From Synechococcus sp. MW101C3 (lineage in GTDB: Bacteria; Cyanobacteriota; Cyanobacteriia; PCC-6307; Cyanobiaceae), in NCBI RefSeq assembly GCF_002252635.1, contig NZ_NQKX01000007.1, positions 186,001 through 250,000 of the forward strand: a stretch of 64,000 nucleotides of DNA. The letters run 5' to 3'. Of this stretch, positions 1 to 64,000 are shown in pieces (the first letter of the stretch is position 1; each line of letters starts with the position of its first letter). The notes under the pieces were generated by a model, which saw only the letters and a program-made list of their open reading frames with translations, did no database searches and had not been told where the DNA came from. A program made the translations under genes and the position numbers.

Positions 1-261
1 CCTCTGTTCGAGGAAGTGATCTTTCGTGGTGTGCTGCTGCCGGTGGTGGCCCGCGACCTTGGACCCAGCTGGGGAGTGGTGATCAGTGCCACCATCTTCG
101 CGGTGGCGCACCTGAGTCTTGGGGAGCTTCCCGCCCTGTTCGTGCTGGGCCTGGCCCTGGGCTGGCTGCGGCTCAACAGCGGCCGGTTGAGTGCAAGTGT
201 GTGGCTGCATTCCCTCTGGAACGGCTTCACCTTCACCAACCTGCTTCTGCTGGGAAGCTGA
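1..261 (+). CDS. CPBP-family intramembrane metalloprotease (C-terminal part; 5' end outside window)
   Basis: The reading frame is open from base 1 and ends at a TGA, so only the last 86 codons are present. All three glutamate/histidine motifs of the CPBP (CAAX protease/bacteriocin-processing, Abi) family are visible: EEVIFR near the visible start, FAVAH about 30 residues later, and HSLWN near the C-terminus. The segments between them are hydrophobic, as expected for an inner- or thylakoid-membrane protease. The substrate is unknown; cyanobacteria carry many paralogues. A second, much larger CPBP protein lies at 43486. Family assignment is firm; physiological role is not. Confidence 0.85.
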   Translation, partial: PLFEEVIFRGVLLPVVARDLGPSWGVVISATIFAVAHLSLGELPALFVLGLALGWLRLNSGRLSASVWLHSLWNGFTFTNLLLLGS

Positions 262-318
262 CGTCGCCTTGCTGAGCCTGCGCACGCATGGTTCACTGGC
301 GGATCGAGGCACATTCCC

Positions 319-786
319 GTGGTCGCTGTCCCTTCAGCCGCACCTGCTGCAGCGCCCTCCCTTCACCGGCGCTCCTTCGCCGTCATCCACGGTTCTCTGT
401 CGTCGCGCAAGGTTGCGCGACAAGCTCCAGTTCTCGCCGTGCTTCACAAGGCTGCTGATGGTCTCCTGATCGCCCTTGGCGGCTCGATGATCGGTCTGGC
501 AGCCCTCACGGTCCACTGGCAGAGCCAATGGACCAGGAGCTACCAGGAATTGGAGTCGTCCCAGGTGCTTGAGCACCGCCTGCAGGAATCGGTGGCCCAG
601 TTGGAGCGCCATCACCTGACGGCGGCTCGGCGGCCCGGTCAGTTGATCCCGACGAGCATCCGCCAACTCGTTTATCTACCCTCGCCATCGGATCACCACA
701 AGGCCGCTGCGCAACTCCCCCTGCTCGGCCAGGTGAACGCCACCATGCTCGACGTCAGCCAGCGCACCGTTCGTCCTGGTTACTGA
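319..786 (+). CDS. FtsL-like small membrane protein upstream of ftsI
   Basis: 155 residues from a GTG start. The N-terminal ~45 residues are basic and Ala/Ser-rich. One transmembrane segment (about residues 46-68) follows, then a short coiled-coil-like stretch rich in Glu, Leu and Gln (about 70-105). This single-pass topology with a short extracytoplasmic coil, placed one base before ftsI, is what FtsL/divisome linker proteins look like. Sequence similarity to FtsL is not strong enough to name it. Co-transcription with ftsI is likely given the 1-bp gap. The function is inferred from topology and position only. Confidence 0.6.
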   Translation: MVAVPSAAPAAAPSLHRRSFAVIHGSLSSRKVARQAPVLAVLHKAADGLLIALGGSMIGLAALTVHWQSQWTRSYQELESSQVLEHRLQESVAQLERHHLTAARRPGQLIPTSIRQLVYLPSPSDHHKAAAQLPLLGQVNATMLDVSQRTVRPGY

Positions 787-787
787 G

Positions 788-2692
788 GTGGTGCGATCAA
801 GGGGATGGACCGGTTCCGCGCCGTCTGCGCCCATCCGGCGAAACGACCCCCCTGCGCGCGGTGGCCGCAACCGTCGGGTGGTTGCGTTGCAGTCGGTGCC
901 GGCAGGACGGCTAGTGGCCGTCTTCCTGCTGCTGGCCGCCGGCCTGGTCGGTCTGTCGATCCGCCTCGCCTGGCTGCAGGTCAAGGAAGGTGACCGGCTG
1001 CAGTCGAGGGCGCGCGCCGTTCAGACCCAGCAGGTGGAACCGATCGGCCGCCGCAGGCCGATCGTGGATCGCCAGGGGCGACTGGTGGCTCTCGATGAAG
1101 AGCGCTTCACCCTCTGGGCCCATCCCCGCTTTTTCAACTTTCCGGGCGATGACCCGCAATTGGTCCGCACGCCCACCGATGTGGCCCAGAGGCTGTCATC
1201 GGTGCTGGCCATGCCGGAAACCGCCCTCGTTCAGAGCATGGGGCCACGCCGCTCAGGAGTGAAACTCGCCACCGAGCTGGATCCGGAAACTGCCCGCCGC
1301 GTGCGGGAGCTGGGCATCAGCGGCTTGGATCTAGAGGCCTACCCCCAGCGCATCTATCCCCAGGGCCAGCTGTTCGCCAACGTGGTGGGGTTCCTCAATC
1401 TCGAACGGGTGGCCCAGGCGGGCCTTGAGCAGAGCCGCGACAAGGAACTCCGCCGCCACGAGGGCGTGCGCAAGATGCGCCGCGGCGCCGATGGCACCCC
1501 TCTGCCGGACGGCATCCAGGCAGGTGCCCTCTACAGCGACGACCTGAGGCTTCAGCTCACCCTCGACGCCAGGCTGCAGCAGGTGGCCCAGCAGGCGCTG
1601 GTGAAGCAGATGAAGCAATGGAAGGCGAAACGCGGCGCCGCCATGGTGATGGACGTGCGCAATGGCGAACTGCTGGCGCTGGCCTCCGCCCCCAGCTACG
1701 ACCCCAACCGGTTCTGGAGCTTCTCGCCGTCCCTCTTCCGGGAGTGGTCGGTGCAGGATCTCTACGAACCGGGCTCCACCTTCAAGCCGATCAACCTGGC
1801 GATTGCTTTGCAGGAAAAAGCGATCAAGGCCGATGGAAAAGTGAGCGACAGCGGCCAGCTCACAATCGGCGGCTGGCCGATCTTCAACCACGACCGCAAG
1901 GGCAACGGCCTGATCGATTTCCCCACCGTGCTGCAGGTGTCGAGCAACGTGGGCATGGTGCTGGCCATGCGGCAGGTGAAGCCGGCGCAGTTCTGGGAAT
2001 GGCTGCGCAGGATCGGCATCGACACGACACCGGACACCGACCTGCCGGGAGCCGTCGCCGGTCAGCTCAAGAGCCGGGAGATCTTCACCACCCAACCGAT
2101 CGAGCCGGCCACCGCGGCCTTTGGCCAGGGCTTCTCGCTCACCCCGCTCAAGCTGCTGCAGCTCCACGCCATGCTCGCCAACGGCGGCCGGCTGGTGAGC
2201 CCGCACATCACCCGCGGCCTGCGCTCGGGCGAAGGTCTGGCGGACGCCGCACCACCGGCCCAGGGCCTGCCGGTGCTGGATCCGGCCGTCACCAAGCAGG
2301 TGCTGGCCTGGATGGAATCGGTGGTGAAGAGCAGCAGCAGTCCTGGCGTGAAGATGGAGGGGTACCGGATCGGCGGCAAGACCGGCACGGCCCAGAAGGC
2401 CCTCAACGGCGTGTACATCGCCGGCGCCCGCATCTGTAGCTTCGTGGCCACGCTGCCGATCGAGGACCCCCGCTACGTGGTGCTGGTGGTGGTGGACGAA
2501 CCCCAGGGGTCCAATGCCTACGGCTCCACCGTGGCGGTGCCGGTGGCCCGGCAGATCATCGAAGCCCTGCTGGTGCTCGAAAAGGTGGCCCCCAGCGAAC
2601 CGGCGCCCAATCCCGCTGCGGCTGCAGGCGCTCAAGCTGGAGCTGCTGGCAGGACCACCCCGGCTCAGGGGGCCGCAACGGTGCGGGGTTGA
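788..2692 (+). CDS. ftsI: Peptidoglycan transpeptidase FtsI (PBP2B/PBP3-type penicillin-binding protein)
   Basis: 634 residues, GTG start. It cross-links septal peptidoglycan as the monofunctional class B transpeptidase of the divisome. A basic cytoplasmic tail is followed by a membrane anchor (about 38-60), a PBP dimerisation domain (about 80-250) and a transpeptidase domain. The active-site set is complete: STFK with Ser330/Lys333, SSN at 385-387, and KTGT beginning at Lys531. The C-terminus ends in an Ala/Pro/Gly-rich tail. It follows the FtsL-like gene with a 1-bp gap, supporting a small division operon. Length is normal for the family. Confidence 0.95.
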   Translation: MVRSRGWTGSAPSAPIRRNDPPARGGRNRRVVALQSVPAGRLVAVFLLLAAGLVGLSIRLAWLQVKEGDRLQSRARAVQTQQVEPIGRRRPIVDRQGRLVALDEERFTLWAHPRFFNFPGDDPQLVRTPTDVAQRLSSVLAMPETALVQSMGPRRSGVKLATELDPETARRVRELGISGLDLEAYPQRIYPQGQLFANVVGFLNLERVAQAGLEQSRDKELRRHEGVRKMRRGADGTPLPDGIQAGALYSDDLRLQLTLDARLQQVAQQALVKQMKQWKAKRGAAMVMDVRNGELLALASAPSYDPNRFWSFSPSLFREWSVQDLYEPGSTFKPINLAIALQEKAIKADGKVSDSGQLTIGGWPIFNHDRKGNGLIDFPTVLQVSSNVGMVLAMRQVKPAQFWEWLRRIGIDTTPDTDLPGAVAGQLKSREIFTTQPIEPATAAFGQGFSLTPLKLLQLHAMLANGGRLVSPHITRGLRSGEGLADAAPPAQGLPVLDPAVTKQVLAWMESVVKSSSSPGVKMEGYRIGGKTGTAQKALNGVYIAGARICSFVATLPIEDPRYVVLVVVDEPQGSNAYGSTVAVPVARQIIEALLVLEKVAPSEPAPNPAAAAGAQAGAAGRTTPAQGAATVRG

Positions 2693-2757
2693 GCACGGTC
2701 AGGAGTGGGCCGCAAAGCTGCTCGGTAGCTTGAGACTCCACGCTTGTGTGTGCAGCC

Positions 2758-3945
2758 ATGGCCAACCTGCTCGATCAACTCGCCGCCATGACCGTGGTGG
2801 TGGCGGACACGGGAGAGTTGGAAGCCATCAAGCAGTTCACCCCTCGGGACGCGACCACCAACCCGTCGCTGATCCTGGCGGCGGCCCAGATTCCCCTGTA
2901 TCAGGGCCTGATCGACGAATCCCTGCAGGCCTCCCGCCAGGTGATCGGCCCCGATGCACCGGCCGAGGCCGTGGTGCTGGAAGCGCTTGATGAAATCTGT
3001 GTCACCTTCGGCAAGGAGATCCTGCGCATCGTGCCTGGGCGGGTGTCCACGGAGGTGGATGCGCGGCTCAGCTTCGACACCGCCGCCTCAGTGGCCAAGG
3101 CCCGCAAGCTGATCGGCCTCTATGAGGAGGCCGGCATCGGCCGCGAGCGGGTGCTGATCAAGATCGCCTCCACCTGGGAAGGCATCAAGGCCGCAGAGGA
3201 GCTGGAGAAAGAAGGCATCCACTGCAACCTCACCCTGCTGTTCAGTTTCACCCAGGCGGTGGCCTGCGCTGAAGCCGGCGTCACCTTGATCTCTCCCTTC
3301 GTGGGCCGCATCCTCGACTGGTACAAGCAGGACACCGGCCGTGATCACTACCCGGGCCCGGAAGATCCCGGTGTGATCTCCGTCACCAGCATCTTTAACT
3401 ACTACAAAACGCACGGCTACACCACGGAAGTGATGGGAGCCAGCTTCCGCAACATCGAGGAGATCATTGAACTTGCCGGCTGCGACCTGCTCACGATCTC
3501 GCCCAAGCTGCTCGACCAGTTGCGGCAACGGGAGGGGGTTCTGATCCGGAAGCTCGACGCGGAGGCGCCGGCGGCCTCCGAAGCCAAGCTGCAGCTTGAT
3601 CGCGCCGGATTCGAGGCGCGCATGGCCAACGACCGCATGGCCAGCGAGAAGCTGGAGGAAGGCATCAGCGGCTTCTGCAAGGCGATCGAAACGCTCGAAG
3701 CCCAGCTGGCCCACCGGCTGGCTGAACTGGAGGGTGAAGCCGCCTTCGCCCATGCCGCCCAGGAGATCTTCCTGCTCAACGACATGGATGGCGACGGCTG
3801 CATCACCCGCGAGGAATGGCTCGGCAGCGACGCGGTGTTCGACGCGCTCGACACCGACCATGATGGCCGCCTGGTCCCGGAGGACGTCCGTGGCGGCCTC
3901 GGCGCACCGCTGGCGCTCTCTCTCTCAGCAACGGCCGCCGGCTGA
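2758..3945 (+). CDS. tal: Transaldolase with C-terminal EF-hand pair
   Basis: Transaldolase transfers a dihydroxyacetone unit between sugar phosphates in the pentose-phosphate pathway. The ATG at 2758 gives 395 residues; an in-frame GTG four codons upstream is possible but less likely. The Schiff-base lysine is in LIKIAST (about Lys135), and TTNPSL near the N-terminus is typical of class I transaldolases. After about residue 325 the protein continues into two acidic loops, [12 protein letters not shown] (about 342) and [12 protein letters not shown] (about 365). Both have the Asp/Gly/Glu spacing of calcium-binding EF-hands. A coiled linker joins the two parts. Confidence 0.93.
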
Positions 3946-3956
3946 GGGCGTCCTCG

Positions 3957-4004
3957 GCTGAAGCAGCCTTGAGCTGAAGGAGTGCTGGGCTGAAGGAGCC
4001 CTTA
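3957..4004 (+). repeat. Three tandem copies of a 16-bp repeat after tal
   Basis: The decamer gctgaagSag begins at 3957, 3973 and 3989, giving an exact 16-bp period, with the other six bases diverging between copies. It lies between tal and the cNMP-binding gene. It is short and may simply be slippage-derived. No hairpin or T-run accompanies it, so I do not call a terminator. Confidence 0.6.
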
Positions 4005-4043
4005 ACCTCCGGGGCTCACACTGGGATCAGTTGCCCACCGGCC

Positions 4044-4427
4044 ATGACCGTTCACGCCCTCGACACGATGCGTGCCCTCGCCTCCCAGGGAGAAGTGTGC
4101 GCCTTTGCCGCCGGCGAGCGTATCTTCAGCGCCGGTGATTCCGGCGACTGCATGTTCGGTGTGCTGGAGGGTGTGGTTCAGCTCAGCTGGAACGGCGATG
4201 CCGCCCATGAGGAGATCCAGGCGGGCGATGTGTTCGGGGCAGGCGCCCTGGTCACCGGCGATCACCGCCGTTATGGCAACGCCACGGCCTTGAACGACTG
4301 CCGCCTCCTGGTGATGAACCGCGAGAAGTTCCTGTTCGCCGTGCAGGAATCGCCCATGTTCGCCATCGAGCTGCTCGGCTCGATCGACGAACGGCTGCGC
4401 CACATCAAGGATTCCCTGCGCCGCTGA
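4044..4427 (+). CDS. Stand-alone cyclic-nucleotide-binding-domain protein
   Basis: 127 residues forming a single Crp/Fnr-type cNMP-binding beta-roll (FAAGERIFSAGDSGDCMF, then EIQAGDVFGAGALV). There is no C-terminal helix-turn-helix, so it is not a Crp transcription factor. The Arg-Ser/Ala phosphate cassette of true cAMP binders is not evident; the matching region reads GAGALVTGDHRRYG. Ligand binding is therefore uncertain. It sits downstream of tal on the same strand, and its last 23 bases overlap the convergent flavoprotein gene. Role unknown. Confidence 0.8.
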   Translation: MTVHALDTMRALASQGEVCAFAAGERIFSAGDSGDCMFGVLEGVVQLSWNGDAAHEEIQAGDVFGAGALVTGDHRRYGNATALNDCRLLVMNREKFLFAVQESPMFAIELLGSIDERLRHIKDSLRR

Positions 4428-5547
4428 GCAGCAGCCGGCGGATCACCCGCTGGGCGATGTCGCCGTAGCCCATGTCGCCCGAGAGGATCTGGGCGATGCG
4501 CTGCGGCGCCGTGGGGCGCTTGATACCCAGCTGATAGCCCACCCGCGGCACCCGATAGAACACCTGGGCGATGCGGCGCCCCCAGGCCATTGAGCTGCCC
4601 CACTCCTTGCGCATGGTGTCGCTGTAGGCGGCCAGGGCTGCGCTGTCGCCCGACAGCCAGCCATCCATTCCTGCCGCAGCGCGGGTGGCACTCAACAGGG
4701 CTGGCCGCAATCCTTCCGCCAGAAAGGGGTCGCAGAGGGAGGCGGCATCACCCACCACCGCCAGGCCATCGCCATGCAGGCGGTGGTGGCCATCCCACAC
4801 CCGCAGCGGCCACTGGCGCCGCACGCCGCTGGCGGCCTCGAAGCCAAGGCTGGGCAACAGCCGGGCCAGGGCAGCCTCACCATCGACAAGATCCCGGCCC
4901 AGGAAGGTGCCCACCCCCACGCTCACGCCCCCCTCGCGGGGAAACGCCCAGCAGAAGCCGTGGCGCACCAGGCCGAATTCAAAGCGGGCCGTGTCCGGCT
5001 CCAGCGCGGCGCCCTCCAGCTCCACCGACAGAGCCGCGGCGTAACGGGGGCGCGGTGACCCCAGCCCCAGAGGAGCGGCGAGGCGCGAACAGGCGCCATC
5101 GGCGATCACCACGGCCCTGGCCTGCAGGGCGCCGCCCCGTTCCAGCTGCACCTGCCAGTGCTCCCCCTGCCGCACGATGGCGCTGACGGCAGTGCCGGCC
5201 ATCAGGTCGGCGCCCGCCGCCACGGCCTGCCGGGCCAGGAAGGCGTCGAGCACGGAGCGGCGCACGATCCAGAACGGCGATGCCCCCGGCAGCTCCGCCA
5301 GCACAGGATCCTCCAGGCACCAGGTGAACCGCACCTGTGTGATCACCCGATCCACGGCCGGCGCGAGATCAAAGGGGAACCAGCGCTGCACCGAGGCTGC
5401 CATGCCGCCACCACAGGGCTTGGCGCGCGGCATCTCCGCCGCCTCCAGCAGCTTCACGCGCCAGCCCTTAGCCGCCAGCTGGAAAGCGCTCGCCGCTCCG
5501 GCAGCTCCGCTGCCGACGACGATCACATCGGCATCCAGCGGACTCAA
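4405..5547 (-). CDS. Geranylgeranyl-reductase-family FAD-dependent oxidoreductase
   Basis: 380 residues. The TTG start overlaps the frr stop (TTGA). The N-terminal dinucleotide-binding fold is clear ([18 protein letters not shown]), followed by the KPCGGG motif typical of the geranylgeranyl reductase/ChlP family and a [18 protein letters not shown]-contact motif near residue 270. Such enzymes saturate prenyl chains using NAD(P)H, or act as related flavin monooxygenases. Whether this is the main ChlP for chlorophyll phytol or a paralogue cannot be settled here, so no symbol is given. It is the last gene of the leftward pyrH-frr cluster. Confidence 0.8.
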
Positions 5548-6083
5548 ACCCGAAGGATGTCGGCTTCCTTCTCCGCCAGGTGCTTCTCAAGCTCGGCAAT
5601 GAAGCGGTCGGTGAGCTTCTGCACGTTGTCCTGCTGATCGCGGCTCTGATCCTCGGAAAGCTCGCCGTCCTTCTCCTGCTTCTTGAGCTTCTCGATGGCG
5701 TCACGGCGCAGATTGCGCAGGGCCACCTTGCCTTCCTCGGCGTAGCGGGAGGCCAGCTTGCAGAAATCCTTGCGGCGCTCTTCGGTGAGCGGCGGGATAT
5801 TGATGCGGATCACCTTGCCGTCATTGTTGGGGGTGAGGCCCAGATCACTCATGGAGATCGCCTTCTCGATCAAGCCCATCGAACCGGAATCGAAGGGCTG
5901 GATCTGGATCGTCTGAGAGTCGGGCGTGGAGATGGTGGCGAGGGAACGCAGGGGGGTATCTGCGCCGTAGTACTCCACGCTGAGCTTGTCGAGCAGGGAG
6001 GGGTTGGCCCGGCCGGTGCGAATCGTATTGAAGGTGCGCTGGGTGGCTTCCACCGACTTGCGCATGCTGGCTTCGAGTTCCAT
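5544..6083 (-). CDS. frr: Ribosome recycling factor
   Basis: 179 residues from the ATG at 6083, giving the normal RRF beginning ([15 protein letters not shown]). The frame is open further upstream but that extension overlaps pyrH and is unlike the family. Diagnostic sequences are [13 protein letters not shown] near residue 20, [15 protein letters not shown] in the middle and a Lys/Glu-rich three-helix-bundle C-terminus. With EF-G it splits post-termination ribosomes. It lies 25 bp downstream of pyrH, the common bacterial pyrH-frr arrangement, and overlaps the next gene by four bases. Confidence 0.96.
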
Positions 6084-6108
6084 GAAGGAGTGGGGTGAGG
6101 GGAAGGGC

Positions 6109-6822
6109 TCAGCGGGCCGGGGTGATGCGGGTGCCGATCGGCTCACCCGCCACGGCGCGACCGATGTTGCCGGCACCGAAGAGATCGAACACCACGATCG
6201 GGATGGCGTTGTCCTTGCACAGGGCGATGGCGGTGCTGTCCATGACGGCCAGTTCGCCGCTCAGCACATCCTGGAAGGTGAGGCTCTCGTACCGAACGGC
6301 ATCCGGGTAGCGGGCGGGATCCTTGTCGTAGACCCCATCCACCTTGGTGGCCTTGAACACCACGTCCGCGTTGATCTCGGCCGCCCGCAGAGCGGCGGTG
6401 GTGTCGGTGGTGAAGAAGGGGTTGCCGCAGCCGGCGCCGAACACCACCACCCGCCCTTTCTCCAGGTGGCGGATCGCCCGGCGCCGGATATAGGGCTCGG
6501 CCACTTCCTGCATGCCGATCGCCGTCTGCACGCGAGTGGGAACACCGGCGCGCTCAAGGGCGTCCTGAAGGGTGATGGCGTTCATCACCGTGGCCAGCAT
6601 GCCCACGTAATCGGCGGTGGCACGGTCCATGCCTGCCGAGGAACCCTTGAGGCCCCGGAAGATGTTGCCGCCACCCACCACGATCGCCAGTTCGGTGCCG
6701 GAAGCCACCACAGCCGCCACATCCGTGGCGATCGACTGGACAATGGCCGGATCTATGCCATAGCCGAGCTCCCCCATCAGCGCTTCCCCGCTGAGTTTGA
6801 GCAGGACGCGCTTGAATGCCAT
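6109..6822 (-). CDS. pyrH: UMP kinase
   Basis: 237 residues, the standard length for bacterial hexameric UMP kinase (amino-acid-kinase fold), which phosphorylates UMP to UDP for RNA and cell-wall precursor synthesis. Recognisable signatures are [10 protein letters not shown] at the N-terminus, [10 protein letters not shown] near residue 55, [15 protein letters not shown] near 135 and [13 protein letters not shown] near 160. It precedes frr by 25 bp on the same strand, so the two are very likely co-transcribed. Confidence 0.97.
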
Positions 6823-6877
6823 CGTTATGAGCGCTCAGCCGCTGCGGACGGCCGAACAGTAGCAAGCATGGCGGTCG

Positions 6878-7642
6878 CTAGAACTCGATGCCGGCCTGCG
6901 CTTTCACACCCTGCTCACGGAAGGGGTGGCGCACCAGGCGCATTTCCGTCACCAGATCCGCCCGTTCAAGCAGCGCCGGCGGCGCCCCACGCCCGGTGAG
7001 CGCCACATGGGTGAGCGGTGGCCTTCGGCTCAGCCCATCGAGTACCTGCTCAACAGCGAGATAGCCCAATTTGATGGCTACGTTCACCTCATCAAGAACC
7101 ACGAGCTTGCGGCCGGCGTCTTCGAGGTAGGTGAGCGATGTCTGCCAGGCCTGCTGCACCAGCGCGCGGTCACGCTCCCGGTCCTGGGTCTCCCAGGTGA
7201 ATCCCTCTCCCAGGGCGCGCCAGTGCAGCGCCTCACCGAACAGCTCGAGGGCGCGGGCTTCACCCGGCTGCCAGCCCCCCTTGATGAACTGCACCACAGC
7301 CACCTGCTCACCGTGCCCCAGGGTGCGCAGCACCAATCCCAGCGCTGCGGTGGTCTTGCCCTTGCCGTCGCCGGTGAACACCAGCACCAGACCCTTCTCC
7401 AGGTTGCGCTCCCCCACCCGCTGGCGCTGCACCTCCTGACGCCGCTGCATGCGGCGGCGGTAGGCCTCCCCATCGGCCTCCGGCGCCAGAGCCCCTCCGG
7501 GACCCAGGCGGGCCGCCTCCTGATCCAGCGCGCTGGCATCGGGAACTGGGGCGGTGACAGCCAGGTCGGTGGCAGCAAGGGACGTAGGAGGCGGGGTAGT
7601 GGCAGCGGAGCTGGCCGTCGAATCGGTGCTGGAGCGGGTCAT
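6878..7642 (-). CDS. cobO: Cob(I)yrinic acid a,c-diamide adenosyltransferase
   Basis: It adenosylates cobalt in (pseudo)cobalamin biosynthesis. The ATG at 7642 gives 254 residues; an upstream in-frame ATG at 7696 would add 18. A Ser/Thr/Ala-rich N-terminal extension of about 75 residues precedes the CobO/BtuR core. The P-loop GDGKGKTTAALG, VVQFIKGGW and LVVLDEVNVAI are all present, and the C-terminal LTGRGAPPALLERADLVTEM is typical. It lies 55 bp upstream of pyrH on the same strand. No cobalamin riboswitch was recognised upstream. Confidence 0.92.
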   Translation of the reverse strand: MTRSSTDSTASSAATTPPPTSLAATDLAVTAPVPDASALDQEAARLGPGGALAPEADGEAYRRRMQRRQEVQRQRVGERNLEKGLVLVFTGDGKGKTTAALGLVLRTLGHGEQVAVVQFIKGGWQPGEARALELFGEALHWRALGEGFTWETQDRERDRALVQQAWQTSLTYLEDAGRKLVVLDEVNVAIKLGYLAVEQVLDGLSRRPPLTHVALTGRGAPPALLERADLVTEMRLVRHPFREQGVKAQAGIEF

Positions 7643-7711
7643 TGGGTCAGGCCAGGGGGCAGAGGCCAGGGGGTTGCAGCGGCGTAGCAGCGGCACCCCC
7701 TGCCGTGAGCA

Positions 7712-7732
7712 GGGCAGGGCCGCATCCTGCCC
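7712..7732 (-). terminator. GC-rich hairpin just after the recombinase gene
   Basis: A 7-bp perfect inverted repeat (gggcagg / cctgccc) with a 7-base loop lies four bases beyond the stop of the leftward recombinase gene. There is no T-run on the minus strand, so intrinsic termination is doubtful. It may only be an mRNA 3'-end stabiliser or chance in GC-rich DNA. Confidence 0.25.
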
Positions 7733-7735
7733 GAC

Positions 7736-8968
7736 TCAGCCGGCACGGCGGCGGGAGAGGGCGGCGTCCACGGCCTGCTGCTGATCGCGGCGCGTGATCC
7801 AGTGGTGATAAGTGCGCGTATGGATTGACACCGAGTGCCCCATCATCCGTGCCGCCACGGTGTCGGGCAGGCCGATGTGGATCGTGCGCACGGCCCAGGC
7901 ATGGCGCAGGTCGTAGGGGGTGATCGGCAACTCGTAACGGCGAAACTGCTCCGCCACACGCCGGCCCACCTGCTGCAGGGTGGTGGTGCGCAGATCGGTG
8001 CAGACCGGTGGCAGGGCCCCCGTCTCCAGAGCGAGGCGTGGCAGCTCGAAGCGCTCCACCCAGTCGGGCTGGAACGGCCACACCTGGTGCTCACCGGTTT
8101 TGCTGGTGGGAAGCACCCGGATCACCCGATCACCGCCGGGCAGCAGGGCGCTCAGATCGGAGAAGAACACCTCGTGGTTGCGCAGGCCGTAGGTGGCCAT
8201 CAGGCCATAGGCGAGCCGCCAGCCGGGATTGGGGATCCGCTCCACCAGCTGCTCCACCAGAGCATCACTCGGCAGCTGGCGGAACTGGGCCCGGTGCAGG
8301 CCGTAGCCGCCGGCCCTTGCGCTCCAGTCGGCGGGCAGGTCGATCGCCACCACCTCGGCCAGGGCCGCCAGGGCAGTGCCGCACTGCTGGCGGCTGCGGC
8401 TGGCGGCGGGGTAGCTCTCCAGCACCTGCAGCAGCAGCTCCCCGTCGAGCCGGGCCCCGGCGGCGCGGGCGGCCAGGCGCCGCACATAGGGCAGATAGGC
8501 CGCCGTCCAGGTGGTGCGGGTGCCGGCCGGGTTGCGGCGACGGCGAGGGTCCTCGAAGAACTGGCGCTCGAAACGCTCCAGCGCGGCATCGAGCGCGGTG
8601 GCCGCCGCACGGGTGACACCGATGCCGCCGGCAGAGGGGTTGGTGGCGGGCCGCCCCGCCGCCGGCGCAGTGGGCCAGGTGAAGCGCTGCTGCTGGAGCT
8701 CCTGCTGCACGCGGCGCAGTTCACGGCGGGCCTGACGCAGTCCCTCCGCATCGGCGGGCAGCCCCAGGCTGAGCCGTTGCACACGGAAACGCCCGCTGCC
8801 CCGCCGGCAGGGCAGCGGGCCGCGCAGGCCGAGGCGCTGGCCGCGTCGCTCCAGACGCAGGGCGACACCGGCGGCGGCCAGCTGGGCGTTGCCGAACTGG
8901 AGTTCAGCGTCGAGCCCCGCCAGGCCCGGTGCGCCGGCCGCTGCAGCGCTCACCGCTTGTTCGCTCAC
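7736..8968 (-). CDS. Tyrosine recombinase / phage-integrase-family protein
   Basis: 410 residues from a GTG. The C-terminal catalytic half has the tyrosine recombinase set: Arg in YGLRNHE, His-x-x-Arg in LRHAWAVR, His in MMGHSVSIHTRTYHHW, and the nucleophilic Tyr in that same motif. The N-terminal half (about 1-230) is Arg/Ala-rich and helical and may hold a SAM-like DNA-binding domain. No att repeats, tRNA or phage genes flank it, and it sits among housekeeping genes. A chromosomal recombinase (for example dimer resolution or a domesticated integrase) is more likely than an active mobile element. Confidence 0.85.
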   Translation of the reverse strand: MSEQAVSAAAAGAPGLAGLDAELQFGNAQLAAAGVALRLERRGQRLGLRGPLPCRRGSGRFRVQRLSLGLPADAEGLRQARRELRRVQQELQQQRFTWPTAPAAGRPATNPSAGGIGVTRAAATALDAALERFERQFFEDPRRRRNPAGTRTTWTAAYLPYVRRLAARAAGARLDGELLLQVLESYPAASRSRQQCGTALAALAEVVAIDLPADWSARAGGYGLHRAQFRQLPSDALVEQLVERIPNPGWRLAYGLMATYGLRNHEVFFSDLSALLPGGDRVIRVLPTSKTGEHQVWPFQPDWVERFELPRLALETGALPPVCTDLRTTTLQQVGRRVAEQFRRYELPITPYDLRHAWAVRTIHIGLPDTVAARMMGHSVSIHTRTYHHWITRRDQQQAVDAALSRRRAG

Positions 8969-9090
8969 CCCCGTTGCCGTTGCTCAGGCAGGTGCCGACG
9001 GTATCGGCACGGCCGTGGCCACGCCAGCCGGCGGTGAGCAGCCTCGGAGGGGCAGCGTTACGCTCGGCTGACTTGACGGAATGATCTGGC

Positions 9091-10266
9091 ATGGCCAGGG
9101 TCGGCGTATTGCTGCTGAACCTCGGCGGTCCCGAGCGGATCGAGGATGTCGGGCCTTTTCTCTACAACCTGTTTTCCGACCCGGAGATCATCCGGCTGCC
9201 GATTCCGGCCCTGCAGAAGCCGCTGGCTTGGTTGATCAGCACCCTGCGCAGCAGTAAGTCGCAGGAGGCCTACCGCTCGATCGGCGGCGGCTCCCCCTTG
9301 CGCCGCATCACCGACCAGCAGGCACGGGAGCTGCAGAGCGAGTTGCGCCAGCGCCAGGTGCAGGCCACCACCTACGTGGCCATGCGCTACTGGCACCCGT
9401 TCACCGAATCCGCTGTCGCCGACATCAAGGCCGATGCGGTGGATGAGGTGGTGGTATTGCCGCTTTACCCCCACTTCTCGATCAGCACCAGCGGTTCAAG
9501 CTTCCGCGAGCTGCAGCGGCTGCGCCAGGCCGATCCCGCCTTCAGCCGCCTGCCGATCCGATGCATCCGCAGCTGGTACGACCATCCCGGTTATGTGCAG
9601 GCGATGGCCGAGTTGATCGCCCGGGAGGTGCAGGAGTGCAACGACCCCACCACCGCTCGCATCTTCTTCAGCGCCCACGGCGTGCCCAAGAGCTATGTGG
9701 AGGAGGCCGGCGACCCCTACCAGCAGCACATCGAGGCCTGCACCGACCTGATCATGGCCGAACTGGCCCGGCAGCTCGGCCACAGCAACCCCTTCACCCT
9801 CGCCTATCAGAGCCGGGTGGGGCCGGTGGAGTGGCTGCAGCCCTACACCGATCAAGCGCTGGTGGAGCTGGGTGAACAGGGGGTCAAAGAGCTGGTGGTC
9901 GTGCCGATCAGCTTCGTGAGCGAACACATCGAGACGCTCGAGGAAATCGACATCGAATACCGGGAGATCGCCACCGAAGCCGGCATCACCACCTTCCGGC
10001 GCGTGCCGGCGCTCGACACCTACCCCACCTTCATCCGTGGACTGGCCGACCTTGTGCAGCTGGCCCTGGCCGGGCCGGAGGTGAACCTCGACCAGGCGGC
10101 CAGCCTGCCCACCACGGTGAAGCTCTACCCCCAGGAGAAGTGGGTGTGGGGCTGGAACAACAGCTCGGAGGTGTGGAACGGGCGGCTGGCCATGCTGGGC
10201 TTCTCCGCCTTCCTGCTGGAATTGCTGAGCGGCAAGGGCCCTCTGCATGCCATCGGGCTGCTCTAA
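9091..10266 (+). CDS. hemH: Ferrochelatase with C-terminal chlorophyll-binding-like helix
   Basis: 391 residues. It inserts Fe2+ into protoporphyrin IX, the last step of heme synthesis. N-terminal [20 protein letters not shown], the catalytic-His motif [16 protein letters not shown] and the Glu-rich [14 protein letters not shown] are all canonical. After about residue 345 the protein continues into a helix with [10 protein letters not shown], the Hlip/CAB-type chlorophyll-binding motif that cyanobacterial and plastid ferrochelatases carry. This tail is thought to tie heme supply to chlorophyll status. The M23 peptidase gene overlaps its last 20 bases. Confidence 0.97.
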
Positions 10267-10813
10267 TCGCCGGCTGGCGGCCCTTGGCCTGGCCCTTCTC
10301 ATCGGCCCGGCCACGATTCCGCCGGTTCAGGCGGCGAATGAACGCTGGCGCCTGGGCGTGTTTCCGGTGGTGAACTTCGCTGGGTACACCAGCCACTTCG
10401 GCTTTCGGATCGGGCCCGGCGGTGGCCGCGAGCAGCATTCCGGCCTCGACATTGCCGCTCCGCTGGGCTCACCGATCCGCAGCTGGTGGGGAGGCGTGGT
10501 GAGTGATGTGATCAACGATGGCCGCTGCGGCATCGGCCTGGTGATCCGCTCCGGCGACTACGACCACATCTATTGCCATCTCGGCGGGCAGATGAGCGGC
10601 GGTCGCTATCAGAGCGGGCGGGTTCTGCTGGCCGCCGGGCAACGGGTCGCGCGCGGCCAGCTGATCGGCCACATCGGCATGACCGGACGCACAACCGGGC
10701 CCCATCTTCACTGGGGAATCCGTTACCGGGGCCAATGGCTCGATCCGGCGCGGATCCTGCAGGCGATGGTGCGCAGCCGTCGCAGTGTCGGCGGCGGAGC
10801 CCCTGGCCGCTGA
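10247..10813 (+). CDS. Secreted M23 (LytM-type) peptidase-fold protein
   Basis: 188 residues, with a cleavable signal peptide (basic SNRR, hydrophobic [13 protein letters not shown], cut near PVQA-AN). The mature part is a LytM/M23 metallopeptidase domain. HSGLDIAA supplies the first His and Asp zinc ligands and HLHW supplies the third. [17 protein letters not shown] is the family core. Such enzymes cleave peptidoglycan cross-bridges or regulate amidases. The start overlaps the hemH 3' end by 20 bp in a different frame, implying translational coupling. The domain is small and lacks LysM or coiled-coil modules. Confidence 0.85.
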
Positions 10814-10873
10814 TTGGAATCGAAACAGTTCACCTCACCGCCGTTGAGCACCTCTTAATGTGAGGCCATCGTG

Positions 10874-12760
10874 ATGTCTGCAGCGACAACCGTGACCCTG
10901 ACGACCGTCCCCACAGCGGTTGTGTCCGCTTCCCCCCTGCGGCCGATGCCGGCCGTGCCGGGGAGGGTCACCGGCGCTCACGCCCTGATGGATGCCCTGC
11001 ATCGCCATGGTGTGGAGCACATCTTCGGCTACCCGGGCGGGGCGATCCTGCCCATCTACGACGCCCTTCACCAGGCCGAAAGCCACGGCTGGCTGAAGCA
11101 CATCCTCGTGCGTCACGAGCAGGGCGGCACCCACGCCGCTGACGCCTACGCCCGTGCCACCGGCAGGGTGGGCGTGTGCTTCGGCACCTCCGGGCCGGGC
11201 GCCACCAATCTGGTCACCGGCATCGCCACCGCCCAGATGGATTCAGTGCCGATGGTGGTGATCACCGGGCAGGTGGGCCGGGCTTCGATCGGCACCGATG
11301 CTTTCCAGGAAACCGACATCTTCGGCATCACCCTGCCGATCGTGAAGCACTCCTGGGTGGTGCGCGATCCCGCCGATATCGGCCGCATCGTGGCGGAAGC
11401 CTTCCTGATCGCGGCCACCGGGCGGCCGGGCCCGGTGCTGATCGATGTGCCCAAGGATGTGGGCCTCGAGGAATTCGATTACATGCCGGTGGAGCCGGGC
11501 AGCTCGGTTCCGGCCGGCTACGCCCTGCCGGTGGCCCCCGACCCTGTGCGCATTCAGCAGGCGCTGGAGCTGATCCGCAAGGCACGCCGTCCGCTGCTGT
11601 ATGTGGGTGGCGGTGCCGTCAGCGCAGGCGCGCACGGGGCCCTGCGCCGGTTGGCCGAGCGCTTCTCCCTGCCGGTCACCACCACATTGATGGGCAAGGG
11701 CGCCTTCGATGAGCGCAATCCACTGGCGGTGGGCATGCTCGGCATGCACGGCACCGCCTATGCCAATTTCGCCGTCACCGAGTGCGATCTGCTGATCGCC
11801 GCCGGCGCCCGTTTCGACGACCGGGTCACCGGCCGCCTGGACAGCTTTGCCCCCCGGGCCCAGGTCATCCACATCGACATCGATGCAGCCGAAGTGGGCA
11901 AGAACCGGGTGCCGGAGGTGCCGATCGTGGCGGATGTGGGCCTGGCACTTGATGCCCTGCTGGCAGCCTCCAGCGACGAGCCGCCCACCAACCGCACCGA
12001 GGCCTGGCTGGAGCGCATCCGCAGCTGGAAGCTCCACTATCCGCTCGTGATCCCTGAACCGGTGGGGGAGATCGCCCCGCAGGAAGTGATGCTGGCCCTG
12101 CAGCAGCTCGCTCCCGAGGCGTTCGTCACCACCGATGTGGGCCAGCATCAGATGTGGGCAGCCCAGTTCATGAACACCCCTCCGCGCCACTGGATCAGCA
12201 GCAGCGGACTCGGGACCATGGGCTACGGACTGCCAGCCGCCATGGGCGTGCAGGTGGCCTTCCCCGGGGATCAGGTGGTGTGCGTCGCCGGCGACGCCAG
12301 CATCCTGATGAACATCCAGGAACTCGGCACCCTCTCCCAGTACGGGCTCCCGGTGAAGGTCGTGATCGTCAACAACGGCTGGCAGGGCATGGTGCGCCAG
12401 TGGCAGGAAAGTTTCTACGGCGAGCGCTACTCCGCCTCGGAGATGACCGGCGGCATGCCGAACTTCTCCGCCCTGGCTGAAGCCTTCGGGGTGCGCGGCG
12501 TCGACATCACCGACCGCAACCGTCTGTATCAGGATCTGCAGGAGGCCCTGGCCCATCCAGGCCCGGCCGTGGTGAATGTGCAGGTGCGGCGCAACGAGAA
12601 CTGCTACCCGATGGTTCCCCCCGGTGCCAGCAACGCCCAGATGGTGGGCCTGCCCAGCCATCCGGAGCTGGCGATCGACACCACCCGCGACTGCGGCTCC
12701 TGCGGTGCCACCACCGAGAGCGCCCATCTGTTCTGCCCCAGCTGCGGGGCAAAGCTCTGA
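10874..12760 (+). CDS. ilvB: Acetolactate synthase large subunit with C-terminal zinc ribbon
   Basis: 628 residues from ATG 10874 (a GTG directly before is possible). It makes acetolactate/acetohydroxybutyrate in branched-chain amino-acid synthesis and uses ThDP, Mg2+ and FAD. The ThDP-activating Glu is in VRHEQGGTH; the diphosphate/Mg motif is GDASILMN...VNNG. Families normally end near PMVPPGAS. Here about 40 more residues follow, with CGSCG and CPSCG pairs forming a four-Cys zinc-ribbon-like knuckle. The first ~25 residues are low complexity. The regulatory small subunit gene is not in the window. Confidence 0.96.
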
Positions 12761-12936
12761 CTTCCCCTGCCGACCTGACGGGAGGCCACAGCGCCCTAGC
12801 CCCCCTGAGCATCGCCAGCGCACTCGGGCCCGGTCTCCCCGTCCCGTCGCAGAAGAAGCTGAGACAGAGACCTCACCGGCACTCCAGCCTTCTGCACGAT
12901 CCCCTGCAGTGTCTGCTGTGGATTGTTTTTCCTTGC

Positions 12937-13314
12937 TTGCTGGCCGCGCTGCTCATGGTCACCCTCAGCCCTGCTGCCGCTGAGGCGGCCGAAGTGCTCC
13001 AGGTGCGTGGCGCCACGTTGTTGCAGGTGGGCGACCAGAACCGCAGCTACCCGGTGCGGTTGGGATGTGTACAGGTGGACCCTGCCGATGGTGCGGCCGC
13101 CACCTCCTGGCTGCGGGAAGCACTGCCGCGGCGCACGCGCGTGAATCTGCGCCCGCTGGGCACCGCCGATGGCACCCTGCTGGCGCGGGTCACCGTGCTC
13201 TCCAGCGGCATCGACCTGGGCACAGGGCTGCAACAGGCCGGTCTGGCCACCCCGCTCGACGCGACAGCCGCGCCACAGGGCTGCCCGGCGGCAGCCGCCT
13301 CGGCGGTGTCATGA
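12937..13314 (+). CDS. Small secreted staphylococcal-nuclease-like protein
   Basis: The TTG at 12937 gives 125 residues, but the frame is open upstream. Its codons from about 12907 encode a hydrophobic run (LLWIVFPCLLAALLMV) that makes a fuller signal peptide ending at AEA-AEV, so the true start may be a non-ATG codon further left. The mature domain, with VRLGCVQVDP, ATSWLREALPRRTRVNLRP and GLQQAGLA, resembles compact SNase/thermonuclease folds. The catalytic Arg/Glu/Arg triad is not obvious, so nuclease activity is doubtful. The stop overlaps the next start (ATGA). Confidence 0.6.
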   Translation: MLAALLMVTLSPAAAEAAEVLQVRGATLLQVGDQNRSYPVRLGCVQVDPADGAAATSWLREALPRRTRVNLRPLGTADGTLLARVTVLSSGIDLGTGLQQAGLATPLDATAAPQGCPAAAASAVS

Positions 13315-13655
13315 GCATCAACCGCACCGCCAAAGGGATCGTGCTGGTGCCCAGCCTGCTGCTGGGCGGCGCCTTTCTCGCCGCAGGCACCTGGATGGAG
13401 GGGGCAGCCGCCGCCAACCGCCCCCTGGCCTTCACCCTGGGTGGAGTGCTTGTGGCTGCGGGGCTGTTCACCCAGCTGCTTCCGGAAAGCCAGAAGGAAG
13501 GCTCAAGCCTCGACGAACCAGAGGGAACAACACCACCAGCGCGGCCCGGCCGCAGCCTGGGCAAGCTTGGGGGCAGCACGAACAAGGAGGGGGGAAGCGC
13601 GGGCAACCTTGGCGGCACCGCAACCAAGGATGGCGGTGGAGCACAACCCTCCTAG
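13311..13655 (+). CDS. Small two-helix membrane protein
   Basis: 114 residues. The start overlaps the preceding stop (ATGA), so translation is probably coupled to the SNase-like gene. Two hydrophobic segments (about 8-28 and 42-58) are followed by a polar Gly/Ser/Glu-rich tail. The tail repeats a GxLGGSxxKEGG-like unit (SLGKLGGSTNKEGG, AGNLGGTATKDGG). No known domain recognised. It is a hypothetical membrane protein; the coupling suggests it acts with its secreted neighbour, but that is inference. Confidence 0.6.
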   Translation: MSINRTAKGIVLVPSLLLGGAFLAAGTWMEGAAAANRPLAFTLGGVLVAAGLFTQLLPESQKEGSSLDEPEGTTPPARPGRSLGKLGGSTNKEGGSAGNLGGTATKDGGGAQPS

Positions 13656-13669
13656 TGTTCACCGGCTGA

Positions 13670-14869
13670 ATGGAAACCCGCATGTCCCCGGGGAAGTCCG
13701 CGTCCGGCTCCGGTGCTGAACCACCTCCTCGCCGCCACCTCTTCTGGATGGGTGCCGGTGTGGTGGCCGCCCTGCTCGGGCTGCAGGGCCTCGCTGCCAG
13801 TGCACCGATCCGCAGCGATGTGCTGATGCTGCTCACGCCTGAAGGGCTGCTGGCAGGGGTGGGTGACGGCCTGCGCCGCGGCTACGCGCTGGCCATGGAA
13901 GAGGCACGCGTCTGCGGGGTGAAGCCGCCCACGCTCCAACTCGGCTGGCTGCCGCCGGAGCAGGACCCCCGCGCGGCGCTCATGGTGCGGCCGCTGCCCG
14001 GCTTGCTGATCGCGCCGCCGGCGGTGTCCCTCGTGTCGTATGGGTTGCTGGCGCAGGAGCTGGGCCTCACCGTGCTGCTGCCGCTGCAGCGGGGCAGCTC
14101 CCTCAACGGCCTGCCCAGCCTTGCCGGCGCCGACCGGCTCTGGCCGGTGCTGCCGGCGCGCAGCCTGGAGGCCGATCGCCTTGCCAAAGGGCTGATCGAG
14201 GAGAAACGCTCACGCGTGATGGTGATCCACGACGGCAGCAGTGAGCAGATCGCCCTGGCCAATCGCTTCGTGGCCTCGCTCAGCGGCGACGGCGGCCGGG
14301 TGGTGGGCTATCAGGAGGGAAGCCAGGAGATCGCCGATCCCGATGCCCGCACCATCACCCGCCTGATGGACGACGTGGACTACTACCGCCCCGAGGCCCT
14401 GGTGGTGATGACAGCACCGACCAGCCCGCTGGCCAAGGCGGTGCGAGAAGCGCGCTGGCCTGCCGATCTCACCCTGGTGTGGCCGTTTCCGGCCACGGAA
14501 CCGCTGGCCAACGCCCAGCTGGGCGTGGATCCACTCAGCCGCGGGCCCGGCTGGAACCGCTTCGCCGCCAACTTTCAGCGCCGTTACAACTATGTGCCCA
14601 GCCTGGTGGAAGCCACCGGGTACGACACCGGCCAGGTGGCGGCCGTGACCGCCCGCCGCCCAGGTGACACCGCCCCGTGGGACATGGCCTGGCTCGACCC
14701 CAAGGCACTACCCCGGACCCTCTGCGCTGCGATCGAAAGCCGGCGGCAGGGCGGGCGCACGGCGCTCAAGGGCGCCGCCAGCCAACTGGATCTGGGCGCG
14801 GGCAGCGCTCCAAGTGCCGAACTGCGACTGACTCCCCTGCCTGCAGCTGGGAACGCCCCCCCTTCCTAG
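13670..14869 (+). CDS. Type 1 periplasmic-binding-protein-like protein
   Basis: 399 residues. An N-terminal membrane/signal segment (about 27-48) precedes an extracytoplasmic part resembling type 1 periplasmic-binding (Leu/Ile/Val-binding-like) folds. DGLRRGYALAMEEARVCG matches the first helix, SRVMVIHDGSSEQIALANRF the inter-domain strand-helix, and FAANFQRRYNYVPSLVEATGYDTGQV the typical late helix pair. No lipobox was found and no permease lies next to it, so a sensor or orphan binding role is possible. It starts 14 bp after the small membrane protein gene, suggesting one transcript. Ligand unknown. Confidence 0.65.
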   Translation: METRMSPGKSASGSGAEPPPRRHLFWMGAGVVAALLGLQGLAASAPIRSDVLMLLTPEGLLAGVGDGLRRGYALAMEEARVCGVKPPTLQLGWLPPEQDPRAALMVRPLPGLLIAPPAVSLVSYGLLAQELGLTVLLPLQRGSSLNGLPSLAGADRLWPVLPARSLEADRLAKGLIEEKRSRVMVIHDGSSEQIALANRFVASLSGDGGRVVGYQEGSQEIADPDARTITRLMDDVDYYRPEALVVMTAPTSPLAKAVREARWPADLTLVWPFPATEPLANAQLGVDPLSRGPGWNRFAANFQRRYNYVPSLVEATGYDTGQVAAVTARRPGDTAPWDMAWLDPKALPRTLCAAIESRRQGGRTALKGAASQLDLGAGSAPSAELRLTPLPAAGNAPPS

Positions 14870-14894
14870 TCTCAAAGGATGAGCGGAGATCGGG

Positions 14895-17399
14895 ATGGGT
14901 CAGGCACCTGCGATGGCCAGCCCCGATCTCCTGGTGGTGCCGCTCGCGTCCGTCGGCCTTGATGCCATCGCCCAGGTGGGAGGCAAGAACGCCTCCCTGG
15001 GAGAGATGATCCGCCAGCTGGGGCCCCGAGGGGTGGCGGTGCCCGGCGGCTTTGCCACCACGGCGGCGGCCTACCGCCTGCTGCTCGCCCACAACGGACT
15101 GGAGGCCCGGCTTGCCGACCTGTTCGATGGCCTCGATGCCACCGATCTGGCGGCCCTGCAGGCGAGTGGCGCCGCCGCGCGGCAACTCGTGCTGAACGCC
15201 AGCCTGCCGCCGCCGCTGGAGGAAGCGATCCGTCAGCACTACAAGCAGCTGAATGAGGACAGTGTCGGTGATCGTGACAGCAGCGCCAGCGGCGCGCGCA
15301 GCACCGTCACGGGCGGCACTGGCGGTACCGACAGCTCGGTGCCGGTTCCAGTTTCGGTGGCCGTGCGCTCAAGTGCCACCGCTGAAGATCTGCCGGAAGC
15401 CAGCTTCGCCGGGCAGCAGGAGAGTTTTCTGAATGTGCAGGGCATCGACGCCCTGCTGGCGGCCTGCCGCCGTTGCTACGCCTCGCTGTTCACGGATCGG
15501 GCCATCTCCTACCGGCAGATCAACGGCTTCGCTCACGACGCGGTGGCTCTGTCGATCGGCGTGCAGACGATGGTGCGCTCCGATCTGGCGGCCTCAGGGG
15601 TGATGTTCACCATTGATACCGAGAGTGGCTTCCGTGAGGCGGTGCTGCTCACCGCCGCCTATGGCCTGGGTGAGAACGTGGTGCAGGGGGCAGTGAACCC
15701 CGATGAATACCTGATCTTCAAGCCGACCCTGCTGCAGGGGCACGCGCCGATCCTGAGCAGACGGCTCGGCAGCAAGAAGCTGCGCATGGTGTACGCCGAG
15801 ACGGACACCTGCAACGTGCCGGTGCCGGCGGAAGAGCGTGAACGCTTTGCTATCGACGACGCTGATGTGCTCACCCTGGCCCGCTGGGCCTGCGTGATCG
15901 AGGCGCACTACAGCGCCCTGCACGGTGTTCCCACCGCGATGGACATCGAGTGGGCCAAGGATGGCCTCAACGGGAGGTTGTTCATCCTGCAGGCCCGGCC
16001 GGAAACGGTGCAGTCGCGGCGTTCGAGCACCCTGCTGCGACGCTGGCAACTGGATCCCCATCAGGCCGAACTGATCGTGGAGGGGCGGGCGATCGGAGCC
16101 TCGGTGAGCAGCGGTGTGGCCCGGGTGCTGGCCAGCGCCGATGCCATCAACCGCTTCGAGCAGGGGGATCTGCTGGTGACAGAGCGCACCGACCCCGACT
16201 GGGAGCCGATCCTGCGCAAAGCCAGCGGTGTGATCACCAATCAGGGCGGCCGCACCTGCCATGCGGCGATCATTGCCCGCGAGATGGGGATCACCGCGAT
16301 CGTGGGCTGTGGCACGGCCACCAGCCGCATCGCCGATGGCGATCTGATCACCGCCAGCTGCTGCGAAGGGGATGCGGGCCGGGTCTATCGCGGCGCGTTG
16401 CCCTTTCATGTGGAGGAACAGGAACTCTCCGAGCTGCCTCCTACCCGCACCCGCCTCCTGGTGAATGTGGGCAATCCGGAGCAGGCGTTCCAGCAGGCGG
16501 CTCTGCCTGTGGACGGGGTGGGATTGGCCCGGCTGGAGTTCATCATCGCCAACCACATTCAGGTGCATCCGATGGCGCTGTTGAAGCCGGAGCTGGTGGC
16601 CGATGCCGGTGAACGCGAGGCGATCGCGCAGCGCACCAAGGGGTATGCCCACCCCGCCGATTACTACGTGGACCTGCTCACCCAGGGCATGGCGCGCATC
16701 GCCGCCGCCTTCCATCCACGACCGGTGATCCTGCGGTTTTCGGATTTCAAGAGCAACGAATATGCCCGTCTGCTCGGGGGAAGCGGCTTCGAGCCCCACG
16801 AGGAGAACCCGATGCTGGGCTGGCGGGGCGCTTCCCGCTACACCGCCAAAGCATTCCGGGAGGCGTTCGGTCTGGAATGCCAGGCGCTCAAGGCGGTGCG
16901 GGAGGCGATGGGGCTCACGAACGTGATCCCGATGGTGCCGTTCTGCCGCACACCGGAGGAAGGCGAGCGGGTGCTTGCCGAGATGGCCCGTCATGGGCTG
17001 GTGCGGGGCCGCCACGGCCTGCAGGTGTATGTGATGTGCGAACTGCCCAGCAACGTGATCGGCGCCGAAGCCTTCGCCGAGCACTTCGATGGCTTCTCGA
17101 TCGGCTCCAACGACCTCACCCAGCTCACCCTTGGGCTGGACCGGGATTCCGCGCTGGTGGCGGATCTGTTCGATGAGCGGCACGCGATCGTCAAGGAGAT
17201 GATCCGCCTGGCGATCCGCACGGCTCACCGCTGTGGCAGCCGCATCGGCATCTGTGGCCAGGCTCCCAGCGACTACCCCGACTTCGCCCGCTTCCTGGTG
17301 GAGGAGGGAATCGATTCGATCAGCCTCAACCCCGATGCGGTGATCACCACACGCCTGCAGGTGGCAGCGATCGAGCAGGAGCTTGGCAAGGGCGCCTGA
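14895..17399 (+). CDS. ppsA: Phosphoenolpyruvate synthase
   Basis: 834 residues. It converts pyruvate + ATP + H2O to PEP, AMP and phosphate, opening gluconeogenesis. The N-terminal ATP-grasp part includes GGKNASLGEM and RSSATAEDLPEASFAGQQES. The central phospho-His domain has GRTCHAAIIAREMG. The C-terminal PEP/pyruvate TIM barrel has GSNDLTQLTLGLDRDS and the catalytic-Cys motif GICGQAPSDYP. A GGAG lies six bases before the chosen ATG. A Gly/Ser/Thr-rich insert (about residues 122-150) interrupts the ATP-grasp region and looks like lineage-specific linker. Transcription converges with glcD. Confidence 0.95.
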   Translation: MGQAPAMASPDLLVVPLASVGLDAIAQVGGKNASLGEMIRQLGPRGVAVPGGFATTAAAYRLLLAHNGLEARLADLFDGLDATDLAALQASGAAARQLVLNASLPPPLEEAIRQHYKQLNEDSVGDRDSSASGARSTVTGGTGGTDSSVPVPVSVAVRSSATAEDLPEASFAGQQESFLNVQGIDALLAACRRCYASLFTDRAISYRQINGFAHDAVALSIGVQTMVRSDLAASGVMFTIDTESGFREAVLLTAAYGLGENVVQGAVNPDEYLIFKPTLLQGHAPILSRRLGSKKLRMVYAETDTCNVPVPAEERERFAIDDADVLTLARWACVIEAHYSALHGVPTAMDIEWAKDGLNGRLFILQARPETVQSRRSSTLLRRWQLDPHQAELIVEGRAIGASVSSGVARVLASADAINRFEQGDLLVTERTDPDWEPILRKASGVITNQGGRTCHAAIIAREMGITAIVGCGTATSRIADGDLITASCCEGDAGRVYRGALPFHVEEQELSELPPTRTRLLVNVGNPEQAFQQAALPVDGVGLARLEFIIANHIQVHPMALLKPELVADAGEREAIAQRTKGYAHPADYYVDLLTQGMARIAAAFHPRPVILRFSDFKSNEYARLLGGSGFEPHEENPMLGWRGASRYTAKAFREAFGLECQALKAVREAMGLTNVIPMVPFCRTPEEGERVLAEMARHGLVRGRHGLQVYVMCELPSNVIGAEAFAEHFDGFSIGSNDLTQLTLGLDRDSALVADLFDERHAIVKEMIRLAIRTAHRCGSRIGICGQAPSDYPDFARFLVEEGIDSISLNPDAVITTRLQVAAIEQELGKGA

Positions 17400-17469
17400 A
17401 CGCGCGGGAAGGAGTTCCAGCCAGGACAGCCGGGTTCAGAGCAATCAGAGCAGTTCAGAACAGCTGAGC

Positions 17470-19020
17470 TCAGAAAAGCTCGACGGCCTCGCGTTCCAGC
17501 AAGCCCGGCTGGCCGTCGGCCAGCCAGGGGGCGGACTTTGGCTCCGGCGGCGGCAGTGTGGCCGCAGCGCCGTTGTGGGCAGGCGTTTCGCGCAGCACCG
17601 CCACCCGCCGGGACGACTCGCCGCAACTGCGGGGCGTGGGAAAGATCTTGCCGGGATTGGCCCGCCCCAGCGGGTCGAAGGCGCGACGCACCAGCTGCAT
17701 GGTCTCGAGGTCGTCGTGGGAGAACATCCAATCGAGATAGCAGCGCTTGTCGGCGCCCACGCCGTGCTCCCCGGTGATGCTGCCGCCCGCCTCAATGCAG
17801 AGCCGCAGGATCTCGGCGCCGAGGGCCTGCACCTTCTCCTGCACGCCGGGCTCGCCTGCGGTGTAAAGGATCAGCGGGTGAAGGTTACCGTCGCCGGCGT
17901 GGAACACATTGGCCACGGGCAGGCCGTAGTGGCGGCTCAACTGCTCGATCGCCGCCAGCACCGAAGGCAGGGCACTGCGCGGCACCACCCCGTCCTGCAC
18001 GTAATACGTGGGGGTGATGCGCCCCACCGCCGCGAATGCCGATTTGCGGCCCTTCCACAGCTGGGCCCGGTCGGCTTCCTGCTCCGCCTGGCGGATGGAG
18101 CGGGCCCCGGCCTCACGGCATAGGTCGCTGGCCAGAGCCACCGCGGCCGCCACTTCCCGCGCCTGGCCGTCGAGCTCGATCAGCAGCACCGCCGCTGCAT
18201 CGCGCGGATACTCCTCCACCCCGAAGAGGTCGTCGACGGCGTTGATCGTGAAGTTGTCCATGATCTCCATCCCCGCCGGCAGAACCCCGGCGGCCGTGAC
18301 CCGGCGCACCGCTTCACCGGCTGCCTCCATCGTGACGAAATCAGCCAGCAGCACCTGCACGTTGGGGGTCTGGGGCAACAGGCGCAGGGTGATCGCCGTG
18401 GCGATGCCCAGGGTGCCTTCGCTGCCGATGAACACACCGCGCAGATCCAGACCGGGCAGCTCTGCCAGCGCCCCCCCCAGCCGGGTGAGCGTGCCGTCGG
18501 GGAGCACCACTTCAAGCTCCAGCACGTGGTTGCTGGTGACGCCGTACTTGAGGCAATGGACGCCACCGGCGTTCTCGGCCACATTGCCGCCGATGCTGCA
18601 CACCACCTGGCTGGACGGGTCGGGGGCGTAGTAGAAGCCGTCGCCCGCCACCGCGCGGGTGACCCAGCTGTTGATCACACCGGGCTGCACGGTGATGCGC
18701 TGGTTGTCGAGGTCGATCGCCAGCACCGAACGCATGCGGCTGGTGACCACCAGCAGAGCCTCCTGCTCCGCCACGGCGCCGCCTGACAGCCCCGTGCCGC
18801 TGCCACGGGCAACGAACGGCACCCCCAGGGCATGGCAGCAGCGCAGGATCGCCGCCACTTGCTCGGTGGTTTCCGGCAACACCGCCAGCGGCGGCTCATG
18901 GCGATGCAGGGTGAGACCGTCGCTGTCGTAGGTGAGCAGTTCCTGGCGCCGGGCCACCACAGCACGCGCCGGGAGCAGACGGCGCAGCTGACGTTCGATG
19001 GTGGACCAGGGCAGGCTCAC
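17470..19020 (-). CDS. glcD: Glycolate oxidase/dehydrogenase subunit GlcD (FAD-linked)
   Basis: The GTG at 19020 gives 516 residues. The frame is open further upstream, but that extension lacks family similarity and invades the divergent hemL promoter region. The PCMH-type FAD-binding motif is clear (VARGSGTGLSGG, QPGVINSWVTRAV, IGGNVAENAGG). The C-terminal FAD-oxidase half has VFHAGDGNLHP, GEHGVGADK and ANPGKIFP. Oxidising glycolate to glyoxylate feeds photorespiratory salvage, essential beside Rubisco oxygenation. No glcE/glcF is adjacent. About 35 residues after the usual end are low complexity. Confidence 0.92.
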   Translation of the reverse strand: MSLPWSTIERQLRRLLPARAVVARRQELLTYDSDGLTLHRHEPPLAVLPETTEQVAAILRCCHALGVPFVARGSGTGLSGGAVAEQEALLVVTSRMRSVLAIDLDNQRITVQPGVINSWVTRAVAGDGFYYAPDPSSQVVCSIGGNVAENAGGVHCLKYGVTSNHVLELEVVLPDGTLTRLGGALAELPGLDLRGVFIGSEGTLGIATAITLRLLPQTPNVQVLLADFVTMEAAGEAVRRVTAAGVLPAGMEIMDNFTINAVDDLFGVEEYPRDAAAVLLIELDGQAREVAAAVALASDLCREAGARSIRQAEQEADRAQLWKGRKSAFAAVGRITPTYYVQDGVVPRSALPSVLAAIEQLSRHYGLPVANVFHAGDGNLHPLILYTAGEPGVQEKVQALGAEILRLCIEAGGSITGEHGVGADKRCYLDWMFSHDDLETMQLVRRAFDPLGRANPGKIFPTPRSCGESSRRVAVLRETPAHNGAAATLPPPEPKSAPWLADGQPGLLEREAVELF

Positions 19021-19260
19021 GGGGTTTCGGCCTGGTGACGGCCTGGAGGTGGGGACGCTGGGCGGGCAGAGCGGCCGGCAGGCCAGCAGTGATGGGCCTG
19101 TGACACCAGGCTCATGGCCCTCGGCCAACAAGACCTTACCGAGCAGAGGCGGCAACCACCGCACTGACACATCTTGAGTCAGGATGGAGATCGGCCGAGC
19201 GGCATTGCGCTGTCGCGCCGTTCTCAACCGTCTGCGGATCGCGCCTTGACCTCGGCCCCT

Positions 19261-20562
19261 GTGTCAGTTCCTGCCCTGAACACCAGCCGTTCCCAGGAAC
19301 TCTTCGCCGCTGCCCAGAAGCTCATGCCCGGAGGGGTGAGCTCTCCGGTGCGGGCCTTTCGTTCCGTCGGCGGCCAACCGATCGTCTTCGATCGGGTCCA
19401 GGGGGCCTACGCCTGGGACGTGGACGGCAACCGCTACATCGATTACATCGGCTCCTGGGGGCCGGCGATCTGCGGCCATGCCCACCCCAAGGTGATCGGT
19501 GCGCTGCGCAACGCCCTGGGCAAAGGCACCAGCTTCGGCGCCCCCTGTGCCCTGGAGAACCAGCTGGCCCAGATGGTGGTCGATGCCGTGCCTTCTGTGG
19601 AGATGGTGCGGTTCGTGAACTCCGGCACCGAAGCCTGCATGTCGGTGCTGCGGCTGATGCGGGCCTTCACCGGCCGCGAGAAGCTGATCAAGTTCGAGGG
19701 CTGCTACCACGGCCACGCCGACATGTTCCTGGTGAAGGCGGGCTCGGGCGTGGCCACGCTCGGCCTGCCCGATTCCCCCGGCGTACCGCGCAGCACCACC
19801 GCCAACACGCTCACCGCCCCCTACAACGACCTGGAAGCGGTCAAGCGGCTCTTCGCTGAGAACCCCGGTGAAATCGCCGGGGTGATCCTCGAGCCGGTGG
19901 TGGGCAATGCCGGCTTCCTGCCCCCCGAACCGGGCTTCCTGGAGGGTCTGCGCGAGATCACCACCGAAAACGGGGCCCTGCTCACCTTCGATGAAGTGAT
20001 GACCGGCTTCCGCATCAGTTATGGCGGTGCCCAGGCCCGTTTCGGCATCACCCCCGATCTCACCACGATGGGCAAGGTGATCGGTGGCGGTCTGCCTGTG
20101 GGCGCCTACGGCGGCCGCGCCGACATCATGGCCATGGTGGCGCCGGCCGGGCCGATGTATCAAGCGGGCACGTTGAGCGGCAACCCGCTGGCGATGACCG
20201 CCGGCATCCACACCCTCGAACTGCTGCGCCAGCCAGGCACCTACGAGAAACTTGAGGCCACCACCTCGCGGCTGATCGCCGGCATCCTGGCGGCCGGCAG
20301 GGATGCGGGCCTGCCGATCTGCGGCGGCAGCATCAGCGCCATGTTCGGCTTTTTCCTCTGCGACGGGCCGGTGCGCAACTTCGAAGACGCCAAAGCCGCC
20401 GACACCGTGCGCTTCGGCAAGCTGCACCGCGCCATGCTTGAGCGTGGCGTCTACCTGGCGCCGAGCGCCTTTGAAGCCGGCTTCACCTCGCTGGCCCACA
20501 GCGAGGAGGACATCGACGCCACGCTCGAAGCCTTCCGGGCCGCCTTCGCTGCCATCGCCTGA
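19261..20562 (+). CDS. hemL: Glutamate-1-semialdehyde 2,1-aminomutase
   Basis: The GTG at 19261 gives 433 residues with the usual start ([15 protein letters not shown]). The open frame extends to 19174 but that part is unlike the family. It makes 5-aminolevulinate, the precursor of heme, chlorophyll and bilins. [39 protein letters not shown] and the PLP-lysine motif [17 protein letters not shown] are all present. It is divergent from glcD across about 240 bp. livJ begins five bases after its stop, so hemL may head that operon. Confidence 0.97.
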
Positions 20563-20567
20563 TCGGC

Positions 20568-21761
20568 ATGCATAGGCACCTTTACCCCGCCCGCCGCCTC
20601 CTGCTGGCGATGATCGGGCTCGCCTTTGGGGTGGCTGGCTGTGAGGCCACCACCTCCGACAAGCCTCTCGATGTCAACAAGGGGGTGCCGGTGGGGGCGG
20701 TGCTGGCTCTCACCAGCAACGCGAACGTCTACGGGCAGGACCAACAGCTGGGCCTCAAGCTCGCCGAACGCTGGTTCAAGGGAAAGGGTGTGCCGATCCA
20801 GCTCACGATCGAGGATGGAGGTGGTGATGAGCAGGCAGCCAGCCAGGCCTTCAATCTCCTGATCGATGCCGGTGTGGTGGCCCTGATCGGTCCCACCCTC
20901 TCCCAGCAAGCCTTTGCCGCCGCCCCGATCGCCCAGCGCCGCGGGGTGCCTGTCGTCGCGCCTTCCAACACCGCCAAGGGCATTCCGCAGATCGGCAGCT
21001 TCATCAGCCGCGTTTCAGCCTCCAGCGCTGTGATCGCTCCGTTGGCGATCGAAGCCGCCTTGAAGAAGGATCCAACGATCCGGCGCACAGCGGTGTTCTT
21101 CGCTCAGGACGACGCCTACAGCACCTCTGAAGCCGAGATCTTCCAGAACGCCCTGGTGGCAAAGGGGCTGAAACCGGTCACCGTGCAACGCACCCAGTTG
21201 AACGACCAGGATTTTCAGAACCAGATCACTGCGGCGCTGCGGTTGAAGCCTGATCTGATTGTGATCTCGGCCCAGGCCGTCGATGGCGGCAACCTGATCC
21301 GCCAGCTGCGAGAGCTCGGCTACAAAGGCCGCATCGTGGTGGGCAACGGCATGAACACCCCGAACATCTATCCGATCTGCCAGATCTATTGCGACGGGAT
21401 CCTGATCGCACAGGCGTACAGCCCGGAGCTGGACACAGCCACCAACGCGGCCTTCGTGAAGCTCTTCAAGGAGGCCTCTGGTGGCGCCATCCCCCCCCAG
21501 TTCACTGCCCAGGCTTTCACCGCGTATCAGGTCGTGGCCGAAGCGCTCACACGGCTGAACCGCCGTTCGCCCATCAACGGCCGGCCGCTGACGGAGGTGC
21601 GCCAGGAGCTGATGAAGGAACTGCTGGCCGGTCGCTACGACACACCCTTGGGTGAGATCGGCTTCACCCCAGAGGGCGAAGTGGTTCAGAAGCGCTTCTA
21701 CGTTGCAGAAGTGCAGATGGTTACGGGCGGGCAAAGCGGGCGCTTCGCCTTGCTCGATTGA
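20568..21761 (+). CDS. ABC transporter substrate-binding lipoprotein (branched-chain amino acid/amide type)
   Basis: 397 residues with a lipoprotein signal: a basic start, hydrophobic LLLAMIGLAFG and lipobox VAGC (Cys about 25). The mature protein is a type 1 periplasmic-binding fold of the Leu/Ile/Val/amide class, with VGAVLALTSNANVYGQDQQLG, ALIGPTLSQQAFAAAP and VAPSNTAKGIPQ. It begins five bases after hemL and its stop overlaps livH (TTGA). Together with the four downstream genes it forms a complete HAAT transporter. Substrate specificity (neutral amino acids, amides or other) cannot be read from sequence. Confidence 0.9.
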   Translation: MHRHLYPARRLLLAMIGLAFGVAGCEATTSDKPLDVNKGVPVGAVLALTSNANVYGQDQQLGLKLAERWFKGKGVPIQLTIEDGGGDEQAASQAFNLLIDAGVVALIGPTLSQQAFAAAPIAQRRGVPVVAPSNTAKGIPQIGSFISRVSASSAVIAPLAIEAALKKDPTIRRTAVFFAQDDAYSTSEAEIFQNALVAKGLKPVTVQRTQLNDQDFQNQITAALRLKPDLIVISAQAVDGGNLIRQLRELGYKGRIVVGNGMNTPNIYPICQIYCDGILIAQAYSPELDTATNAAFVKLFKEASGGAIPPQFTAQAFTAYQVVAEALTRLNRRSPINGRPLTEVRQELMKELLAGRYDTPLGEIGFTPEGEVVQKRFYVAEVQMVTGGQSGRFALLD

Positions 21762-22702
21762 GCGACACCGTGGATCACCTGCTGCAGGTGCTGCTCAATG
21801 GCCTGGCCAGTGGGGCCGTCTATGCCCTCTTTGCCCTCGGGTACACGCTGGTCTTCTCGGTGCTCGGGGTGATCAACTTCGCGCAAGGGGCCCTGTTCAC
21901 GCTCGGGGCCTATTTCACGTATCTGCTGATCGGCGGCAGCGTGGGCTCCAATGGCCTGCTCGCAGGCGTCCAGCTGCCCTTTGCCCTGCCCTTCTGGCTG
22001 GCCCTGCTGCTTGCCGGTGTCGGCGCCGCCGGCATGGGCGTGCTGGTGGAAGCCACCGCTTTTGCACCCTTGCGCCAGCGGCGGGCCGAGCCGCTGCTCT
22101 ACCTCATCTCCAGCCTGGGCGCTGGGGTCGTGATCGTGAATGTGGTGCAGTTGCTGATGGGCGCCGAAAGCTATTCGATCCCCGCCGCCACCCTGGCAGA
22201 GCTACCGGCCACCATCCGGATCGGAGCAGCCCAGGTGCGCTCCGTGCAACTGCTGCTGATGGCGGTGGCTGCCATCGTGCTCGTCACGCTGACGCTCTGG
22301 CTGGAAGGCAGTCGCATGGGCAAGGCTCTGCAGGCCGTCTCGGAAGATCCAGACACCGCCCGACTGCTGGGCATCAATGCCGGGGCCATGATCCAGCTCG
22401 CCTTTGCACTGAGCGGCTTTCTCGCCGGCGTGGCCGGTGGGCTGGTGGGGCTGAGCGTGAGCATCTCCGGGCCGTACTTCGGGATCGGCTTCGGCATCAA
22501 GGCCCTCGGGGTTCTGGTGCTTGGCGGCCTGGGCAGTGTGCCCGGAGCGATGCTGGGGGGCCTGGTGGTTGGCCTGGCCGAGGCACTCGTGCCTGCCGAC
22601 TTTTCCGGCTACAAAGACGGGGTTGCCTATGCCTTCCTGTTCGCGGTGCTGCTGCTTCGGCCCCAGGGGTTGCTGGGCAAAACCCTGATCAGCAAGGTGT
22701 GA
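21758..22702 (+). CDS. ABC transporter permease, LivH type
   Basis: 314 residues. The TTG start overlaps the preceding TGA by four bases (TTGA), so its translation is likely re-initiated. About eight transmembrane helices are visible. Family hallmarks include NGLASGAVYALFALGYTLVFSVLGVIN split over the first helix and loop, FAQGALFTLGAY, and SEDPDTARLLGINAG, the coupling loop that contacts the ATPase. It pairs with the LivM-type permease encoded next. LivH type is assigned from similarity and operon position. Confidence 0.9.
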   Translation: MSDTVDHLLQVLLNGLASGAVYALFALGYTLVFSVLGVINFAQGALFTLGAYFTYLLIGGSVGSNGLLAGVQLPFALPFWLALLLAGVGAAGMGVLVEATAFAPLRQRRAEPLLYLISSLGAGVVIVNVVQLLMGAESYSIPAATLAELPATIRIGAAQVRSVQLLLMAVAAIVLVTLTLWLEGSRMGKALQAVSEDPDTARLLGINAGAMIQLAFALSGFLAGVAGGLVGLSVSISGPYFGIGFGIKALGVLVLGGLGSVPGAMLGGLVVGLAEALVPADFSGYKDGVAYAFLFAVLLLRPQGLLGKTLISKV

Positions 22703-23604
22703 GCGACCTCTCCCTGCTGGTGCAGATGGGGCTGGGCGCTCTGCTCGCCCTTTCGGTCTACCTGCCACTGCGTGCGGGTCAACTGTCACTCGCCACCCCG
22801 GGCTTCTATGCCATCGGCGGCTATGTGGCCGCACTGCTTTCCACGCGCTGGCCAGCGCTGGCCGGCAACGGAGCGCTCTATCCCTTGCCCTCGCTGCTGC
22901 TGGAAATGGTCCTGGCGACAGGGTTGGCCACAGGGCTGGCGCTGCTGATCGGCCGGCCGGTGCTCCAGCTGCGGGGCATCTATCTGGCGATCGCCACGAT
23001 CGCCCTCGTGGAGATTCTGCGGGTGGTGAACCTCAACGCCGGCTGGAGTGGTGGTGCGGTGGGCATCTTCGCGATCCCACAACCGTTCAACGGCCCGCAG
23101 GGCTATCTGATCTGCACGGCCCTTCTCCTGGCGTTCTGCTGCTGGCTGTGCGCCCGGCTGGAGCAGATGCGCCTGGGACGGGCGATGGCCGCCATGCGGG
23201 AGGACGAACTGGCCGCCCGCTGCATGGGAGTGCCCACGGCTCAGGTGGCCTTGAGCGCCTTTGTGCTGAGCGCCGCGATCGCGGCGCTCACCGGGGTGGT
23301 GGCCGCCCATTTCCTCAACACCTGGAACGCCCGCCAAGGCAGCTTCGATGCCAGCATCACCACCCTCGCTTTCGTGGTGTTCGGGGGTTCACGCACCTGG
23401 CTCGGGCCGGTGCTGGGTGGCCTCTTTCTCACCGCACTGCCGGAACTGCTTCGGCCGGTGGGGGATCTGCGCCTGATCGTGTTCGGTCTGGTGATCCTGG
23501 TGGGCCCGATCCTGGCGCCGCAGGGCCTGATCACACCGGAACGGTTGGCGGCCCTGGTTCACGCCCTGCCACTGCCAACGGCCAGAAAAAGCACCTCGGC
23601 ATGA
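22699..23604 (+). CDS. ABC transporter permease, LivM type
   Basis: 301 residues from a GTG overlapping the livH stop (GTGA). About eight to nine hydrophobic helices. ATPGFYAIGGYVAALL, LRGIYLAIATIALVEILR and the cytoplasmic coupling loop MREDELAARCMGVPTAQVAL are LivM hallmarks. GGSRTWLGPVLGG near the C-terminus is also typical. It forms the heterodimeric membrane channel with the LivH-type protein; ATPase subunits follow. Its own stop overlaps the livG start (ATGA). The frame stays open far to the left, but that is a shadow of livH. Confidence 0.9.
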   Translation: MSDLSLLVQMGLGALLALSVYLPLRAGQLSLATPGFYAIGGYVAALLSTRWPALAGNGALYPLPSLLLEMVLATGLATGLALLIGRPVLQLRGIYLAIATIALVEILRVVNLNAGWSGGAVGIFAIPQPFNGPQGYLICTALLLAFCCWLCARLEQMRLGRAMAAMREDELAARCMGVPTAQVALSAFVLSAAIAALTGVVAAHFLNTWNARQGSFDASITTLAFVVFGGSRTWLGPVLGGLFLTALPELLRPVGDLRLIVFGLVILVGPILAPQGLITPERLAALVHALPLPTARKSTSA

Positions 23605-24370
23605 TCGCCACACCATTGCTGGAACTGGAGGCGGTCACCAGGAGTTTTGGCGGGCTGATCGCCGTGAACCGCGTGTCGCTGCAGGTGGAAGCCGGGTCGA
23701 TCACCGGGCTGATCGGACCGAACGGAGCTGGCAAGACCACTCTGTTCAACCTGATCTCCGGGCTCACGCCCCCCGATGCGGGCCGCATCCTCTGGCACGG
23801 TGCCGCCATCGATGGCTTGCCGCCGGAACGGGTGAACCGGCTGGGCATCGCCCGCACCTTTCAGAACCTGCGCCTGTTCGGACCGCTCAGCTGCCTCGAC
23901 AACGTGCTGGTGGGACTGCACAGCGCCGACAGAGCACCTCTGCTCGGCGCCCTGCTGAACCGGTCTGCTTTCCGGCGCCAGCAGGGCCAGCTGCGTCAGC
24001 GAGCCCATGAGCTGCTGGAACTGCTGGAGCTCGATCACCTGGCGCACCAGCCGGCCGACAGCCTCGCCTATGGGCTGCGGCGCCGGCTGGAGATGGCCCG
24101 TGCACTGGCCACCGGCCCCAGGTTGCTGCTGCTCGATGAGCCGGCTGCCGGCATGAATCCGGCCGAAAAAGCCACACTCGCCGATCTGATTCGGCGGCTG
24201 CGCCAGCACTTCGATCTCACCGTGCTCGTGATCGAGCACCACGTCCCCTTGATGATGCGCCTGTGCGACCGCCTTGCCGTGCTCAACTTCGGGCAGCGGA
24301 TCGCTGAAGGGACTCCCGCCGAGGTACGCAACGATCCGCTGGTGATCGAGGCCTACCTGGGGAGCACGAC

Positions 24371-24374
<4 letters not shown>
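23601..24374 (+). CDS. ABC transporter ATPase, LivG type
   Basis: 257 residues, ATG overlapping the livM stop. Walker A GPNGAGKTTLFN, the LivG-characteristic IARTFQNLRLF Q-loop region and Walker B LLLLDEPAAGMNP with DEP are present. The ABC signature is SLAYGLRRRLEMARAL, the LivG-like 'LAYG' variant of LSGGQ. ATP hydrolysis drives uptake through the two permeases. The stop overlaps the livF start (ATGA). Confidence 0.93.
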
Positions 24375-25108
<734 letters not shown>

Positions 25109-25215
25109 GGGCACGTCAGCACGCGGCCCTGCTCTGTTCTTCGCACCAACATCCTGGGCGCCTATCCACGCCGATGCGCCCTGAATAGGCTGCGACCGTC
25201 CGGCCTGCAACCGCC

Positions 25216-26592
25216 ATGCCACGCGAGCGCTTCTTTCTGGAGTTGGAGCCGCCGGCTGAAGCTCTGCGCGGGCGACCCCATGTGGTGATCGTGGGAGGGG
25301 GTTTTGCTGGGCTATCGGCGTGCAAAGCCCTGGCCGGCGCCGATGTTCGCGTGACGCTGATCGACAAGCGCAACTACAACCTGTTCCAACCGCTGCTGTA
25401 TCAGGTGTCCACCGGGCTGGTGGCTCCGGGGGATGTGACCGTGCCGCTGCGGCTGCTGGTGGGGCGGCAGCGCAACGTGCAGGTGCTGATGGGGGAGGTG
25501 AAGGAAATCGATGCCGAGGCGAAGGAGCTGGTGTTCAACGAGCGCCGCTTCAGCTACGACCACCTGATCCTGGCGGCAGGTTCCGGCAGCTCCTACTTCG
25601 GCCACGACGAATGGCAGGCGATCGCCCCGCCGATGAAGCAGCTGGAAGACGCCCTGGAGATCCGCGAGCGGCTGCTGCTGGCGATGGAGGAGGCGGAGCA
25701 GACGCCCGAGGCGGAGAAGCGGCGCCTGCTGCAGTCGGTGGTGGTGGTGGGAGGCGGACCCACCGGCTGTGAGCTGGCGGGGTCGGTGTCGGAGCTGCTG
25801 CGCCACGCCCTGGCCAGGGATTTCCGCCAGCTCGATCCCGAAGACACCCGCATCCTGTTGGTGGATCCCGGCGATCGCCTGCTGCGGGGCATGCATCCCG
25901 ATCTGGGCGCCGGCGCCAGGCGCTTCCTGGAATCCATCGGCGTGGAGGTGCTGCTGGGGGGCCGGGTGAAGGCGATCGAGCCGGGGCGGGTCACGATCAG
26001 CACCGCCGCTGGCGAGCAGGTGCGGGAGGCGGCCACGGTGTGCTGGACGGCGGGGGTGAAGGCGTCCCCACTGGGTGCCCGGCTGGCTGAGGCCACCGGC
26101 GTGCCCCTCGACCGGGGCGGCCGGGTGCCGGTGGAGGCGGATTTCTCCGTGCCCGGCCATCCCGAGATCCGGGTGGTGGGTGACCTCTGCGCCTATGCCC
26201 CCAGCCCGGGCGCCAGCCCGCTGCCGGGGCTGGCCAGCGTGGCGGTGCAGATGGGCAGCTGGGTGGCCCGTGATCTGCGGGCCGGCCTGGAAGGCCGCCC
26301 GCAGGCGCCGTTCCGCTTCGTGGATTTCGGCTCGATGGCGATCCTGGGGCGCCTGCACGCCGAAGCCGACCTGCGCGGCTGGCGCGTGGACGGTCCGCTG
26401 GGCTGGCTGATCTGGGGCGTGGCCCACCTGGGCTTCATGCCCGCCAACGAGAACCGGGTGAGCCTGCTGGTCAAATGGCTGTGGGCGATCGCCACCCGGC
26501 AGCGCGGCTCCCTGCTGATCATGGGAGAACCGCGTTTTGAGGAGGGTGTGCCGGAGGGCTCTGCCGCTACAGACCCGGGCTGCTCTGCATGA
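25216..26592 (+). CDS. Type II NAD(P)H dehydrogenase (NDH-2)
   Basis: 458 residues. A single-subunit, non-proton-pumping flavoenzyme that passes electrons from NAD(P)H to plastoquinone. Two dinucleotide-binding folds are visible: FAD, VVIVGGGFAGLSACKAL near residue 22, and NAD(P)H, VVVVGGGPTGCELAGSVSELL near 175. NYNLFQPLLYQVSTG and the C-terminal ADFSVPGHPEIRVVGDLCAY are typical NDH-2 motifs. The C-terminal ~60 residues are amphipathic/hydrophobic (LGWLIWGVAHLGF), consistent with monotopic membrane attachment. Cyanobacteria carry several paralogues (NdbA/B/C), so no letter is assigned. Its 3' end overlaps the convergent SDR gene by 26 bp. Confidence 0.88.
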   Translation: MPRERFFLELEPPAEALRGRPHVVIVGGGFAGLSACKALAGADVRVTLIDKRNYNLFQPLLYQVSTGLVAPGDVTVPLRLLVGRQRNVQVLMGEVKEIDAEAKELVFNERRFSYDHLILAAGSGSSYFGHDEWQAIAPPMKQLEDALEIRERLLLAMEEAEQTPEAEKRRLLQSVVVVGGGPTGCELAGSVSELLRHALARDFRQLDPEDTRILLVDPGDRLLRGMHPDLGAGARRFLESIGVEVLLGGRVKAIEPGRVTISTAAGEQVREAATVCWTAGVKASPLGARLAEATGVPLDRGGRVPVEADFSVPGHPEIRVVGDLCAYAPSPGASPLPGLASVAVQMGSWVARDLRAGLEGRPQAPFRFVDFGSMAILGRLHAEADLRGWRVDGPLGWLIWGVAHLGFMPANENRVSLLVKWLWAIATRQRGSLLIMGEPRFEEGVPEGSAATDPGCSA

Positions 26593-27385
26593 TGCCGCCA
26601 TCGGCAAAGATCGTGGTGGCGGTGATGTAGCTGGCGTCGTCGCTGGCGAGGAAAGCCACCACCTTGGCCACCTCTTCCGGCTGGGCCATGCGGCCCAGCG
26701 GGATGGCGGCATCCAGCTTGGCCATCAGCTCCGGATCCTTCATCGTGGCGTCGTTGATCGGAGTGGCCACGGCCCCCGGGCCCACATTCACCAGGGTGAT
26801 GTCGTGGGGAGCCAGCTCGAGGGCAGCTGTGCGGGTGAGCATGCGCACGCCGCCCTTGGCGAGGCAGTAGGGCGTGTTGTTGGGCATGGGCCAGTCTTCG
26901 TGAACCGAGGAGATGTTGATGATGCGGCCGCCGCCGCCCTGGGCAATCATCTGCTTGGCGGCGTACTGGGTGGCGAAGAAAACGCCACGCAGGTTCACAT
27001 CCAGCACCTTGTCGTAGTCGTCGGGGGTGGTGGTGAGAATGGAGGTGCGCGTTTCGATACCGGCGTTGTTCACCATCACATCAATGCGCCCGTATTTCGC
27101 CACTGCAGCATCCACCAGGCGCTGAAGATCATCCAGCTTGGATACATCAGCCTGCACACCGAAGCTGCTGCCGCCGAACGCGCCGATCTCCCGCTCGATC
27201 TCTTCGGTGGCCTCAGGATGGGAGCGGTAGTCGATCACCACCTTGGCGCCGCGGTGCGCCAGGGCTTCCACAATCGCTTTGCCGATGCCGCTGTTGCCGC
27301 CGGTCACGATCGCCACCTTGCCTTCAAGCAGCTTGGCCAGGGTGCGGATGGCGTCTGGATTGGTGGTGCTGGTCACGGAATCCAT
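26567..27385 (-). CDS. Short-chain dehydrogenase/reductase, glucose 1-dehydrogenase-like
   Basis: 272 residues from ATG 27385; an upstream in-frame ATG at 27424 is possible. Classical SDR features are AIVTGGNSGIGKAI (TGxxxGxG cofactor site), MVNNAGIE (NNAG), catalytic Ser in NISSVHEDW and YxxxK as YCLAK. VGPGAVATPIN and the C-terminal IFADGGIMQSSPG fit glucose/ribitol-type dehydrogenases. The actual substrate is not determined. It is transcribed leftward, converging with NDH-2 and diverging from the EamA transporter across ~105 bp. Confidence 0.85.
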   Translation of the reverse strand: MDSVTSTTNPDAIRTLAKLLEGKVAIVTGGNSGIGKAIVEALAHRGAKVVIDYRSHPEATEEIEREIGAFGGSSFGVQADVSKLDDLQRLVDAAVAKYGRIDVMVNNAGIETRTSILTTTPDDYDKVLDVNLRGVFFATQYAAKQMIAQGGGGRIINISSVHEDWPMPNNTPYCLAKGGVRMLTRTAALELAPHDITLVNVGPGAVATPINDATMKDPELMAKLDAAIPLGRMAQPEEVAKVVAFLASDDASYITATTIFADGGIMQSSPGL

Positions 27386-27490
27386 GGGTGACAGGGGCAG
27401 CTTTGAAGGTAAGCATGGGCCCAACGGGAAGGGTTGAACGCCGTGGCGAATGTGATTCCATCCACACCCCCGCAGGAGGCCTCCGGCTCA

Positions 27491-28423
27491 ATGCGTTCAC
27501 TGCTGCTGGGCGCCGCCCTGCTGGTGCTGGCCTTTCTGGCGAACACCGCCCAGAGCGCCTTCGGCAAAGCGCTCGGCAGTGGCATGGGGCCCGTGCCGTT
27601 CACCTGGCTCACCTTCGTGATCGCGCTGGCACTGATCCTGCCCTGGGTGCTGTGGCGCGGTGGCCGTGATCTGCGCACGTCCGTGCCACTGCTGCACCTG
27701 CTGCGCAGTTGCACCGGGCTGGCGGGGTTCTTTCTGTTCATTACCGCCGCGCGACTGGTGAATCTGGTCAACGCCAATGTGCTGCTGAACACCACGCCGT
27801 TGTTCATCCCGCTGCTGGGTCTGCTGGTGCTCGGCCAGCAGGTGCCCAGAGCTCTGTGGGGCTGCCTCGCCATCGGCTTTGCCGGCATGGTGATCGTGGT
27901 GCAGCCCAACGCCTCCCTGCTCACCCGCCCCGGCGATCTGCTGGGCCTGGCTGCCGGCCTGCTCTGCGCCGTGGAGTTCCTGGCCGTGAAGCGGCTCGAC
28001 CGCACCGAGGCGCCGCTCACCCAGATGATCTATTTCCTGCTCATCGGCAGCGTCGGCTCCACCCTGGCGATCCTTGGTCCGCTGCGGCCGGAGGGACAGG
28101 CCGGTGCACTGCTCAGCGGGCTGGACACCAGCCAATGGCTCACGGTGCTGGCCTCCGGCGTGTGCCTGGCCTGCTTTCAGTTTCTCTTGATCAAGGCTTA
28201 CACCTATGCCGAACCCGGCGCGATCGGCGCCTTTCAGTATTCGTCGGTGGTGTTCGCCGGCCTGATCGGCTGGATCTGGTTCGCCGAGACGCCCACCCTG
28301 GCGGTGTGGGTCGGCACCGCGCTGATCACCCTCGGCGGCGTGCTGAGCATCGTGCTGCAACGCCCGGGGAGCACCGCACAGCCTGCTGGCCCCATGGGCA
28401 GCACCGGCAGCACCGGCACATGA
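27491..28423 (+). CDS. EamA-domain drug/metabolite transporter (DMT superfamily)
   Basis: 310 residues with ten predicted transmembrane helices in two EamA repeats of about 140 residues each. The ATG at 27491 was chosen because AGGAGG lies 11 bases upstream and the first helix starts immediately. In-frame TTG 27434 and GTG 27443 would add a short polar N-terminus. Repeat one ends near GFAGMVIVVQP and repeat two at WVGTALITLGGVLSIV, matching family patterns. The substrate is unknown. The stop overlaps the next gene's start (ATGA). Confidence 0.85.
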   Translation: MRSLLLGAALLVLAFLANTAQSAFGKALGSGMGPVPFTWLTFVIALALILPWVLWRGGRDLRTSVPLLHLLRSCTGLAGFFLFITAARLVNLVNANVLLNTTPLFIPLLGLLVLGQQVPRALWGCLAIGFAGMVIVVQPNASLLTRPGDLLGLAAGLLCAVEFLAVKRLDRTEAPLTQMIYFLLIGSVGSTLAILGPLRPEGQAGALLSGLDTSQWLTVLASGVCLACFQFLLIKAYTYAEPGAIGAFQYSSVVFAGLIGWIWFAETPTLAVWVGTALITLGGVLSIVLQRPGSTAQPAGPMGSTGSTGT

Positions 28424-29430
28424 CGCCCCCCCTGGTCAGCTCTGGCCCCCACATCGAAGCGGTGGCGATCACCTGTGCCAGTGCCGAGCGCAGCGCCGCC
28501 TTCTTCTGCGCGTCGCTTGGCTTCATCCGGCTGGCTGAGGAGCGGGTGGAGGGCGGGCCCCAGGCCGCTCTGTTCGGGCTGCCGCAGGGACGGCTGCAAC
28601 GGGTGCAGCTGGGGCTGGGCGAGGAGCGGCTGGATCTGATCGAAGTGCTCGATCCTGGCCCGGGGCAGCGCCCGGGGCGGCCGCTGCCACCTGACTCACG
28701 CAGCTGCGATCTCTGGTTTCAACACCTCTGCCTCGTCACGGCGGATCTGGCGGCGAGCCACGCCCGGCTGCAGCCCCTGCTGGCCGCTGGCGCAATCACG
28801 GCGGTATCAGCGGCGCCGCAGCGGCTGCCCGAGTGGAACACCGCCGCCGCCGGCATCTGGGCCTTCAAGTTCCGTGATCCTGATGGCCACAACCTGGAGC
28901 TGCTGCAGTTTCCCGACGGCAAGGGGGATCCCCGCTGGCATCGCCCGCGGCCGGCCGGTGCCTCTGAGCTGCTCGGCATCGATCACAGCGCCATCGCCAT
29001 CGCCGACACCGCCCGCAGCCGTGCCTTCTACAGCGAGCTGCTCGGCCTGACGGCACTGCCCAGCGGCGAAAACAGCGGGCTGGAGCAGGACCGGCTCGAT
29101 GGGCTGAGCGAGACGCGGGTGCAGATCACGCCCCTGCGCTGCGCGGCAGGCATGGGCATCGAAACCCTTGGCTATCTGCCCCCCAACCAGGGGCGCCCGC
29201 GACTGGCGGATCAGGCGCCGCAGGACCTGGCCCACTGGCAGATCCACCTGGCGGCCAGCGGCCTCGATCGCATCGCCGCCAGCGCGGCGGCATTCGGGGC
29301 CGAGCTGCTGCCGCCCGGCCTGGTGGCGCTGGAAGCGGGGGCCGTCGGGAGCAGACGGGCGCTGCGGCTGGCCGATCCCGATGGCCACGAGCTGCTGGTG
29401 CTGGAAACCGCTGGCGTCAGCGCTCCCTGA
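28420..29430 (+). CDS. VOC-superfamily protein with two glyoxalase/dioxygenase-like domains
   Basis: 336 residues, ATG overlapping the EamA stop. It contains two consecutive vicinal-oxygen-chelate modules. The first is about 8-165, starting at HIEAVAITCASAERSAAFF and ending at FRDPDGHNLELLQFP. The second is about 182-333, starting at LLGIDHSAIAIADTARSRAFY and ending at LADPDGHELLVLE. The second has the His...Glu metal-ligand pattern of glyoxalase I/extradiol dioxygenases. The reaction cannot be assigned. Coupling to a transporter suggests handling of a shared metabolite, which is inference. Confidence 0.8.
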   Translation: MTPPLVSSGPHIEAVAITCASAERSAAFFCASLGFIRLAEERVEGGPQAALFGLPQGRLQRVQLGLGEERLDLIEVLDPGPGQRPGRPLPPDSRSCDLWFQHLCLVTADLAASHARLQPLLAAGAITAVSAAPQRLPEWNTAAAGIWAFKFRDPDGHNLELLQFPDGKGDPRWHRPRPAGASELLGIDHSAIAIADTARSRAFYSELLGLTALPSGENSGLEQDRLDGLSETRVQITPLRCAAGMGIETLGYLPPNQGRPRLADQAPQDLAHWQIHLAASGLDRIAASAAAFGAELLPPGLVALEAGAVGSRRALRLADPDGHELLVLETAGVSAP

Positions 29431-29490
29431 AGCCCGGCAGCCGCTCGGGACGCCTTGGTTACCTTGAGGCACCGACGCACGTGAGCTGCC

Positions 29491-29988
29491 GTGGCCGTGG
29501 ACATCGTGGAGATCCTGGTGCCCATCGGCCCCTCTCCCCTCAGTGAAGCGGTGCTGACACTGCTGCGGGTGTTCACCGGCATCGCCTTCATCCGCCACGG
29601 CTGGCCGAAGCTGCGCAACCTCACCACCTGGGCAACCGCGCTGAAAACACCACGCTGGCTCTGCTTTCTGTCGGCATTCTCAATGTGGGCGGGCGGTATC
29701 GCCCTGATCCCCGGTCTGCTCACGCCGCTGGCCGCCCTGGCGATTCTGGTGTCGATGGGGTATGCCATGGTGCTGGAGGTTCTAGCGGGCACCCCCTTCA
29801 TCGCCCCCGATCCCTATCAGATTCCGCCGGGAGATTATGCCGGCCCCATGGGCGTGGGGGAACCACCCAGCTGGGAAAAGGCCGCCATGTATGTGGTGAT
29901 GTGCCTGGTGCTGATCGGAGCCGGAGGTGGCGCCCTTTCCCTCGACGGACTCCTGATTCGCGACGCCCTGATGCTCAACTTCGGCTGA
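29491..29988 (+). CDS. DoxX-family membrane protein
   Basis: 165 residues from a GTG. Four hydrophobic segments. The first includes LTLLRVFTGIAFIRHGWPKL, a DoxX signature, and the second FLSAFSMWAGGIALIPGLL. A periplasmic loop with Pro/Gly (YQIPPGDYAGPMGVGEPP) follows. DoxX-type proteins accompany redox enzymes in several bacteria but have no established single function. A GMC oxidoreductase lies convergent 105 bp away. Family call is sound, role unknown. Confidence 0.8.
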   Translation: MAVDIVEILVPIGPSPLSEAVLTLLRVFTGIAFIRHGWPKLRNLTTWATALKTPRWLCFLSAFSMWAGGIALIPGLLTPLAALAILVSMGYAMVLEVLAGTPFIAPDPYQIPPGDYAGPMGVGEPPSWEKAAMYVVMCLVLIGAGGGALSLDGLLIRDALMLNFG

Positions 29989-30092
29989 CACCATTCGGCG
30001 CTGCTGAGAGGATGCAACTGTGCTGAGGGCATTCAACTCGGTTGACAGCGTTCAACCAAGAAGATTCCCCCTGGTGCCTCTCCCCGGCTGGA

Positions 30093-31730
30093 TCATCCCT
30101 GCAGCCGGGCGATGAGATGATCGCCCACCCGCAGGGCGTTAGCGATGGCGGTGAGCGAGGGATTCACCGCACCGATGCTGGGGAAGAAGCTGGTGTCCAC
30201 CACGTAGAGGTTATCGAGCTCGTGGGCTTTGCAATCAAGATCCAGCACCGAGGTGGTGGGATCGGTGCCGAAGCGGCAGGTGCCAGCCTGGTGGCCCACG
30301 GCGGCAATCGCCATGCTGGATTTCACGTAGATCTGCCGCTCCACCAGGTGATTCTTCAGATAGAGAGAATCCAGCAAGCCGCGAAGATTATGCTCAAGCT
30401 TGGCGCTGGCCGTCTGATTGTTGGGGGTGTAGGAGAGGGTGATCGCCCCCTCCTTGTTCACGGTGATGCGGTTCTCAGGGTCGGGGAGATCCTCGCTGCT
30501 CAGCCAGAAATCCAGTGCATGTTCCGCGATCTGGTCCATGCTCCAGCCGGGCATCAGGAAGGTTTCCAGTGGGGCATAGCCCTTCATGATCGTGCCGCTG
30601 GTCTTGCCGGTCATCTGGATGTTGCCCATCGGGTAGGGAAACGCCTCAGAGCCCAGATACCAGTCATTGATCGACACCGTTTTCTGAAACACGGTGGTGT
30701 TGGGTTCATGGGCCAGGGCCACGAGGGCCTTGCTGTTGTGGAACATGTAGTTGCGCCCCACCTGCCCCGAGCCATTGGCCAGGCCGGCCGGGTGGCGGTC
30801 GTTGGCAGACATCAGCAGCAGCCGGGCGCTGTTGGCGGCGCCGCAACTCACCACCACTACATCGGCGGAAAAGCGCATCGGCTCGCCATCGCGCAGAAGT
30901 TCCACCGCCGTGACCCGCCCACCACTGGCATCGGTGAGCAGCCGCTGCACATGGGCGCGGGTGAGCAGCGACACGTTCGCATCGGCCAAGGCCGGCCGAA
31001 TGCCCACCACGTCCGCATCGCCCTTGGCATGCACCAGGCACGGAAAGCCATCACAGCGGTTGCACTTGCGGCAACGGCTGAAGGGCAGGTTGGCCTCATC
31101 GAGCATCACCCCGCTGGGGGCGTGGAAGGGGCGCAGGCCGGCGGCACGCAGATCGTCGACCAGCTTCTGCATGCGCGGCTCATGGGCAATCGGCGGGTGG
31201 GGATAGGGGGCAGTGCGGCGGGGTTCGGTGGGATCTTCCCCCTGCTGGGCATGCACGTGGAACAGTTCTTCGGCGCGCTGGTAATAGGGCTCGAAGACGT
31301 CGTAAGGGAGGGGCCAGGCCGGTGAGATGCCGTCGTGGTGAATCAGCTCGCCGAAATCGGCCTCGCGCAGGCGGAAGTGGGCGGCCCCGTACATCTTGGT
31401 GGCGCCTCCCACCATGTAGTGGCTGCCGGGCTGAAAGGCCTTGCCGTGCTTGTCGTGCCAGGTGTCCGCAGACACATAGCGCCCCTGCTGAAACACCGCT
31501 TCGGCGCTCCAGTTCTGCGGTTCCTGGGGGAGCCAGTCGCCGCGTTCCAGCACCAGCACCTTGAGGCCGCTGCCAGCCAGGTGCCGCGCCAGGGTGCCGC
31601 CGCCGGCCCCACTGCCGATGATCAACACATCCACGTGGCTGCCATCCGGTGGATTCAGCTGCCCGGCACCAGGCAACGGGGCGAGGGTGATCGACGGGTC
31701 GATGATCCGGGCCGTTGGGGTGGCAGGCAT
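30093..31730 (-). CDS. GMC-family FAD-dependent oxidoreductase
   Basis: 545 residues. The N-terminal FAD fold is VLIIGSGAGGGTLARHLAGS, and an FAD/substrate-domain contact region follows with MVGGATKMYGAA. The C-terminal GMC signature VGHQAGTCRFG holds the His at the catalytic position, and GAVNPSLTAIANALRVGDHL closes the FAD site. A Cys pair cluster CRKCNRCDGFPC near residue 215 is notable and is typical of a subset of bacterial GMC enzymes that oxidise alcohols or sugars. It follows the GH63-like hydrolase gene on the same strand (51-bp gap), suggesting sequential action on a sugar-derived substrate. Confidence 0.87.
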   Translation of the reverse strand: MPATPTARIIDPSITLAPLPGAGQLNPPDGSHVDVLIIGSGAGGGTLARHLAGSGLKVLVLERGDWLPQEPQNWSAEAVFQQGRYVSADTWHDKHGKAFQPGSHYMVGGATKMYGAAHFRLREADFGELIHHDGISPAWPLPYDVFEPYYQRAEELFHVHAQQGEDPTEPRRTAPYPHPPIAHEPRMQKLVDDLRAAGLRPFHAPSGVMLDEANLPFSRCRKCNRCDGFPCLVHAKGDADVVGIRPALADANVSLLTRAHVQRLLTDASGGRVTAVELLRDGEPMRFSADVVVVSCGAANSARLLLMSANDRHPAGLANGSGQVGRNYMFHNSKALVALAHEPNTTVFQKTVSINDWYLGSEAFPYPMGNIQMTGKTSGTIMKGYAPLETFLMPGWSMDQIAEHALDFWLSSEDLPDPENRITVNKEGAITLSYTPNNQTASAKLEHNLRGLLDSLYLKNHLVERQIYVKSSMAIAAVGHQAGTCRFGTDPTTSVLDLDCKAHELDNLYVVDTSFFPSIGAVNPSLTAIANALRVGDHLIARLQG

Positions 31731-31781
31731 GGCGGAAGGGTGGCGGCGGAACAGAGGGGAAGGCAGAGACAGGTGCTGCGA

Positions 31782-34445
31782 TCAGGGCACTGGATATTGG
31801 GAGAGTTGGTTGATCATCTTGCAGACGATCGCACTCCAGCCGGTCTGGTGGCTGGCGCCCACCCCACGGCCATTGTCGCCATGGAAATACTCATGAAACT
31901 GGATCAGATCACGCCAATGGGGGTTGTGCTGAAACAGGTCCACATCCCCGAGGAAGGCGCGCCGGCCCTGGCTGTCACGGCGGAAAAGATTCACCAGCCG
32001 CTGCTCCAGCTTCAATGACACATCCCAGAGGCTGAGCCATACGCCAGAGCCGGTGGGGAACTCCACCGTGAAGCTGTCGCCATAAAAATGGCCGAATTTC
32101 TGCAGAGATTCGATCAACAGATAATTAAGCGGCATCCACACCGGCCCACGCCAGTTGGAGTTGCCACCGAACATGGCCACCGGGCTGTCCGCCGGTGAAT
32201 AGGAGAGGCAATCTGATTCACTGCCTTCGGTGTAGCAGAAGGGTGCGGTTTCATACACCTTCGACAGAGAGCGGATGCCGTAGGGAGAAAGGAATTCCGT
32301 CTCATCGAACAGCCGCTCACAGATGCGGCGCAGCCGATCTTCCGGCACCAGGGAAAACAGCAGCCGGTCGTTGTGGCGCCGGCCCAGGTGCGTTTCCACC
32401 CAGGAGGGAGAGGTGCGCTCGTGGGTGTACCACGCCATGCTGTTCTTCACATCCAGCACCGGCAGACGTTCCAGCGTTTCCTGATCGAAACTGGCCACCG
32501 CCAGCAGGGGAATCAGGCCAGCAATCGAGCGGCTGCGCAGGAAATCAGTGCTTCCATCGGGCCGCTTGATCACGTCGTAGTAGAAGCCATCCTGCTCATC
32601 CCAGTTCAGAAACTCGTTGTCTGTGGGGGTGTTGAGCGTGAGGTTGAGCTGCACGAAGTCGTAGACAAAACGCTCGCACAGATCCGCATACTCCGGTTCA
32701 CGCACACTCAGCTCCACGCTGATGTTGAGCAGATTCAGGCTCAGCGACGCCATCCAGGCGATGCCATCGCTTTCTCCGATGTGGCTGCCATCGGCGAGCG
32801 GAAAGCGGCGATCGAACACGGCAATGTTATCCAGACCGAGGAATCCACCCTCGAAGACGTTGTCGCCCGAACGATCGTTGCGGTTGGCCCACCAGCCGTA
32901 TTCCAGCAACAGCTTGCGCAGTGCCGCCCGCAGAAAGGGCATGTCCGGTTCACCGTTCTGCTTGCGGTCGATCTGATACACACGCATCGCCGCCCAGGCA
33001 CCGATCGGTGGGTTCGGATCGGAGAGCGCCCATTCGTAGGCAGGGGTCTGGGCGTTGGGCGCCGTGAAGCGGGGGCTGCGCAGCAGCATGCACTGCTCCT
33101 TGGCGGTGGCCGGATCGAAGCCGGCGAAGGCCACGGCATGCACCATCAGATCCCACTGGCAGAAATAGGGGTATTCCCATGAATCGGGCATGGAGATCAC
33201 ATCTTCCACATGCAGACGGCGCCAGGCCGCATTGGCGCTCCTGAAGCGCTCCGGCGGCGGCACCGGCTGGCCCGGATCCCCCTCCAGCCAGCGTTTCACG
33301 TCCCAGCTGTAGTACTTCTTGCACCACAGCAATCCGGCGGCGCCTGCGAGGTGAATGCGGCGGTCGTCGGCTTCCAGCCCCGGCACGCAGTGCTCGAAGT
33401 AGGCCCTCCATTCCTGCACGCGTGCCTGATGGGTGGCCTCGAACGCCGCGCCGAACGCCGCCGGCTGCTCGCCCGCCCACAGGCGCAGGTCCACCACCCA
33501 GGTCTCCCCCGGGGCCAGTGTGCGGCGCAGCAGGCGGGCTGCCTTGGTGCCCCGCTGGGCGGGGTTGATGGCTCCCTCCTCCCCCTCCACCACATACCGG
33601 TGAAAGCCGTCCTTCTGATACGGCCGCTGGTTGGGCTGGCGGAACAGGCGCTCGGTGTTGGTCTCGTTGTCGGTGAAGATCCAGGGGCCAGGCTCGGCGC
33701 AGGCCAGCCGGTACGACCCGAGGCCGGGCAGCACAGGGGTGCGCAGCAGATCCCCTTCAAGCTCCAGCGGCTGCTCGAGCGCGCCCGCATAGCCCCAGCT
33801 CCAGGTGTTGCGCAACCACAGGGTGGGCAGGAGGGTGAGCGGGGCAGGATCGGGGCCTCGGTTGGTGAGGCGCAAGCGGATCAGCAGGTCGTCGGCCGCC
33901 GCCTTCGCGTACTCCACCTCCACATCGAAGTAACGGTCGTCGTCGAACAGCCCGGTGTCGACCAGCTCGTACTCCGCGCTTTCGCGCCCGCGCCGCCCGT
34001 TCTCGTGGATCAGGTGGTCGTAGGGGAAGCAGCGCTGGGGGTACTTGTAGAGCCCCCGCATGAAGCTGTGGGTGGGGGTGTTGGCCAGGTGAAAGGTGTA
34101 GTCCTTGATGTCTTCGCCGTGGTTGCCTTCCGGGTTGCCCAGCCCGAAGGGCCGCTCCTTGAGGATGGGATCGAGGCCGTTCCAGAGCGCCACCGAAAAG
34201 CAGAGGCGGGCGTGCTCGTCGCAGAGGCCCAACAGGCCGTCCTCCCCCCAGCGGTACACGCGCGAGCGGGCGTGGTCGTGCGGGAAGGAGCGCCAGGCAT
34301 CGCCGTCGGCGGAGTAGTCCTCCCGCACCGTGCCCCACTGACGATCAGGTAGGTAGCTGCCCCAGAGCGCCCAGGGCACCAGCCCCTGATCCCGTTCGGC
34401 CATGCGGCGCCGTTCGGCGAACTCGATGGCGTCGCGGTCGGGCAT
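31782..34445 (-). CDS. GH63/MGH-like glycoside hydrolase
   Basis: 887 residues, a large cytosolic-looking protein without a signal peptide. The middle and C-terminal halves form an (alpha/alpha)6-barrel of the GH63/mannosyl- or glucosylglycerate-hydrolase type. WDLMVHAVAFAGFDP, NVFEGGFLGLDNI, FLNWDEQDGFYYDV and NWRGPVWMPLNYLLIESLQ are recognisable. LRSRSIAGLIPLLAVASF and GDVDLFQHNPHWRDL fit the C-terminus. The N-terminal ~250 residues are a beta-rich domain. Substrate is unproven; glucosylglycerate/glucosylglycerol-type compatible solutes would suit a salt-exposed cyanobacterium but this is inference. Likely operon with the GMC gene. Confidence 0.8.
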   Translation of the reverse strand: MPDRDAIEFAERRRMAERDQGLVPWALWGSYLPDRQWGTVREDYSADGDAWRSFPHDHARSRVYRWGEDGLLGLCDEHARLCFSVALWNGLDPILKERPFGLGNPEGNHGEDIKDYTFHLANTPTHSFMRGLYKYPQRCFPYDHLIHENGRRGRESAEYELVDTGLFDDDRYFDVEVEYAKAAADDLLIRLRLTNRGPDPAPLTLLPTLWLRNTWSWGYAGALEQPLELEGDLLRTPVLPGLGSYRLACAEPGPWIFTDNETNTERLFRQPNQRPYQKDGFHRYVVEGEEGAINPAQRGTKAARLLRRTLAPGETWVVDLRLWAGEQPAAFGAAFEATHQARVQEWRAYFEHCVPGLEADDRRIHLAGAAGLLWCKKYYSWDVKRWLEGDPGQPVPPPERFRSANAAWRRLHVEDVISMPDSWEYPYFCQWDLMVHAVAFAGFDPATAKEQCMLLRSPRFTAPNAQTPAYEWALSDPNPPIGAWAAMRVYQIDRKQNGEPDMPFLRAALRKLLLEYGWWANRNDRSGDNVFEGGFLGLDNIAVFDRRFPLADGSHIGESDGIAWMASLSLNLLNISVELSVREPEYADLCERFVYDFVQLNLTLNTPTDNEFLNWDEQDGFYYDVIKRPDGSTDFLRSRSIAGLIPLLAVASFDQETLERLPVLDVKNSMAWYTHERTSPSWVETHLGRRHNDRLLFSLVPEDRLRRICERLFDETEFLSPYGIRSLSKVYETAPFCYTEGSESDCLSYSPADSPVAMFGGNSNWRGPVWMPLNYLLIESLQKFGHFYGDSFTVEFPTGSGVWLSLWDVSLKLEQRLVNLFRRDSQGRRAFLGDVDLFQHNPHWRDLIQFHEYFHGDNGRGVGASHQTGWSAIVCKMINQLSQYPVP

Positions 34446-34509
34446 CAGCGCGTGATCAACACCTGGCCATCCTGGCCGGGTTCGGCGGTTCCGCAGGCCG
34501 CTCTGTGCG

Positions 34510-34956
34510 TTAGCCCACCATCAGGCCGCCGTCTTCACTGAGGCATTCCTGCCAGCTGCGCAGATCGAAGAGCAGTTCCTCGAGCGTGAGCACGGCCAGT
34601 TCCTGCTCCAGCGCCCGCTGCAGACGCCGCACCAGAGCCTGGGCCACCTGCTCGCCCGCCAGTGCCGGGTCGCTGGCTGTAGCCGCCGCCGGCCCCAGAG
34701 CTGGATCAGCCTGCACGGCTTGCAGCACGGTGGCGACAGGAATCGCCGCCGGTACCCGCCGCAGGCGGTAGCCGCCGCTGCGGCCCCGGCGCGCCTCCAC
34801 CAGATCGGCTCGCCGCAACTGCAGCAGAAGTTGCTCCAGCATCGGGGCCGGAATCGACTGAGCGGCGGCGATCTGCGTCACCGAGCGCCAGGCGCCCGGC
34901 TCCCTGGCCAGCTCCAGCAGCGCCTTGAGCGCCTGCAGGCCGCGGCGCTTGATCAA
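34510..34956 (-). CDS. Rrf2-family transcriptional regulator lacking Fe-S cysteines
   Basis: 148 residues. The TTG start at 34956 overlaps the ubiD stop (TTGA). The N-terminus is an Rrf2-type winged helix: ALKALLELA, IAAAQSIPAPMLEQLLLQLRRADLVEARRGRSGGYRL. The three-Cys iron-sulfur motif used by IscR, NsrR and RirA is absent: only one Cys occurs, near the C-terminus. It therefore probably does not sense through a canonical cluster. Coupled to ubiD, it may control that operon or sit there passively. Cyanobacterial Rrf2-like proteins are often of this cluster-free kind. Confidence 0.8.
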   Translation of the reverse strand: MIKRRGLQALKALLELAREPGAWRSVTQIAAAQSIPAPMLEQLLLQLRRADLVEARRGRSGGYRLRRVPAAIPVATVLQAVQADPALGPAAATASDPALAGEQVAQALVRRLQRALEQELAVLTLEELLFDLRSWQECLSEDGGLMVG

Positions 34957-36515
34957 CGCCGCGCCGCCAGACGCTCCAGCACGTTCTCGAGGGTGTAGCC
35001 GAACAGGGTGGGATCCGGTTCGGTGGCGTCGATGTCGGCCAGGCCCAGCTCCTGCCAGCGGGCATCGAGCCGATCTTCGATCGCCGCCGGCCGGCGGAGC
35101 GGTTCGCCCCAGTCGTGGCGCTTTTCCGGCCCGACCTTGGTGGTGGCATCGATCGCCAGACGGCCGCCCAGCCCCAGACGCTCGCTGGCGAAATCCAGCG
35201 TGTCGAACGGGGTGTCCTCCAGCACGAACAGATCGCGCTGGGGATCCACCTGGGCACTGATGGCCCAGATCACCTGGCGCGGGTCGCGGATGTTGATCGA
35301 CTTGTCGACCACCACCACGAACTTGGTGTAGGTGAACTGGGGCAGGACGGTCCAGAAGGCCATCGCCGCCCGCTTCGCCTGGCCGGGATAGGCCTTGTCG
35401 ATCGAGAGCACAGCCAGCTTGTAGCTGAGCCCTTCCATCGGCAGGAAGAAATCGATGATCTCGGGCACCTGTTGCCGCAGGATCGGCGTGTAGATGCGGT
35501 TGAGCGCGATCGCCAGCATCGCCTCCTCCTTTGGCGGGCGGCCGCTGAAGGTGGTGAGGAACACCGGGTTCCGGCGCTGGGTCATGCACTGGAAGCGCAC
35601 CAGCGGTGACGCCTCGACGCCGCCGTAGAAGCCCATGTGATCACCGAAGGGGCCGTCGGGCAGTTCCTCGCCGGGGGTGATCGTGCCCTCCAGCACCACT
35701 TCGCTGTGGCTGGGCACCTCCAGGTTCACTGTTTTGCACTTGGCCAGCCGCACCCCTTCGCCGGCGTAGATGCCGGCGAACAGCCATTCGGAGAGCTGCA
35801 CCGGGATCGGGGTGGCGGCGGCCATCACCAGCAGGGGGTGCACGCCGATCGCCACGGCCACCTCCAGGGGCTTGCCCATGGCCGCCGCCTTGCGCAGGTG
35901 GCGGGCACCGCCACGCACGCTCAGCCAGTGCACCGTCATGGTGTTCACCGACTGGCGCTGCAGCCGGTAGACACCCACGTTGGGCACGCCCGTTTCCGGG
36001 TCCTTGGTGATCACCAGGCCGAGCGTGATCACCCCGCCGGCATCGCCGGGCCAGGGGCGCAGCAGCGGCAGGCTGTCGAGGTTCACGTTCTCCCCCTTGA
36101 ACACCTGCTGGTGGCAGGGCGGCAGCAGGTCGAGGTCGGGGCGGGCCTTCACCACATCCCAGAGCACCCCGCCGAAGCGCACCGCCTCGCGCAGCCCCTT
36201 CGGCGGCCGGGGCTGCTGCAACAGGGCCAGCCGCGCACCGAGATCCTCCAGCTCTTCGGCCGACTCCAGGCCCATGCTCCACACCACCCGCTGCACGGTG
36301 CCGAGCAGGTTCACAGCCACCGGCATCGGGCTGCCGATCACGTTCTCGAACAGCAGGCCGGGGCCCCCGCGGGCCAGCACCCGGTCGGCGATGGCAGCCA
36401 GTTCCTGGTCGGGGTCGACGGGGGCTGTGATGCGCCGCAGCTGGCCGCGCTGCTCCAGTAGCGACAGAAAGCCCCGCAGATCTCTGGTGGAACTCCGCGG
36501 CAGCGTGGCCGTCAT
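34953..36515 (-). CDS. ubiD: UbiD-family decarboxylase
   Basis: 520 residues. UbiD enzymes use prenylated FMN (made by UbiX) for reversible (de)carboxylation of aromatic or unsaturated acids. In cyanobacteria the homologue is linked to plastoquinone synthesis through 4-hydroxybenzoate intermediates. Family motifs include NVGVYRLQ, the metal/prFMN region GPFGDHMGFYGG and ITPGEELPDGPFGDH, with conserved Glu/Arg-containing segments such as EIIDFFLPMEG. No ubiX lies in the window. It shares the TTGA overlap with the Rrf2 gene and diverges from comB across 45 bp. Confidence 0.9.
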   Translation of the reverse strand: MTATLPRSSTRDLRGFLSLLEQRGQLRRITAPVDPDQELAAIADRVLARGGPGLLFENVIGSPMPVAVNLLGTVQRVVWSMGLESAEELEDLGARLALLQQPRPPKGLREAVRFGGVLWDVVKARPDLDLLPPCHQQVFKGENVNLDSLPLLRPWPGDAGGVITLGLVITKDPETGVPNVGVYRLQRQSVNTMTVHWLSVRGGARHLRKAAAMGKPLEVAVAIGVHPLLVMAAATPIPVQLSEWLFAGIYAGEGVRLAKCKTVNLEVPSHSEVVLEGTITPGEELPDGPFGDHMGFYGGVEASPLVRFQCMTQRRNPVFLTTFSGRPPKEEAMLAIALNRIYTPILRQQVPEIIDFFLPMEGLSYKLAVLSIDKAYPGQAKRAAMAFWTVLPQFTYTKFVVVVDKSINIRDPRQVIWAISAQVDPQRDLFVLEDTPFDTLDFASERLGLGGRLAIDATTKVGPEKRHDWGEPLRRPAAIEDRLDARWQELGLADIDATEPDPTLFGYTLENVLERLAARR

Positions 36516-36560
36516 TGAGTGGGTCCTGAGCGTCGCTGCCTACTGTGACGCACGCGACCC

Positions 36561-37331
36561 GTGCCCTGCGCCGTGCAGATCCATACCTTCCACACCTCCG
36601 AAGATGTGCCAGACCGCGGCCCTGGAGCAGCGGCGGCGGGCCCGGATGCGGCCGTGGTGATCGACGTGCTGCGCGCCACCACCACGATCGCCTGGGCACT
36701 CCAGAACGGCGCCGAGGCGGTGCAGGCGTTCGCCGATCTCGACAGCCTCAAGGCCGCGGCCGCGGCCTGGCCGGCCGCGCAACGGCTCACAGCCGGCGAA
36801 CGGGGCGGCGCCCGGGTGGAGGGCTTCGATCTCGGCAACTCCCCCCTGGCCGTCACGCCGGCGCTGGTGGCGGGCAAGCGCATCTTCATGAGCACCACCA
36901 ACGGCACCCGCTCGCTCGACAAGGTGCGCACTGTGCCCCTGCTGCTGACCGCCTGCCTGCCCAACCGCGCGGCAGTGGCGGCGCGGCTGCTGGAGCGGCA
37001 ATGCGAGCAGGTGTGGATCGTGGGCAGCGGCTGGGAGGGCTCCTACTCGCTGGAAGACACCCTGGCGGCTGGCGCGGTGGCCCAGGCGGCGATGGATGCC
37101 GCAGCCGCTGGCGGCCGGTCGGTGGAGGCGGGCAATGACGAGATGGTGGCGGCGCTGGCGCTCTGGCAGCAGTGGCGCCACGATCCCGAAGGCTGCCTGC
37201 GTACCGCCAGCCATGGCCGGCGGCTGATCGGCCTGGGCGATCACGACGATGATTTCCGCTGCTGCGCCAGCGTGGATTCGCTTGAGATCGTGCCGATGCA
37301 GGCCGAGCCAGGCGTACTCAAAGCCAGCTGA
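36561..37331 (+). CDS. comB: 2-phosphosulfolactate phosphatase
   Basis: 256 residues from a GTG. The ComB family dephosphorylates (R)-2-phospho-3-sulfolactate (coenzyme M pathway in archaea); cyanobacteria lack CoM, so here the role is probably sulfolactate production or another phosphatase activity. Visible signatures are [16 protein letters not shown] (active-site DVLRATT), [12 protein letters not shown]-like [11 protein letters not shown] and [14 protein letters not shown]-terminal [15 protein letters not shown] also matches. It is divergent from ubiD and about 70 bp upstream of the nitrilase-family gene. Confidence 0.88.
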
Positions 37332-37402
37332 AGCCGGCACCCCGCCCCGTTCCGGCGCCGGAAGGCAGCTCCCTTACAGTTCCGCCGACCTCTTCCCTGC
37401 TC

Positions 37403-38224
37403 ATGGTGACGAGCTTCCTGGCCGCTGCTCTGCAACTCACCAGCACGCCCGATCCGGAGTCCAATTTCGCGGCCGCCGAGGAGCTGATCGATCTGGCGGC
37501 CCGGCGCGGCGCCGATCTGGTGGGGCTGCCCGAGAACTTCGCCTTCATGGGCAACGACGAGCGGCGGCTGGAGCTGGCGGGCAGCCTGGCCGAACGTTGC
37601 AGCCGCTTTCTGGTGACGATGGCGCGGCGCTACCAGGTGACTCTGCTGGGCGGCGGCTATCCGGTGCCGGCCGGGGAGCGGGCCACCTTCAACCGCGCAG
37701 AGCTGGTGGGCACCGAAGGCCAGCTGCTGGCCCGCTACGACAAGATCCACCTGTTCGACGTGGATCTTCCCGATGGCAACACCTATCGGGAGTCGGGAAC
37801 GGTCAAAGCGGGCGAAACCTTGCCGCCGGTGGTGGATGTGCCGGGCCTGTGCCGCATCGGACTTTCGATCTGTTACGACGTCCGCTTTCCCGAGCTCTAC
37901 CGCCACCTAGCCGGTGCTGGTGCCGAACTCATCATGATTCCGGCCGCCTTCACCGCCTTCACCGGCAAGGACCACTGGCAGGTGCTGCTGCAGGCGCGGG
38001 CGATCGAGAACACGGCCTACGTGATGGCACCGGCCCAGACCGGCCTGCACTACGGCCGCAGGCAGAGCCATGGCCACGCCCTGGTGATCGACCCATGGGG
38101 CACGGTGCTGGCGGATGCGGGAATTTCCCCCGGGCTGGCGGTGGCGCCGGTCGACCCTGATCATGGCCAACGGGTTCGCACCCAGATGCCGAGCCTGAAC
38201 CACCGCCGTCCTTCGCTGTTCTGA
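37403..38224 (+). CDS. Carbon-nitrogen hydrolase (nitrilase superfamily, Nit1/omega-amidase-like)
   Basis: 273 residues. The Glu-Lys-Cys triad is visible: Glu in GLPENFAF (about 45), Lys in YDKIHLFDVDLP (about 113), Cys in GLSICYDVRFPELYR (about 157). Sequence around the triad resembles the Nit/omega-amidase branch, which repairs deaminated glutathione or hydrolyses alpha-keto-omega-amides. That assignment is by similarity only. The amidase reading frame begins within its stop codon region, suggesting translational coupling. Confidence 0.88.
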   Translation: MVTSFLAAALQLTSTPDPESNFAAAEELIDLAARRGADLVGLPENFAFMGNDERRLELAGSLAERCSRFLVTMARRYQVTLLGGGYPVPAGERATFNRAELVGTEGQLLARYDKIHLFDVDLPDGNTYRESGTVKAGETLPPVVDVPGLCRIGLSICYDVRFPELYRHLAGAGAELIMIPAAFTAFTGKDHWQVLLQARAIENTAYVMAPAQTGLHYGRRQSHGHALVIDPWGTVLADAGISPGLAVAPVDPDHGQRVRTQMPSLNHRRPSLF

Positions 38225-39342
38225 CCCTGGGGAAGCCCTGCCCGTCACTGCTCACCACGCTGCGGGCGTCGTGCCGCGCGATCGCCCTCGCCACGCTCGC
38301 GCCGTCTGCCCTGCTGCTGGCCTCTCTGCCGGCCCACGCCGCCAGCGCCCTGGCCGCCTGGCGCGTCAGCCGGGATGGGGTGCTTGAGCTGCGCACCTCG
38401 CCCTCAATCTCCCTGCAGGCCTTCTACGAAAGCGGCAGGGGCGCCCAGGGTCCTCGGGTGTGGATCGACCTCCCCGGCGCCCCGGTGCGGCCTCGCACCC
38501 TGCGCGGCAGCGGCGCCCTGCGCGAGGTGCGCATCGGCAAGCCCGATCCCGGCACCACCCGCCTTGTGCTCGAATTCGCCCCAGGCACCCAGCTCGATCC
38601 GCGCAACATGCGCCTGGTGGGCACCGCCCGCGACCGCTGGCGCCTCGAGCTGACCGGGCTGGGCTCCAACCGGCTGATCTCCACCCTCGGCGAAGGCAAC
38701 GTGGAGGTGGCAGGCGGAGGCTGGGTACGGCCGACTCCCTTCGGCGGCAGCCGCCCCCTCCCCTCCACCGGCGGCATGCCCGCAGTGCCGCGCGGCCGCT
38801 TCCGGGTGGTGATCGATCCAGGCCACGGCGGACCCGACCCGGGCGCCGTGGGCATCGGCGGGCTGCGGGAAACCGATGTGGTGCTCGACATCTCGTTGCA
38901 GGTGGCCCAGCTTCTGCAGAGCAAGGGTGTGCAGGTGGTGCTGACGCGCACCTCCGAAATCGACGTCGACCTGCCGCCGCGGGTGGCGCTGGCGAACAGC
39001 AGCGGTGCCCAGGCTTTCCTCAGCATCCACGCCAACGCCCTGAGCATGGCCCGGCCGGATGTGAACGGCATCGAAACCTTCTACTTCCAGGGCGCGCAGT
39101 CGCGGGCGCTTGCGGAGGCCGTGCAGGAGGAGATGCTGCGGGTTTCACCCGGCAGCCCCGACCGCGGCGTCAAGACCGGCCGCTTCTTCGTGATCCGCCG
39201 GACGGTGATGCCCGCGGCGCTGGCGGAAACCGGCTTCGTGACAGGCGATCTGGATTCTCCCCGGCTGGCGGATGCGGGACACCGCCAGCGGCTGGCCCAG
39301 GCCATCACCCGCGGCATCCTGCGTTACCTGGGGGGCGGATGA
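38221..39342 (+). CDS. N-acetylmuramoyl-L-alanine amidase (AMIN + Amidase_3), start codon probably non-canonical
   Basis: It cleaves the lactyl-peptide bond of peptidoglycan in the periplasm. From CTG 38221 the frame gives 373 residues: a signal peptide (basic residues, LATLAPSALLLASLPAHA, cut near AHA-AS), an AMIN-type domain (about 45-155) and a zinc Amidase_3 domain (about 197-372). The zinc and catalytic set is complete: DPGHGG, GLRETDVVLDIS, SIHANA and LAETGFV. The first ATG/GTG/TTG codon in this frame (GTG 38380) would delete the signal peptide. The CTG overlaps the upstream stop (CTGA), the same geometry as the ATGA/GTGA overlaps elsewhere. The murI start overlaps its stop. Confidence 0.85.
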   Translation: MTLGKPCPSLLTTLRASCRAIALATLAPSALLLASLPAHAASALAAWRVSRDGVLELRTSPSISLQAFYESGRGAQGPRVWIDLPGAPVRPRTLRGSGALREVRIGKPDPGTTRLVLEFAPGTQLDPRNMRLVGTARDRWRLELTGLGSNRLISTLGEGNVEVAGGGWVRPTPFGGSRPLPSTGGMPAVPRGRFRVVIDPGHGGPDPGAVGIGGLRETDVVLDISLQVAQLLQSKGVQVVLTRTSEIDVDLPPRVALANSSGAQAFLSIHANALSMARPDVNGIETFYFQGAQSRALAEAVQEEMLRVSPGSPDRGVKTGRFFVIRRTVMPAALAETGFVTGDLDSPRLADAGHRQRLAQAITRGILRYLGGG

Positions 39343-40172
39343 GCAAGCGACGCATCGGCCTGCTCGACAGCGGACTCGGCGGCCTGACCGTGCTGCGCCG
39401 CCTGGTGGAGCGGCATCCCGACCAGCCCTACATCTACCTGGGCGACACCGCCAGGGTGCCCTATGGCGAGCGCTCCAGGGGGGAGATCCGCTCGATTGCC
39501 GCCGAGGTGGTGAGCTGGCTGCAGCTGCAGTCGGTCGATGTGGTGCTGATGGCCTGCAACACCACCCATGCCCTGGCCCTTGATGTGGTGGAGGCCATTG
39601 CCGGCCGCGAGGTGCCGGTGCTGGGTCTGATCGACAGTGCTGCCACCGTGGTGCAGGGGGAACGGGTGGGCGTGCTGGCCACGCCGGCCACCGCAGCCAG
39701 CGGCGCCTATGGACGCGCCCTGCGCGCCGTGCGTCCGTTCATCAAGGTGGTGGAAGTGGGCTGCCCCGCCTTCGTGCCCCTGATCGAGCGGGGTGATCTC
39801 ACCGACCCGCAGCTGCGCGAGGCGGCCCACACTTATCTGAAGCCCCTGCTGGCCGCCGATGTGGACACCGTTGTGCTTGGCTGCACCCACTACCCCCTGC
39901 TGGAAGACCTGCTGCGGGAGCTGCTGCCCCAGCACGTGGTGCTGGTGGATCCGGCCGAGGCCGCCGTGGCGCGCCTGTCGGTCTGCATCGGCCGAACGCC
40001 GGCGCCGCTGCCGCAGCGCTGCGGCCTGCACCCGTCTCCCGCTCTGGCCAGTGGCAGCCGCTTCTGCGTGACTGGCGATCCGGAGGCCTTCGCCCGTGCC
40101 GCCATGCCCTGGCTGGGCTGGCGGCCGGTGGTGGAGCAGGTGGCGCTCTCAGCGCCGATCCAGGCCTTCTAG
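39339..40172 (+). CDS. murI: Glutamate racemase
   Basis: 277 residues, ATG overlapping the amidase stop. It supplies D-glutamate for peptidoglycan. GLLDSGLGGLTVLR, LGDTARVPYG, the first catalytic Cys in MACNTTHA and the second in VVLGCTHYPLLED are all present. Placement directly after a peptidoglycan amidase groups two cell-wall functions in one transcript, followed 23 bp later by the prenyl diphosphate synthase, which may share it. Confidence 0.95.
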   Translation: MSKRRIGLLDSGLGGLTVLRRLVERHPDQPYIYLGDTARVPYGERSRGEIRSIAAEVVSWLQLQSVDVVLMACNTTHALALDVVEAIAGREVPVLGLIDSAATVVQGERVGVLATPATAASGAYGRALRAVRPFIKVVEVGCPAFVPLIERGDLTDPQLREAAHTYLKPLLAADVDTVVLGCTHYPLLEDLLRELLPQHVVLVDPAEAAVARLSVCIGRTPAPLPQRCGLHPSPALASGSRFCVTGDPEAFARAAMPWLGWRPVVEQVALSAPIQAF

Positions 40173-40195
40173 GATCCATCCACTGAGCAGGGGTC

Positions 40196-41167
40196 ATGGC
40201 CACGGTCGCGCAATTGCTCCAGCCGGTCGAGAACGACCTCGAAACTCTGCTGAGCGATCTGCGCAGCCTGATCGGCGCCGGCCACCCGATCCTCCAGGCT
40301 GCAGCTGAGCACCTCTTTAGTGCCGGTGGCAAACGGATCCGCCCCGGCGTGGTTCTGCTGCTCTCACGGGCTCTCAGCCCTGATGGTGAGCTCTCCAGCC
40401 GGCACCGGCGCCTGGCTGAGATCACCGAAATGATTCACACCGCCTCCCTCGTCCACGACGACGTGGTCGATGAGGCCTCCACCCGCCGCGGCGTGGACAC
40501 GGTCCACAGCCGCTTCAACAATCGCCTGGCGGTGCTGGCGGGCGATTTCCTTTTCGCCCAGGCCAGCTGGCACCTCGCCAACCTCGACGACCTCGATGTG
40601 GTGAAGCTGCTCTCGCGCGTGATCATGGACCTGGCCGACGGCGAAGTGCGACAGGGTCTGTTCCGCTACGACACCGGCCAGAGCTTCGAGACCTACCTCG
40701 AAAAGAGCTACTGCAAAACTGCCTCGCTGATCGCCAACAGCGCCCGCGCCGCCGGGGTGCTGAGCAACCTGCCGGTCGATCGCCTCGATCAGCTCTACCG
40801 CTTCGGCCGCCAGTTGGGCCTGGCCTTCCAGGTGGTCGACGACATCCTCGACTTCACCGGCAGCGATCAGCAACTGGGAAAGCCTGCTGCCAGCGATCTG
40901 GCCGCCGGCTACCTCACGGCCCCGGTGCTCTTCGCCCTTGAGGAACGTCCGCCCCTGGCCGGGCTGATCGAGCGAGAGCTCTGCGAACCCGGCGACCTCG
41001 ATCAGGCGCTGGAGCTGGTGCGGGGCTGCGAAGCGATCCCCCGGTCGCGCACGCTGGCCGAAGGTTTTGCCCGAGAGGCCGGCGAAGCGCTCCAGTGGCT
41101 ACCGCCTTCCGCCTCCAGCGACGCCCTCAAGGCCCTGCCGGACTTCGTGCTCAGCCGCCTCTATTGA
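40196..41167 (+). CDS. sds: Long-chain trans-polyprenyl diphosphate synthase (solanesyl diphosphate synthase type)
   Basis: 323 residues. Both Asp-rich motifs are seen: HDDVVDEAS (about residue 88) and VDDILDFTGS (about 215), with GGKRIRPG near residue 43. Small residues before the first Asp motif agree with long-chain products. In cyanobacteria this enzyme makes the C45 side chain of plastoquinone-9; chain length here is inferred. It follows murI by 23 bp. UbiD (34953) is another quinone-pathway gene nearby. A ~300-bp AT-richer gap follows. Confidence 0.88.
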   Translation: MATVAQLLQPVENDLETLLSDLRSLIGAGHPILQAAAEHLFSAGGKRIRPGVVLLLSRALSPDGELSSRHRRLAEITEMIHTASLVHDDVVDEASTRRGVDTVHSRFNNRLAVLAGDFLFAQASWHLANLDDLDVVKLLSRVIMDLADGEVRQGLFRYDTGQSFETYLEKSYCKTASLIANSARAAGVLSNLPVDRLDQLYRFGRQLGLAFQVVDDILDFTGSDQQLGKPAASDLAAGYLTAPVLFALEERPPLAGLIERELCEPGDLDQALELVRGCEAIPRSRTLAEGFAREAGEALQWLPPSASSDALKALPDFVLSRLY

Positions 41168-41475
41168 GCGCGCTGTGCCGAGCTGAGTGGGCTTGCTCCG
41201 CCGAATCGCACCGCCGTTTGACCTGCTCTCACGCAATGGCCAGAGCAGGTTGCTGCACGAGGGATGGATCCATTAACCGAGAAGCCAGTTCTCCTTCACA
41301 CAGGCTGCTTCAAAATCAGGGAGGTGTGAAGATTCAAAGCCACAAGATCTCTCACATTTTGCTAGCGATTGGCGGGCAGCTTTACCCATGCTGAAAAGGA
41401 ACCCTCCCATGGACATCAATCAGCACCATTTCGAGCTACAAATCCTCTGACCTCCCCCTCTCAGAGATCCACACC
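41168..41475. other. Intergenic region after sds with inverted repeat
   Basis: No convincing gene is seen in these 308 bases, which are visibly less GC-rich than their surroundings from about 41260 onward. An 8-bp perfect inverted repeat (acctgctc at 41221 and gagcaggt at 41243, 14-base loop) may form a weak hairpin but lacks a T-run. The right part is likely promoter/leader for the RodZ-like gene; no clear -10/-35 pair can be assigned. Confidence 0.4.
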
Positions 41476-42339
41476 ATGAGCGAGGGCAGTCCCTCCAACC
41501 AACCCGTGCGCGACGTGGACGCCGAGGATCAGGCCGCGGCTAATGCACTGGGCGCATTGGGAGCCCAGCTCCGTCAAGCACGCGAGGCCAAGGGCATTGC
41601 CCTGCCGGAGCTTGCCAAGCGCCTGTTCTTCCGCGAGGAGCAGTTGAACGCGCTTGAAGCCGGCGACCGTGCCGCCCTGCCCGAGCTGGTGTACGTGATT
41701 GCCCAAGCGCAGCGCGTGGCCGGGGTGCTCGGGCTGGATGTGGCGCCGTTGTTGCAGCCGCTGCGCAACCTGCAGAAAAGTGGCCTCACCCACCGCTGCC
41801 TGGACCCAAGCACCTCAGCGACACAGCAGACGGCGCCAGGGTCCGCCAAGACCGCCGCCGCAGGCGTGATGGTCCGTTCCATTGCCGTGATGGCTCTGAT
41901 TGTGGGTGCTGGATCGGCGCTGGTGTGGGGCTGGCGGCGCTTCGATGCCGGCACCCTCCAGACACGGCTTTCCGCGCAGCCGGCTGCCCCCTCCCCTGCA
42001 CGGCCCGAGCCCCCGGCCAACGAACCAGCCCCTGCCATGGTGGCTCCGGTGGCCGTGCCGCCTGCTCCTGGCGATCTGCTGCTGAGCAGTAGTGCCCCCA
42101 GCTGGCTGGAAGTGCGTCAGGTGGGCGGCCCTGCCGGCGAGGAGGTGGTGTTCCGCGGCACCTTCAAGGGGGAGCGCCACTTTCCGCTCGGCGATGGCCT
42201 CAAGGTGCTGGCCGGGCGTCCCGACCTGGTGACGGCCCGTCTGGAAGGCAAACCGGCTGAACGCCTCGGTTCGATCGAACAGGTGCAGTGGCGCACCTTC
42301 AAGACTTCAGCAGCGGATCCGTCCGCTCCGCCTCCCTGA
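41476..42339 (+). CDS. RodZ-like helix-turn-helix membrane protein
   Basis: 287 residues. An N-terminal Xre-type HTH (about 25-95: LGAQLRQAREAKGIALPELAKRL is its start) is followed by one transmembrane segment (about 135-155, SIAVMALIVGAGSALVWGW). A Pro/Ala-rich linker leads to an extracytoplasmic beta domain (about 195-275) with SAPSWLEVRQV and RHFPLGDGLKVLAGRPDLV, as in RodZ C-terminal domains. RodZ links MreB to the envelope and sets rod shape. This topology matches, but identity as functional RodZ is inferred. Confidence 0.75.
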   Translation: MSEGSPSNQPVRDVDAEDQAAANALGALGAQLRQAREAKGIALPELAKRLFFREEQLNALEAGDRAALPELVYVIAQAQRVAGVLGLDVAPLLQPLRNLQKSGLTHRCLDPSTSATQQTAPGSAKTAAAGVMVRSIAVMALIVGAGSALVWGWRRFDAGTLQTRLSAQPAAPSPARPEPPANEPAPAMVAPVAVPPAPGDLLLSSSAPSWLEVRQVGGPAGEEVVFRGTFKGERHFPLGDGLKVLAGRPDLVTARLEGKPAERLGSIEQVQWRTFKTSAADPSAPPP

Positions 42340-42398
42340 GCACAAGAAGCCACCCCCCCAGGGGGCACCTCCGCAGGGTTGCTGGGGCGGAGCGGCCT

Positions 42399-43394
42399 TC
42401 ATTCCCTTTCCATCGCCACAATCTGATCGCGACCGTTCATCCGGGCCAGTTCTGAGGCTTTTGTTGCCCGCTGGAACAGGCTGGCGAAATCGGCGTCGGT
42501 GTCGCTCATGGTGGTGACTCCACCGCTGAGGTGAATCTGCTGCTCGCTGTGGAAGGACGACACACCAATATGGTGGACGCCCTCCAGCACGCTTTCCGCC
42601 AACCAGGTGGCCTGCTCATCGGTGCTGTTGATCAGCAGAATCGCGAATTCCTCGTCGCCCACCCGTCCGATCAGGTCCTGGTCCGCGGCGTGGCTGCGGC
42701 AGAGATCGGCCACTTTCACCAGCACCTCATCGCCCGCCTTGTGGCCTGAACGGCTGTTGATCATCCGGAAGTTGTCAATGTCGAGAATCACCAACGACAA
42801 CGGCACCTGGCGCTCCCGCGCATGCCTCAGTTCGAGTTCGCCGAGCTGAAGGAAAAGGCTGCGCCCCAGCAGATGGGTGATCGGGCAATGCAGCGACTGG
42901 CGGCGCATCTCGATTTCCCGCATCGCCAATTCAGCAATGCGCTCCAGAAGACGGATCTGCTGATCGCTGGGCTGGCGAGGCTTGCGGTCGATCACGCACA
43001 GCGTGCCGAGGTTGTGGCCGTCTTCAGAGGTAAGCGGTGCACCCGCATAGAAGCGAATCCTGGGCTCCTCCAGCACGAGGGGATTGGTGTTGAAGCGCGG
43101 GTCTTCGAGCGCATCGGGCACCACAAGCACGCCGTTGCCGGCGATGGCATGGGCGCAGAAGGCCATCTTGCGCGGTGTCTCGTCGATCTCCAGCCCCTGG
43201 CGGGCGATGAACCACTGGCGGTCGGTATCGATCAGGGAGATCAGGCCGATCGGTGTGTCAAGCAACTCAGTGGCCAGCTCCAGCAGGCGATCGAGGTGCG
43301 GATCCTTGCGATGATTGAGAAGGTCGTGGCGCTCCAGCGAGCGCAACCGCTGGAGTTCATCGACGGGGACCGGGTAGTCGGGGAAGGGGGACAT
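42399..43394 (-). CDS. GAF-GGDEF signalling protein with GDEEF active-site variant
   Basis: 331 residues. An N-terminal GAF domain (about 20-160: LDTPIGLISLIDTDRQWF, AFCAHAIAGNGVLVVPD, RFYAGAPL) precedes a GGDEF domain (about 170-331). The signature loop reads RVGDEEFAIL instead of the usual GGDEF/GGEEF: the second Gly is Asp. That Gly contacts GTP, so cyclase activity is questionable. The SGHKAGDEVL region before it is intact. The GAF domain may bind a tetrapyrrole or small ligand; no bilin Cys is evident. Divergent from the large CPBP gene across ~90 bp. Confidence 0.85.
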   Translation of the reverse strand: MSPFPDYPVPVDELQRLRSLERHDLLNHRKDPHLDRLLELATELLDTPIGLISLIDTDRQWFIARQGLEIDETPRKMAFCAHAIAGNGVLVVPDALEDPRFNTNPLVLEEPRIRFYAGAPLTSEDGHNLGTLCVIDRKPRQPSDQQIRLLERIAELAMREIEMRRQSLHCPITHLLGRSLFLQLGELELRHARERQVPLSLVILDIDNFRMINSRSGHKAGDEVLVKVADLCRSHAADQDLIGRVGDEEFAILLINSTDEQATWLAESVLEGVHHIGVSSFHSEQQIHLSGGVTTMSDTDADFASLFQRATKASELARMNGRDQIVAMERE

Positions 43395-43485
43395 TGCAAG
43401 GCCACGCGCAGACGGCTCCTGCCTCTGTTGTAGCCAGGCCAGGCTGCGTCACGCCCTGAGCCAGTGGGCTTGGCAACCGACTGGT

Positions 43486-46071
43486 ATGCAAAACAGCACC
43501 CAAGCGGCTCCCGTAACCTCGGCTCTCCCCCCGGTAGCCGTCGTGCCTCCCCGAACGCGCCGGCTGCGGCCCCTGCCCAGCGCCAGAAGGGCAGCGACCC
43601 TGGCCGCTGGTTTCTCCGCCGGTCTCGCCGCTGTTTTGGCGGCCTTGCTGGCGGTTCTGCTGCCCATGCTTCAGTCGGCGCAGGCGGCGACCGGGCCGTC
43701 CAGCTACGCCCTGGCCTGGGAGCAACCCTTCAACCGCCCAGATCACTACCCCCTTGATCAGCGTCCTGATCCGGCGCTCTACAAGCCGAACGGCGCCTGG
43801 ATCGGCCGGCTGATCCTGCCGGAGGCGCGCGCCGCGGATCCCGCCGGTCAGGGTCAAAGCGTCCAGGATCCCGGCGTCGACTGGGTGTGGCTGGAGGTGC
43901 AGCACGCGCCTCTCCAGCACGAGAAACTGGTGGGCCAGCGGCTGCGGCTGGGCTGGCAGGAGCGGCCGCTGTTGCAGGCCATGGTGCGCACCGTCAGCAC
44001 CGACATCCACTTGGATGCGGCGGCCCATGCGGCGATCGCTGCCGGCAACGTGCTGCCGCAGCGGCTCGATGGCCGCCGCGGCGTGGGTCCGCTGCAATCG
44101 CTGGCTGGGGCTCGCCCCCACGACGACGTGATCGTGCGGCTGGAGGAGGTGGAGCTCACCACCAGCCCCACCGGCAGCCCCGGCCTGGCGATCGCCCAGC
44201 CGCCGGTGCAGATCACCGGGCGCTATGTGGCCCTGGTGCAACTGCTGCAACCAGCCGCCGCCGCCGAGAACCCCGACGGCGATCGCTTCGAGGTGCGGCA
44301 CTTCGATCGGCACCAGGGCGGATTCAGCGGCCCGCTGGACGTGGTGCGGATTCCGCGGCAGCCACCTGATCGCGATGGGCGCCGGCTGTTCAACCCGGAT
44401 GGCCTGGTGGGGGATCCGATCGGCGCCGCCGGCTGGCTGGTGTACGGCGCGCCCGATGCCAGCGGCCTGTTCACGGCCCAGGCACTGCTGCCCCGGGCGC
44501 TGCTGCAGCCCCAGGCCGATCAGCTGGTGCAGGGCCGCGGCGCCGGCCTCGACTACGTGCTGCACCGCAACTGGGCCCGCACCCCCGAGCGCAAGGGCCG
44601 CTTCTCACGGGTTCAGGTGGGGGGAGAAGGCAGCTGGCAGCTGGGCGAGCGGGGCCTGCTGATCCACAGCTTCGGCGGCATCGGCGGCCCCGCTGGCGAA
44701 GCGATCGTGGCCGGGACCGTGACCGGCCACTTCGCCTTCGGCGACGCCGAACTGGGGCGCGACCCCTTCAGCGGTGAGCCGCTGTTTGCGCTCCGCTTTC
44801 ACCAGATCTATGCCAACAACCCCAACGGCATCGTGGCCGGCACCCAGGACTGGAGTGCCTACAGCGGCGATCTGCAGCGGGGCTGGCTGTGGCTGCGACC
44901 GATCTCCGATGTGCTGATCCGTCAGGACCTGTTCAGCGACGTGCAGCTCGGCCCCCGCCGCTTCTCCCTGCTCGACGAACTGGGGGTGCAGGCCAACGTG
45001 ATGATGGCCCGTTACCGCAGCGGCGACGGCACGGGCCTGTCGTCGGTGACGCCGGCCACCTCCTGCGTGCAGGATTCCAGCCAGACCCTCTACATCGCCC
45101 TGCAACGGCTGCGCCAGCAGGTGCTGGCCGATCCCGGGCTGATGGCCTGGTGGCGCGCCCATCCCAACGACAGCGACAGCCGGCGCTTCGAGCGGCTGCT
45201 GGCCCTGGGCCGGTCGCTCGACGACCTGCTCACTCCCTTCGGCATGGTGCGCTCCGACTGGGTGCGCAACGCGGCAGTGGTGGCCGGCGCTGACACGCTC
45301 ACCAGCGGTGAGCAGCATTTCGTGCGCGGGGAAAGCGTGCGCGATGCCCTGCTCAGCTGGCGTTCGATGCTGCCCCGCCGCGGCCATGACGACATCGCCC
45401 GCGTGTTCCTCCAGAACGGCTCGCAGCTGTGGTTCCAACGCACCAACCAGGTGCCGGGCCGCGACCCCGAGCTGCTGCCGCTGGCACCCACGCTGCTGCT
45501 CGGCCAGTGGCCCTGGTTGTCGGTGCCGCTGCGGCGGCTCTCCGATGCGGTGAGCACGCCGCTGCTGGGCGGCAATGGGCTGGTGGCGGCGCTGGGAATG
45601 CTGCTTTACGCACTGGTGGCCCTGCCGCTGGCGCGGCGCAGCGGCCTGCTGCGGCAGGGCTGGCGCTGGCGACCGCTGGGGCCAATGCTGCGCCAGGCGC
45701 CGCTGCTGCTGCTGATGCCAGCGCTGGGGGAGGAAGCGGTGTTCCGCGCCGCCCTGCTGCCGGCAGCCGCAATGGAGGGGGTGGGGCCCTGGTCGTCGCT
45801 GGCCTGGGGCGCCCTGAGCGTGGGGCTGTTCGTGGCCTACCACCCACTGGCTGGCGCCACCTGGTACCGGCCGGGGCGGCAGCTGTTCCGTGATCCGGCC
45901 TTCCTGCTCTCCTGCAGCTGGCTCGGCGCCGTGTGCGCGGGCGCCTTCCTGCTCAGCGGCTCGCTGTGGCCGCCCGTGCTGATCCATTGGCTGGCCGTGA
46001 CCCTGTGGCTGTGGCCCCTGGGCGGACGCCTGCGGTTGAGGATGGAGGCCCCAAGGCCGGTGGCCCCATGA
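43486..46071 (+). CDS. Large membrane protein with C-terminal CPBP metalloprotease domain
   Basis: 861 residues. After a basic Pro-rich start, a transmembrane/signal segment (about 45-66) leads into roughly 600 residues of mostly soluble, extracytoplasmic-looking sequence that I do not recognise. The C-terminal ~190 residues have several helices with CPBP motifs: GEEAVFRAALLPA (EExxxR), FVAYHPL (FxxxH) and LIHWLAV. It may be a surface-facing sensor/protease fusion. The stop overlaps the next gene (ATGA). The unusual size relative to typical 200-300-residue CPBP proteins is the notable point. Confidence 0.75.
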   Translation: MQNSTQAAPVTSALPPVAVVPPRTRRLRPLPSARRAATLAAGFSAGLAAVLAALLAVLLPMLQSAQAATGPSSYALAWEQPFNRPDHYPLDQRPDPALYKPNGAWIGRLILPEARAADPAGQGQSVQDPGVDWVWLEVQHAPLQHEKLVGQRLRLGWQERPLLQAMVRTVSTDIHLDAAAHAAIAAGNVLPQRLDGRRGVGPLQSLAGARPHDDVIVRLEEVELTTSPTGSPGLAIAQPPVQITGRYVALVQLLQPAAAAENPDGDRFEVRHFDRHQGGFSGPLDVVRIPRQPPDRDGRRLFNPDGLVGDPIGAAGWLVYGAPDASGLFTAQALLPRALLQPQADQLVQGRGAGLDYVLHRNWARTPERKGRFSRVQVGGEGSWQLGERGLLIHSFGGIGGPAGEAIVAGTVTGHFAFGDAELGRDPFSGEPLFALRFHQIYANNPNGIVAGTQDWSAYSGDLQRGWLWLRPISDVLIRQDLFSDVQLGPRRFSLLDELGVQANVMMARYRSGDGTGLSSVTPATSCVQDSSQTLYIALQRLRQQVLADPGLMAWWRAHPNDSDSRRFERLLALGRSLDDLLTPFGMVRSDWVRNAAVVAGADTLTSGEQHFVRGESVRDALLSWRSMLPRRGHDDIARVFLQNGSQLWFQRTNQVPGRDPELLPLAPTLLLGQWPWLSVPLRRLSDAVSTPLLGGNGLVAALGMLLYALVALPLARRSGLLRQGWRWRPLGPMLRQAPLLLLMPALGEEAVFRAALLPAAAMEGVGPWSSLAWGALSVGLFVAYHPLAGATWYRPGRQLFRDPAFLLSCSWLGAVCAGAFLLSGSLWPPVLIHWLAVTLWLWPLGGRLRLRMEAPRPVAP

Positions 46072-46451
46072 CCCTCGAACGGTTCAAGCAGGCCCTGGCC
46101 ACATTGATGGAGCAGGCGCCCACCGACCCCCTGGAGCGGGATGAGTTCTTCGAAGTGAACCCGCTGCCCGCCGCCGATGGCCCCTTTGAGGTGGTGGTGG
46201 TCGACGAGGAGCAGGGGATCTTCGCCGCGCTGTATCTCGACCGCCTGTTCGAGGAGGAGGAAGCTGAAGGCCAGGACGAGGTTGAAGCGCTGGTGCCCGC
46301 CTACCTGCAGGAGGCGTTCGGGCTGGAGCGGCACGACTGGCAGCCCACCGCTCCCTTCGATCTGGGCTGGCGGTCGCGGGAATTTCTCTGGTTTCTGGAA
46401 TTCCAGCTCCCCGGTCTCACGCCGCCCTGTCACAGCGACGCCGTCAGCTGA
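46068..46451 (+). CDS. Conserved-looking small acidic hypothetical protein
   Basis: 127 residues, ATG overlapping the CPBP stop, so co-translated with it. Very acidic in the centre (LFEEEEAEGQDEVEAL). FEVVVVDEEQGIFAALYLDRLF and REFLWFLEFQLPG flank it. No transmembrane segment, signal peptide or known domain was recognised. The coupling suggests a partner or regulator of the CPBP protein, but there is no direct evidence. Confidence 0.65.
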   Translation: MTLERFKQALATLMEQAPTDPLERDEFFEVNPLPAADGPFEVVVVDEEQGIFAALYLDRLFEEEEAEGQDEVEALVPAYLQEAFGLERHDWQPTAPFDLGWRSREFLWFLEFQLPGLTPPCHSDAVS

Positions 46452-46511
46452 GTGAGGGCTAGCGCGGGGCGCAGACGGCTGAGTGTGCGCTGACCGGGGG
46501 CTCAGAAGGCT

Positions 46512-47312
46512 TCAGCGCCCCCTGACGATCACCGGTGTGCCACCGCCTGGAGCGGTGCCGGGCAGGGCGGGCACCACCGAGGTCTGACCGTCCCATTTGT
46601 CGAGGAACAGCTTGTAGAGCACCTGGTCATCGAGGCTGGAGTTGAGGATCTGGTAGCGCTTGGCCTCCTGATCGGCGATCTTCACTTCGGTCTGGGCGCG
46701 CAGCAGCCGCTGCTCGGCGATCTGTTTCTGCTCGATGGCGGCGCGGTATTCCTCGGCGATCTGCAGACCGGTGAGGTCGAGGCCCTGCACGATCACGTAG
46801 TTGAACTTGCTGAGTTCTTCCGCCACCTTCTCCTGCACCAGGGCGGAGATGTCGTTCCATTCGGTGGCGATCGTCACCAGCTCGTACTGGGAAAACACCG
46901 ATTTGAGCGCCTTGAGCAACGAGGGCTGGATCACCCGCGGATAGATCTGGGAGTTATCGGTGGCGATCGTTTCGAACACGCGGGCCGCCTCGCTGGGCTT
47001 GATCGCGTACTTCACCGTGGCGGTGGCCTCGATCACCTGCAGATCCTTGGTGAGGGTGGAGAACTGCTCCGGCCGCACCTGGGTGCGCACATCAAAGAAC
47101 GAGGTGGCCTGAATCAAGGGGATCTTGAGGTTGGGGCCTGGGTCGCGCTGGTTGCCGGTCACCTTGCCGAGCGTGGTGACCACGGCGACGTTGCCGGCCG
47201 GCACGATGAAGATCGTCTGGGTGAAGAGGATCAGCAGCGCCACGGCCCCGGCGATCAGCAGCTGAAACATGGCGCCCGGGCCATCACCGGCCGGTCGCAT
47301 CGAGCCTTGCAT
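46512..47312 (-). CDS. SPFH/prohibitin-family membrane protein
   Basis: 266 residues. One N-terminal transmembrane helix (about 14-36, FQLLIAGAVALLILFTQTIF) is followed by an SPFH domain (GNVAVVTTLGKV, RTQVRPEQFSTLTKDLQVIEA split over strands, VQEKVAEELSKF) and a Glu/Ala-rich coiled coil (EEYRAAIEQKQIAEQRLLRA). These proteins oligomerise as membrane scaffolds, often with proteases. An internal ATG 14 codons in would remove only a polar tail. No FtsH is adjacent. Divergent from the porin gene. Confidence 0.88.
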   Translation of the reverse strand: MQGSMRPAGDGPGAMFQLLIAGAVALLILFTQTIFIVPAGNVAVVTTLGKVTGNQRDPGPNLKIPLIQATSFFDVRTQVRPEQFSTLTKDLQVIEATATVKYAIKPSEAARVFETIATDNSQIYPRVIQPSLLKALKSVFSQYELVTIATEWNDISALVQEKVAEELSKFNYVIVQGLDLTGLQIAEEYRAAIEQKQIAEQRLLRAQTEVKIADQEAKRYQILNSSLDDQVLYKLFLDKWDGQTSVVPALPGTAPGGGTPVIVRGR

Positions 47313-47453
47313 GGTGGTGGGGCGTAGGGAGTGCGCACCCTAGGGGGAGCCTGTGGCGGGAGTGCGAAGCAGGAAACCGGGATCCCGCCGCCGGCAGGCT
47401 GCCAACACCGGCAGGCGCTGAACAAAGGGAAGCGTTGACCTGAACAACCGCCG

Positions 47454-49058
47454 ATGATGGGCGTCACAGTGCTGCCTCCGGTGCCGCGCCCCGTCCCGCT
47501 TGGCCTGCTGAGCCTCGTTCCGTGGTCGCTTGCTGTGGCTTCGGCAGCAGGGGCGCCGGCGACCGCAGCTCCTGTGGAGGCGGCACCTGTGGCCGCCCCG
47601 TCCGAAACCATCGCCCGGACCGAGGCGGCCCTGACGGACCTGATGGCATCGCAGGGGTGCCGCACTAACAGACTGCCGACAACAGCCGGGGGTCAGCGGG
47701 CCCTGAGCCGCTGGAACGCGGCCGCCATGCTGCAGGCCTGCCTTCAGCAACTGGCGCCGGCGACAGGCGACCTGCAGCAACTGCAGCACGAGCTCGCCGC
47801 CGAACTGGCCGTGTTACAGGGGCAGCTCGGCAACGAGCAGGCCCGGTTGCGGGCGCTGGAAGCCGCCGCGTTCTCCACCACCACCACCCTCAGCGGCCAG
47901 GCCAGCTTCGTGCTGGGCACCAACGCCTTCAGTGGCTCCGCCGCAGGGCTGGTACAGCAGAACCGGCAGGCCTTCGGTGCCGCCAGCTTCAGCTACGACC
48001 TGCAGCTCATCGCCGACACCAGCTTCAACGGCAAGGACCTGCTGCGCACCACGCTGCGGGCGGGCAACCTCGCCTCCAGCAGCTTCGGTGGCGCCGGGCC
48101 CAGCAACCTCTCCACCCTCGCCGCCGCGTTTCAGGAGAACTGCGGCTTCAACGTCAGTAATTGCGGCAACGCGCTGGCGATCGATCGCGCATTCTATCAG
48201 TTCCCCCTGGGGGCGGGCTTCACCGCCACCATCGGCGGCCGCGTCGAGCAGGACGACATGCTCGCCCTCTGGCCCAGCGTCTACCCGGCGTCAGCCGTGC
48301 TCGACCTGTTCACCCTGGCCGGGACTCCAGCCGCCTACAGCGAGAACCTGGGGGCAGGCGTGGGCCTGTGGTGGGCCCGCCGGGGCTTCAGCATCAGCGC
48401 CAACTACGTGGCCGCGAGTGGCAATGCCGGCAATGCGGGCCAGGGGGGGTTCGGCACCGCCAACGCCGGCGCCACCGGCACCGTTCAGGTGGGTTACGGG
48501 CACAAGGCCTGGGCCGTGGCGGCGGTGTACACCCGCCTGCAGAACACCAACGGCCTGATCGGTGCCGCCAGCCCCTTCACCACCGCCAGCCTCAGCGTCC
48601 CGGGCACCACGGAGGCCTTCGGCCTGAGCGGCTACTGGCAGCCGTCACGGGCGGGCTGGTGGCCCTCGATCAGCGCCGGCTGGGGCCTCAACAGCACCAC
48701 CTATTCCAGCCGCGGCCTCAGCAGTGGGCTGAGCAACAGTGGCACTGGGGGCAGCAACGGCCTCGTGGCCACCAGCCAGTCGTGGGCGGTGGGCCTCCAA
48801 TGGAGCGACGTGCTGGGCAAGGGAAATGTGCTCGGCATGGCCGTGGGGCAACCGATCGTGGCCACGCGGCTGGTCGGCGGCGGCGACGGCCAGGACAGCA
48901 ATCTGGTGGCCGAATGGTGGTACAGGCTGCAGGTCAGCGACAGGATTGCCGTGACCCCGGCACTGTTTCTGCTCAGCCGGCCGCTCGGCGCTGACACCCC
49001 CGCAGGAGAGCAGTTCCGCCAGTTCGGCGCCCTGATCACCACCAGCTTCCAGTTCTGA
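47454..49058 (+). CDS. Cyanobacterial outer-membrane porin (OprB-like) with degenerate SLH segment
   Basis: 534 residues. A signal peptide (LLSLVPWSLAVASA) precedes an N-terminal segment (about 40-115) resembling the end of an S-layer-homology domain (TDLMASQGCRTN...RWNAAAMLQACL) and a short coiled coil (LQQLQHELAAELAVLQGQL), the usual cell-wall-anchoring plus spacer. The remaining ~400 residues are alternating beta-strand sequence rich in Gly/Ser/Thr ending in aromatic Phe (TTSFQF), typical of an outer-membrane barrel. Passive uptake of inorganic ions or small solutes is the expected role. The SLH part is shorter than in most relatives. Confidence 0.88.
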   Translation: MMGVTVLPPVPRPVPLGLLSLVPWSLAVASAAGAPATAAPVEAAPVAAPSETIARTEAALTDLMASQGCRTNRLPTTAGGQRALSRWNAAAMLQACLQQLAPATGDLQQLQHELAAELAVLQGQLGNEQARLRALEAAAFSTTTTLSGQASFVLGTNAFSGSAAGLVQQNRQAFGAASFSYDLQLIADTSFNGKDLLRTTLRAGNLASSSFGGAGPSNLSTLAAAFQENCGFNVSNCGNALAIDRAFYQFPLGAGFTATIGGRVEQDDMLALWPSVYPASAVLDLFTLAGTPAAYSENLGAGVGLWWARRGFSISANYVAASGNAGNAGQGGFGTANAGATGTVQVGYGHKAWAVAAVYTRLQNTNGLIGAASPFTTASLSVPGTTEAFGLSGYWQPSRAGWWPSISAGWGLNSTTYSSRGLSSGLSNSGTGGSNGLVATSQSWAVGLQWSDVLGKGNVLGMAVGQPIVATRLVGGGDGQDSNLVAEWWYRLQVSDRIAVTPALFLLSRPLGADTPAGEQFRQFGALITTSFQF

Positions 49059-49108
49059 ACCCGACCGGCCAGACCGCACGCCGGCGAATCCACGCGCGAC
49101 CCACGGCC

Positions 49109-50335
49109 ATGCCCGCCACGCTCACCTTTCACTTCCGCCCCCGCGGCCCCGCGCGCTTCGCGGTGGGGGGCTTCCTCACCCTCTGGCTGGGCGGCTGGGC
49201 GGCCGGGGAAGTGTTCGCGCTGTTCACGCTCAGCCGTCTGCTGCGGGAGTGGACCGGGGCCGGCCCGATGGACATGAGCGTGGGGAAGGCCGCAGCGGTG
49301 ACCGCCTTCCTGCTGCTGTGGGTGAGCCTCTGGACCCTGGGCGGGGTGATGGCGATACGCGAATGGCTGCGTTGTTTCTGGGCCGATGAGCGGCTGGTTG
49401 TCACCGACGATGTGCTGACGCTGCACACGCGGCTGGGCCCGTTCGTGCGCCGGCAGCGCATCGGGGTGGGCCAGATCCGCCGCTGCGCGGTGCGCAGCCG
49501 CCACCAGCAGCCCAGTGCGCTGGTGGCAGAACTCGAGAACCGGGTCATCGAACTCACGCGGCTGGGCACCGCTGGCGAACGAGAGCAGGCTGCCGCCGCA
49601 TTGAACGCAGCCTTCGCTCTCGATCCAGCAGCGCCGGCGGATCCGGTGGCCACTGATTTGCCCCAGCCGCTGACGGTCCAGCTGCCGCGTCAATGGCAGG
49701 AGCTGGAGGCCGCGTTCTGCGACGCCCCGTTGCTGGTGCCCACGCTCCGCATCCGGCGGCGTCAGACGGCCGTCACGGCCGTGATCACCTTGCTGCTGCT
49801 GGCGCTGCTGGGCCTGCTGGGCCGGTCAGCCCTGGCCGACCCATCCCTGTGGCCAGTGGTGGCCTTCCTGGCCCTGCCGGCACTGGGCTGCGGCTGGGGA
49901 ACGGTCTGGCTGCTGCTGGGCCGGCGAGAGCTGCGCCTGGAGCGCCACCAGCTGGTGGTGCAGCGCCGCTTCGGCCGCTCCGTGCGTGAGGTGGCCCAGC
50001 TGGACGCCCTGGAGTTGGTGGAGAGCACCGACAGCGACGGGGACCGCTGGTACAAGCTGCAGGGGCTGCGCTCCGAGGGCAAACCCCTCACGCTTGAAAG
50101 TGCGATCAGGGATTCCGCCGATCCACGCGCCCTTGGCCAGTGGCTGCAGCAGCGCACCCAGATTCCGTACCGCGATGCGATTCCGTCCGAGGGCGAACGG
50201 GAGGAGAAGCGGGCGGCCGCCCTGCTGGAGCTCAAGCAGCGACTGGGCGAAACAGGCCGGGCCGGCTCCTGGATGCTCAAGCTGGTGGAGCGGATCGAGA
50301 CAGACAAGAAAAGGCCACCGGCCCCGCCGGCCTGA
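49109..50335 (+). CDS. Four-helix membrane protein with two PH-like cytoplasmic repeats
   Basis: 408 residues. Two pairs of transmembrane helices (about 20-42/62-85 and about 222-245/250-272) are each followed by a soluble stretch with similar pattern. Repeat one has FWADERLVVTDDVLTLHTRLGPF and repeat two LGRRELRLERHQLVVQRRFG. Both read like bacterial PH-type (DUF304-like) strands after a helix pair. The C-terminus is a charged helix (EREEKRAAALLELKQRLGE). Internal duplication is my inference from the repeated layout. Function unknown. Confidence 0.6.
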   Translation: MPATLTFHFRPRGPARFAVGGFLTLWLGGWAAGEVFALFTLSRLLREWTGAGPMDMSVGKAAAVTAFLLLWVSLWTLGGVMAIREWLRCFWADERLVVTDDVLTLHTRLGPFVRRQRIGVGQIRRCAVRSRHQQPSALVAELENRVIELTRLGTAGEREQAAAALNAAFALDPAAPADPVATDLPQPLTVQLPRQWQELEAAFCDAPLLVPTLRIRRRQTAVTAVITLLLLALLGLLGRSALADPSLWPVVAFLALPALGCGWGTVWLLLGRRELRLERHQLVVQRRFGRSVREVAQLDALELVESTDSDGDRWYKLQGLRSEGKPLTLESAIRDSADPRALGQWLQQRTQIPYRDAIPSEGEREEKRAAALLELKQRLGETGRAGSWMLKLVERIETDKKRPPAPPA

Positions 50336-50446
50336 GCGTGGAGCCGTCCCGGGGCCGCGCCACGGGCATCGCCAACATCACCTGCACCACCGCTCAACCT
50401 TTGCACCACCGCTCAACCGTCCCCGCACCTCCGGGTTTCCACAGGC

Positions 50447-51097
50447 TCAGAGCCGCAGCTCCGCCAACGACTGCAGACAGATCACCTCGGGCGGGTACTG
50501 GGCGCAGACCCCATCGTCGGGCAACAGCACATGCACCTGGCAGCCTGCCGCCTGGGCCGAGCAAGCACCGGCGATCGAATCCTCAAAGGCCCAGCAGTCA
50601 CTGGGATCGACACCGAGGCGGCGGGCGGCCAGCAGAAAGACATCGGGGGCCGGCTTGCCAGCCAGGAGCTCCGGGTCATCGCCATGCACCCGCCGCTCGA
50701 TCAGCTGCAGCCAGGCATGGGGCTGACTCTTGAGGGTCACCGCCTCACGGGAGCTGCTGGTGGCCAGGGCCATGGGTATGCCCAGGGCATGGCAACGCTC
50801 CACCAGCGCCTGGGCACCCGGCATGGCTGCGGCCTGCGGCAACAGGGCCTCAGCGATCGGCTGGCGCACCTCCAGCAGCTCAGCGGTACTCAGGGAAGGC
50901 CCACCGCTCTGATGGATCCACTGGCGCACCTGATCGGCGCAATCGAGGCGCCGGCGACCACGCAGGGCCAGCACTTCCTCCGGCCGGAGCCTGCGGCCGA
51001 AGTGGGCGGCGGCAGCCTGCCAGGCCTGGGCATGCAGCGGTTCGGTGTCCAGCAGGAGACCGTCGAGATCGAACAGGCAGGCCGCGGGACGGGTCAT
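50447..51097 (-). CDS. HAD-superfamily hydrolase (phosphoglucomutase/phosphatase-like)
   Basis: 216 residues. HAD motif I LFDLDGLLLDTE with nucleophilic Asp, a helical cap (about 18-85), motif II MALATSSSRE, motif III GKPAPDVFLLAARRLG and motif IV CWAFEDSIAGACSA are all in place. The DxDGLLxDTE motif and cap type fit the beta-phosphoglucomutase/phosphoglycolate-phosphatase group (subfamily IA). The substrate is unassigned. The insertion-sequence remnants begin about 150 bp upstream of its start. Confidence 0.88.
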   Translation of the reverse strand: MTRPAACLFDLDGLLLDTEPLHAQAWQAAAAHFGRRLRPEEVLALRGRRRLDCADQVRQWIHQSGGPSLSTAELLEVRQPIAEALLPQAAAMPGAQALVERCHALGIPMALATSSSREAVTLKSQPHAWLQLIERRVHGDDPELLAGKPAPDVFLLAARRLGVDPSDCWAFEDSIAGACSAQAAGCQVHVLLPDDGVCAQYPPEVICLQSLAELRL

Positions 51098-51282
51098 GGC
51101 GCCATCTTCCCAGCTACCAAGACCAGTCGCCCAGGCTGGCGGGGCATCAGGGCCTGCTCAGGTGGAAAGCAGCGGCACGGCGCTGGGGAAGCGCCGCCGC
51201 AGAGGAATCACCTGGGTGATGGATATCGAATCCTCCAGAGGCGCTTCCTGGGGTTCAGCAGCAAGGCGAACAGACGATCTGG

Positions 51283-51322
51283 CCTGACAAAAAATGATCT
51301 TTCCTGACAACAGATGATCTTT
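51283..51322. repeat. Tandem 20-bp repeat resembling an IS terminus
   Basis: Two adjacent 20-bp units, cctgacaaaaaatgatcttt and cctgacaacagatgatcttt, are followed by a truncated third start (cctgag). A worn copy (acagacgatctgg) precedes them. Read on the minus strand they begin TGTCAGGAAAGATCAT, the look of repeated terminal binding sites at IS21-family ends. No transposase for this type remains. Confidence 0.6.
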
Positions 51323-51419
51323 CCTGAGCATTGCCACCTGGAGCGTGATCAACACGTTCCAGCATTCCAGCTTGCCCTTTCTGCGCTGCGCTGCAACAGC
51401 CGGCGCGCATCACTAGCTG

Positions 51420-51471
51420 CCAATGTGGACGTAGCCGCCAGTTGGACGTAACCGCCAATGTGGACGACCTC
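51420..51471. repeat. Three ~17-bp repeats resembling a second IS terminus
   Basis: Units ccaatgtggacgtagccg (51420), ccagttggacgtaaccg (51438) and ccaatgtggacgacctc (51455) share TGGACG at 17-18 bp spacing. Such GGACGTAAC-type iterations are known from IS21-like element ends. They abut the IS5-like fragment, so elements probably inserted into one another. Confidence 0.55.
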
Positions 51472-51632
51472 ACCCAGTAGCAGATCTGCAGCCTGGTGAA
51501 GAGGAGGTGGCGTATGCGGACGCTGGCTACCAAGGAAATGAGCAACGAGAAGAGATGGAGGACAAGGCCAGCAAGTTTTGGTTCACCATGCGCCCCGGCA
51601 AGCGCCGGTCCTTATCGGATCCTGCTGGTGAC
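51471..51632 (+). pseudogene. IS5-family transposase remnant
   Basis: The frame reads VADLQPGEEEVAYADAGYQG and then MRPGKRRSLSDPAGDKL, matching the DDE core (the second Asp with the DAGYxG motif) and the MRPGKRR segment of IS5/IS1031-type transposases. No upstream catalytic Asp region and no downstream Glu region are present, and similarity fades after about 51632 although the frame stays open to 51983. It is a short, inactive fragment. I infer the element was deleted on both sides. Confidence 0.65.
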
Positions 51633-51973
51633 AAGTTGAAGCCAAGATCATTCAACAATCAGCGGACATTGCCAGATTCACGACGTGCCACGCACGAAAC
51701 CGTTCCATTTGCACACTTCGCCACCGCTCCTTTTTACTGTTCGATGTTGCCCAGAGCTCCCCTAACTGGTGAGGACGCAAGGGGAAGCCACGTCGATGCT
51801 CAACGCGAGAATTTGTTGAAGTCAACGTGGAGCTTCAGTCAAGCCAGCGCAACGACCAGCGCAACGAATAGAGAGTTCGGCGAACAGCAGCCGCGTGTTG
51901 CTGAAATCCAGCCCGTGCGACGCCAGAACGGCAACGCCACCAGCGGCCGCTTGAATGGGGGGCCCTGGTCCCG

Positions 51974-53944
51974 ATGGCGATGAGCGAGGTCACGATCGAA
52001 TCCGTGCTGCAGGAAGGCCGGGTGTTCGAGCCCCCCGCCGCCCTCGCTGCCAGCGCCCGGGTCGGCAGCCTCGCGACCTACCGGCAACTGGCAGAGGCAG
52101 CGGACACCGACCCGGACGCCTTCTGGACCGAGCAGGCGCGGGGAGCCCTGCACTGGTTCCAGCCCTTCGAGAGCGTTCTCGACTGGAGCGACCCGCCCTT
52201 CGCCCGCTGGTTCGAAGGGGGCACCACGAACGTGGCCTACAACTGCCTCGATCGCCATCTGGATGGGCCCCGCGCCCACAAGACGGCACTGATCTGGGAG
52301 GGGGAACCCGGCGATGAGCGGCGGTTCACCTACGCCGAACTGCACACCGAGGTGTGCAAGGCCGCCAATGCCCTGCTGGCTCTCGGCATCGGCAAGGGCG
52401 ATCTGGTGGCGCTCTACATGCCGATGGTGCCGGAAGCGGCCATCGCCATGCTGGCCTGCGCCCGCATCGGCGCTCCCCATTCAGTGGTGTTCGGCGGCTT
52501 CTCGGCCGAAGCGCTGCGTGACCGCCTGATCGATGGCCAGGCCAAGGCGGTGATCACCGCCGATGGCGGCTTCCGCAAGGACAAGCCGGTGGCGCTCAAG
52601 CCGGCGGTCGACCAGGCCCTCGCCGAAGGCTGCCCCAGCGTGGAGCACGTGCTGGTGGTGAAGCGCACGGGCACCCCCACCGCCATGACCGAGGGGCGCG
52701 ACCACTGGTGGCACGACCGGGTGGAGCCGGCCAGCGCCGAGCACATCGCCGAGCCGATGGCCAGCGAAGACCGCCTGTTCGTGCTCTACACCTCAGGCTC
52801 CACCGGCAAGCCGAAAGGCATCGTGCACACCACCGCCGGTTACAACCTCTGGGCCCAGATCACCTTCCAGTGGATGTTCGACATCCGCGAGGACGACATC
52901 CACTGGTGCACCGCCGACGTGGGCTGGATCACGGGCCACAGCTACATCGTGTACGGACCGCTCTCGGCCGGTGCCACCACGGTGATGTACGAAGGAGCAC
53001 CACGGCCCAGCAAGCCCGGCGCCTTCTGGGAAGTGATCCAGAAGCACCGCGTCACGATCTTCTACACGGCGCCCACTGCGATCCGGGCCTTCATGAAGAA
53101 CGGCCGTGAGGTGCCCGACCAGTACGACATGAGCTCCCTGCGCATCCTCGGCACCGTGGGCGAACCGATCAACCCGGAAGCCTGGATGTGGTACCGGGAG
53201 GTGATCGGCCATGGCCGCTGCCCGGTGGTGGACACCTGGTGGCAGACTGAGACCGGCGGGGTGATGATCAGCCCCCTGCCGGGTGCCACACCCACCAAAC
53301 CAGGCTCCGCCACCCTGCCCATGCCCGGCATCGTGGCCGATGTGGTGGACATGGACGGCAACAGTGCTGATGTGGATGAGGGGGGCTACCTGGCCGTGCG
53401 GCGCCCCTGGCCAGGGATGCTGCGCACCATCCACGGCGATCCGGAACGCTTCCGCAAAACCTATTGGGAAGCGATCCGGCCGGCGGACGGCAGCTGGGTC
53501 TACTTCGCCGGGGATGGCGCCCGACGTGATGCCGATGGTTATTTCTGGGTGATGGGCCGCGTCGATGACGTGATCAACGTGTCTGGGCACCGGCTGGGCA
53601 CGATGGAGATCGAATCCGCCCTGGTGAGCCATCCGGCCGTGGCCGAAGCCGCCGTGGTGGGCCGGCCCGACGACCTCAAGGGCGAAGGAATCGTGGCCTT
53701 CGTGACCCTGGATGCGGGCACCAGCGGCGACGAGGCCCTGATCGCCGCGCTGAAGCGCCACGTGGGCGCCGAGATCGGCCCGATCGCCCGTCCCGACGAA
53801 ATCCGCTTCACCGATGCCCTGCCCAAGACCCGCAGCGGCAAGATCATGCGCCGCATCCTGCGCGCCCTGGCGGCCGGCGAAGAAGTGAGCGGCGACACCA
53901 GCACCCTGGAAGACCGCTCCGTGCTGGATGCGCTGCGAGTCTGA
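51974..53944 (+). CDS. acs: Acetyl-CoA synthetase (AMP-forming)
   Basis: 656 residues, the usual length. It activates acetate to acetyl-CoA through acetyl-AMP, allowing acetate use or scavenging. Adenylate-forming motifs are [19 protein letters not shown] (A3), [13 protein letters not shown] (A5), and the C-terminal catalytic-Lys motif [16 protein letters not shown] whose Lys is the acetylation target in many bacteria. [16 protein letters not shown] is typical of Acs. The gene follows the IS-scar region directly, so its upstream regulatory DNA may have been altered. The TerB/COQ4-like gene starts 21 bp downstream. Confidence 0.96.
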
Positions 53945-53965
53945 GGGCCACACCGGAACCCCGAC

Positions 53966-54928
53966 ATGCGGATCCCCAGCAACCGGGAGGAATCCCTGGC
54001 CATCCTCGCCGCCATGGCGGATGTGGGCGGCTGCGGCGGAGAACTGCCGCCGGCCGCGGCGACCGCGGTGGCGGCGGCCGGCCACTGGATCTTCCGGCTC
54101 AGGGCTGAAGGACTGCCACGCCCGCTTCCTCCCACCAGCCCGGAGCTGCTGGCCGCAGCCCTGCAGCCGGCGGACCTGCGCCTGGAGGCGATCCGCTTCC
54201 TCACGGTGATGGTCTTCCTCGGCGACCGGCTGGATCCGGGGCGCATCGAGCGCGTGCTCGCCTACGCGGCGGCTCTCGGCATCCACACCGCCTCAATGGA
54301 GGAGATTGCCGCTGCCGCCCAGGGGCACCTGCAGGAGGCGCTGGCTCTGATGGCCCGCAACAACCTCAGCTCCCTGACCGGCTCCCCCTGGAGCCCGGAG
54401 GCCGACATCGCCGCCTGGCTGCAGCCGTACCAGGGGGAAGGGGCGGATCCGGCCCTGGCGGCGCGGTACCGGGCACTGGCCGCACTCCCGCACGACCGGC
54501 TCGGGCGTGCCTTCCACGACCACTTCCAGCGCAACGGCTACGCCATGCCGGGGGAGCCGGGGGCTCTCAACGAACGCTTCACCACCCCCCACGACACCTG
54601 CCACGTGCTCACCGGCTACGACACCACGCCCCACGGCGAAATCCTGGTGTCCACCTTCACCGCCGCGATGCATCCGCGGCACCCGATCTCCGGGCACGTG
54701 CTGCCGGCGATCTTCTCCTGGCATCTCGACACCCAGCTCAACGACGTGGCCCGATCGGCGCACGGGGCGCTGGATCCTGAGGCGTTCTGGCACGCCTGGG
54801 CGCAGGGGGAAGCCATGCCCCTCGATCTCTTTGCTCCGAGCTGGGACTTCTGGGCCTGGGTGGAGCAGCCTCTCGATCAGCTGCGGGAGTCCTGGCTGGT
54901 CGGGCCCAGCCACCAGTCGGTGAGCTGA
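53966..54928 (+). CDS. TerB-like + COQ4-like fusion protein
   Basis: 320 residues. The N-terminal part (about 10-130) is an all-helical domain resembling TerB/tellurite-resistance folds (FLTVMVFLGDRLDPGRIERVLAYA). The C-terminal part (about 165-315) resembles COQ4: the HDxxH-x11-E zinc-type motif is intact as HDTCH (209-213) with Glu225, inside TPHDTCHVLTGYDTTPHGE. COQ4 organises or acts in ubiquinone ring modification; cyanobacteria make plastoquinone instead, so a plastoquinone or other prenyl-lipid role is possible but inferred. Likely co-transcribed with acs (21-bp gap). The last 52 bases overlap the convergent DUF1350 gene. Confidence 0.75.
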   Translation: MRIPSNREESLAILAAMADVGGCGGELPPAAATAVAAAGHWIFRLRAEGLPRPLPPTSPELLAAALQPADLRLEAIRFLTVMVFLGDRLDPGRIERVLAYAAALGIHTASMEEIAAAAQGHLQEALALMARNNLSSLTGSPWSPEADIAAWLQPYQGEGADPALAARYRALAALPHDRLGRAFHDHFQRNGYAMPGEPGALNERFTTPHDTCHVLTGYDTTPHGEILVSTFTAAMHPRHPISGHVLPAIFSWHLDTQLNDVARSAHGALDPEAFWHAWAQGEAMPLDLFAPSWDFWAWVEQPLDQLRESWLVGPSHQSVS

Positions 54929-55686
54929 TCGGCCAGCCGATCGATCTGCCGCTGCCGGGCCGGGTCATCGGCCCAGGCTCCCAGCAGGTTCTGACGCAGG
55001 CCGGCACTGGCGGGTGTGAGGTGATCGCCAGGCCGCTCCAGCAGGGTGGAGGCGTCATCAGGCCGCTGCTGCAGCACGCCGATCAACCGCCGGCTCTGGT
55101 CGAGTGCATCGGTGCCGAAGCGGATCAGCAGGTTGCGCGGCTGGCGGTAATGCAGGCCCACCAGCCGCAGGGTTTCCTCCGGTGAAGGGCTGAATTCGGT
55201 GCGCAGGCCCAGGCGGGGGGCGAGGTCGGCAAGCAGGGGAATGGAGCGATCGGCGGAGAAGTTGTTGAAGCTCATCGCCGCCAGACCACGGCAACCGCGG
55301 CCGCCATCGGGCGCCAGCAGGTGCAGCTTGCAGCCCAGGCTGTGGCCGAGCCGCAGCACCGGAAACGGGGCCGTAGCGGAGGCAGCGACACCAGGATTGG
55401 GACGAGCAGTGGCCGTGCTGCGGGCCGCCCGGAAGCAGCGCCAGGCCTCGGTGGCCTGCGCCTGGTGATCGAAGCCGGGCACGTAGCTCCAGGCGTGCAC
55501 CAGCAGCCCCCGCAGCGCCAGCGCCTCCAGCAGGCGGCGGTAGCTGAGCTGGGGGCTGGCCGCCAGCACCGTGCCGCCGATGAACTCCACCACGCCGATG
55601 GGCGGAACCTGCGCGCCACCGGGAAAGGCTTCAGCGGTGGGCGGGGCGAGGCTCCAGAGCGGGCCCTGCTGCTGCCAGCGGCTCAT
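54877..55686 (-). CDS. DUF1350-family alpha/beta-hydrolase-like protein
   Basis: 269 residues. The family is found in cyanobacteria and plastids. PIGVVEFIGGTVLAASPQLSYRRLLEALA opens the fold in two pieces, and LRLGHSLGCKLHLL contains the GHSLG nucleophile-elbow motif. SFNNFSADRSIPLL and the C-terminal PGDHLTPASAG are also typical; the latter resembles the catalytic His loop. Serine hydrolase activity is plausible but unproven. Its 3' end overlaps the COQ4-like gene by 52 bp on the opposite strand. Confidence 0.82.
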   Translation of the reverse strand: MSRWQQQGPLWSLAPPTAEAFPGGAQVPPIGVVEFIGGTVLAASPQLSYRRLLEALALRGLLVHAWSYVPGFDHQAQATEAWRCFRAARSTATARPNPGVAASATAPFPVLRLGHSLGCKLHLLAPDGGRGCRGLAAMSFNNFSADRSIPLLADLAPRLGLRTEFSPSPEETLRLVGLHYRQPRNLLIRFGTDALDQSRRLIGVLQQRPDDASTLLERPGDHLTPASAGLRQNLLGAWADDPARQRQIDRLADQLTDWWLGPTSQDSRS

Positions 55687-55721
55687 GGGTCGGCCCGGTG
55701 AGGCTGCACGGGCGCGTCCAC

Positions 55722-56198
55722 TCAGGCCACCGTCAGCCGCCGCAGCGCCGTGAGGGCCTCACGGGCATGGGCGGCCCCATCGAGCAGGTTGTTGAACATG
55801 TGCCGCACCACGCCATCACCATCGATCACGTAGGTGACACGGCCCGGCAGCAGGTTGAGCAGGGCGCCGGGCACACCGAAGGCCTGGCGCAGGGCATTGC
55901 CCTGATCCACCAGCAGGGGATAGGTGAGCCGGTGGCGGGCGGCAAAGCGGCTGTGGCTGCCGGCGTCATCACCGCTGACGCCCCAGACCACGGCGCCAAG
56001 GGCGACCAGTTCGGCCTCGCTGTCGCGGAAGGCGCAGGCTTCGGCGGTGCAACCCGGGGTGTCGTCCTTGGGATAGAAGAACAGCACCAGCGGCCGGCCG
56101 CCGAGCTGGTCGCTGCGGCGCTCCACCCCGTCCTGGTCGGTCAGGGCGATCAAAGGGATCGGATCACCCACCTGAAGGGCACGGGCCACGCACGCCAT
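55722..56198 (-). CDS. prxQ: Peroxiredoxin Q / Bcp-type thiol peroxidase
   Basis: 158 residues from ATG 56198; a longer frame starts at 56261 but the extra 21 residues are unlike the family. LFFYPKDDTPGCTAEACAFRD contains the peroxidatic Cys and, five residues on, the resolving Cys of the atypical 2-Cys PrxQ type (split: PKDDTPGCTAEACAF). VWGVSGDDAGSHSRFAARH and YPLLVDQGNALRQAFGV are typical. It reduces peroxides with thioredoxin. Slightly longer C-terminus than Bcp. Divergent from the exonuclease gene. Confidence 0.92.
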   Translation of the reverse strand: MACVARALQVGDPIPLIALTDQDGVERRSDQLGGRPLVLFFYPKDDTPGCTAEACAFRDSEAELVALGAVVWGVSGDDAGSHSRFAARHRLTYPLLVDQGNALRQAFGVPGALLNLLPGRVTYVIDGDGVVRHMFNNLLDGAAHAREALTALRRLTVA

Positions 56199-56339
56199 TG
56201 CAACTGGCCCGACCCTAGGAACGCGGCCCACTGGCGCGGGACGGCTGCGGGCTGGGAACATGGCAGCAACCTGGGCATGGCCAGGGTCATCCGCCGCAGG
56301 CCATCGATCGATGGCACCCGCCGCGCAGCGTCCCTCCCG

Positions 56340-57398
56340 ATGGCAGAACCGCCGATGGAATCAGCGCCGATGGGGTCGAGCCACGACCCGGCCGCTGAAA
56401 CGCAGTCCTCCGGCTGCTGGGAACAGGTGAGCCTGCTGGATCTCGTTGCAGCCGCCCCGGCAGCAGGGGCCGCACCCAGGGCTCCCGCCAGGCCGGCGCC
56501 GGTGGCTGCACCCGCTTCCGCCTCCAGGCCTGCAGCTGCAGAACCGCCTGCAGCGGAGCCCACGAGCACGGCCAAGCCACGCCTCAGCCTGCCGCCCCTG
56601 GCCGCCACCACGGATCCCCTGGCGGCAGCGGAGCGGCCGGCCGGTGCTGCGGCAGGCTGCCCCACCCAGCTGCTGATCCTCGACACCGAAACCACCGGGC
56701 TGGACCCGCAGCAGGACCACTGCATCGAGGTCGGGGCCATCCTTTTCCATGTCCCCACCCGCGCCGTTCTCAGCCAGCTCTCCTTCCTGCTTCCCTGCGA
56801 AAGCAATCCGGCTGCGCCGATCAACGGGATCCCCGCTGCCGTCACCCGGCTGAGCCAACCGTGGGACAACGCGCTCGCGTACTTCCGCGCGTTGGTGGAG
56901 GCCGCCGATGTGATCGTGGCCCACAACGCCAGCTTCGACCGCCAGTGGTTCGGGCGGGGCGTGTTGCCCGCACTGGCGAAACCCTGGCTGTGCAGCATGG
57001 AGGATCTGCGCTGGCCGTCGGAGCGGCAGCTGCGGGCGACGCCGTCGGTGCGGGATCTGGCGCTGGCCTACGGGGTGCCGGTGTGGGCCGCGCACCGGGC
57101 CCTCACCGACTGCATCTACCTGGCCCAGGTGTTTTCCCGCTGCGACGACCTGGAGGAGCTGCTGCTGGCAGGCCTGGAGCCACGGCGTCTGTACCGGGCC
57201 CAGCTGCCCTACGAGCAGCGCCACCGCGCCCGGCAGGCCGGCTTCCGCTGGAACGACCCCATCCCCAAAGCCTGGACCCGGCGCCTGAGCGAGCGGGAAG
57301 CAGCGGGTCTGGGCTTTCCCGTGGCACCCGTGGAACCCCTCGCTGGCAGCAGCAGCGGCAGCCCGATCGCCCACCCGATCAACAGCACCGCCGCCTGA
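56340..57398 (+). CDS. DEDDh 3'-5' exonuclease (Pol III epsilon/ExoX-like) with low-complexity N-terminus
   Basis: 352 residues from ATG 56340; ATGs at 56277, 56355 and 56370 are alternatives. The N-terminal ~105 residues are Ala/Pro-rich and probably disordered. The exonuclease domain follows with ExoI LILDTETTGLDP, ExoII ADVIVAHNASFDRQWF and ExoIII VWAAHRALTDCIYL, giving Asp, Glu, Asp, His and Asp. A short C-terminal module (ARQAGFRWNDPIPKAWTRRL) looks like a small Trp-containing nucleic-acid-binding motif seen after such domains. DNA repair or RNA processing is possible. Confidence 0.88.
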   Translation: MAEPPMESAPMGSSHDPAAETQSSGCWEQVSLLDLVAAAPAAGAAPRAPARPAPVAAPASASRPAAAEPPAAEPTSTAKPRLSLPPLAATTDPLAAAERPAGAAAGCPTQLLILDTETTGLDPQQDHCIEVGAILFHVPTRAVLSQLSFLLPCESNPAAPINGIPAAVTRLSQPWDNALAYFRALVEAADVIVAHNASFDRQWFGRGVLPALAKPWLCSMEDLRWPSERQLRATPSVRDLALAYGVPVWAAHRALTDCIYLAQVFSRCDDLEELLLAGLEPRRLYRAQLPYEQRHRARQAGFRWNDPIPKAWTRRLSEREAAGLGFPVAPVEPLAGSSSGSPIAHPINSTAA

Positions 57399-57507
57399 GC
57401 GGCCAGTCAATCGGCGAGCAGTGTGCGTGGCAAAGCGGAAGTCTCCTGTTGTGTTCGCCCAATCAGGCCAACGCCCACACAAGCTGGTGAAAGAGCACTG
57501 TGATCGG

Positions 57508-57762
57508 ATGTCCATTCCCCGGTTGCTTGAGGGCGCCGGCCCGCCGGTGCCGAAACGGTGGCAACTGCGCCGCTGGCAACGGGCCCGCACCTGGGCCCGG
57601 CTGGTGCGCGAGGCCGAAGCGCTCTGGCATGTGGATGTGCGCGACCTGCGGCGCCTCGGCGCCCTGGAGCTCGACCAGCTGCTGCATGAAGTTCCTCCTT
57701 CGCTGCGCCCGCGTGTGAACCGCTGGCTGGGGGGCTACCGGGCCCGCACCCGCCTGAACTGA
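57508..57762 (+). CDS. Small basic hypothetical protein
   Basis: 84 residues from ATG 57508; an in-frame GTG at 57421 would add 29 residues of less convincing sequence. It is rich in Arg, Leu and Trp ([48 protein letters not shown]), probably helical, with no transmembrane helix or known domain. Nucleic-acid or membrane-surface binding would suit the charge but is speculation. It lies between the exonuclease gene and the phosphate-binding-protein promoter. Confidence 0.5.
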   Translation: MSIPRLLEGAGPPVPKRWQLRRWQRARTWARLVREAEALWHVDVRDLRRLGALELDQLLHEVPPSLRPRVNRWLGGYRARTRLN

Positions 57763-57834
57763 GCGGGGCCAGGAGCAGGGTGTCAGCACAGGATCGGCAG
57801 GGCCCTGGCAGAACTGCGGCGGATGATGACCAAG

Positions 57835-57854
57835 CCCTAACCGGGGCTTAATCC
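57835..57854 (+). promoter_or_regulatory. Pho-box-like direct repeat upstream of pstS
   Basis: Two imperfect copies of the cyanobacterial SphR/PhoB half-site, ccctaacc (57835) and gcttaatcc (57846), have their TAA cores 11 bp apart, the 8+3 spacing of Pho boxes. They lie about 50 bp before the phosphate-binding-protein start. A real box normally has three copies; only two are seen, so this is a candidate. Confidence 0.45.
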
Positions 57855-57902
57855 TCGCCCGGTGCCGCTCTGCGCAGAGTGAGGCGCACGGTTCCATCCT
57901 CC

Positions 57903-59015
57903 ATGCCCGGCCGATCCAACCTCCGTTGCCGCCCAGCGCAGCGTTCCGGGACCAGCGGCCTAACCCGCGTGCGTCTCGGCATGGCGCTCTGCCTGCTCGG
58001 CACATTGGTTGGAGGGTCAGTGGCCCTTCCTCTCGCCGAAGCCTCCGCCCAATCAGCTCCGGCCAAGGGTGGGTTGATTCGGGTCAGTGGCTCCAGCACC
58101 GTCTTTCCGATCACAGCTGCAGCGATCAGCGCCTTCCGTGCCACAAAGCCAGGCGCGAATGTGCGCTTTCAGCTGCTGGAGACAGGCACCAGCGCAGGCT
58201 TCCGGGATTTCTGTGCCGGCAAGGTGCAGATGAGCAACGCTTCACGGCCGATCAGTACCGAGGAACTCAAGGCCTGCGCTGCACGCGGGATCAAGTTCTT
58301 GGAATTGCCGATCGCCTTCGATGCGCTCACCGTGGCGGTGAACCCCCGCAACACCTGGGCGAAAGGGATCAGCACCGCTGAGTTATCCCGCCTGTGGCGA
58401 CGCAGTGCTGAAGGCAAGATCATGCGCTGGAATCAGGTGAATGCCGCCTGGCCGGCATCCCCGATCCGCCTGTGCGGCCCTGGCAAGGATTCGGGCACCT
58501 TCGACTACTTCAACAAGGCGATCAACGGTAACGCCAGCGATTCCCGCCGCGATTACACCAGCAGCGAAGACGACGCGGTGGTGGTGAACTGCATCGCCAA
58601 GGATTCCCAAGCCCTCGGCTACGTGGGCTTCGGCTGGTACGCCTCCAATACCAACAAACTTAGAGCACTGGCCGTGAACGGCCGTAAGGGCCTGATCAGC
58701 CCATCAGTACAGAATGTGCAGGATGAACTCTACACCCCTCTCTCCAGGCCGTTGTTCATCTACATCAACGACAGCATGGTGCGCGGGCAGGATGATGTGC
58801 GTCGTTTCGTCACCTTCTACCTCCAACGGGGGCCCCAGTTCGTCAAGCAGGCTCGCTTCATTCCGCTTGAAGATGACACGTACAGGCTGGTGGAAACCAA
58901 GTTCTATCGCCATGTGCTCGGCACCTCCTTCGGTGGAGATCTGCCTGTGGGCCTCACCATCAGCCAGGCCCTGGCGCGCAGCTTCAGCCAGTTGCGCAAA
59001 CCGGTGGCCCGCTGA
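57903..59015 (+). CDS. Phosphate ABC transporter substrate-binding protein (PstS/SphX-like)
   Basis: 370 residues from ATG 57903; an in-frame GTG-type start at 57879 is possible. A long signal peptide (basic N-region, hydrophobic LGMALCLLGTLVGGSVAL, cut near ASAQS) precedes a type 2 periplasmic-binding fold. Phosphate-binding motifs are ISVSGSST-like RVSGSSTVFPIT, SNASRPISTEE, and GKDSGTFDYF. These match the SphX/PstS branch common in cyanobacteria. No pstC/A/B genes lie nearby, so this is an orphan high-affinity component. A Pho-box-like repeat is located just upstream. CorA and CHAD genes follow. Confidence 0.88.
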   Translation: MPGRSNLRCRPAQRSGTSGLTRVRLGMALCLLGTLVGGSVALPLAEASAQSAPAKGGLIRVSGSSTVFPITAAAISAFRATKPGANVRFQLLETGTSAGFRDFCAGKVQMSNASRPISTEELKACAARGIKFLELPIAFDALTVAVNPRNTWAKGISTAELSRLWRRSAEGKIMRWNQVNAAWPASPIRLCGPGKDSGTFDYFNKAINGNASDSRRDYTSSEDDAVVVNCIAKDSQALGYVGFGWYASNTNKLRALAVNGRKGLISPSVQNVQDELYTPLSRPLFIYINDSMVRGQDDVRRFVTFYLQRGPQFVKQARFIPLEDDTYRLVETKFYRHVLGTSFGGDLPVGLTISQALARSFSQLRKPVAR

Positions 59016-59137
59016 GTCAGGGGCAGCTGGTACCTGATTGCTGGCGCCCAGCGTGTTGCCCCATGCCCCGGGACGTGGCCCAGACGGCAGCTGCCAGCCA
59101 CCATCACCGCTGAAATGCCAACCCTTGCGCTGCTCCG

Positions 59138-59284
59138 ATGATCGGTTTGCTCTGGGAACGCCGCGCACAGGTCGGCTGGTGTCTGCTGATTCAGGCCGCC
59201 GTGCTCGCCACGGGGGTGGGGCTGGAGCAATGGCTGCAGCCACCGGCCCCTTACCTCGGCGGCACCACGACCGCTAGAACGTAG
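59138..59284 (+). CDS. Putative 48-residue membrane protein just upstream of corA
   Basis: ATG 59138 to TAG 59284 encodes a basic N-terminus (LLWERRAQ), one hydrophobic helix (VGWCLLIQAAVLATGVGL) and a Gly/Thr-rich end. The stop lies two bases before the corA ATG, a spacing that favours translational coupling. Too short for a domain call. It could be a true small membrane peptide regulating CorA, or a leader peptide for it. Evidence is geometry and composition only. Confidence 0.45.
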   Translation: MIGLLWERRAQVGWCLLIQAAVLATGVGLEQWLQPPAPYLGGTTTART

Positions 59285-59286
59285 GA

Positions 59287-60390
59287 ATGACCCGACTCGA
59301 TCCAGGCCGGCTGCGTTCCAGACGCCTGGGCGAACGGCCTGGTCAGCTTCCCAGCCAGTTGTTCATCCATGGCGGCAGGGCGCCGACGCGCCTGTCGGTG
59401 CTGTGTTTTCACCCCTCGGGCCTGGAAGAACGGGACGGGCTGCAGTTCGATGAGCTGAACGTGCTGCTGGAGCGCGGCCTGCCCCTGTGGGTGCGAGTGC
59501 AGGGCATGGGCAACCAGGCCCTGATCCGCGCGGTGCTCGAGCGGCTCGGTGTGCCGGAGCACTTTCAGACGCCACTGCTGGACCTGCCCCAACGACCACG
59601 AGTCGACTCCTCCGGCGACATGGTGCTGGCCGTACTGCACCGCCTCAGCTTCGCTGACACTCCCGACCGCCTGATCGGCGAGCAGGTGGGGCTGCTGCTG
59701 CTGCCAACGCTGCTGATCAGCATCGAGGAGGTGCCCAAGCCCAGCTCCTTCCCAGAACTCACGCACTGGCTGTCGTGCCTGGATCCCGCTCCAGCCAAGG
59801 AAGATCTCGACGACATCCTCCACTTCCTGATCGACGAGCTGCTGGATGCCTTGTTTCCGGTGTTGGAGCAACTGTCGGAGTTGCTGGAGCAATTGGAGGA
59901 AGCGGCGTTGATGCGGCCCAAACCCACACTGCTCAACCGTGCCTACACAGCCCGGAACACCCTGCGTGACATCCGGGGTCAGGTGTGGCCCCTGCGCCAC
60001 CAGATCATGGTGCTGCTGCGTCAGAACCAGCGCCTGCTCGGACCCGATGCCCTGCATGGCTTCCAGGACATGGAACAACGGGTGGGGCTGATCTTTGAAG
60101 CGTGTGAGTTAGTGCGGCGCCAATGCGACTCCGTGACTGAGGCCTACATGGCCAGTATCAGCAACCGCATGAACCAGGTAATGAAAACACTCACCATCGT
60201 TTCCACCATCTTTGCTCCGCTCACCTTCATCGCTGGGATCTACGGCATGAACTTTGTCAACATGCCGGAACTCCAGTGGCGTTTTGGCTACGCTGCAGTT
60301 GTGATGTTCATGCTGCTGGTGGCTGCCTTGCAGAGCTACTGGCTGTGGCGCCGCGGCTGGTTCCAGGACTGGACAACCGGCCGGCGTTGA
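59287..60390 (+). CDS. corA: CorA-family magnesium/cobalt channel
   Basis: 367 residues. A large acidic cytoplasmic funnel (about 1-300, including a Leu-rich coiled coil near 180-205) is followed by two C-terminal membrane helices. The selectivity signature YGMN is present in IAGIYGMNFVNMPE between them. CorA passively imports Mg2+ (or Co2+/Ni2+) gated by internal Mg2+. The stretch LLEQLSELLEQLEEAAL is the stalk helix. It lies between the phosphate-binding protein and CHAD genes; Mg2+ and polyphosphate are chemically linked. Confidence 0.95.
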   Translation: MTRLDPGRLRSRRLGERPGQLPSQLFIHGGRAPTRLSVLCFHPSGLEERDGLQFDELNVLLERGLPLWVRVQGMGNQALIRAVLERLGVPEHFQTPLLDLPQRPRVDSSGDMVLAVLHRLSFADTPDRLIGEQVGLLLLPTLLISIEEVPKPSSFPELTHWLSCLDPAPAKEDLDDILHFLIDELLDALFPVLEQLSELLEQLEEAALMRPKPTLLNRAYTARNTLRDIRGQVWPLRHQIMVLLRQNQRLLGPDALHGFQDMEQRVGLIFEACELVRRQCDSVTEAYMASISNRMNQVMKTLTIVSTIFAPLTFIAGIYGMNFVNMPELQWRFGYAAVVMFMLLVAALQSYWLWRRGWFQDWTTGRR

Positions 60391-60421
60391 ACGGCGTTGA
60401 CAAGCAAGCTCCCGCCCCGTG

Positions 60422-61483
60422 ATGAACAGCGTGAGGACCACCGTGATGAAGAGCGTGATGGATGCCGAGATCAACACCATGAAGACCAACAGGACGGACA
60501 GACCCACGACCGACGACGAGTCCGGCAGCTCGCCGGATGAACGTGACAACACCGCCGACGCAGACGGTGCTGCTGTCGAAGTGCAGCCGCTAAGCAGCAG
60601 TGGCGCCCATGCCGCCCTGCTGATCCAGCGCCAGACCCGCCGGCTGGGCAAGCTGCAACCGGACGTGCTCGCCGACCACGATCCCGAACCCCTGCATCAG
60701 CTGCGGGTGAGCCTCCGGCGCCTGCGCACGGTGCTGCAGCAGTTCGCCCCGGCGCTGGTGCTGCCCGACACGATCAGCGATCGGCGCATTGCCAAGGTGG
60801 CGCGCCATACCGGCCTCACCCGCGACCTCGACGTGCTGCAGCAGCGGCTGCACGGCAGCTTGATGCCCCTTTTGCCGGCGGCGGAGCAGAAAGCCCTGCG
60901 GCCGGTGCTGAAGCGGTTGAAGCGGGAGCGCCGGCAGGCCTTCGAGGGACTGGAGGAGGCGCTGCGCAGTGGCCCCTACCTGAAGCTGCTGGCACGCCTG
61001 CACCATTGGCAGGCCCAGCCGCGCTTCACCCCGCTGGGGGAGCAGCCGCTGCGCAGCTGGCTGCTCGAATGGCAGGCAGCGGCCTCCGCCAGCTTGTTTC
61101 TGCATGGCGGCTGGTTCGCCACCGATCCGCACGAGCCGGCCCTGCACGAGCTGCGCAAGCGCCTCAAGGCCCTGCGCTACACCCTCGAGCCTCTCGAAGA
61201 GCTGGTGGGGCCGTCTCTGAGCCGCTGGATCGCCCTGCTGCGTCAGGCCCAGGATCACCTGGGCGAACTGCACGACCTGCAGGTGCTCAGCGAGGGGCTG
61301 TTCGATCCGCAGCGGCCAGGCCAGCCGGAAATCAGCCTGCCCGGGCTGGAGGCGGAGATCGCCAAGGAGCAGGCGCAGCAGTGGCGAAATTGGCGCGAGC
61401 TGGCCGACACGCTCCACGGCGCTGCCGCCCGCCAGGAGCTGCAGGCCACCTTGCTCGACGCCAGCCGCCAGTCCGCCGCCTAG
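60422..61483 (+). CDS. CHAD-domain protein (polyphosphate-associated)
   Basis: 353 residues from ATG 60422 (GTG 60419 also possible). The first ~55 residues are polar and low complexity. The rest is a CHAD all-helical domain with conserved His and Arg/Lys positions: HQLRVSLRRLRTVLQQF (first helix pair) and HELRKRLKALRYTLEPLEEL (second copy of the same pattern). This internal duplication of HxLRxxxRRLR is the family hallmark. CHAD domains bind polyphosphate and often sit beside CYTH phosphatases or phosphate genes. Context with PstS and CorA agrees. Confidence 0.88.
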   Translation: MNSVRTTVMKSVMDAEINTMKTNRTDRPTTDDESGSSPDERDNTADADGAAVEVQPLSSSGAHAALLIQRQTRRLGKLQPDVLADHDPEPLHQLRVSLRRLRTVLQQFAPALVLPDTISDRRIAKVARHTGLTRDLDVLQQRLHGSLMPLLPAAEQKALRPVLKRLKRERRQAFEGLEEALRSGPYLKLLARLHHWQAQPRFTPLGEQPLRSWLLEWQAAASASLFLHGGWFATDPHEPALHELRKRLKALRYTLEPLEELVGPSLSRWIALLRQAQDHLGELHDLQVLSEGLFDPQRPGQPEISLPGLEAEIAKEQAQQWRNWRELADTLHGAAARQELQATLLDASRQSAA

Positions 61484-61507
61484 GGAGCCACCACTGGCCG
61501 CCTTGCC

Positions 61508-61533
61508 AAAAAAAGCCGGCCTCAGGGCCGGCT
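61508..61533 (-). terminator. Intrinsic terminator for leftward transcription
   Basis: agccggcc (61514-61521) and ggccggct (61526-61533) form a perfect 8-bp GC stem with a 4-base loop. Seven A's on the plus strand (61508-61514) become a T-run after the hairpin on the minus strand. It therefore stops leftward transcripts coming from the tRNA-like remnant or the NOS gene. The hairpin could also help end the rightward CHAD transcript. Confidence 0.8.
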
Positions 61534-61601
61534 GAACAGAGAACGTTGCTGCCGCTGGTGAGCCCGAAGGCTGGTTCAGTGGCAGAACGGAGGTGGACCG
61601 A

Positions 61602-61640
61602 TCGGAGCGGCGGGCTTTGAACCCACGACCCCCTACGACC
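61602..61640 (-). tRNA. tRNA 3'-end remnant (T-arm and acceptor strand only)
   Basis: On the minus strand, gtggg-ttcaaag-cccgc forms a normal five-pair T-arm with a TTCRA loop (61626-61610), followed by the seven-base acceptor strand cgctccg and discriminator A. No D-arm, anticodon stem or matching 5' acceptor strand (cggagcg) lies upstream, so this is not an intact gene. The GGGGTC-rich stretch before it resembles the 3' part of a tRNA-Pro, but the isotype is not secure. Such pieces are left when mobile elements integrate into tRNA 3' ends. Confidence 0.6.
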
Positions 61641-61656
61641 CCAAAGTGCAGACAAA

Positions 61657-61890
61657 GTGCTGAGATGCGTTGCTGTTACTGGTCCCGGAGCAAATCAGCT
61701 GAGGGGGTGGACCAATTGTCGATGGCAATCCCTCGTGTGCGGGAGAAACGAGCTGGTATCTCGTGAACTATTGCCAGGCTCATCCATCCCGCTCCTGAAA
61801 CGCCGCAAAGAGATCAGCAGGGATGAGGCGATCAGGGTTTGGAGGGAGACGCGCCAGGCCGGGCGGGTTGGGTGTAGCCCACAGTGGTGA
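61657..61890 (+). pseudogene. Possible remnant of a small DUF1651-type picocyanobacterial protein
   Basis: The last ~30 codons read LLKRRKEISRDEAIRVWRE and end CSPQW, resembling the C-terminal pattern of small Synechococcus/Prochlorococcus proteins of the DUF1651 type (RR..SR(E/D)EA...W.....PxW). The first ~45 codons look unrelated and the expected GW is changed. It may be a truncated gene or a chance resemblance; I cannot search to decide. Confidence 0.35.
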
Positions 61891-62166
61891 TCGCTGCTCC
61901 TGGCTAGCCACTCCTCTGGAATGGCTGGGGGTGGAGTCGGTGGTGATCTGGGTCAATGGTGACAGGGGATCAATCTGTCCAATCAATGCCATCCTCCTCA
62001 CATCGAGGGGCCAAGGGGTGGTGCAGTCCAGTCAAGACTGTCTGTAGACAGCTATCTTCGCGAAGATCGCACTGGTCTTTAAGCAGCGCATCACTTCCGG
62101 ATCCAATGCGCAATTCCGGCCACTGAAGCTGCCAACAGTCAAATCAGCCTGAAGTGTGCGAGTGAT

Positions 62167-64000
62167 TCAGCTGCCACGGTGAAATGGGCAGACGGGTGAT
62201 GGCTCTGGTTCAATGCCGTAAGTGGTATTCCCCCCACAGTTACGCCAGGGATCGGGCTGGAGGAAGAAGTTCGGCTTGAGGATCTGGGAACCATCGAAGT
62301 CGGCGTGATAGGTGGGAGTGAGTGATGCGGAGATCGGCGGAACCACATAGCGAGGCTCCACCTCCACGCGTCTACCGCACTGGTGCTCGCTGGCGGCAAA
62401 GTCCATGAACGATCGCGTGAGGGTGTGGTGATCCGCCATTCGCACCCCTGCTTGCTCGAAGGAGTGGAGCACCGCCACATTGAGTTCCACCACGGATCGG
62501 TCTCGCCAGAGTGTGCGCTCGGAGCTGATATCAAGACCGAGTTTTGCTGCGATCAACGGAAGCTGGTTGTAACGATCGATATCGGCAAGGTTACTGGCGC
62601 CGATCTCAGTGCCCATGTAGAAGCCGTTAAAGGGTGCAGCGGTGTACTGGATGCCACCGCAATCGAAGGCCAGATTGCTCACCGCAGGCAGGGCATACCA
62701 GCGCAGATCGAGATCAGAGAACCAGCTGTAGCGTGGATGGCTGATGGACACTTCCAGGATGAGATCCGGTGGCAGTTCGAAATAGCGCGGCTGCCGGCCC
62801 GGAAGCTGAATCACGATTGGCAACAGATCGAAGCGGGTCCACACGCCAGGATTCCAGCCCATGGCCAGCAGGGCCTCGGTGAGTTCCAATTGCATCGGGT
62901 CGCCGAGCACCGAACCATCGGGCTGTCGGTATCCGGCATACCGACAGAACTGGGGATTCCAGATGCGACGCCCATCCGGCTTGAACACGGTGATCGTGGA
63001 AAGCAACTGACCGCCGTTGGTGGCCGCCTCAATGTGTTCAACAATGGCGGCGAACATCTGTTCCTCGCTTTCAAGGTTGCGGCGGTCGCGCACATCAAGC
63101 TCTTCCCAGAGGTGTCGGCCCAGGCAGCGGGTGCTGTTGCGCCAGGCCAGCCGGGCACCGTAGGCAAGCTCGTCATAGCTGTGGTGATAATCCCCATCAC
63201 GTTGCAGATGTTCCTCCACCTCGCTGAGGCGTGGGCTGAGCACATCGCCTAGATGCTGTTCCCCATAGCACTGCTGCAGAAAAGCTCTGGCCTCTGCGGG
63301 GCGATCGTGGATTGGCAGCAGCCTGGGGCTGGAGGCCACCACCGGCTGTATGGACGGCGCCTGCAATGGCGGGCCGAGTGGCGGGTTCAGTGGCGAGGTC
63401 GAGGCGTCCGCCCCGGGAGGCATCGGGCCACCCACCGCCAGCCAGCTCTCGATCGTGGGAATGCAACCACCGCACACGGTGGTCGCCTTCGTCTGGCGGG
63501 CCAGGCTGGTGATGGAAGGCCCTGACTCCTGGCTGATCAACTCCGCCAGGCGGCCACAGCTGACGTGAGCGCAGCGGCAGATTGGATCGGCGGGTCTGCG
63601 GGGCAGCTCCTGCTCAAGCTGGAACCGGCCGCTCCGGCGAAACAGCACCACCATCCAGTGGGGAAGCGGCTCACCCTTAATGAAAAGCCCCTCGACGCGG
63701 TTGAACTCAGCCCAATGGCCTCGCAGCCGGACCGCCACAATCCGCTGTTCCAGCAGTGTGAGGCTGCGCACGAGATCCCCCTGGCTCCAGGTGATCTCCT
63801 CACCACCGGCAGGGCCATCCCGCCAGCGCAGTGCAACGTGGCGAAAATCGATCGTGCGCTCGATCAGCGCGACCTGACCATTGCTGAGGCGGTAAGAAAA
63901 CAGCAGAGCGGGGTGGCCTTCCGTGCGGCCCGCACGCCGGCTGAGAACACCGAGGGCCGGCAGGATCTCCACCGGAATCCAGTCGATCACCCTGGAGCGC
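62167..64000 (-). CDS. Nitric oxide synthase oxygenase fused to an N-terminal BFD-type [2Fe-2S] domain (5' end outside window)
   Basis: At least 607 residues (counted from GTG 63990); the frame stays open to the window edge. Residues ~228-585 are a NOS oxygenase domain, which converts L-arginine to citrulline and NO. The heme Cys is in AWRNSTRCLGR (Cys289) with Trp295 nearby. Substrate Glu462 is in GFYMGTEIG; PFNG, DRYNQLP, RTLWRDRSVVELNVAVLHS and DHHT all match bacterial NOS. Residues ~135-186 are a BFD-like [2Fe-2S] domain (CRC at 138-140, CGGC at 173-176). A Pro-rich linker joins them. Residues 1-130 are unrecognised. The pterin-site WxW is changed to PRY. No reductase lies downstream. Confidence 0.92.
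   Translation of the reverse strand, partial: RSRVIDWIPVEILPALGVLSRRAGRTEGHPALLFSYRLSNGQVALIERTIDFRHVALRWRDGPAGGEEITWSQGDLVRSLTLLEQRIVAVRLRGHWAEFNRVEGLFIKGEPLPHWMVVLFRRSGRFQLEQELPRRPADPICRCAHVSCGRLAELISQESGPSITSLARQTKATTVCGGCIPTIESWLAVGGPMPPGADASTSPLNPPLGPPLQAPSIQPVVASSPRLLPIHDRPAEARAFLQQCYGEQHLGDVLSPRLSEVEEHLQRDGDYHHSYDELAYGARLAWRNSTRCLGRHLWEELDVRDRRNLESEEQMFAAIVEHIEAATNGGQLLSTITVFKPDGRRIWNPQFCRYAGYRQPDGSVLGDPMQLELTEALLAMGWNPGVWTRFDLLPIVIQLPGRQPRYFELPPDLILEVSISHPRYSWFSDLDLRWYALPAVSNLAFDCGGIQYTAAPFNGFYMGTEIGASNLADIDRYNQLPLIAAKLGLDISSERTLWRDRSVVELNVAVLHSFEQAGVRMADHHTLTRSFMDFAASEHQCGRRVEVEPRYVVPPISASLTPTYHADFDGSQILKPNFFLQPDPWRNCGGNTTYGIEPEPSPVCPFHRGS

Follow-up and report, generated by a model that had tools for sequence, protein, structure and literature searches.

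The source of the electrons used by bacterial nitric oxide synthases (NOSs) has long been an open question, since most of these enzymes have no reductase whereas the NOS of Sorangium cellulosum (scNOS), reported to be self-sufficient (Agapie 2009, as cited in PMC9311577), has its own. EF-hands and a BFD domain have already been noted in the Sorangium enzyme (PMC7400543), and calmodulin-like EF-hands fused to NOS and to NADPH-oxidase/ferredoxin domains have been described in cyanobacteria and deltaproteobacteria (PMC7016017), so that a BFD domain as such is already known in this setting. The NOS of Synechococcus PCC 7335 (syNOS) has globin-type domains before its oxygenase and a diflavin reductase, and is without BFD (PMC6104048, PMC12922734). 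NOSs of the Bacillus/Geobacillus type are oxygenase-only and have neither BFD nor N-terminal domains. The picocyanobacterial NOS analysed here pairs BFD and oxygenase as Sorangium does; what is new is the probable loss of the flavin module with the [2Fe-2S] domain kept, together with a remodelled pterin site. We found no published description of a flavin-less BFD NOS in the literature searched, which covered only a minority of subscription journals.

The window, by which we mean the whole 64,000-nucleotide stretch of DNA analysed (C7:186001-250000 of a 3.03-Mb genome, 99.99% complete), ends inside the NOS gene. The minus-strand frame is open throughout 62167-63999, and the window edge truncates the gene, so that the 607-aa ORF read earlier is partial. 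The gene lies on a single contig (G000:C7) in an open frame of 928 codons; the complete ORF (L002:8168-10936, minus strand) has 922 codons, 312 of which lie past the window edge. Alignment with the protein of Cyanobium sp. FGCU6 and the local sequence point to a TTG at L002:10882 as the likely start, giving 904 residues. This start codon and the stop codon of the ORF before it overlap in the tetranucleotide TTGA; the corresponding FGCU6 junction is ATGA. Reading past the window edge also exposed an N-terminal part with EF-hand and NmrA-like character that is absent from the partial ORF.

The earlier note had proposed that a BFD module stands directly N-terminal of a full NOS oxygenase in one protein. 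The profile search that it called for bears this out: both domains were significant in one unbroken frame, with NO_synthase (PF02898, E 3e-143; 480.8 bits versus a cut-off of 22.7; model positions 7-361 of 362) at residues 547-897 and Fer2_BFD (PF04324, E 4.4e-8; 33.8 bits versus a cut-off of 26, and 39.0 bits in a genome-wide search) at residues 452-499, and no other Pfam domains were found in the whole protein. A frame break or assembly join between the domains was also looked for; it is excluded by the 928-codon frame and by the same fusion in the independent assembly of FGCU6 (L005). The features that fall in the window are as follows.

62167..64000, minus strand: NOS gene, C-terminal 610 residues; runs on to L002:10882 (TTG) or 10936 (GTG)
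62245..63297, minus strand: NOS oxygenase domain (PF02898), aligned to the Geobacillus and endothelial NOS oxygenase structures
62347..62355, minus strand: Pro861-Arg-Tyr863, replacing the Trp-x-Trp of the pterin site (residue table, structure alignments)
62593..62595, minus strand: Ser781, codon AGT; Arg in the other 71 aligned NOSs (residue table, structure alignments)
63298..63438, minus strand: Pro-rich linker of 47 residues, where relatives have a FAD_binding_6/NAD_binding_1 module of about 235 residues (alignment, domain table)
63439..63582, minus strand: predicted BFD-type [2Fe-2S] domain, CxC-x32-CxxC (PF04324)
63610..64000 and just past the window, minus strand: beta-rich domain of 8 strands, no Pfam family (profile match across relatives, AlphaFold2 models)

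The predicted cluster ligands, Cys453 and Cys455 of the CxC motif and Cys488 and Cys491 of the CxxC motif, are kept in the BFD-bearing relatives in the alignment. In the oxygenase, the heme-thiolate Cys604 (63124-63126), the substrate Glu777 (62605-62607) and the proximal Trp598 are in register with 71 relatives in the residue table. The window protein gave no Pfam match and no subfamily-profile match to FAD_binding_6 or NAD_binding_1, and no Pfam match to globin domains or a C-terminal diflavin reductase; the oxygenase is its last domain.

Relatives were sought by scanning genome contigs from 84,980 species. Near-full-length relatives are encoded by Cyanobium sp. FGCU6 (about 65-67% identical to the window protein), a Spartobacteria MAG, S. 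cellulosum, Microseira wollei, a cyanobacterial MAG and a deltaproteobacterial MAG. Residues 295-895 are matched by a protein of a Euryarchaeota MAG (L013). Further relatives were found in other families of the cyanobacterial class (two) and in another branch of the phylum (one). Relatives on plasmids were oxygenase-length matches only, none covering 80% of the query. Pfam and the subfamily profiles gave a common domain order of an NmrA-like domain with EF-hands, the beta domain, BFD, FAD_binding_6 plus NAD_binding_1, and oxygenase; the eight-stranded beta domain stands before BFD throughout the subfamily (profile matches). The flavin module is missing in three sequences, namely the window protein, the FGCU6 protein and L013.

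Comparison with scNOS defines the difference most closely. Both proteins have an EF-hand region (putative in the window protein), BFD and oxygenase in the same order, they are homologous over residues about 100-903, and trees and alignment indicate that the oxygenase and the N-terminal part of the window protein share descent with the Sorangium-type NOS. However, in scNOS BFD and oxygenase are separated by FAD_binding_6 and NAD_binding_1, which the window protein lacks; the latter also differs in its putative EF-hand loops, of which the first is intact and the second degenerate, and in changed pterin-pocket residues. With no FAD/NAD module in its chain, the window protein falls, by its domain content, outside the self-sufficient Sorangium type. 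The earlier note had set BFD before NOS apart from the Fe2S2/FAD/NAD arrangement of Sorangium as another way of feeding electrons to the heme. That distinction falls, as the Fe2S2 domain of Sorangium matches PF04324 (E 2.7e-10) and is a BFD domain too, homologous to that of the window protein. The EF-hand/BFD NOSs of filamentous cyanobacteria (M. wollei L015, G375 L092 and G349 L093) belong to the same subfamily and are alike in their other domains, but carry the flavin module. With syNOS the window protein has a cyanobacterial NOS oxygenase in common, and the long cyanobacterial rows (1325-1362 aa), presumed to be of syNOS type, branch far from it in the oxygenase tree. The Bacillus/Geobacillus-type enzymes share the oxygenase family, the heme Cys, the substrate Glu and the absence of a flavin module, but form a separate clade.

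In the N-terminal part, structure models (AlphaFold2) were made of the window part and of FGCU6. The N-terminal half of FGCU6 was modelled with a mean pLDDT of 80. In a fold search, residues 1-300 of this model were similar to NmrA-like/atypical SDR proteins (Z up to 13.7, with 197 residues aligned at an rmsd of 3.8; the Foldseek E-values were weak, the best being 0.0075). The EF-hand region is apparently inserted in an NmrA-like fold, about 197 of these 300 residues being alignable. The beta domain (about 300-420 of FGCU6) had no convincing fold match in a search that barely covered the region. A profile of the N-terminal half had calmodulin-type EF-hands among the PDB matches listed. Pfam scored the Sorangium EF-hand pair above the cut-off and an EF-hand of FGCU6 below it, and detected none in the window protein. 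Of the two EF loops of the window protein, the first (DRDGDQILDVEE) retains the ligand positions and the second has lost its ligands; control by Ca2+ through the remaining loop is thus possible, with less support than in Sorangium.

We asked of the trees whether the flavin module was lost or had never been acquired. In the oxygenase tree of 72 sequences, the window protein pairs with that of FGCU6 (100/100), and the sister of this pair is the FAD/NAD-bearing Spartobacteria protein (100/97), within a flavin-bearing clade. The shared-domain tree, with the flavin columns excluded, placed the same Spartobacteria protein as sister (97/97). A first AU test of the FAD/NAD-bearing rows was confounded by a partial NOS (L021) outside the group, and its result is replaced by those of two clean tests, in which the flavin-bearing rows as one clade were rejected both on the shared-domain tree (p 0.0005) and with a 30-row oxygenase set without L021 (p 0.003). 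A common origin of L013 and the picocyanobacterial pair, the three forms without the flavin module, was not rejected (AU p 0.13), and the place of L013 is unsure because of its very long branch. Since the window protein and FGCU6 nest among the FAD/NAD-bearing proteins, the FAD/NAD(P) module was most likely lost, with BFD kept, in an ancestor common to at least two picocyanobacterial genera. A freed copy of the module was sought in the genome with the Microseira module as query, which matched nothing but one 395-aa ORF, and that faintly (E 0.06); a split reductase encoded elsewhere in the genome was thus not found.

The rarity of NOS in picocyanobacteria, also claimed earlier, was confirmed: of the genomes examined, 2 of 400 in the family and 1 of 3 in the genus had a NOS, and at the level of the phylum 13 of 386 had one scoring above the cut-off. 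This sporadic distribution and the verrucomicrobial sister suggest horizontal transfer. The gene has PstS-like, CorA and CHAD neighbours on one side and, on the other, a 213-aa ORF and a transposase remnant; no reductase gene was found beside it. The 213-aa ORF (L002:10879-11520, minus strand), just beyond the window end, overlaps the NOS start, belongs to no Pfam family and contains an EELGHH motif resembling a metal site; in FGCU6 a weakly similar 73-aa ORF occupies the same place and overlaps NOS as ATGA. The transposase-gene remnant (L002:11700-12760, minus strand; HTH and IS481-type leucine-zipper matches, 120-aa ORF) lies just upstream of the NOS pair and may be a trace of mobility.

The 395-aa ORF is the only FAD_binding_6 match in the genome and, read from its sequence, is the photosynthetic ferredoxin-NADP reductase PetH; Fer2_BFD was found in the NOS only. 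The explanation that we favour, and hold to be reasonably probable, is that a Sorangium-type NOS lost its FAD/NAD(P) module and kept the oxygenase and the BFD cluster, so that the enzyme would receive single electrons in trans, ferredoxin and/or PetH feeding the heme through the BFD cluster. We infer these donors by exclusion and from general knowledge of cyanobacterial electron carriers, which make ferredoxin/PetH the likeliest. The window NOS can be regarded as a natural deletion experiment, in which the flavin module is gone and the presumed [2Fe-2S] relay has been kept under selection. It offers a way to learn whether a ferredoxin-like domain is enough to couple NOS to the cellular electron pool, which in this host is mainly photosynthetic ferredoxin.

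Selection bears on this explanation and on its alternatives. The dN/dS of the window gene versus FGCU6 (ratios of Nei-Gojobori values) is about 0.2 overall, 0.17 in BFD and 0.11 in the oxygenase; these values are rough because dS between the two picocyanobacterial genes exceeds 1 and is near saturation. All four cluster Cys residues, the heme Cys, the proximal Trp and the substrate Glu are retained in both proteins. These observations indicate that BFD and oxygenase are under purifying selection and speak against decay of the gene.

It could be argued that the BFD domain is a sensor of redox state, NO or O2, or a structural leftover, and that, as in Bacillus NOS, ferredoxins, flavodoxins or reductases of the cell pass electrons straight to the heme. 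Oxygenase-only NOSs, which were present in many of the genomes examined, are reported to use non-dedicated reductases (PMC6104048, PMC9311577), so that BFD need not be the conduit, and Fe-S clusters react with NO (PMC9311577). However, the four Cys residues are kept and the BFD ratio is about 0.17 although the two proteins have diverged to 65% identity, and BFD directly adjoins the flavin module in all the FAD/NAD-bearing relatives whose sequence was read through both domains, all of which would be predicted of a relay rather than a sensor. We therefore regard a sensor or leftover as unlikely, though it deserves serious consideration.

The relay itself could have another partner. BFD domains, as in bacterioferritin-associated ferredoxin and NirB, are normally reduced by flavoenzymes of the FPR type or the pyridine-nucleotide-disulfide type, and in NirB the BFD domain is in one chain with a FAD module of the latter type. 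A separate pyridine-nucleotide-disulfide flavoprotein, as in NirB/Bfd partners, might accordingly serve as dedicated BFD reductase in place of the photosynthetic chain. The BFD stretch does match the NirB model (NCBIfam TIGR02374), but no flavoprotein gene adjoins the NOS gene, and we give this arrangement a low probability.

Much the same low standing belongs to the view that the gene is decaying, or makes a product other than NO, after the loss of the reductase. It draws on the second EF-hand loop, which is without ligands, and on the pterin pocket, where three near-invariant residues are changed (R to S, W to P and W to Y). The position of Ser781 is that of the Arg contacting pterin and heme propionate in animal NOS. 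The two Trp positions of the pterin site carry Arg and Tyr in FGCU6, the Spartobacteria protein and Dolichospermum, and Trp in almost all other sequences; the changes of the Trp positions are thus common to flavin-bearing relatives, and Ser781 is private to the window protein among the 72 sequences. Absence of the conserved Arg and Trp pair lowers the claim of ordinary tetrahydrobiopterin use, though not that of family membership by descent, and the remodelled pocket could lead to weak or altered catalysis. The Val/Ile switch position is Val, as in animal NOS. PTPS-family genes were found in the genome, which would leave pterin synthesis in the strain possible. Against decay stand the full-length frame, the oxygenase dN/dS of about 0.11, the kept heme Cys, proximal Trp and substrate Glu, and an architecture common to another genus; NO is the presumed product in the explanation favoured above. 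The changed pocket raises a second question, that of a NOS without pterin or with a different one.

A more far-reaching form of feeding in trans would be a light-coupled NOS, in which ferredoxin reduced by photosystem I passes both electrons to the heme through the fused BFD domain, the cluster replacing the pterin radical as its pocket is lost. We put this forward as a speculation with little chance of being correct; if true, arginine-derived NO would be gated by photosynthesis with neither a dedicated flavoprotein nor tetrahydrobiopterin. Finally, that the FAD/NAD-less form is ancestral and the module was gained later is very improbable: L013, likewise without the module, stands apart in the tree and can be united with the picocyanobacterial pair (AU p 0.13), but its very long branch makes its place unsure, and the pair is nested in FAD/NAD-bearing rows, the alternative being rejected in both clean tests.

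Two relatives have unusual surroundings or domains. BFD is otherwise familiar as a partner of bacterioferritin, and in the Euryarchaeota MAG a ferritin-like gene (L013:4234-4704; PF00210, E 5e-16) directly precedes the flavin-less EF-hand/BFD NOS (L013:4738-7443), on a contig of only 7.7 kb. NOS was detected in 1 of 293 genomes of that MAG's phylum and in none of the 292 others, and the phylum therefore offers no clade for comparison. In G268, from the same phylum as the window strain, two cyclic-nucleotide-binding stretches (PF00027, E 2e-45) replace the NmrA/EF-hand part of the NOS (L091:5343-8621) and are followed by BFD, the FAD/NAD module and the oxygenase, so that this protein is possibly a NOS controlled by cyclic nucleotides.
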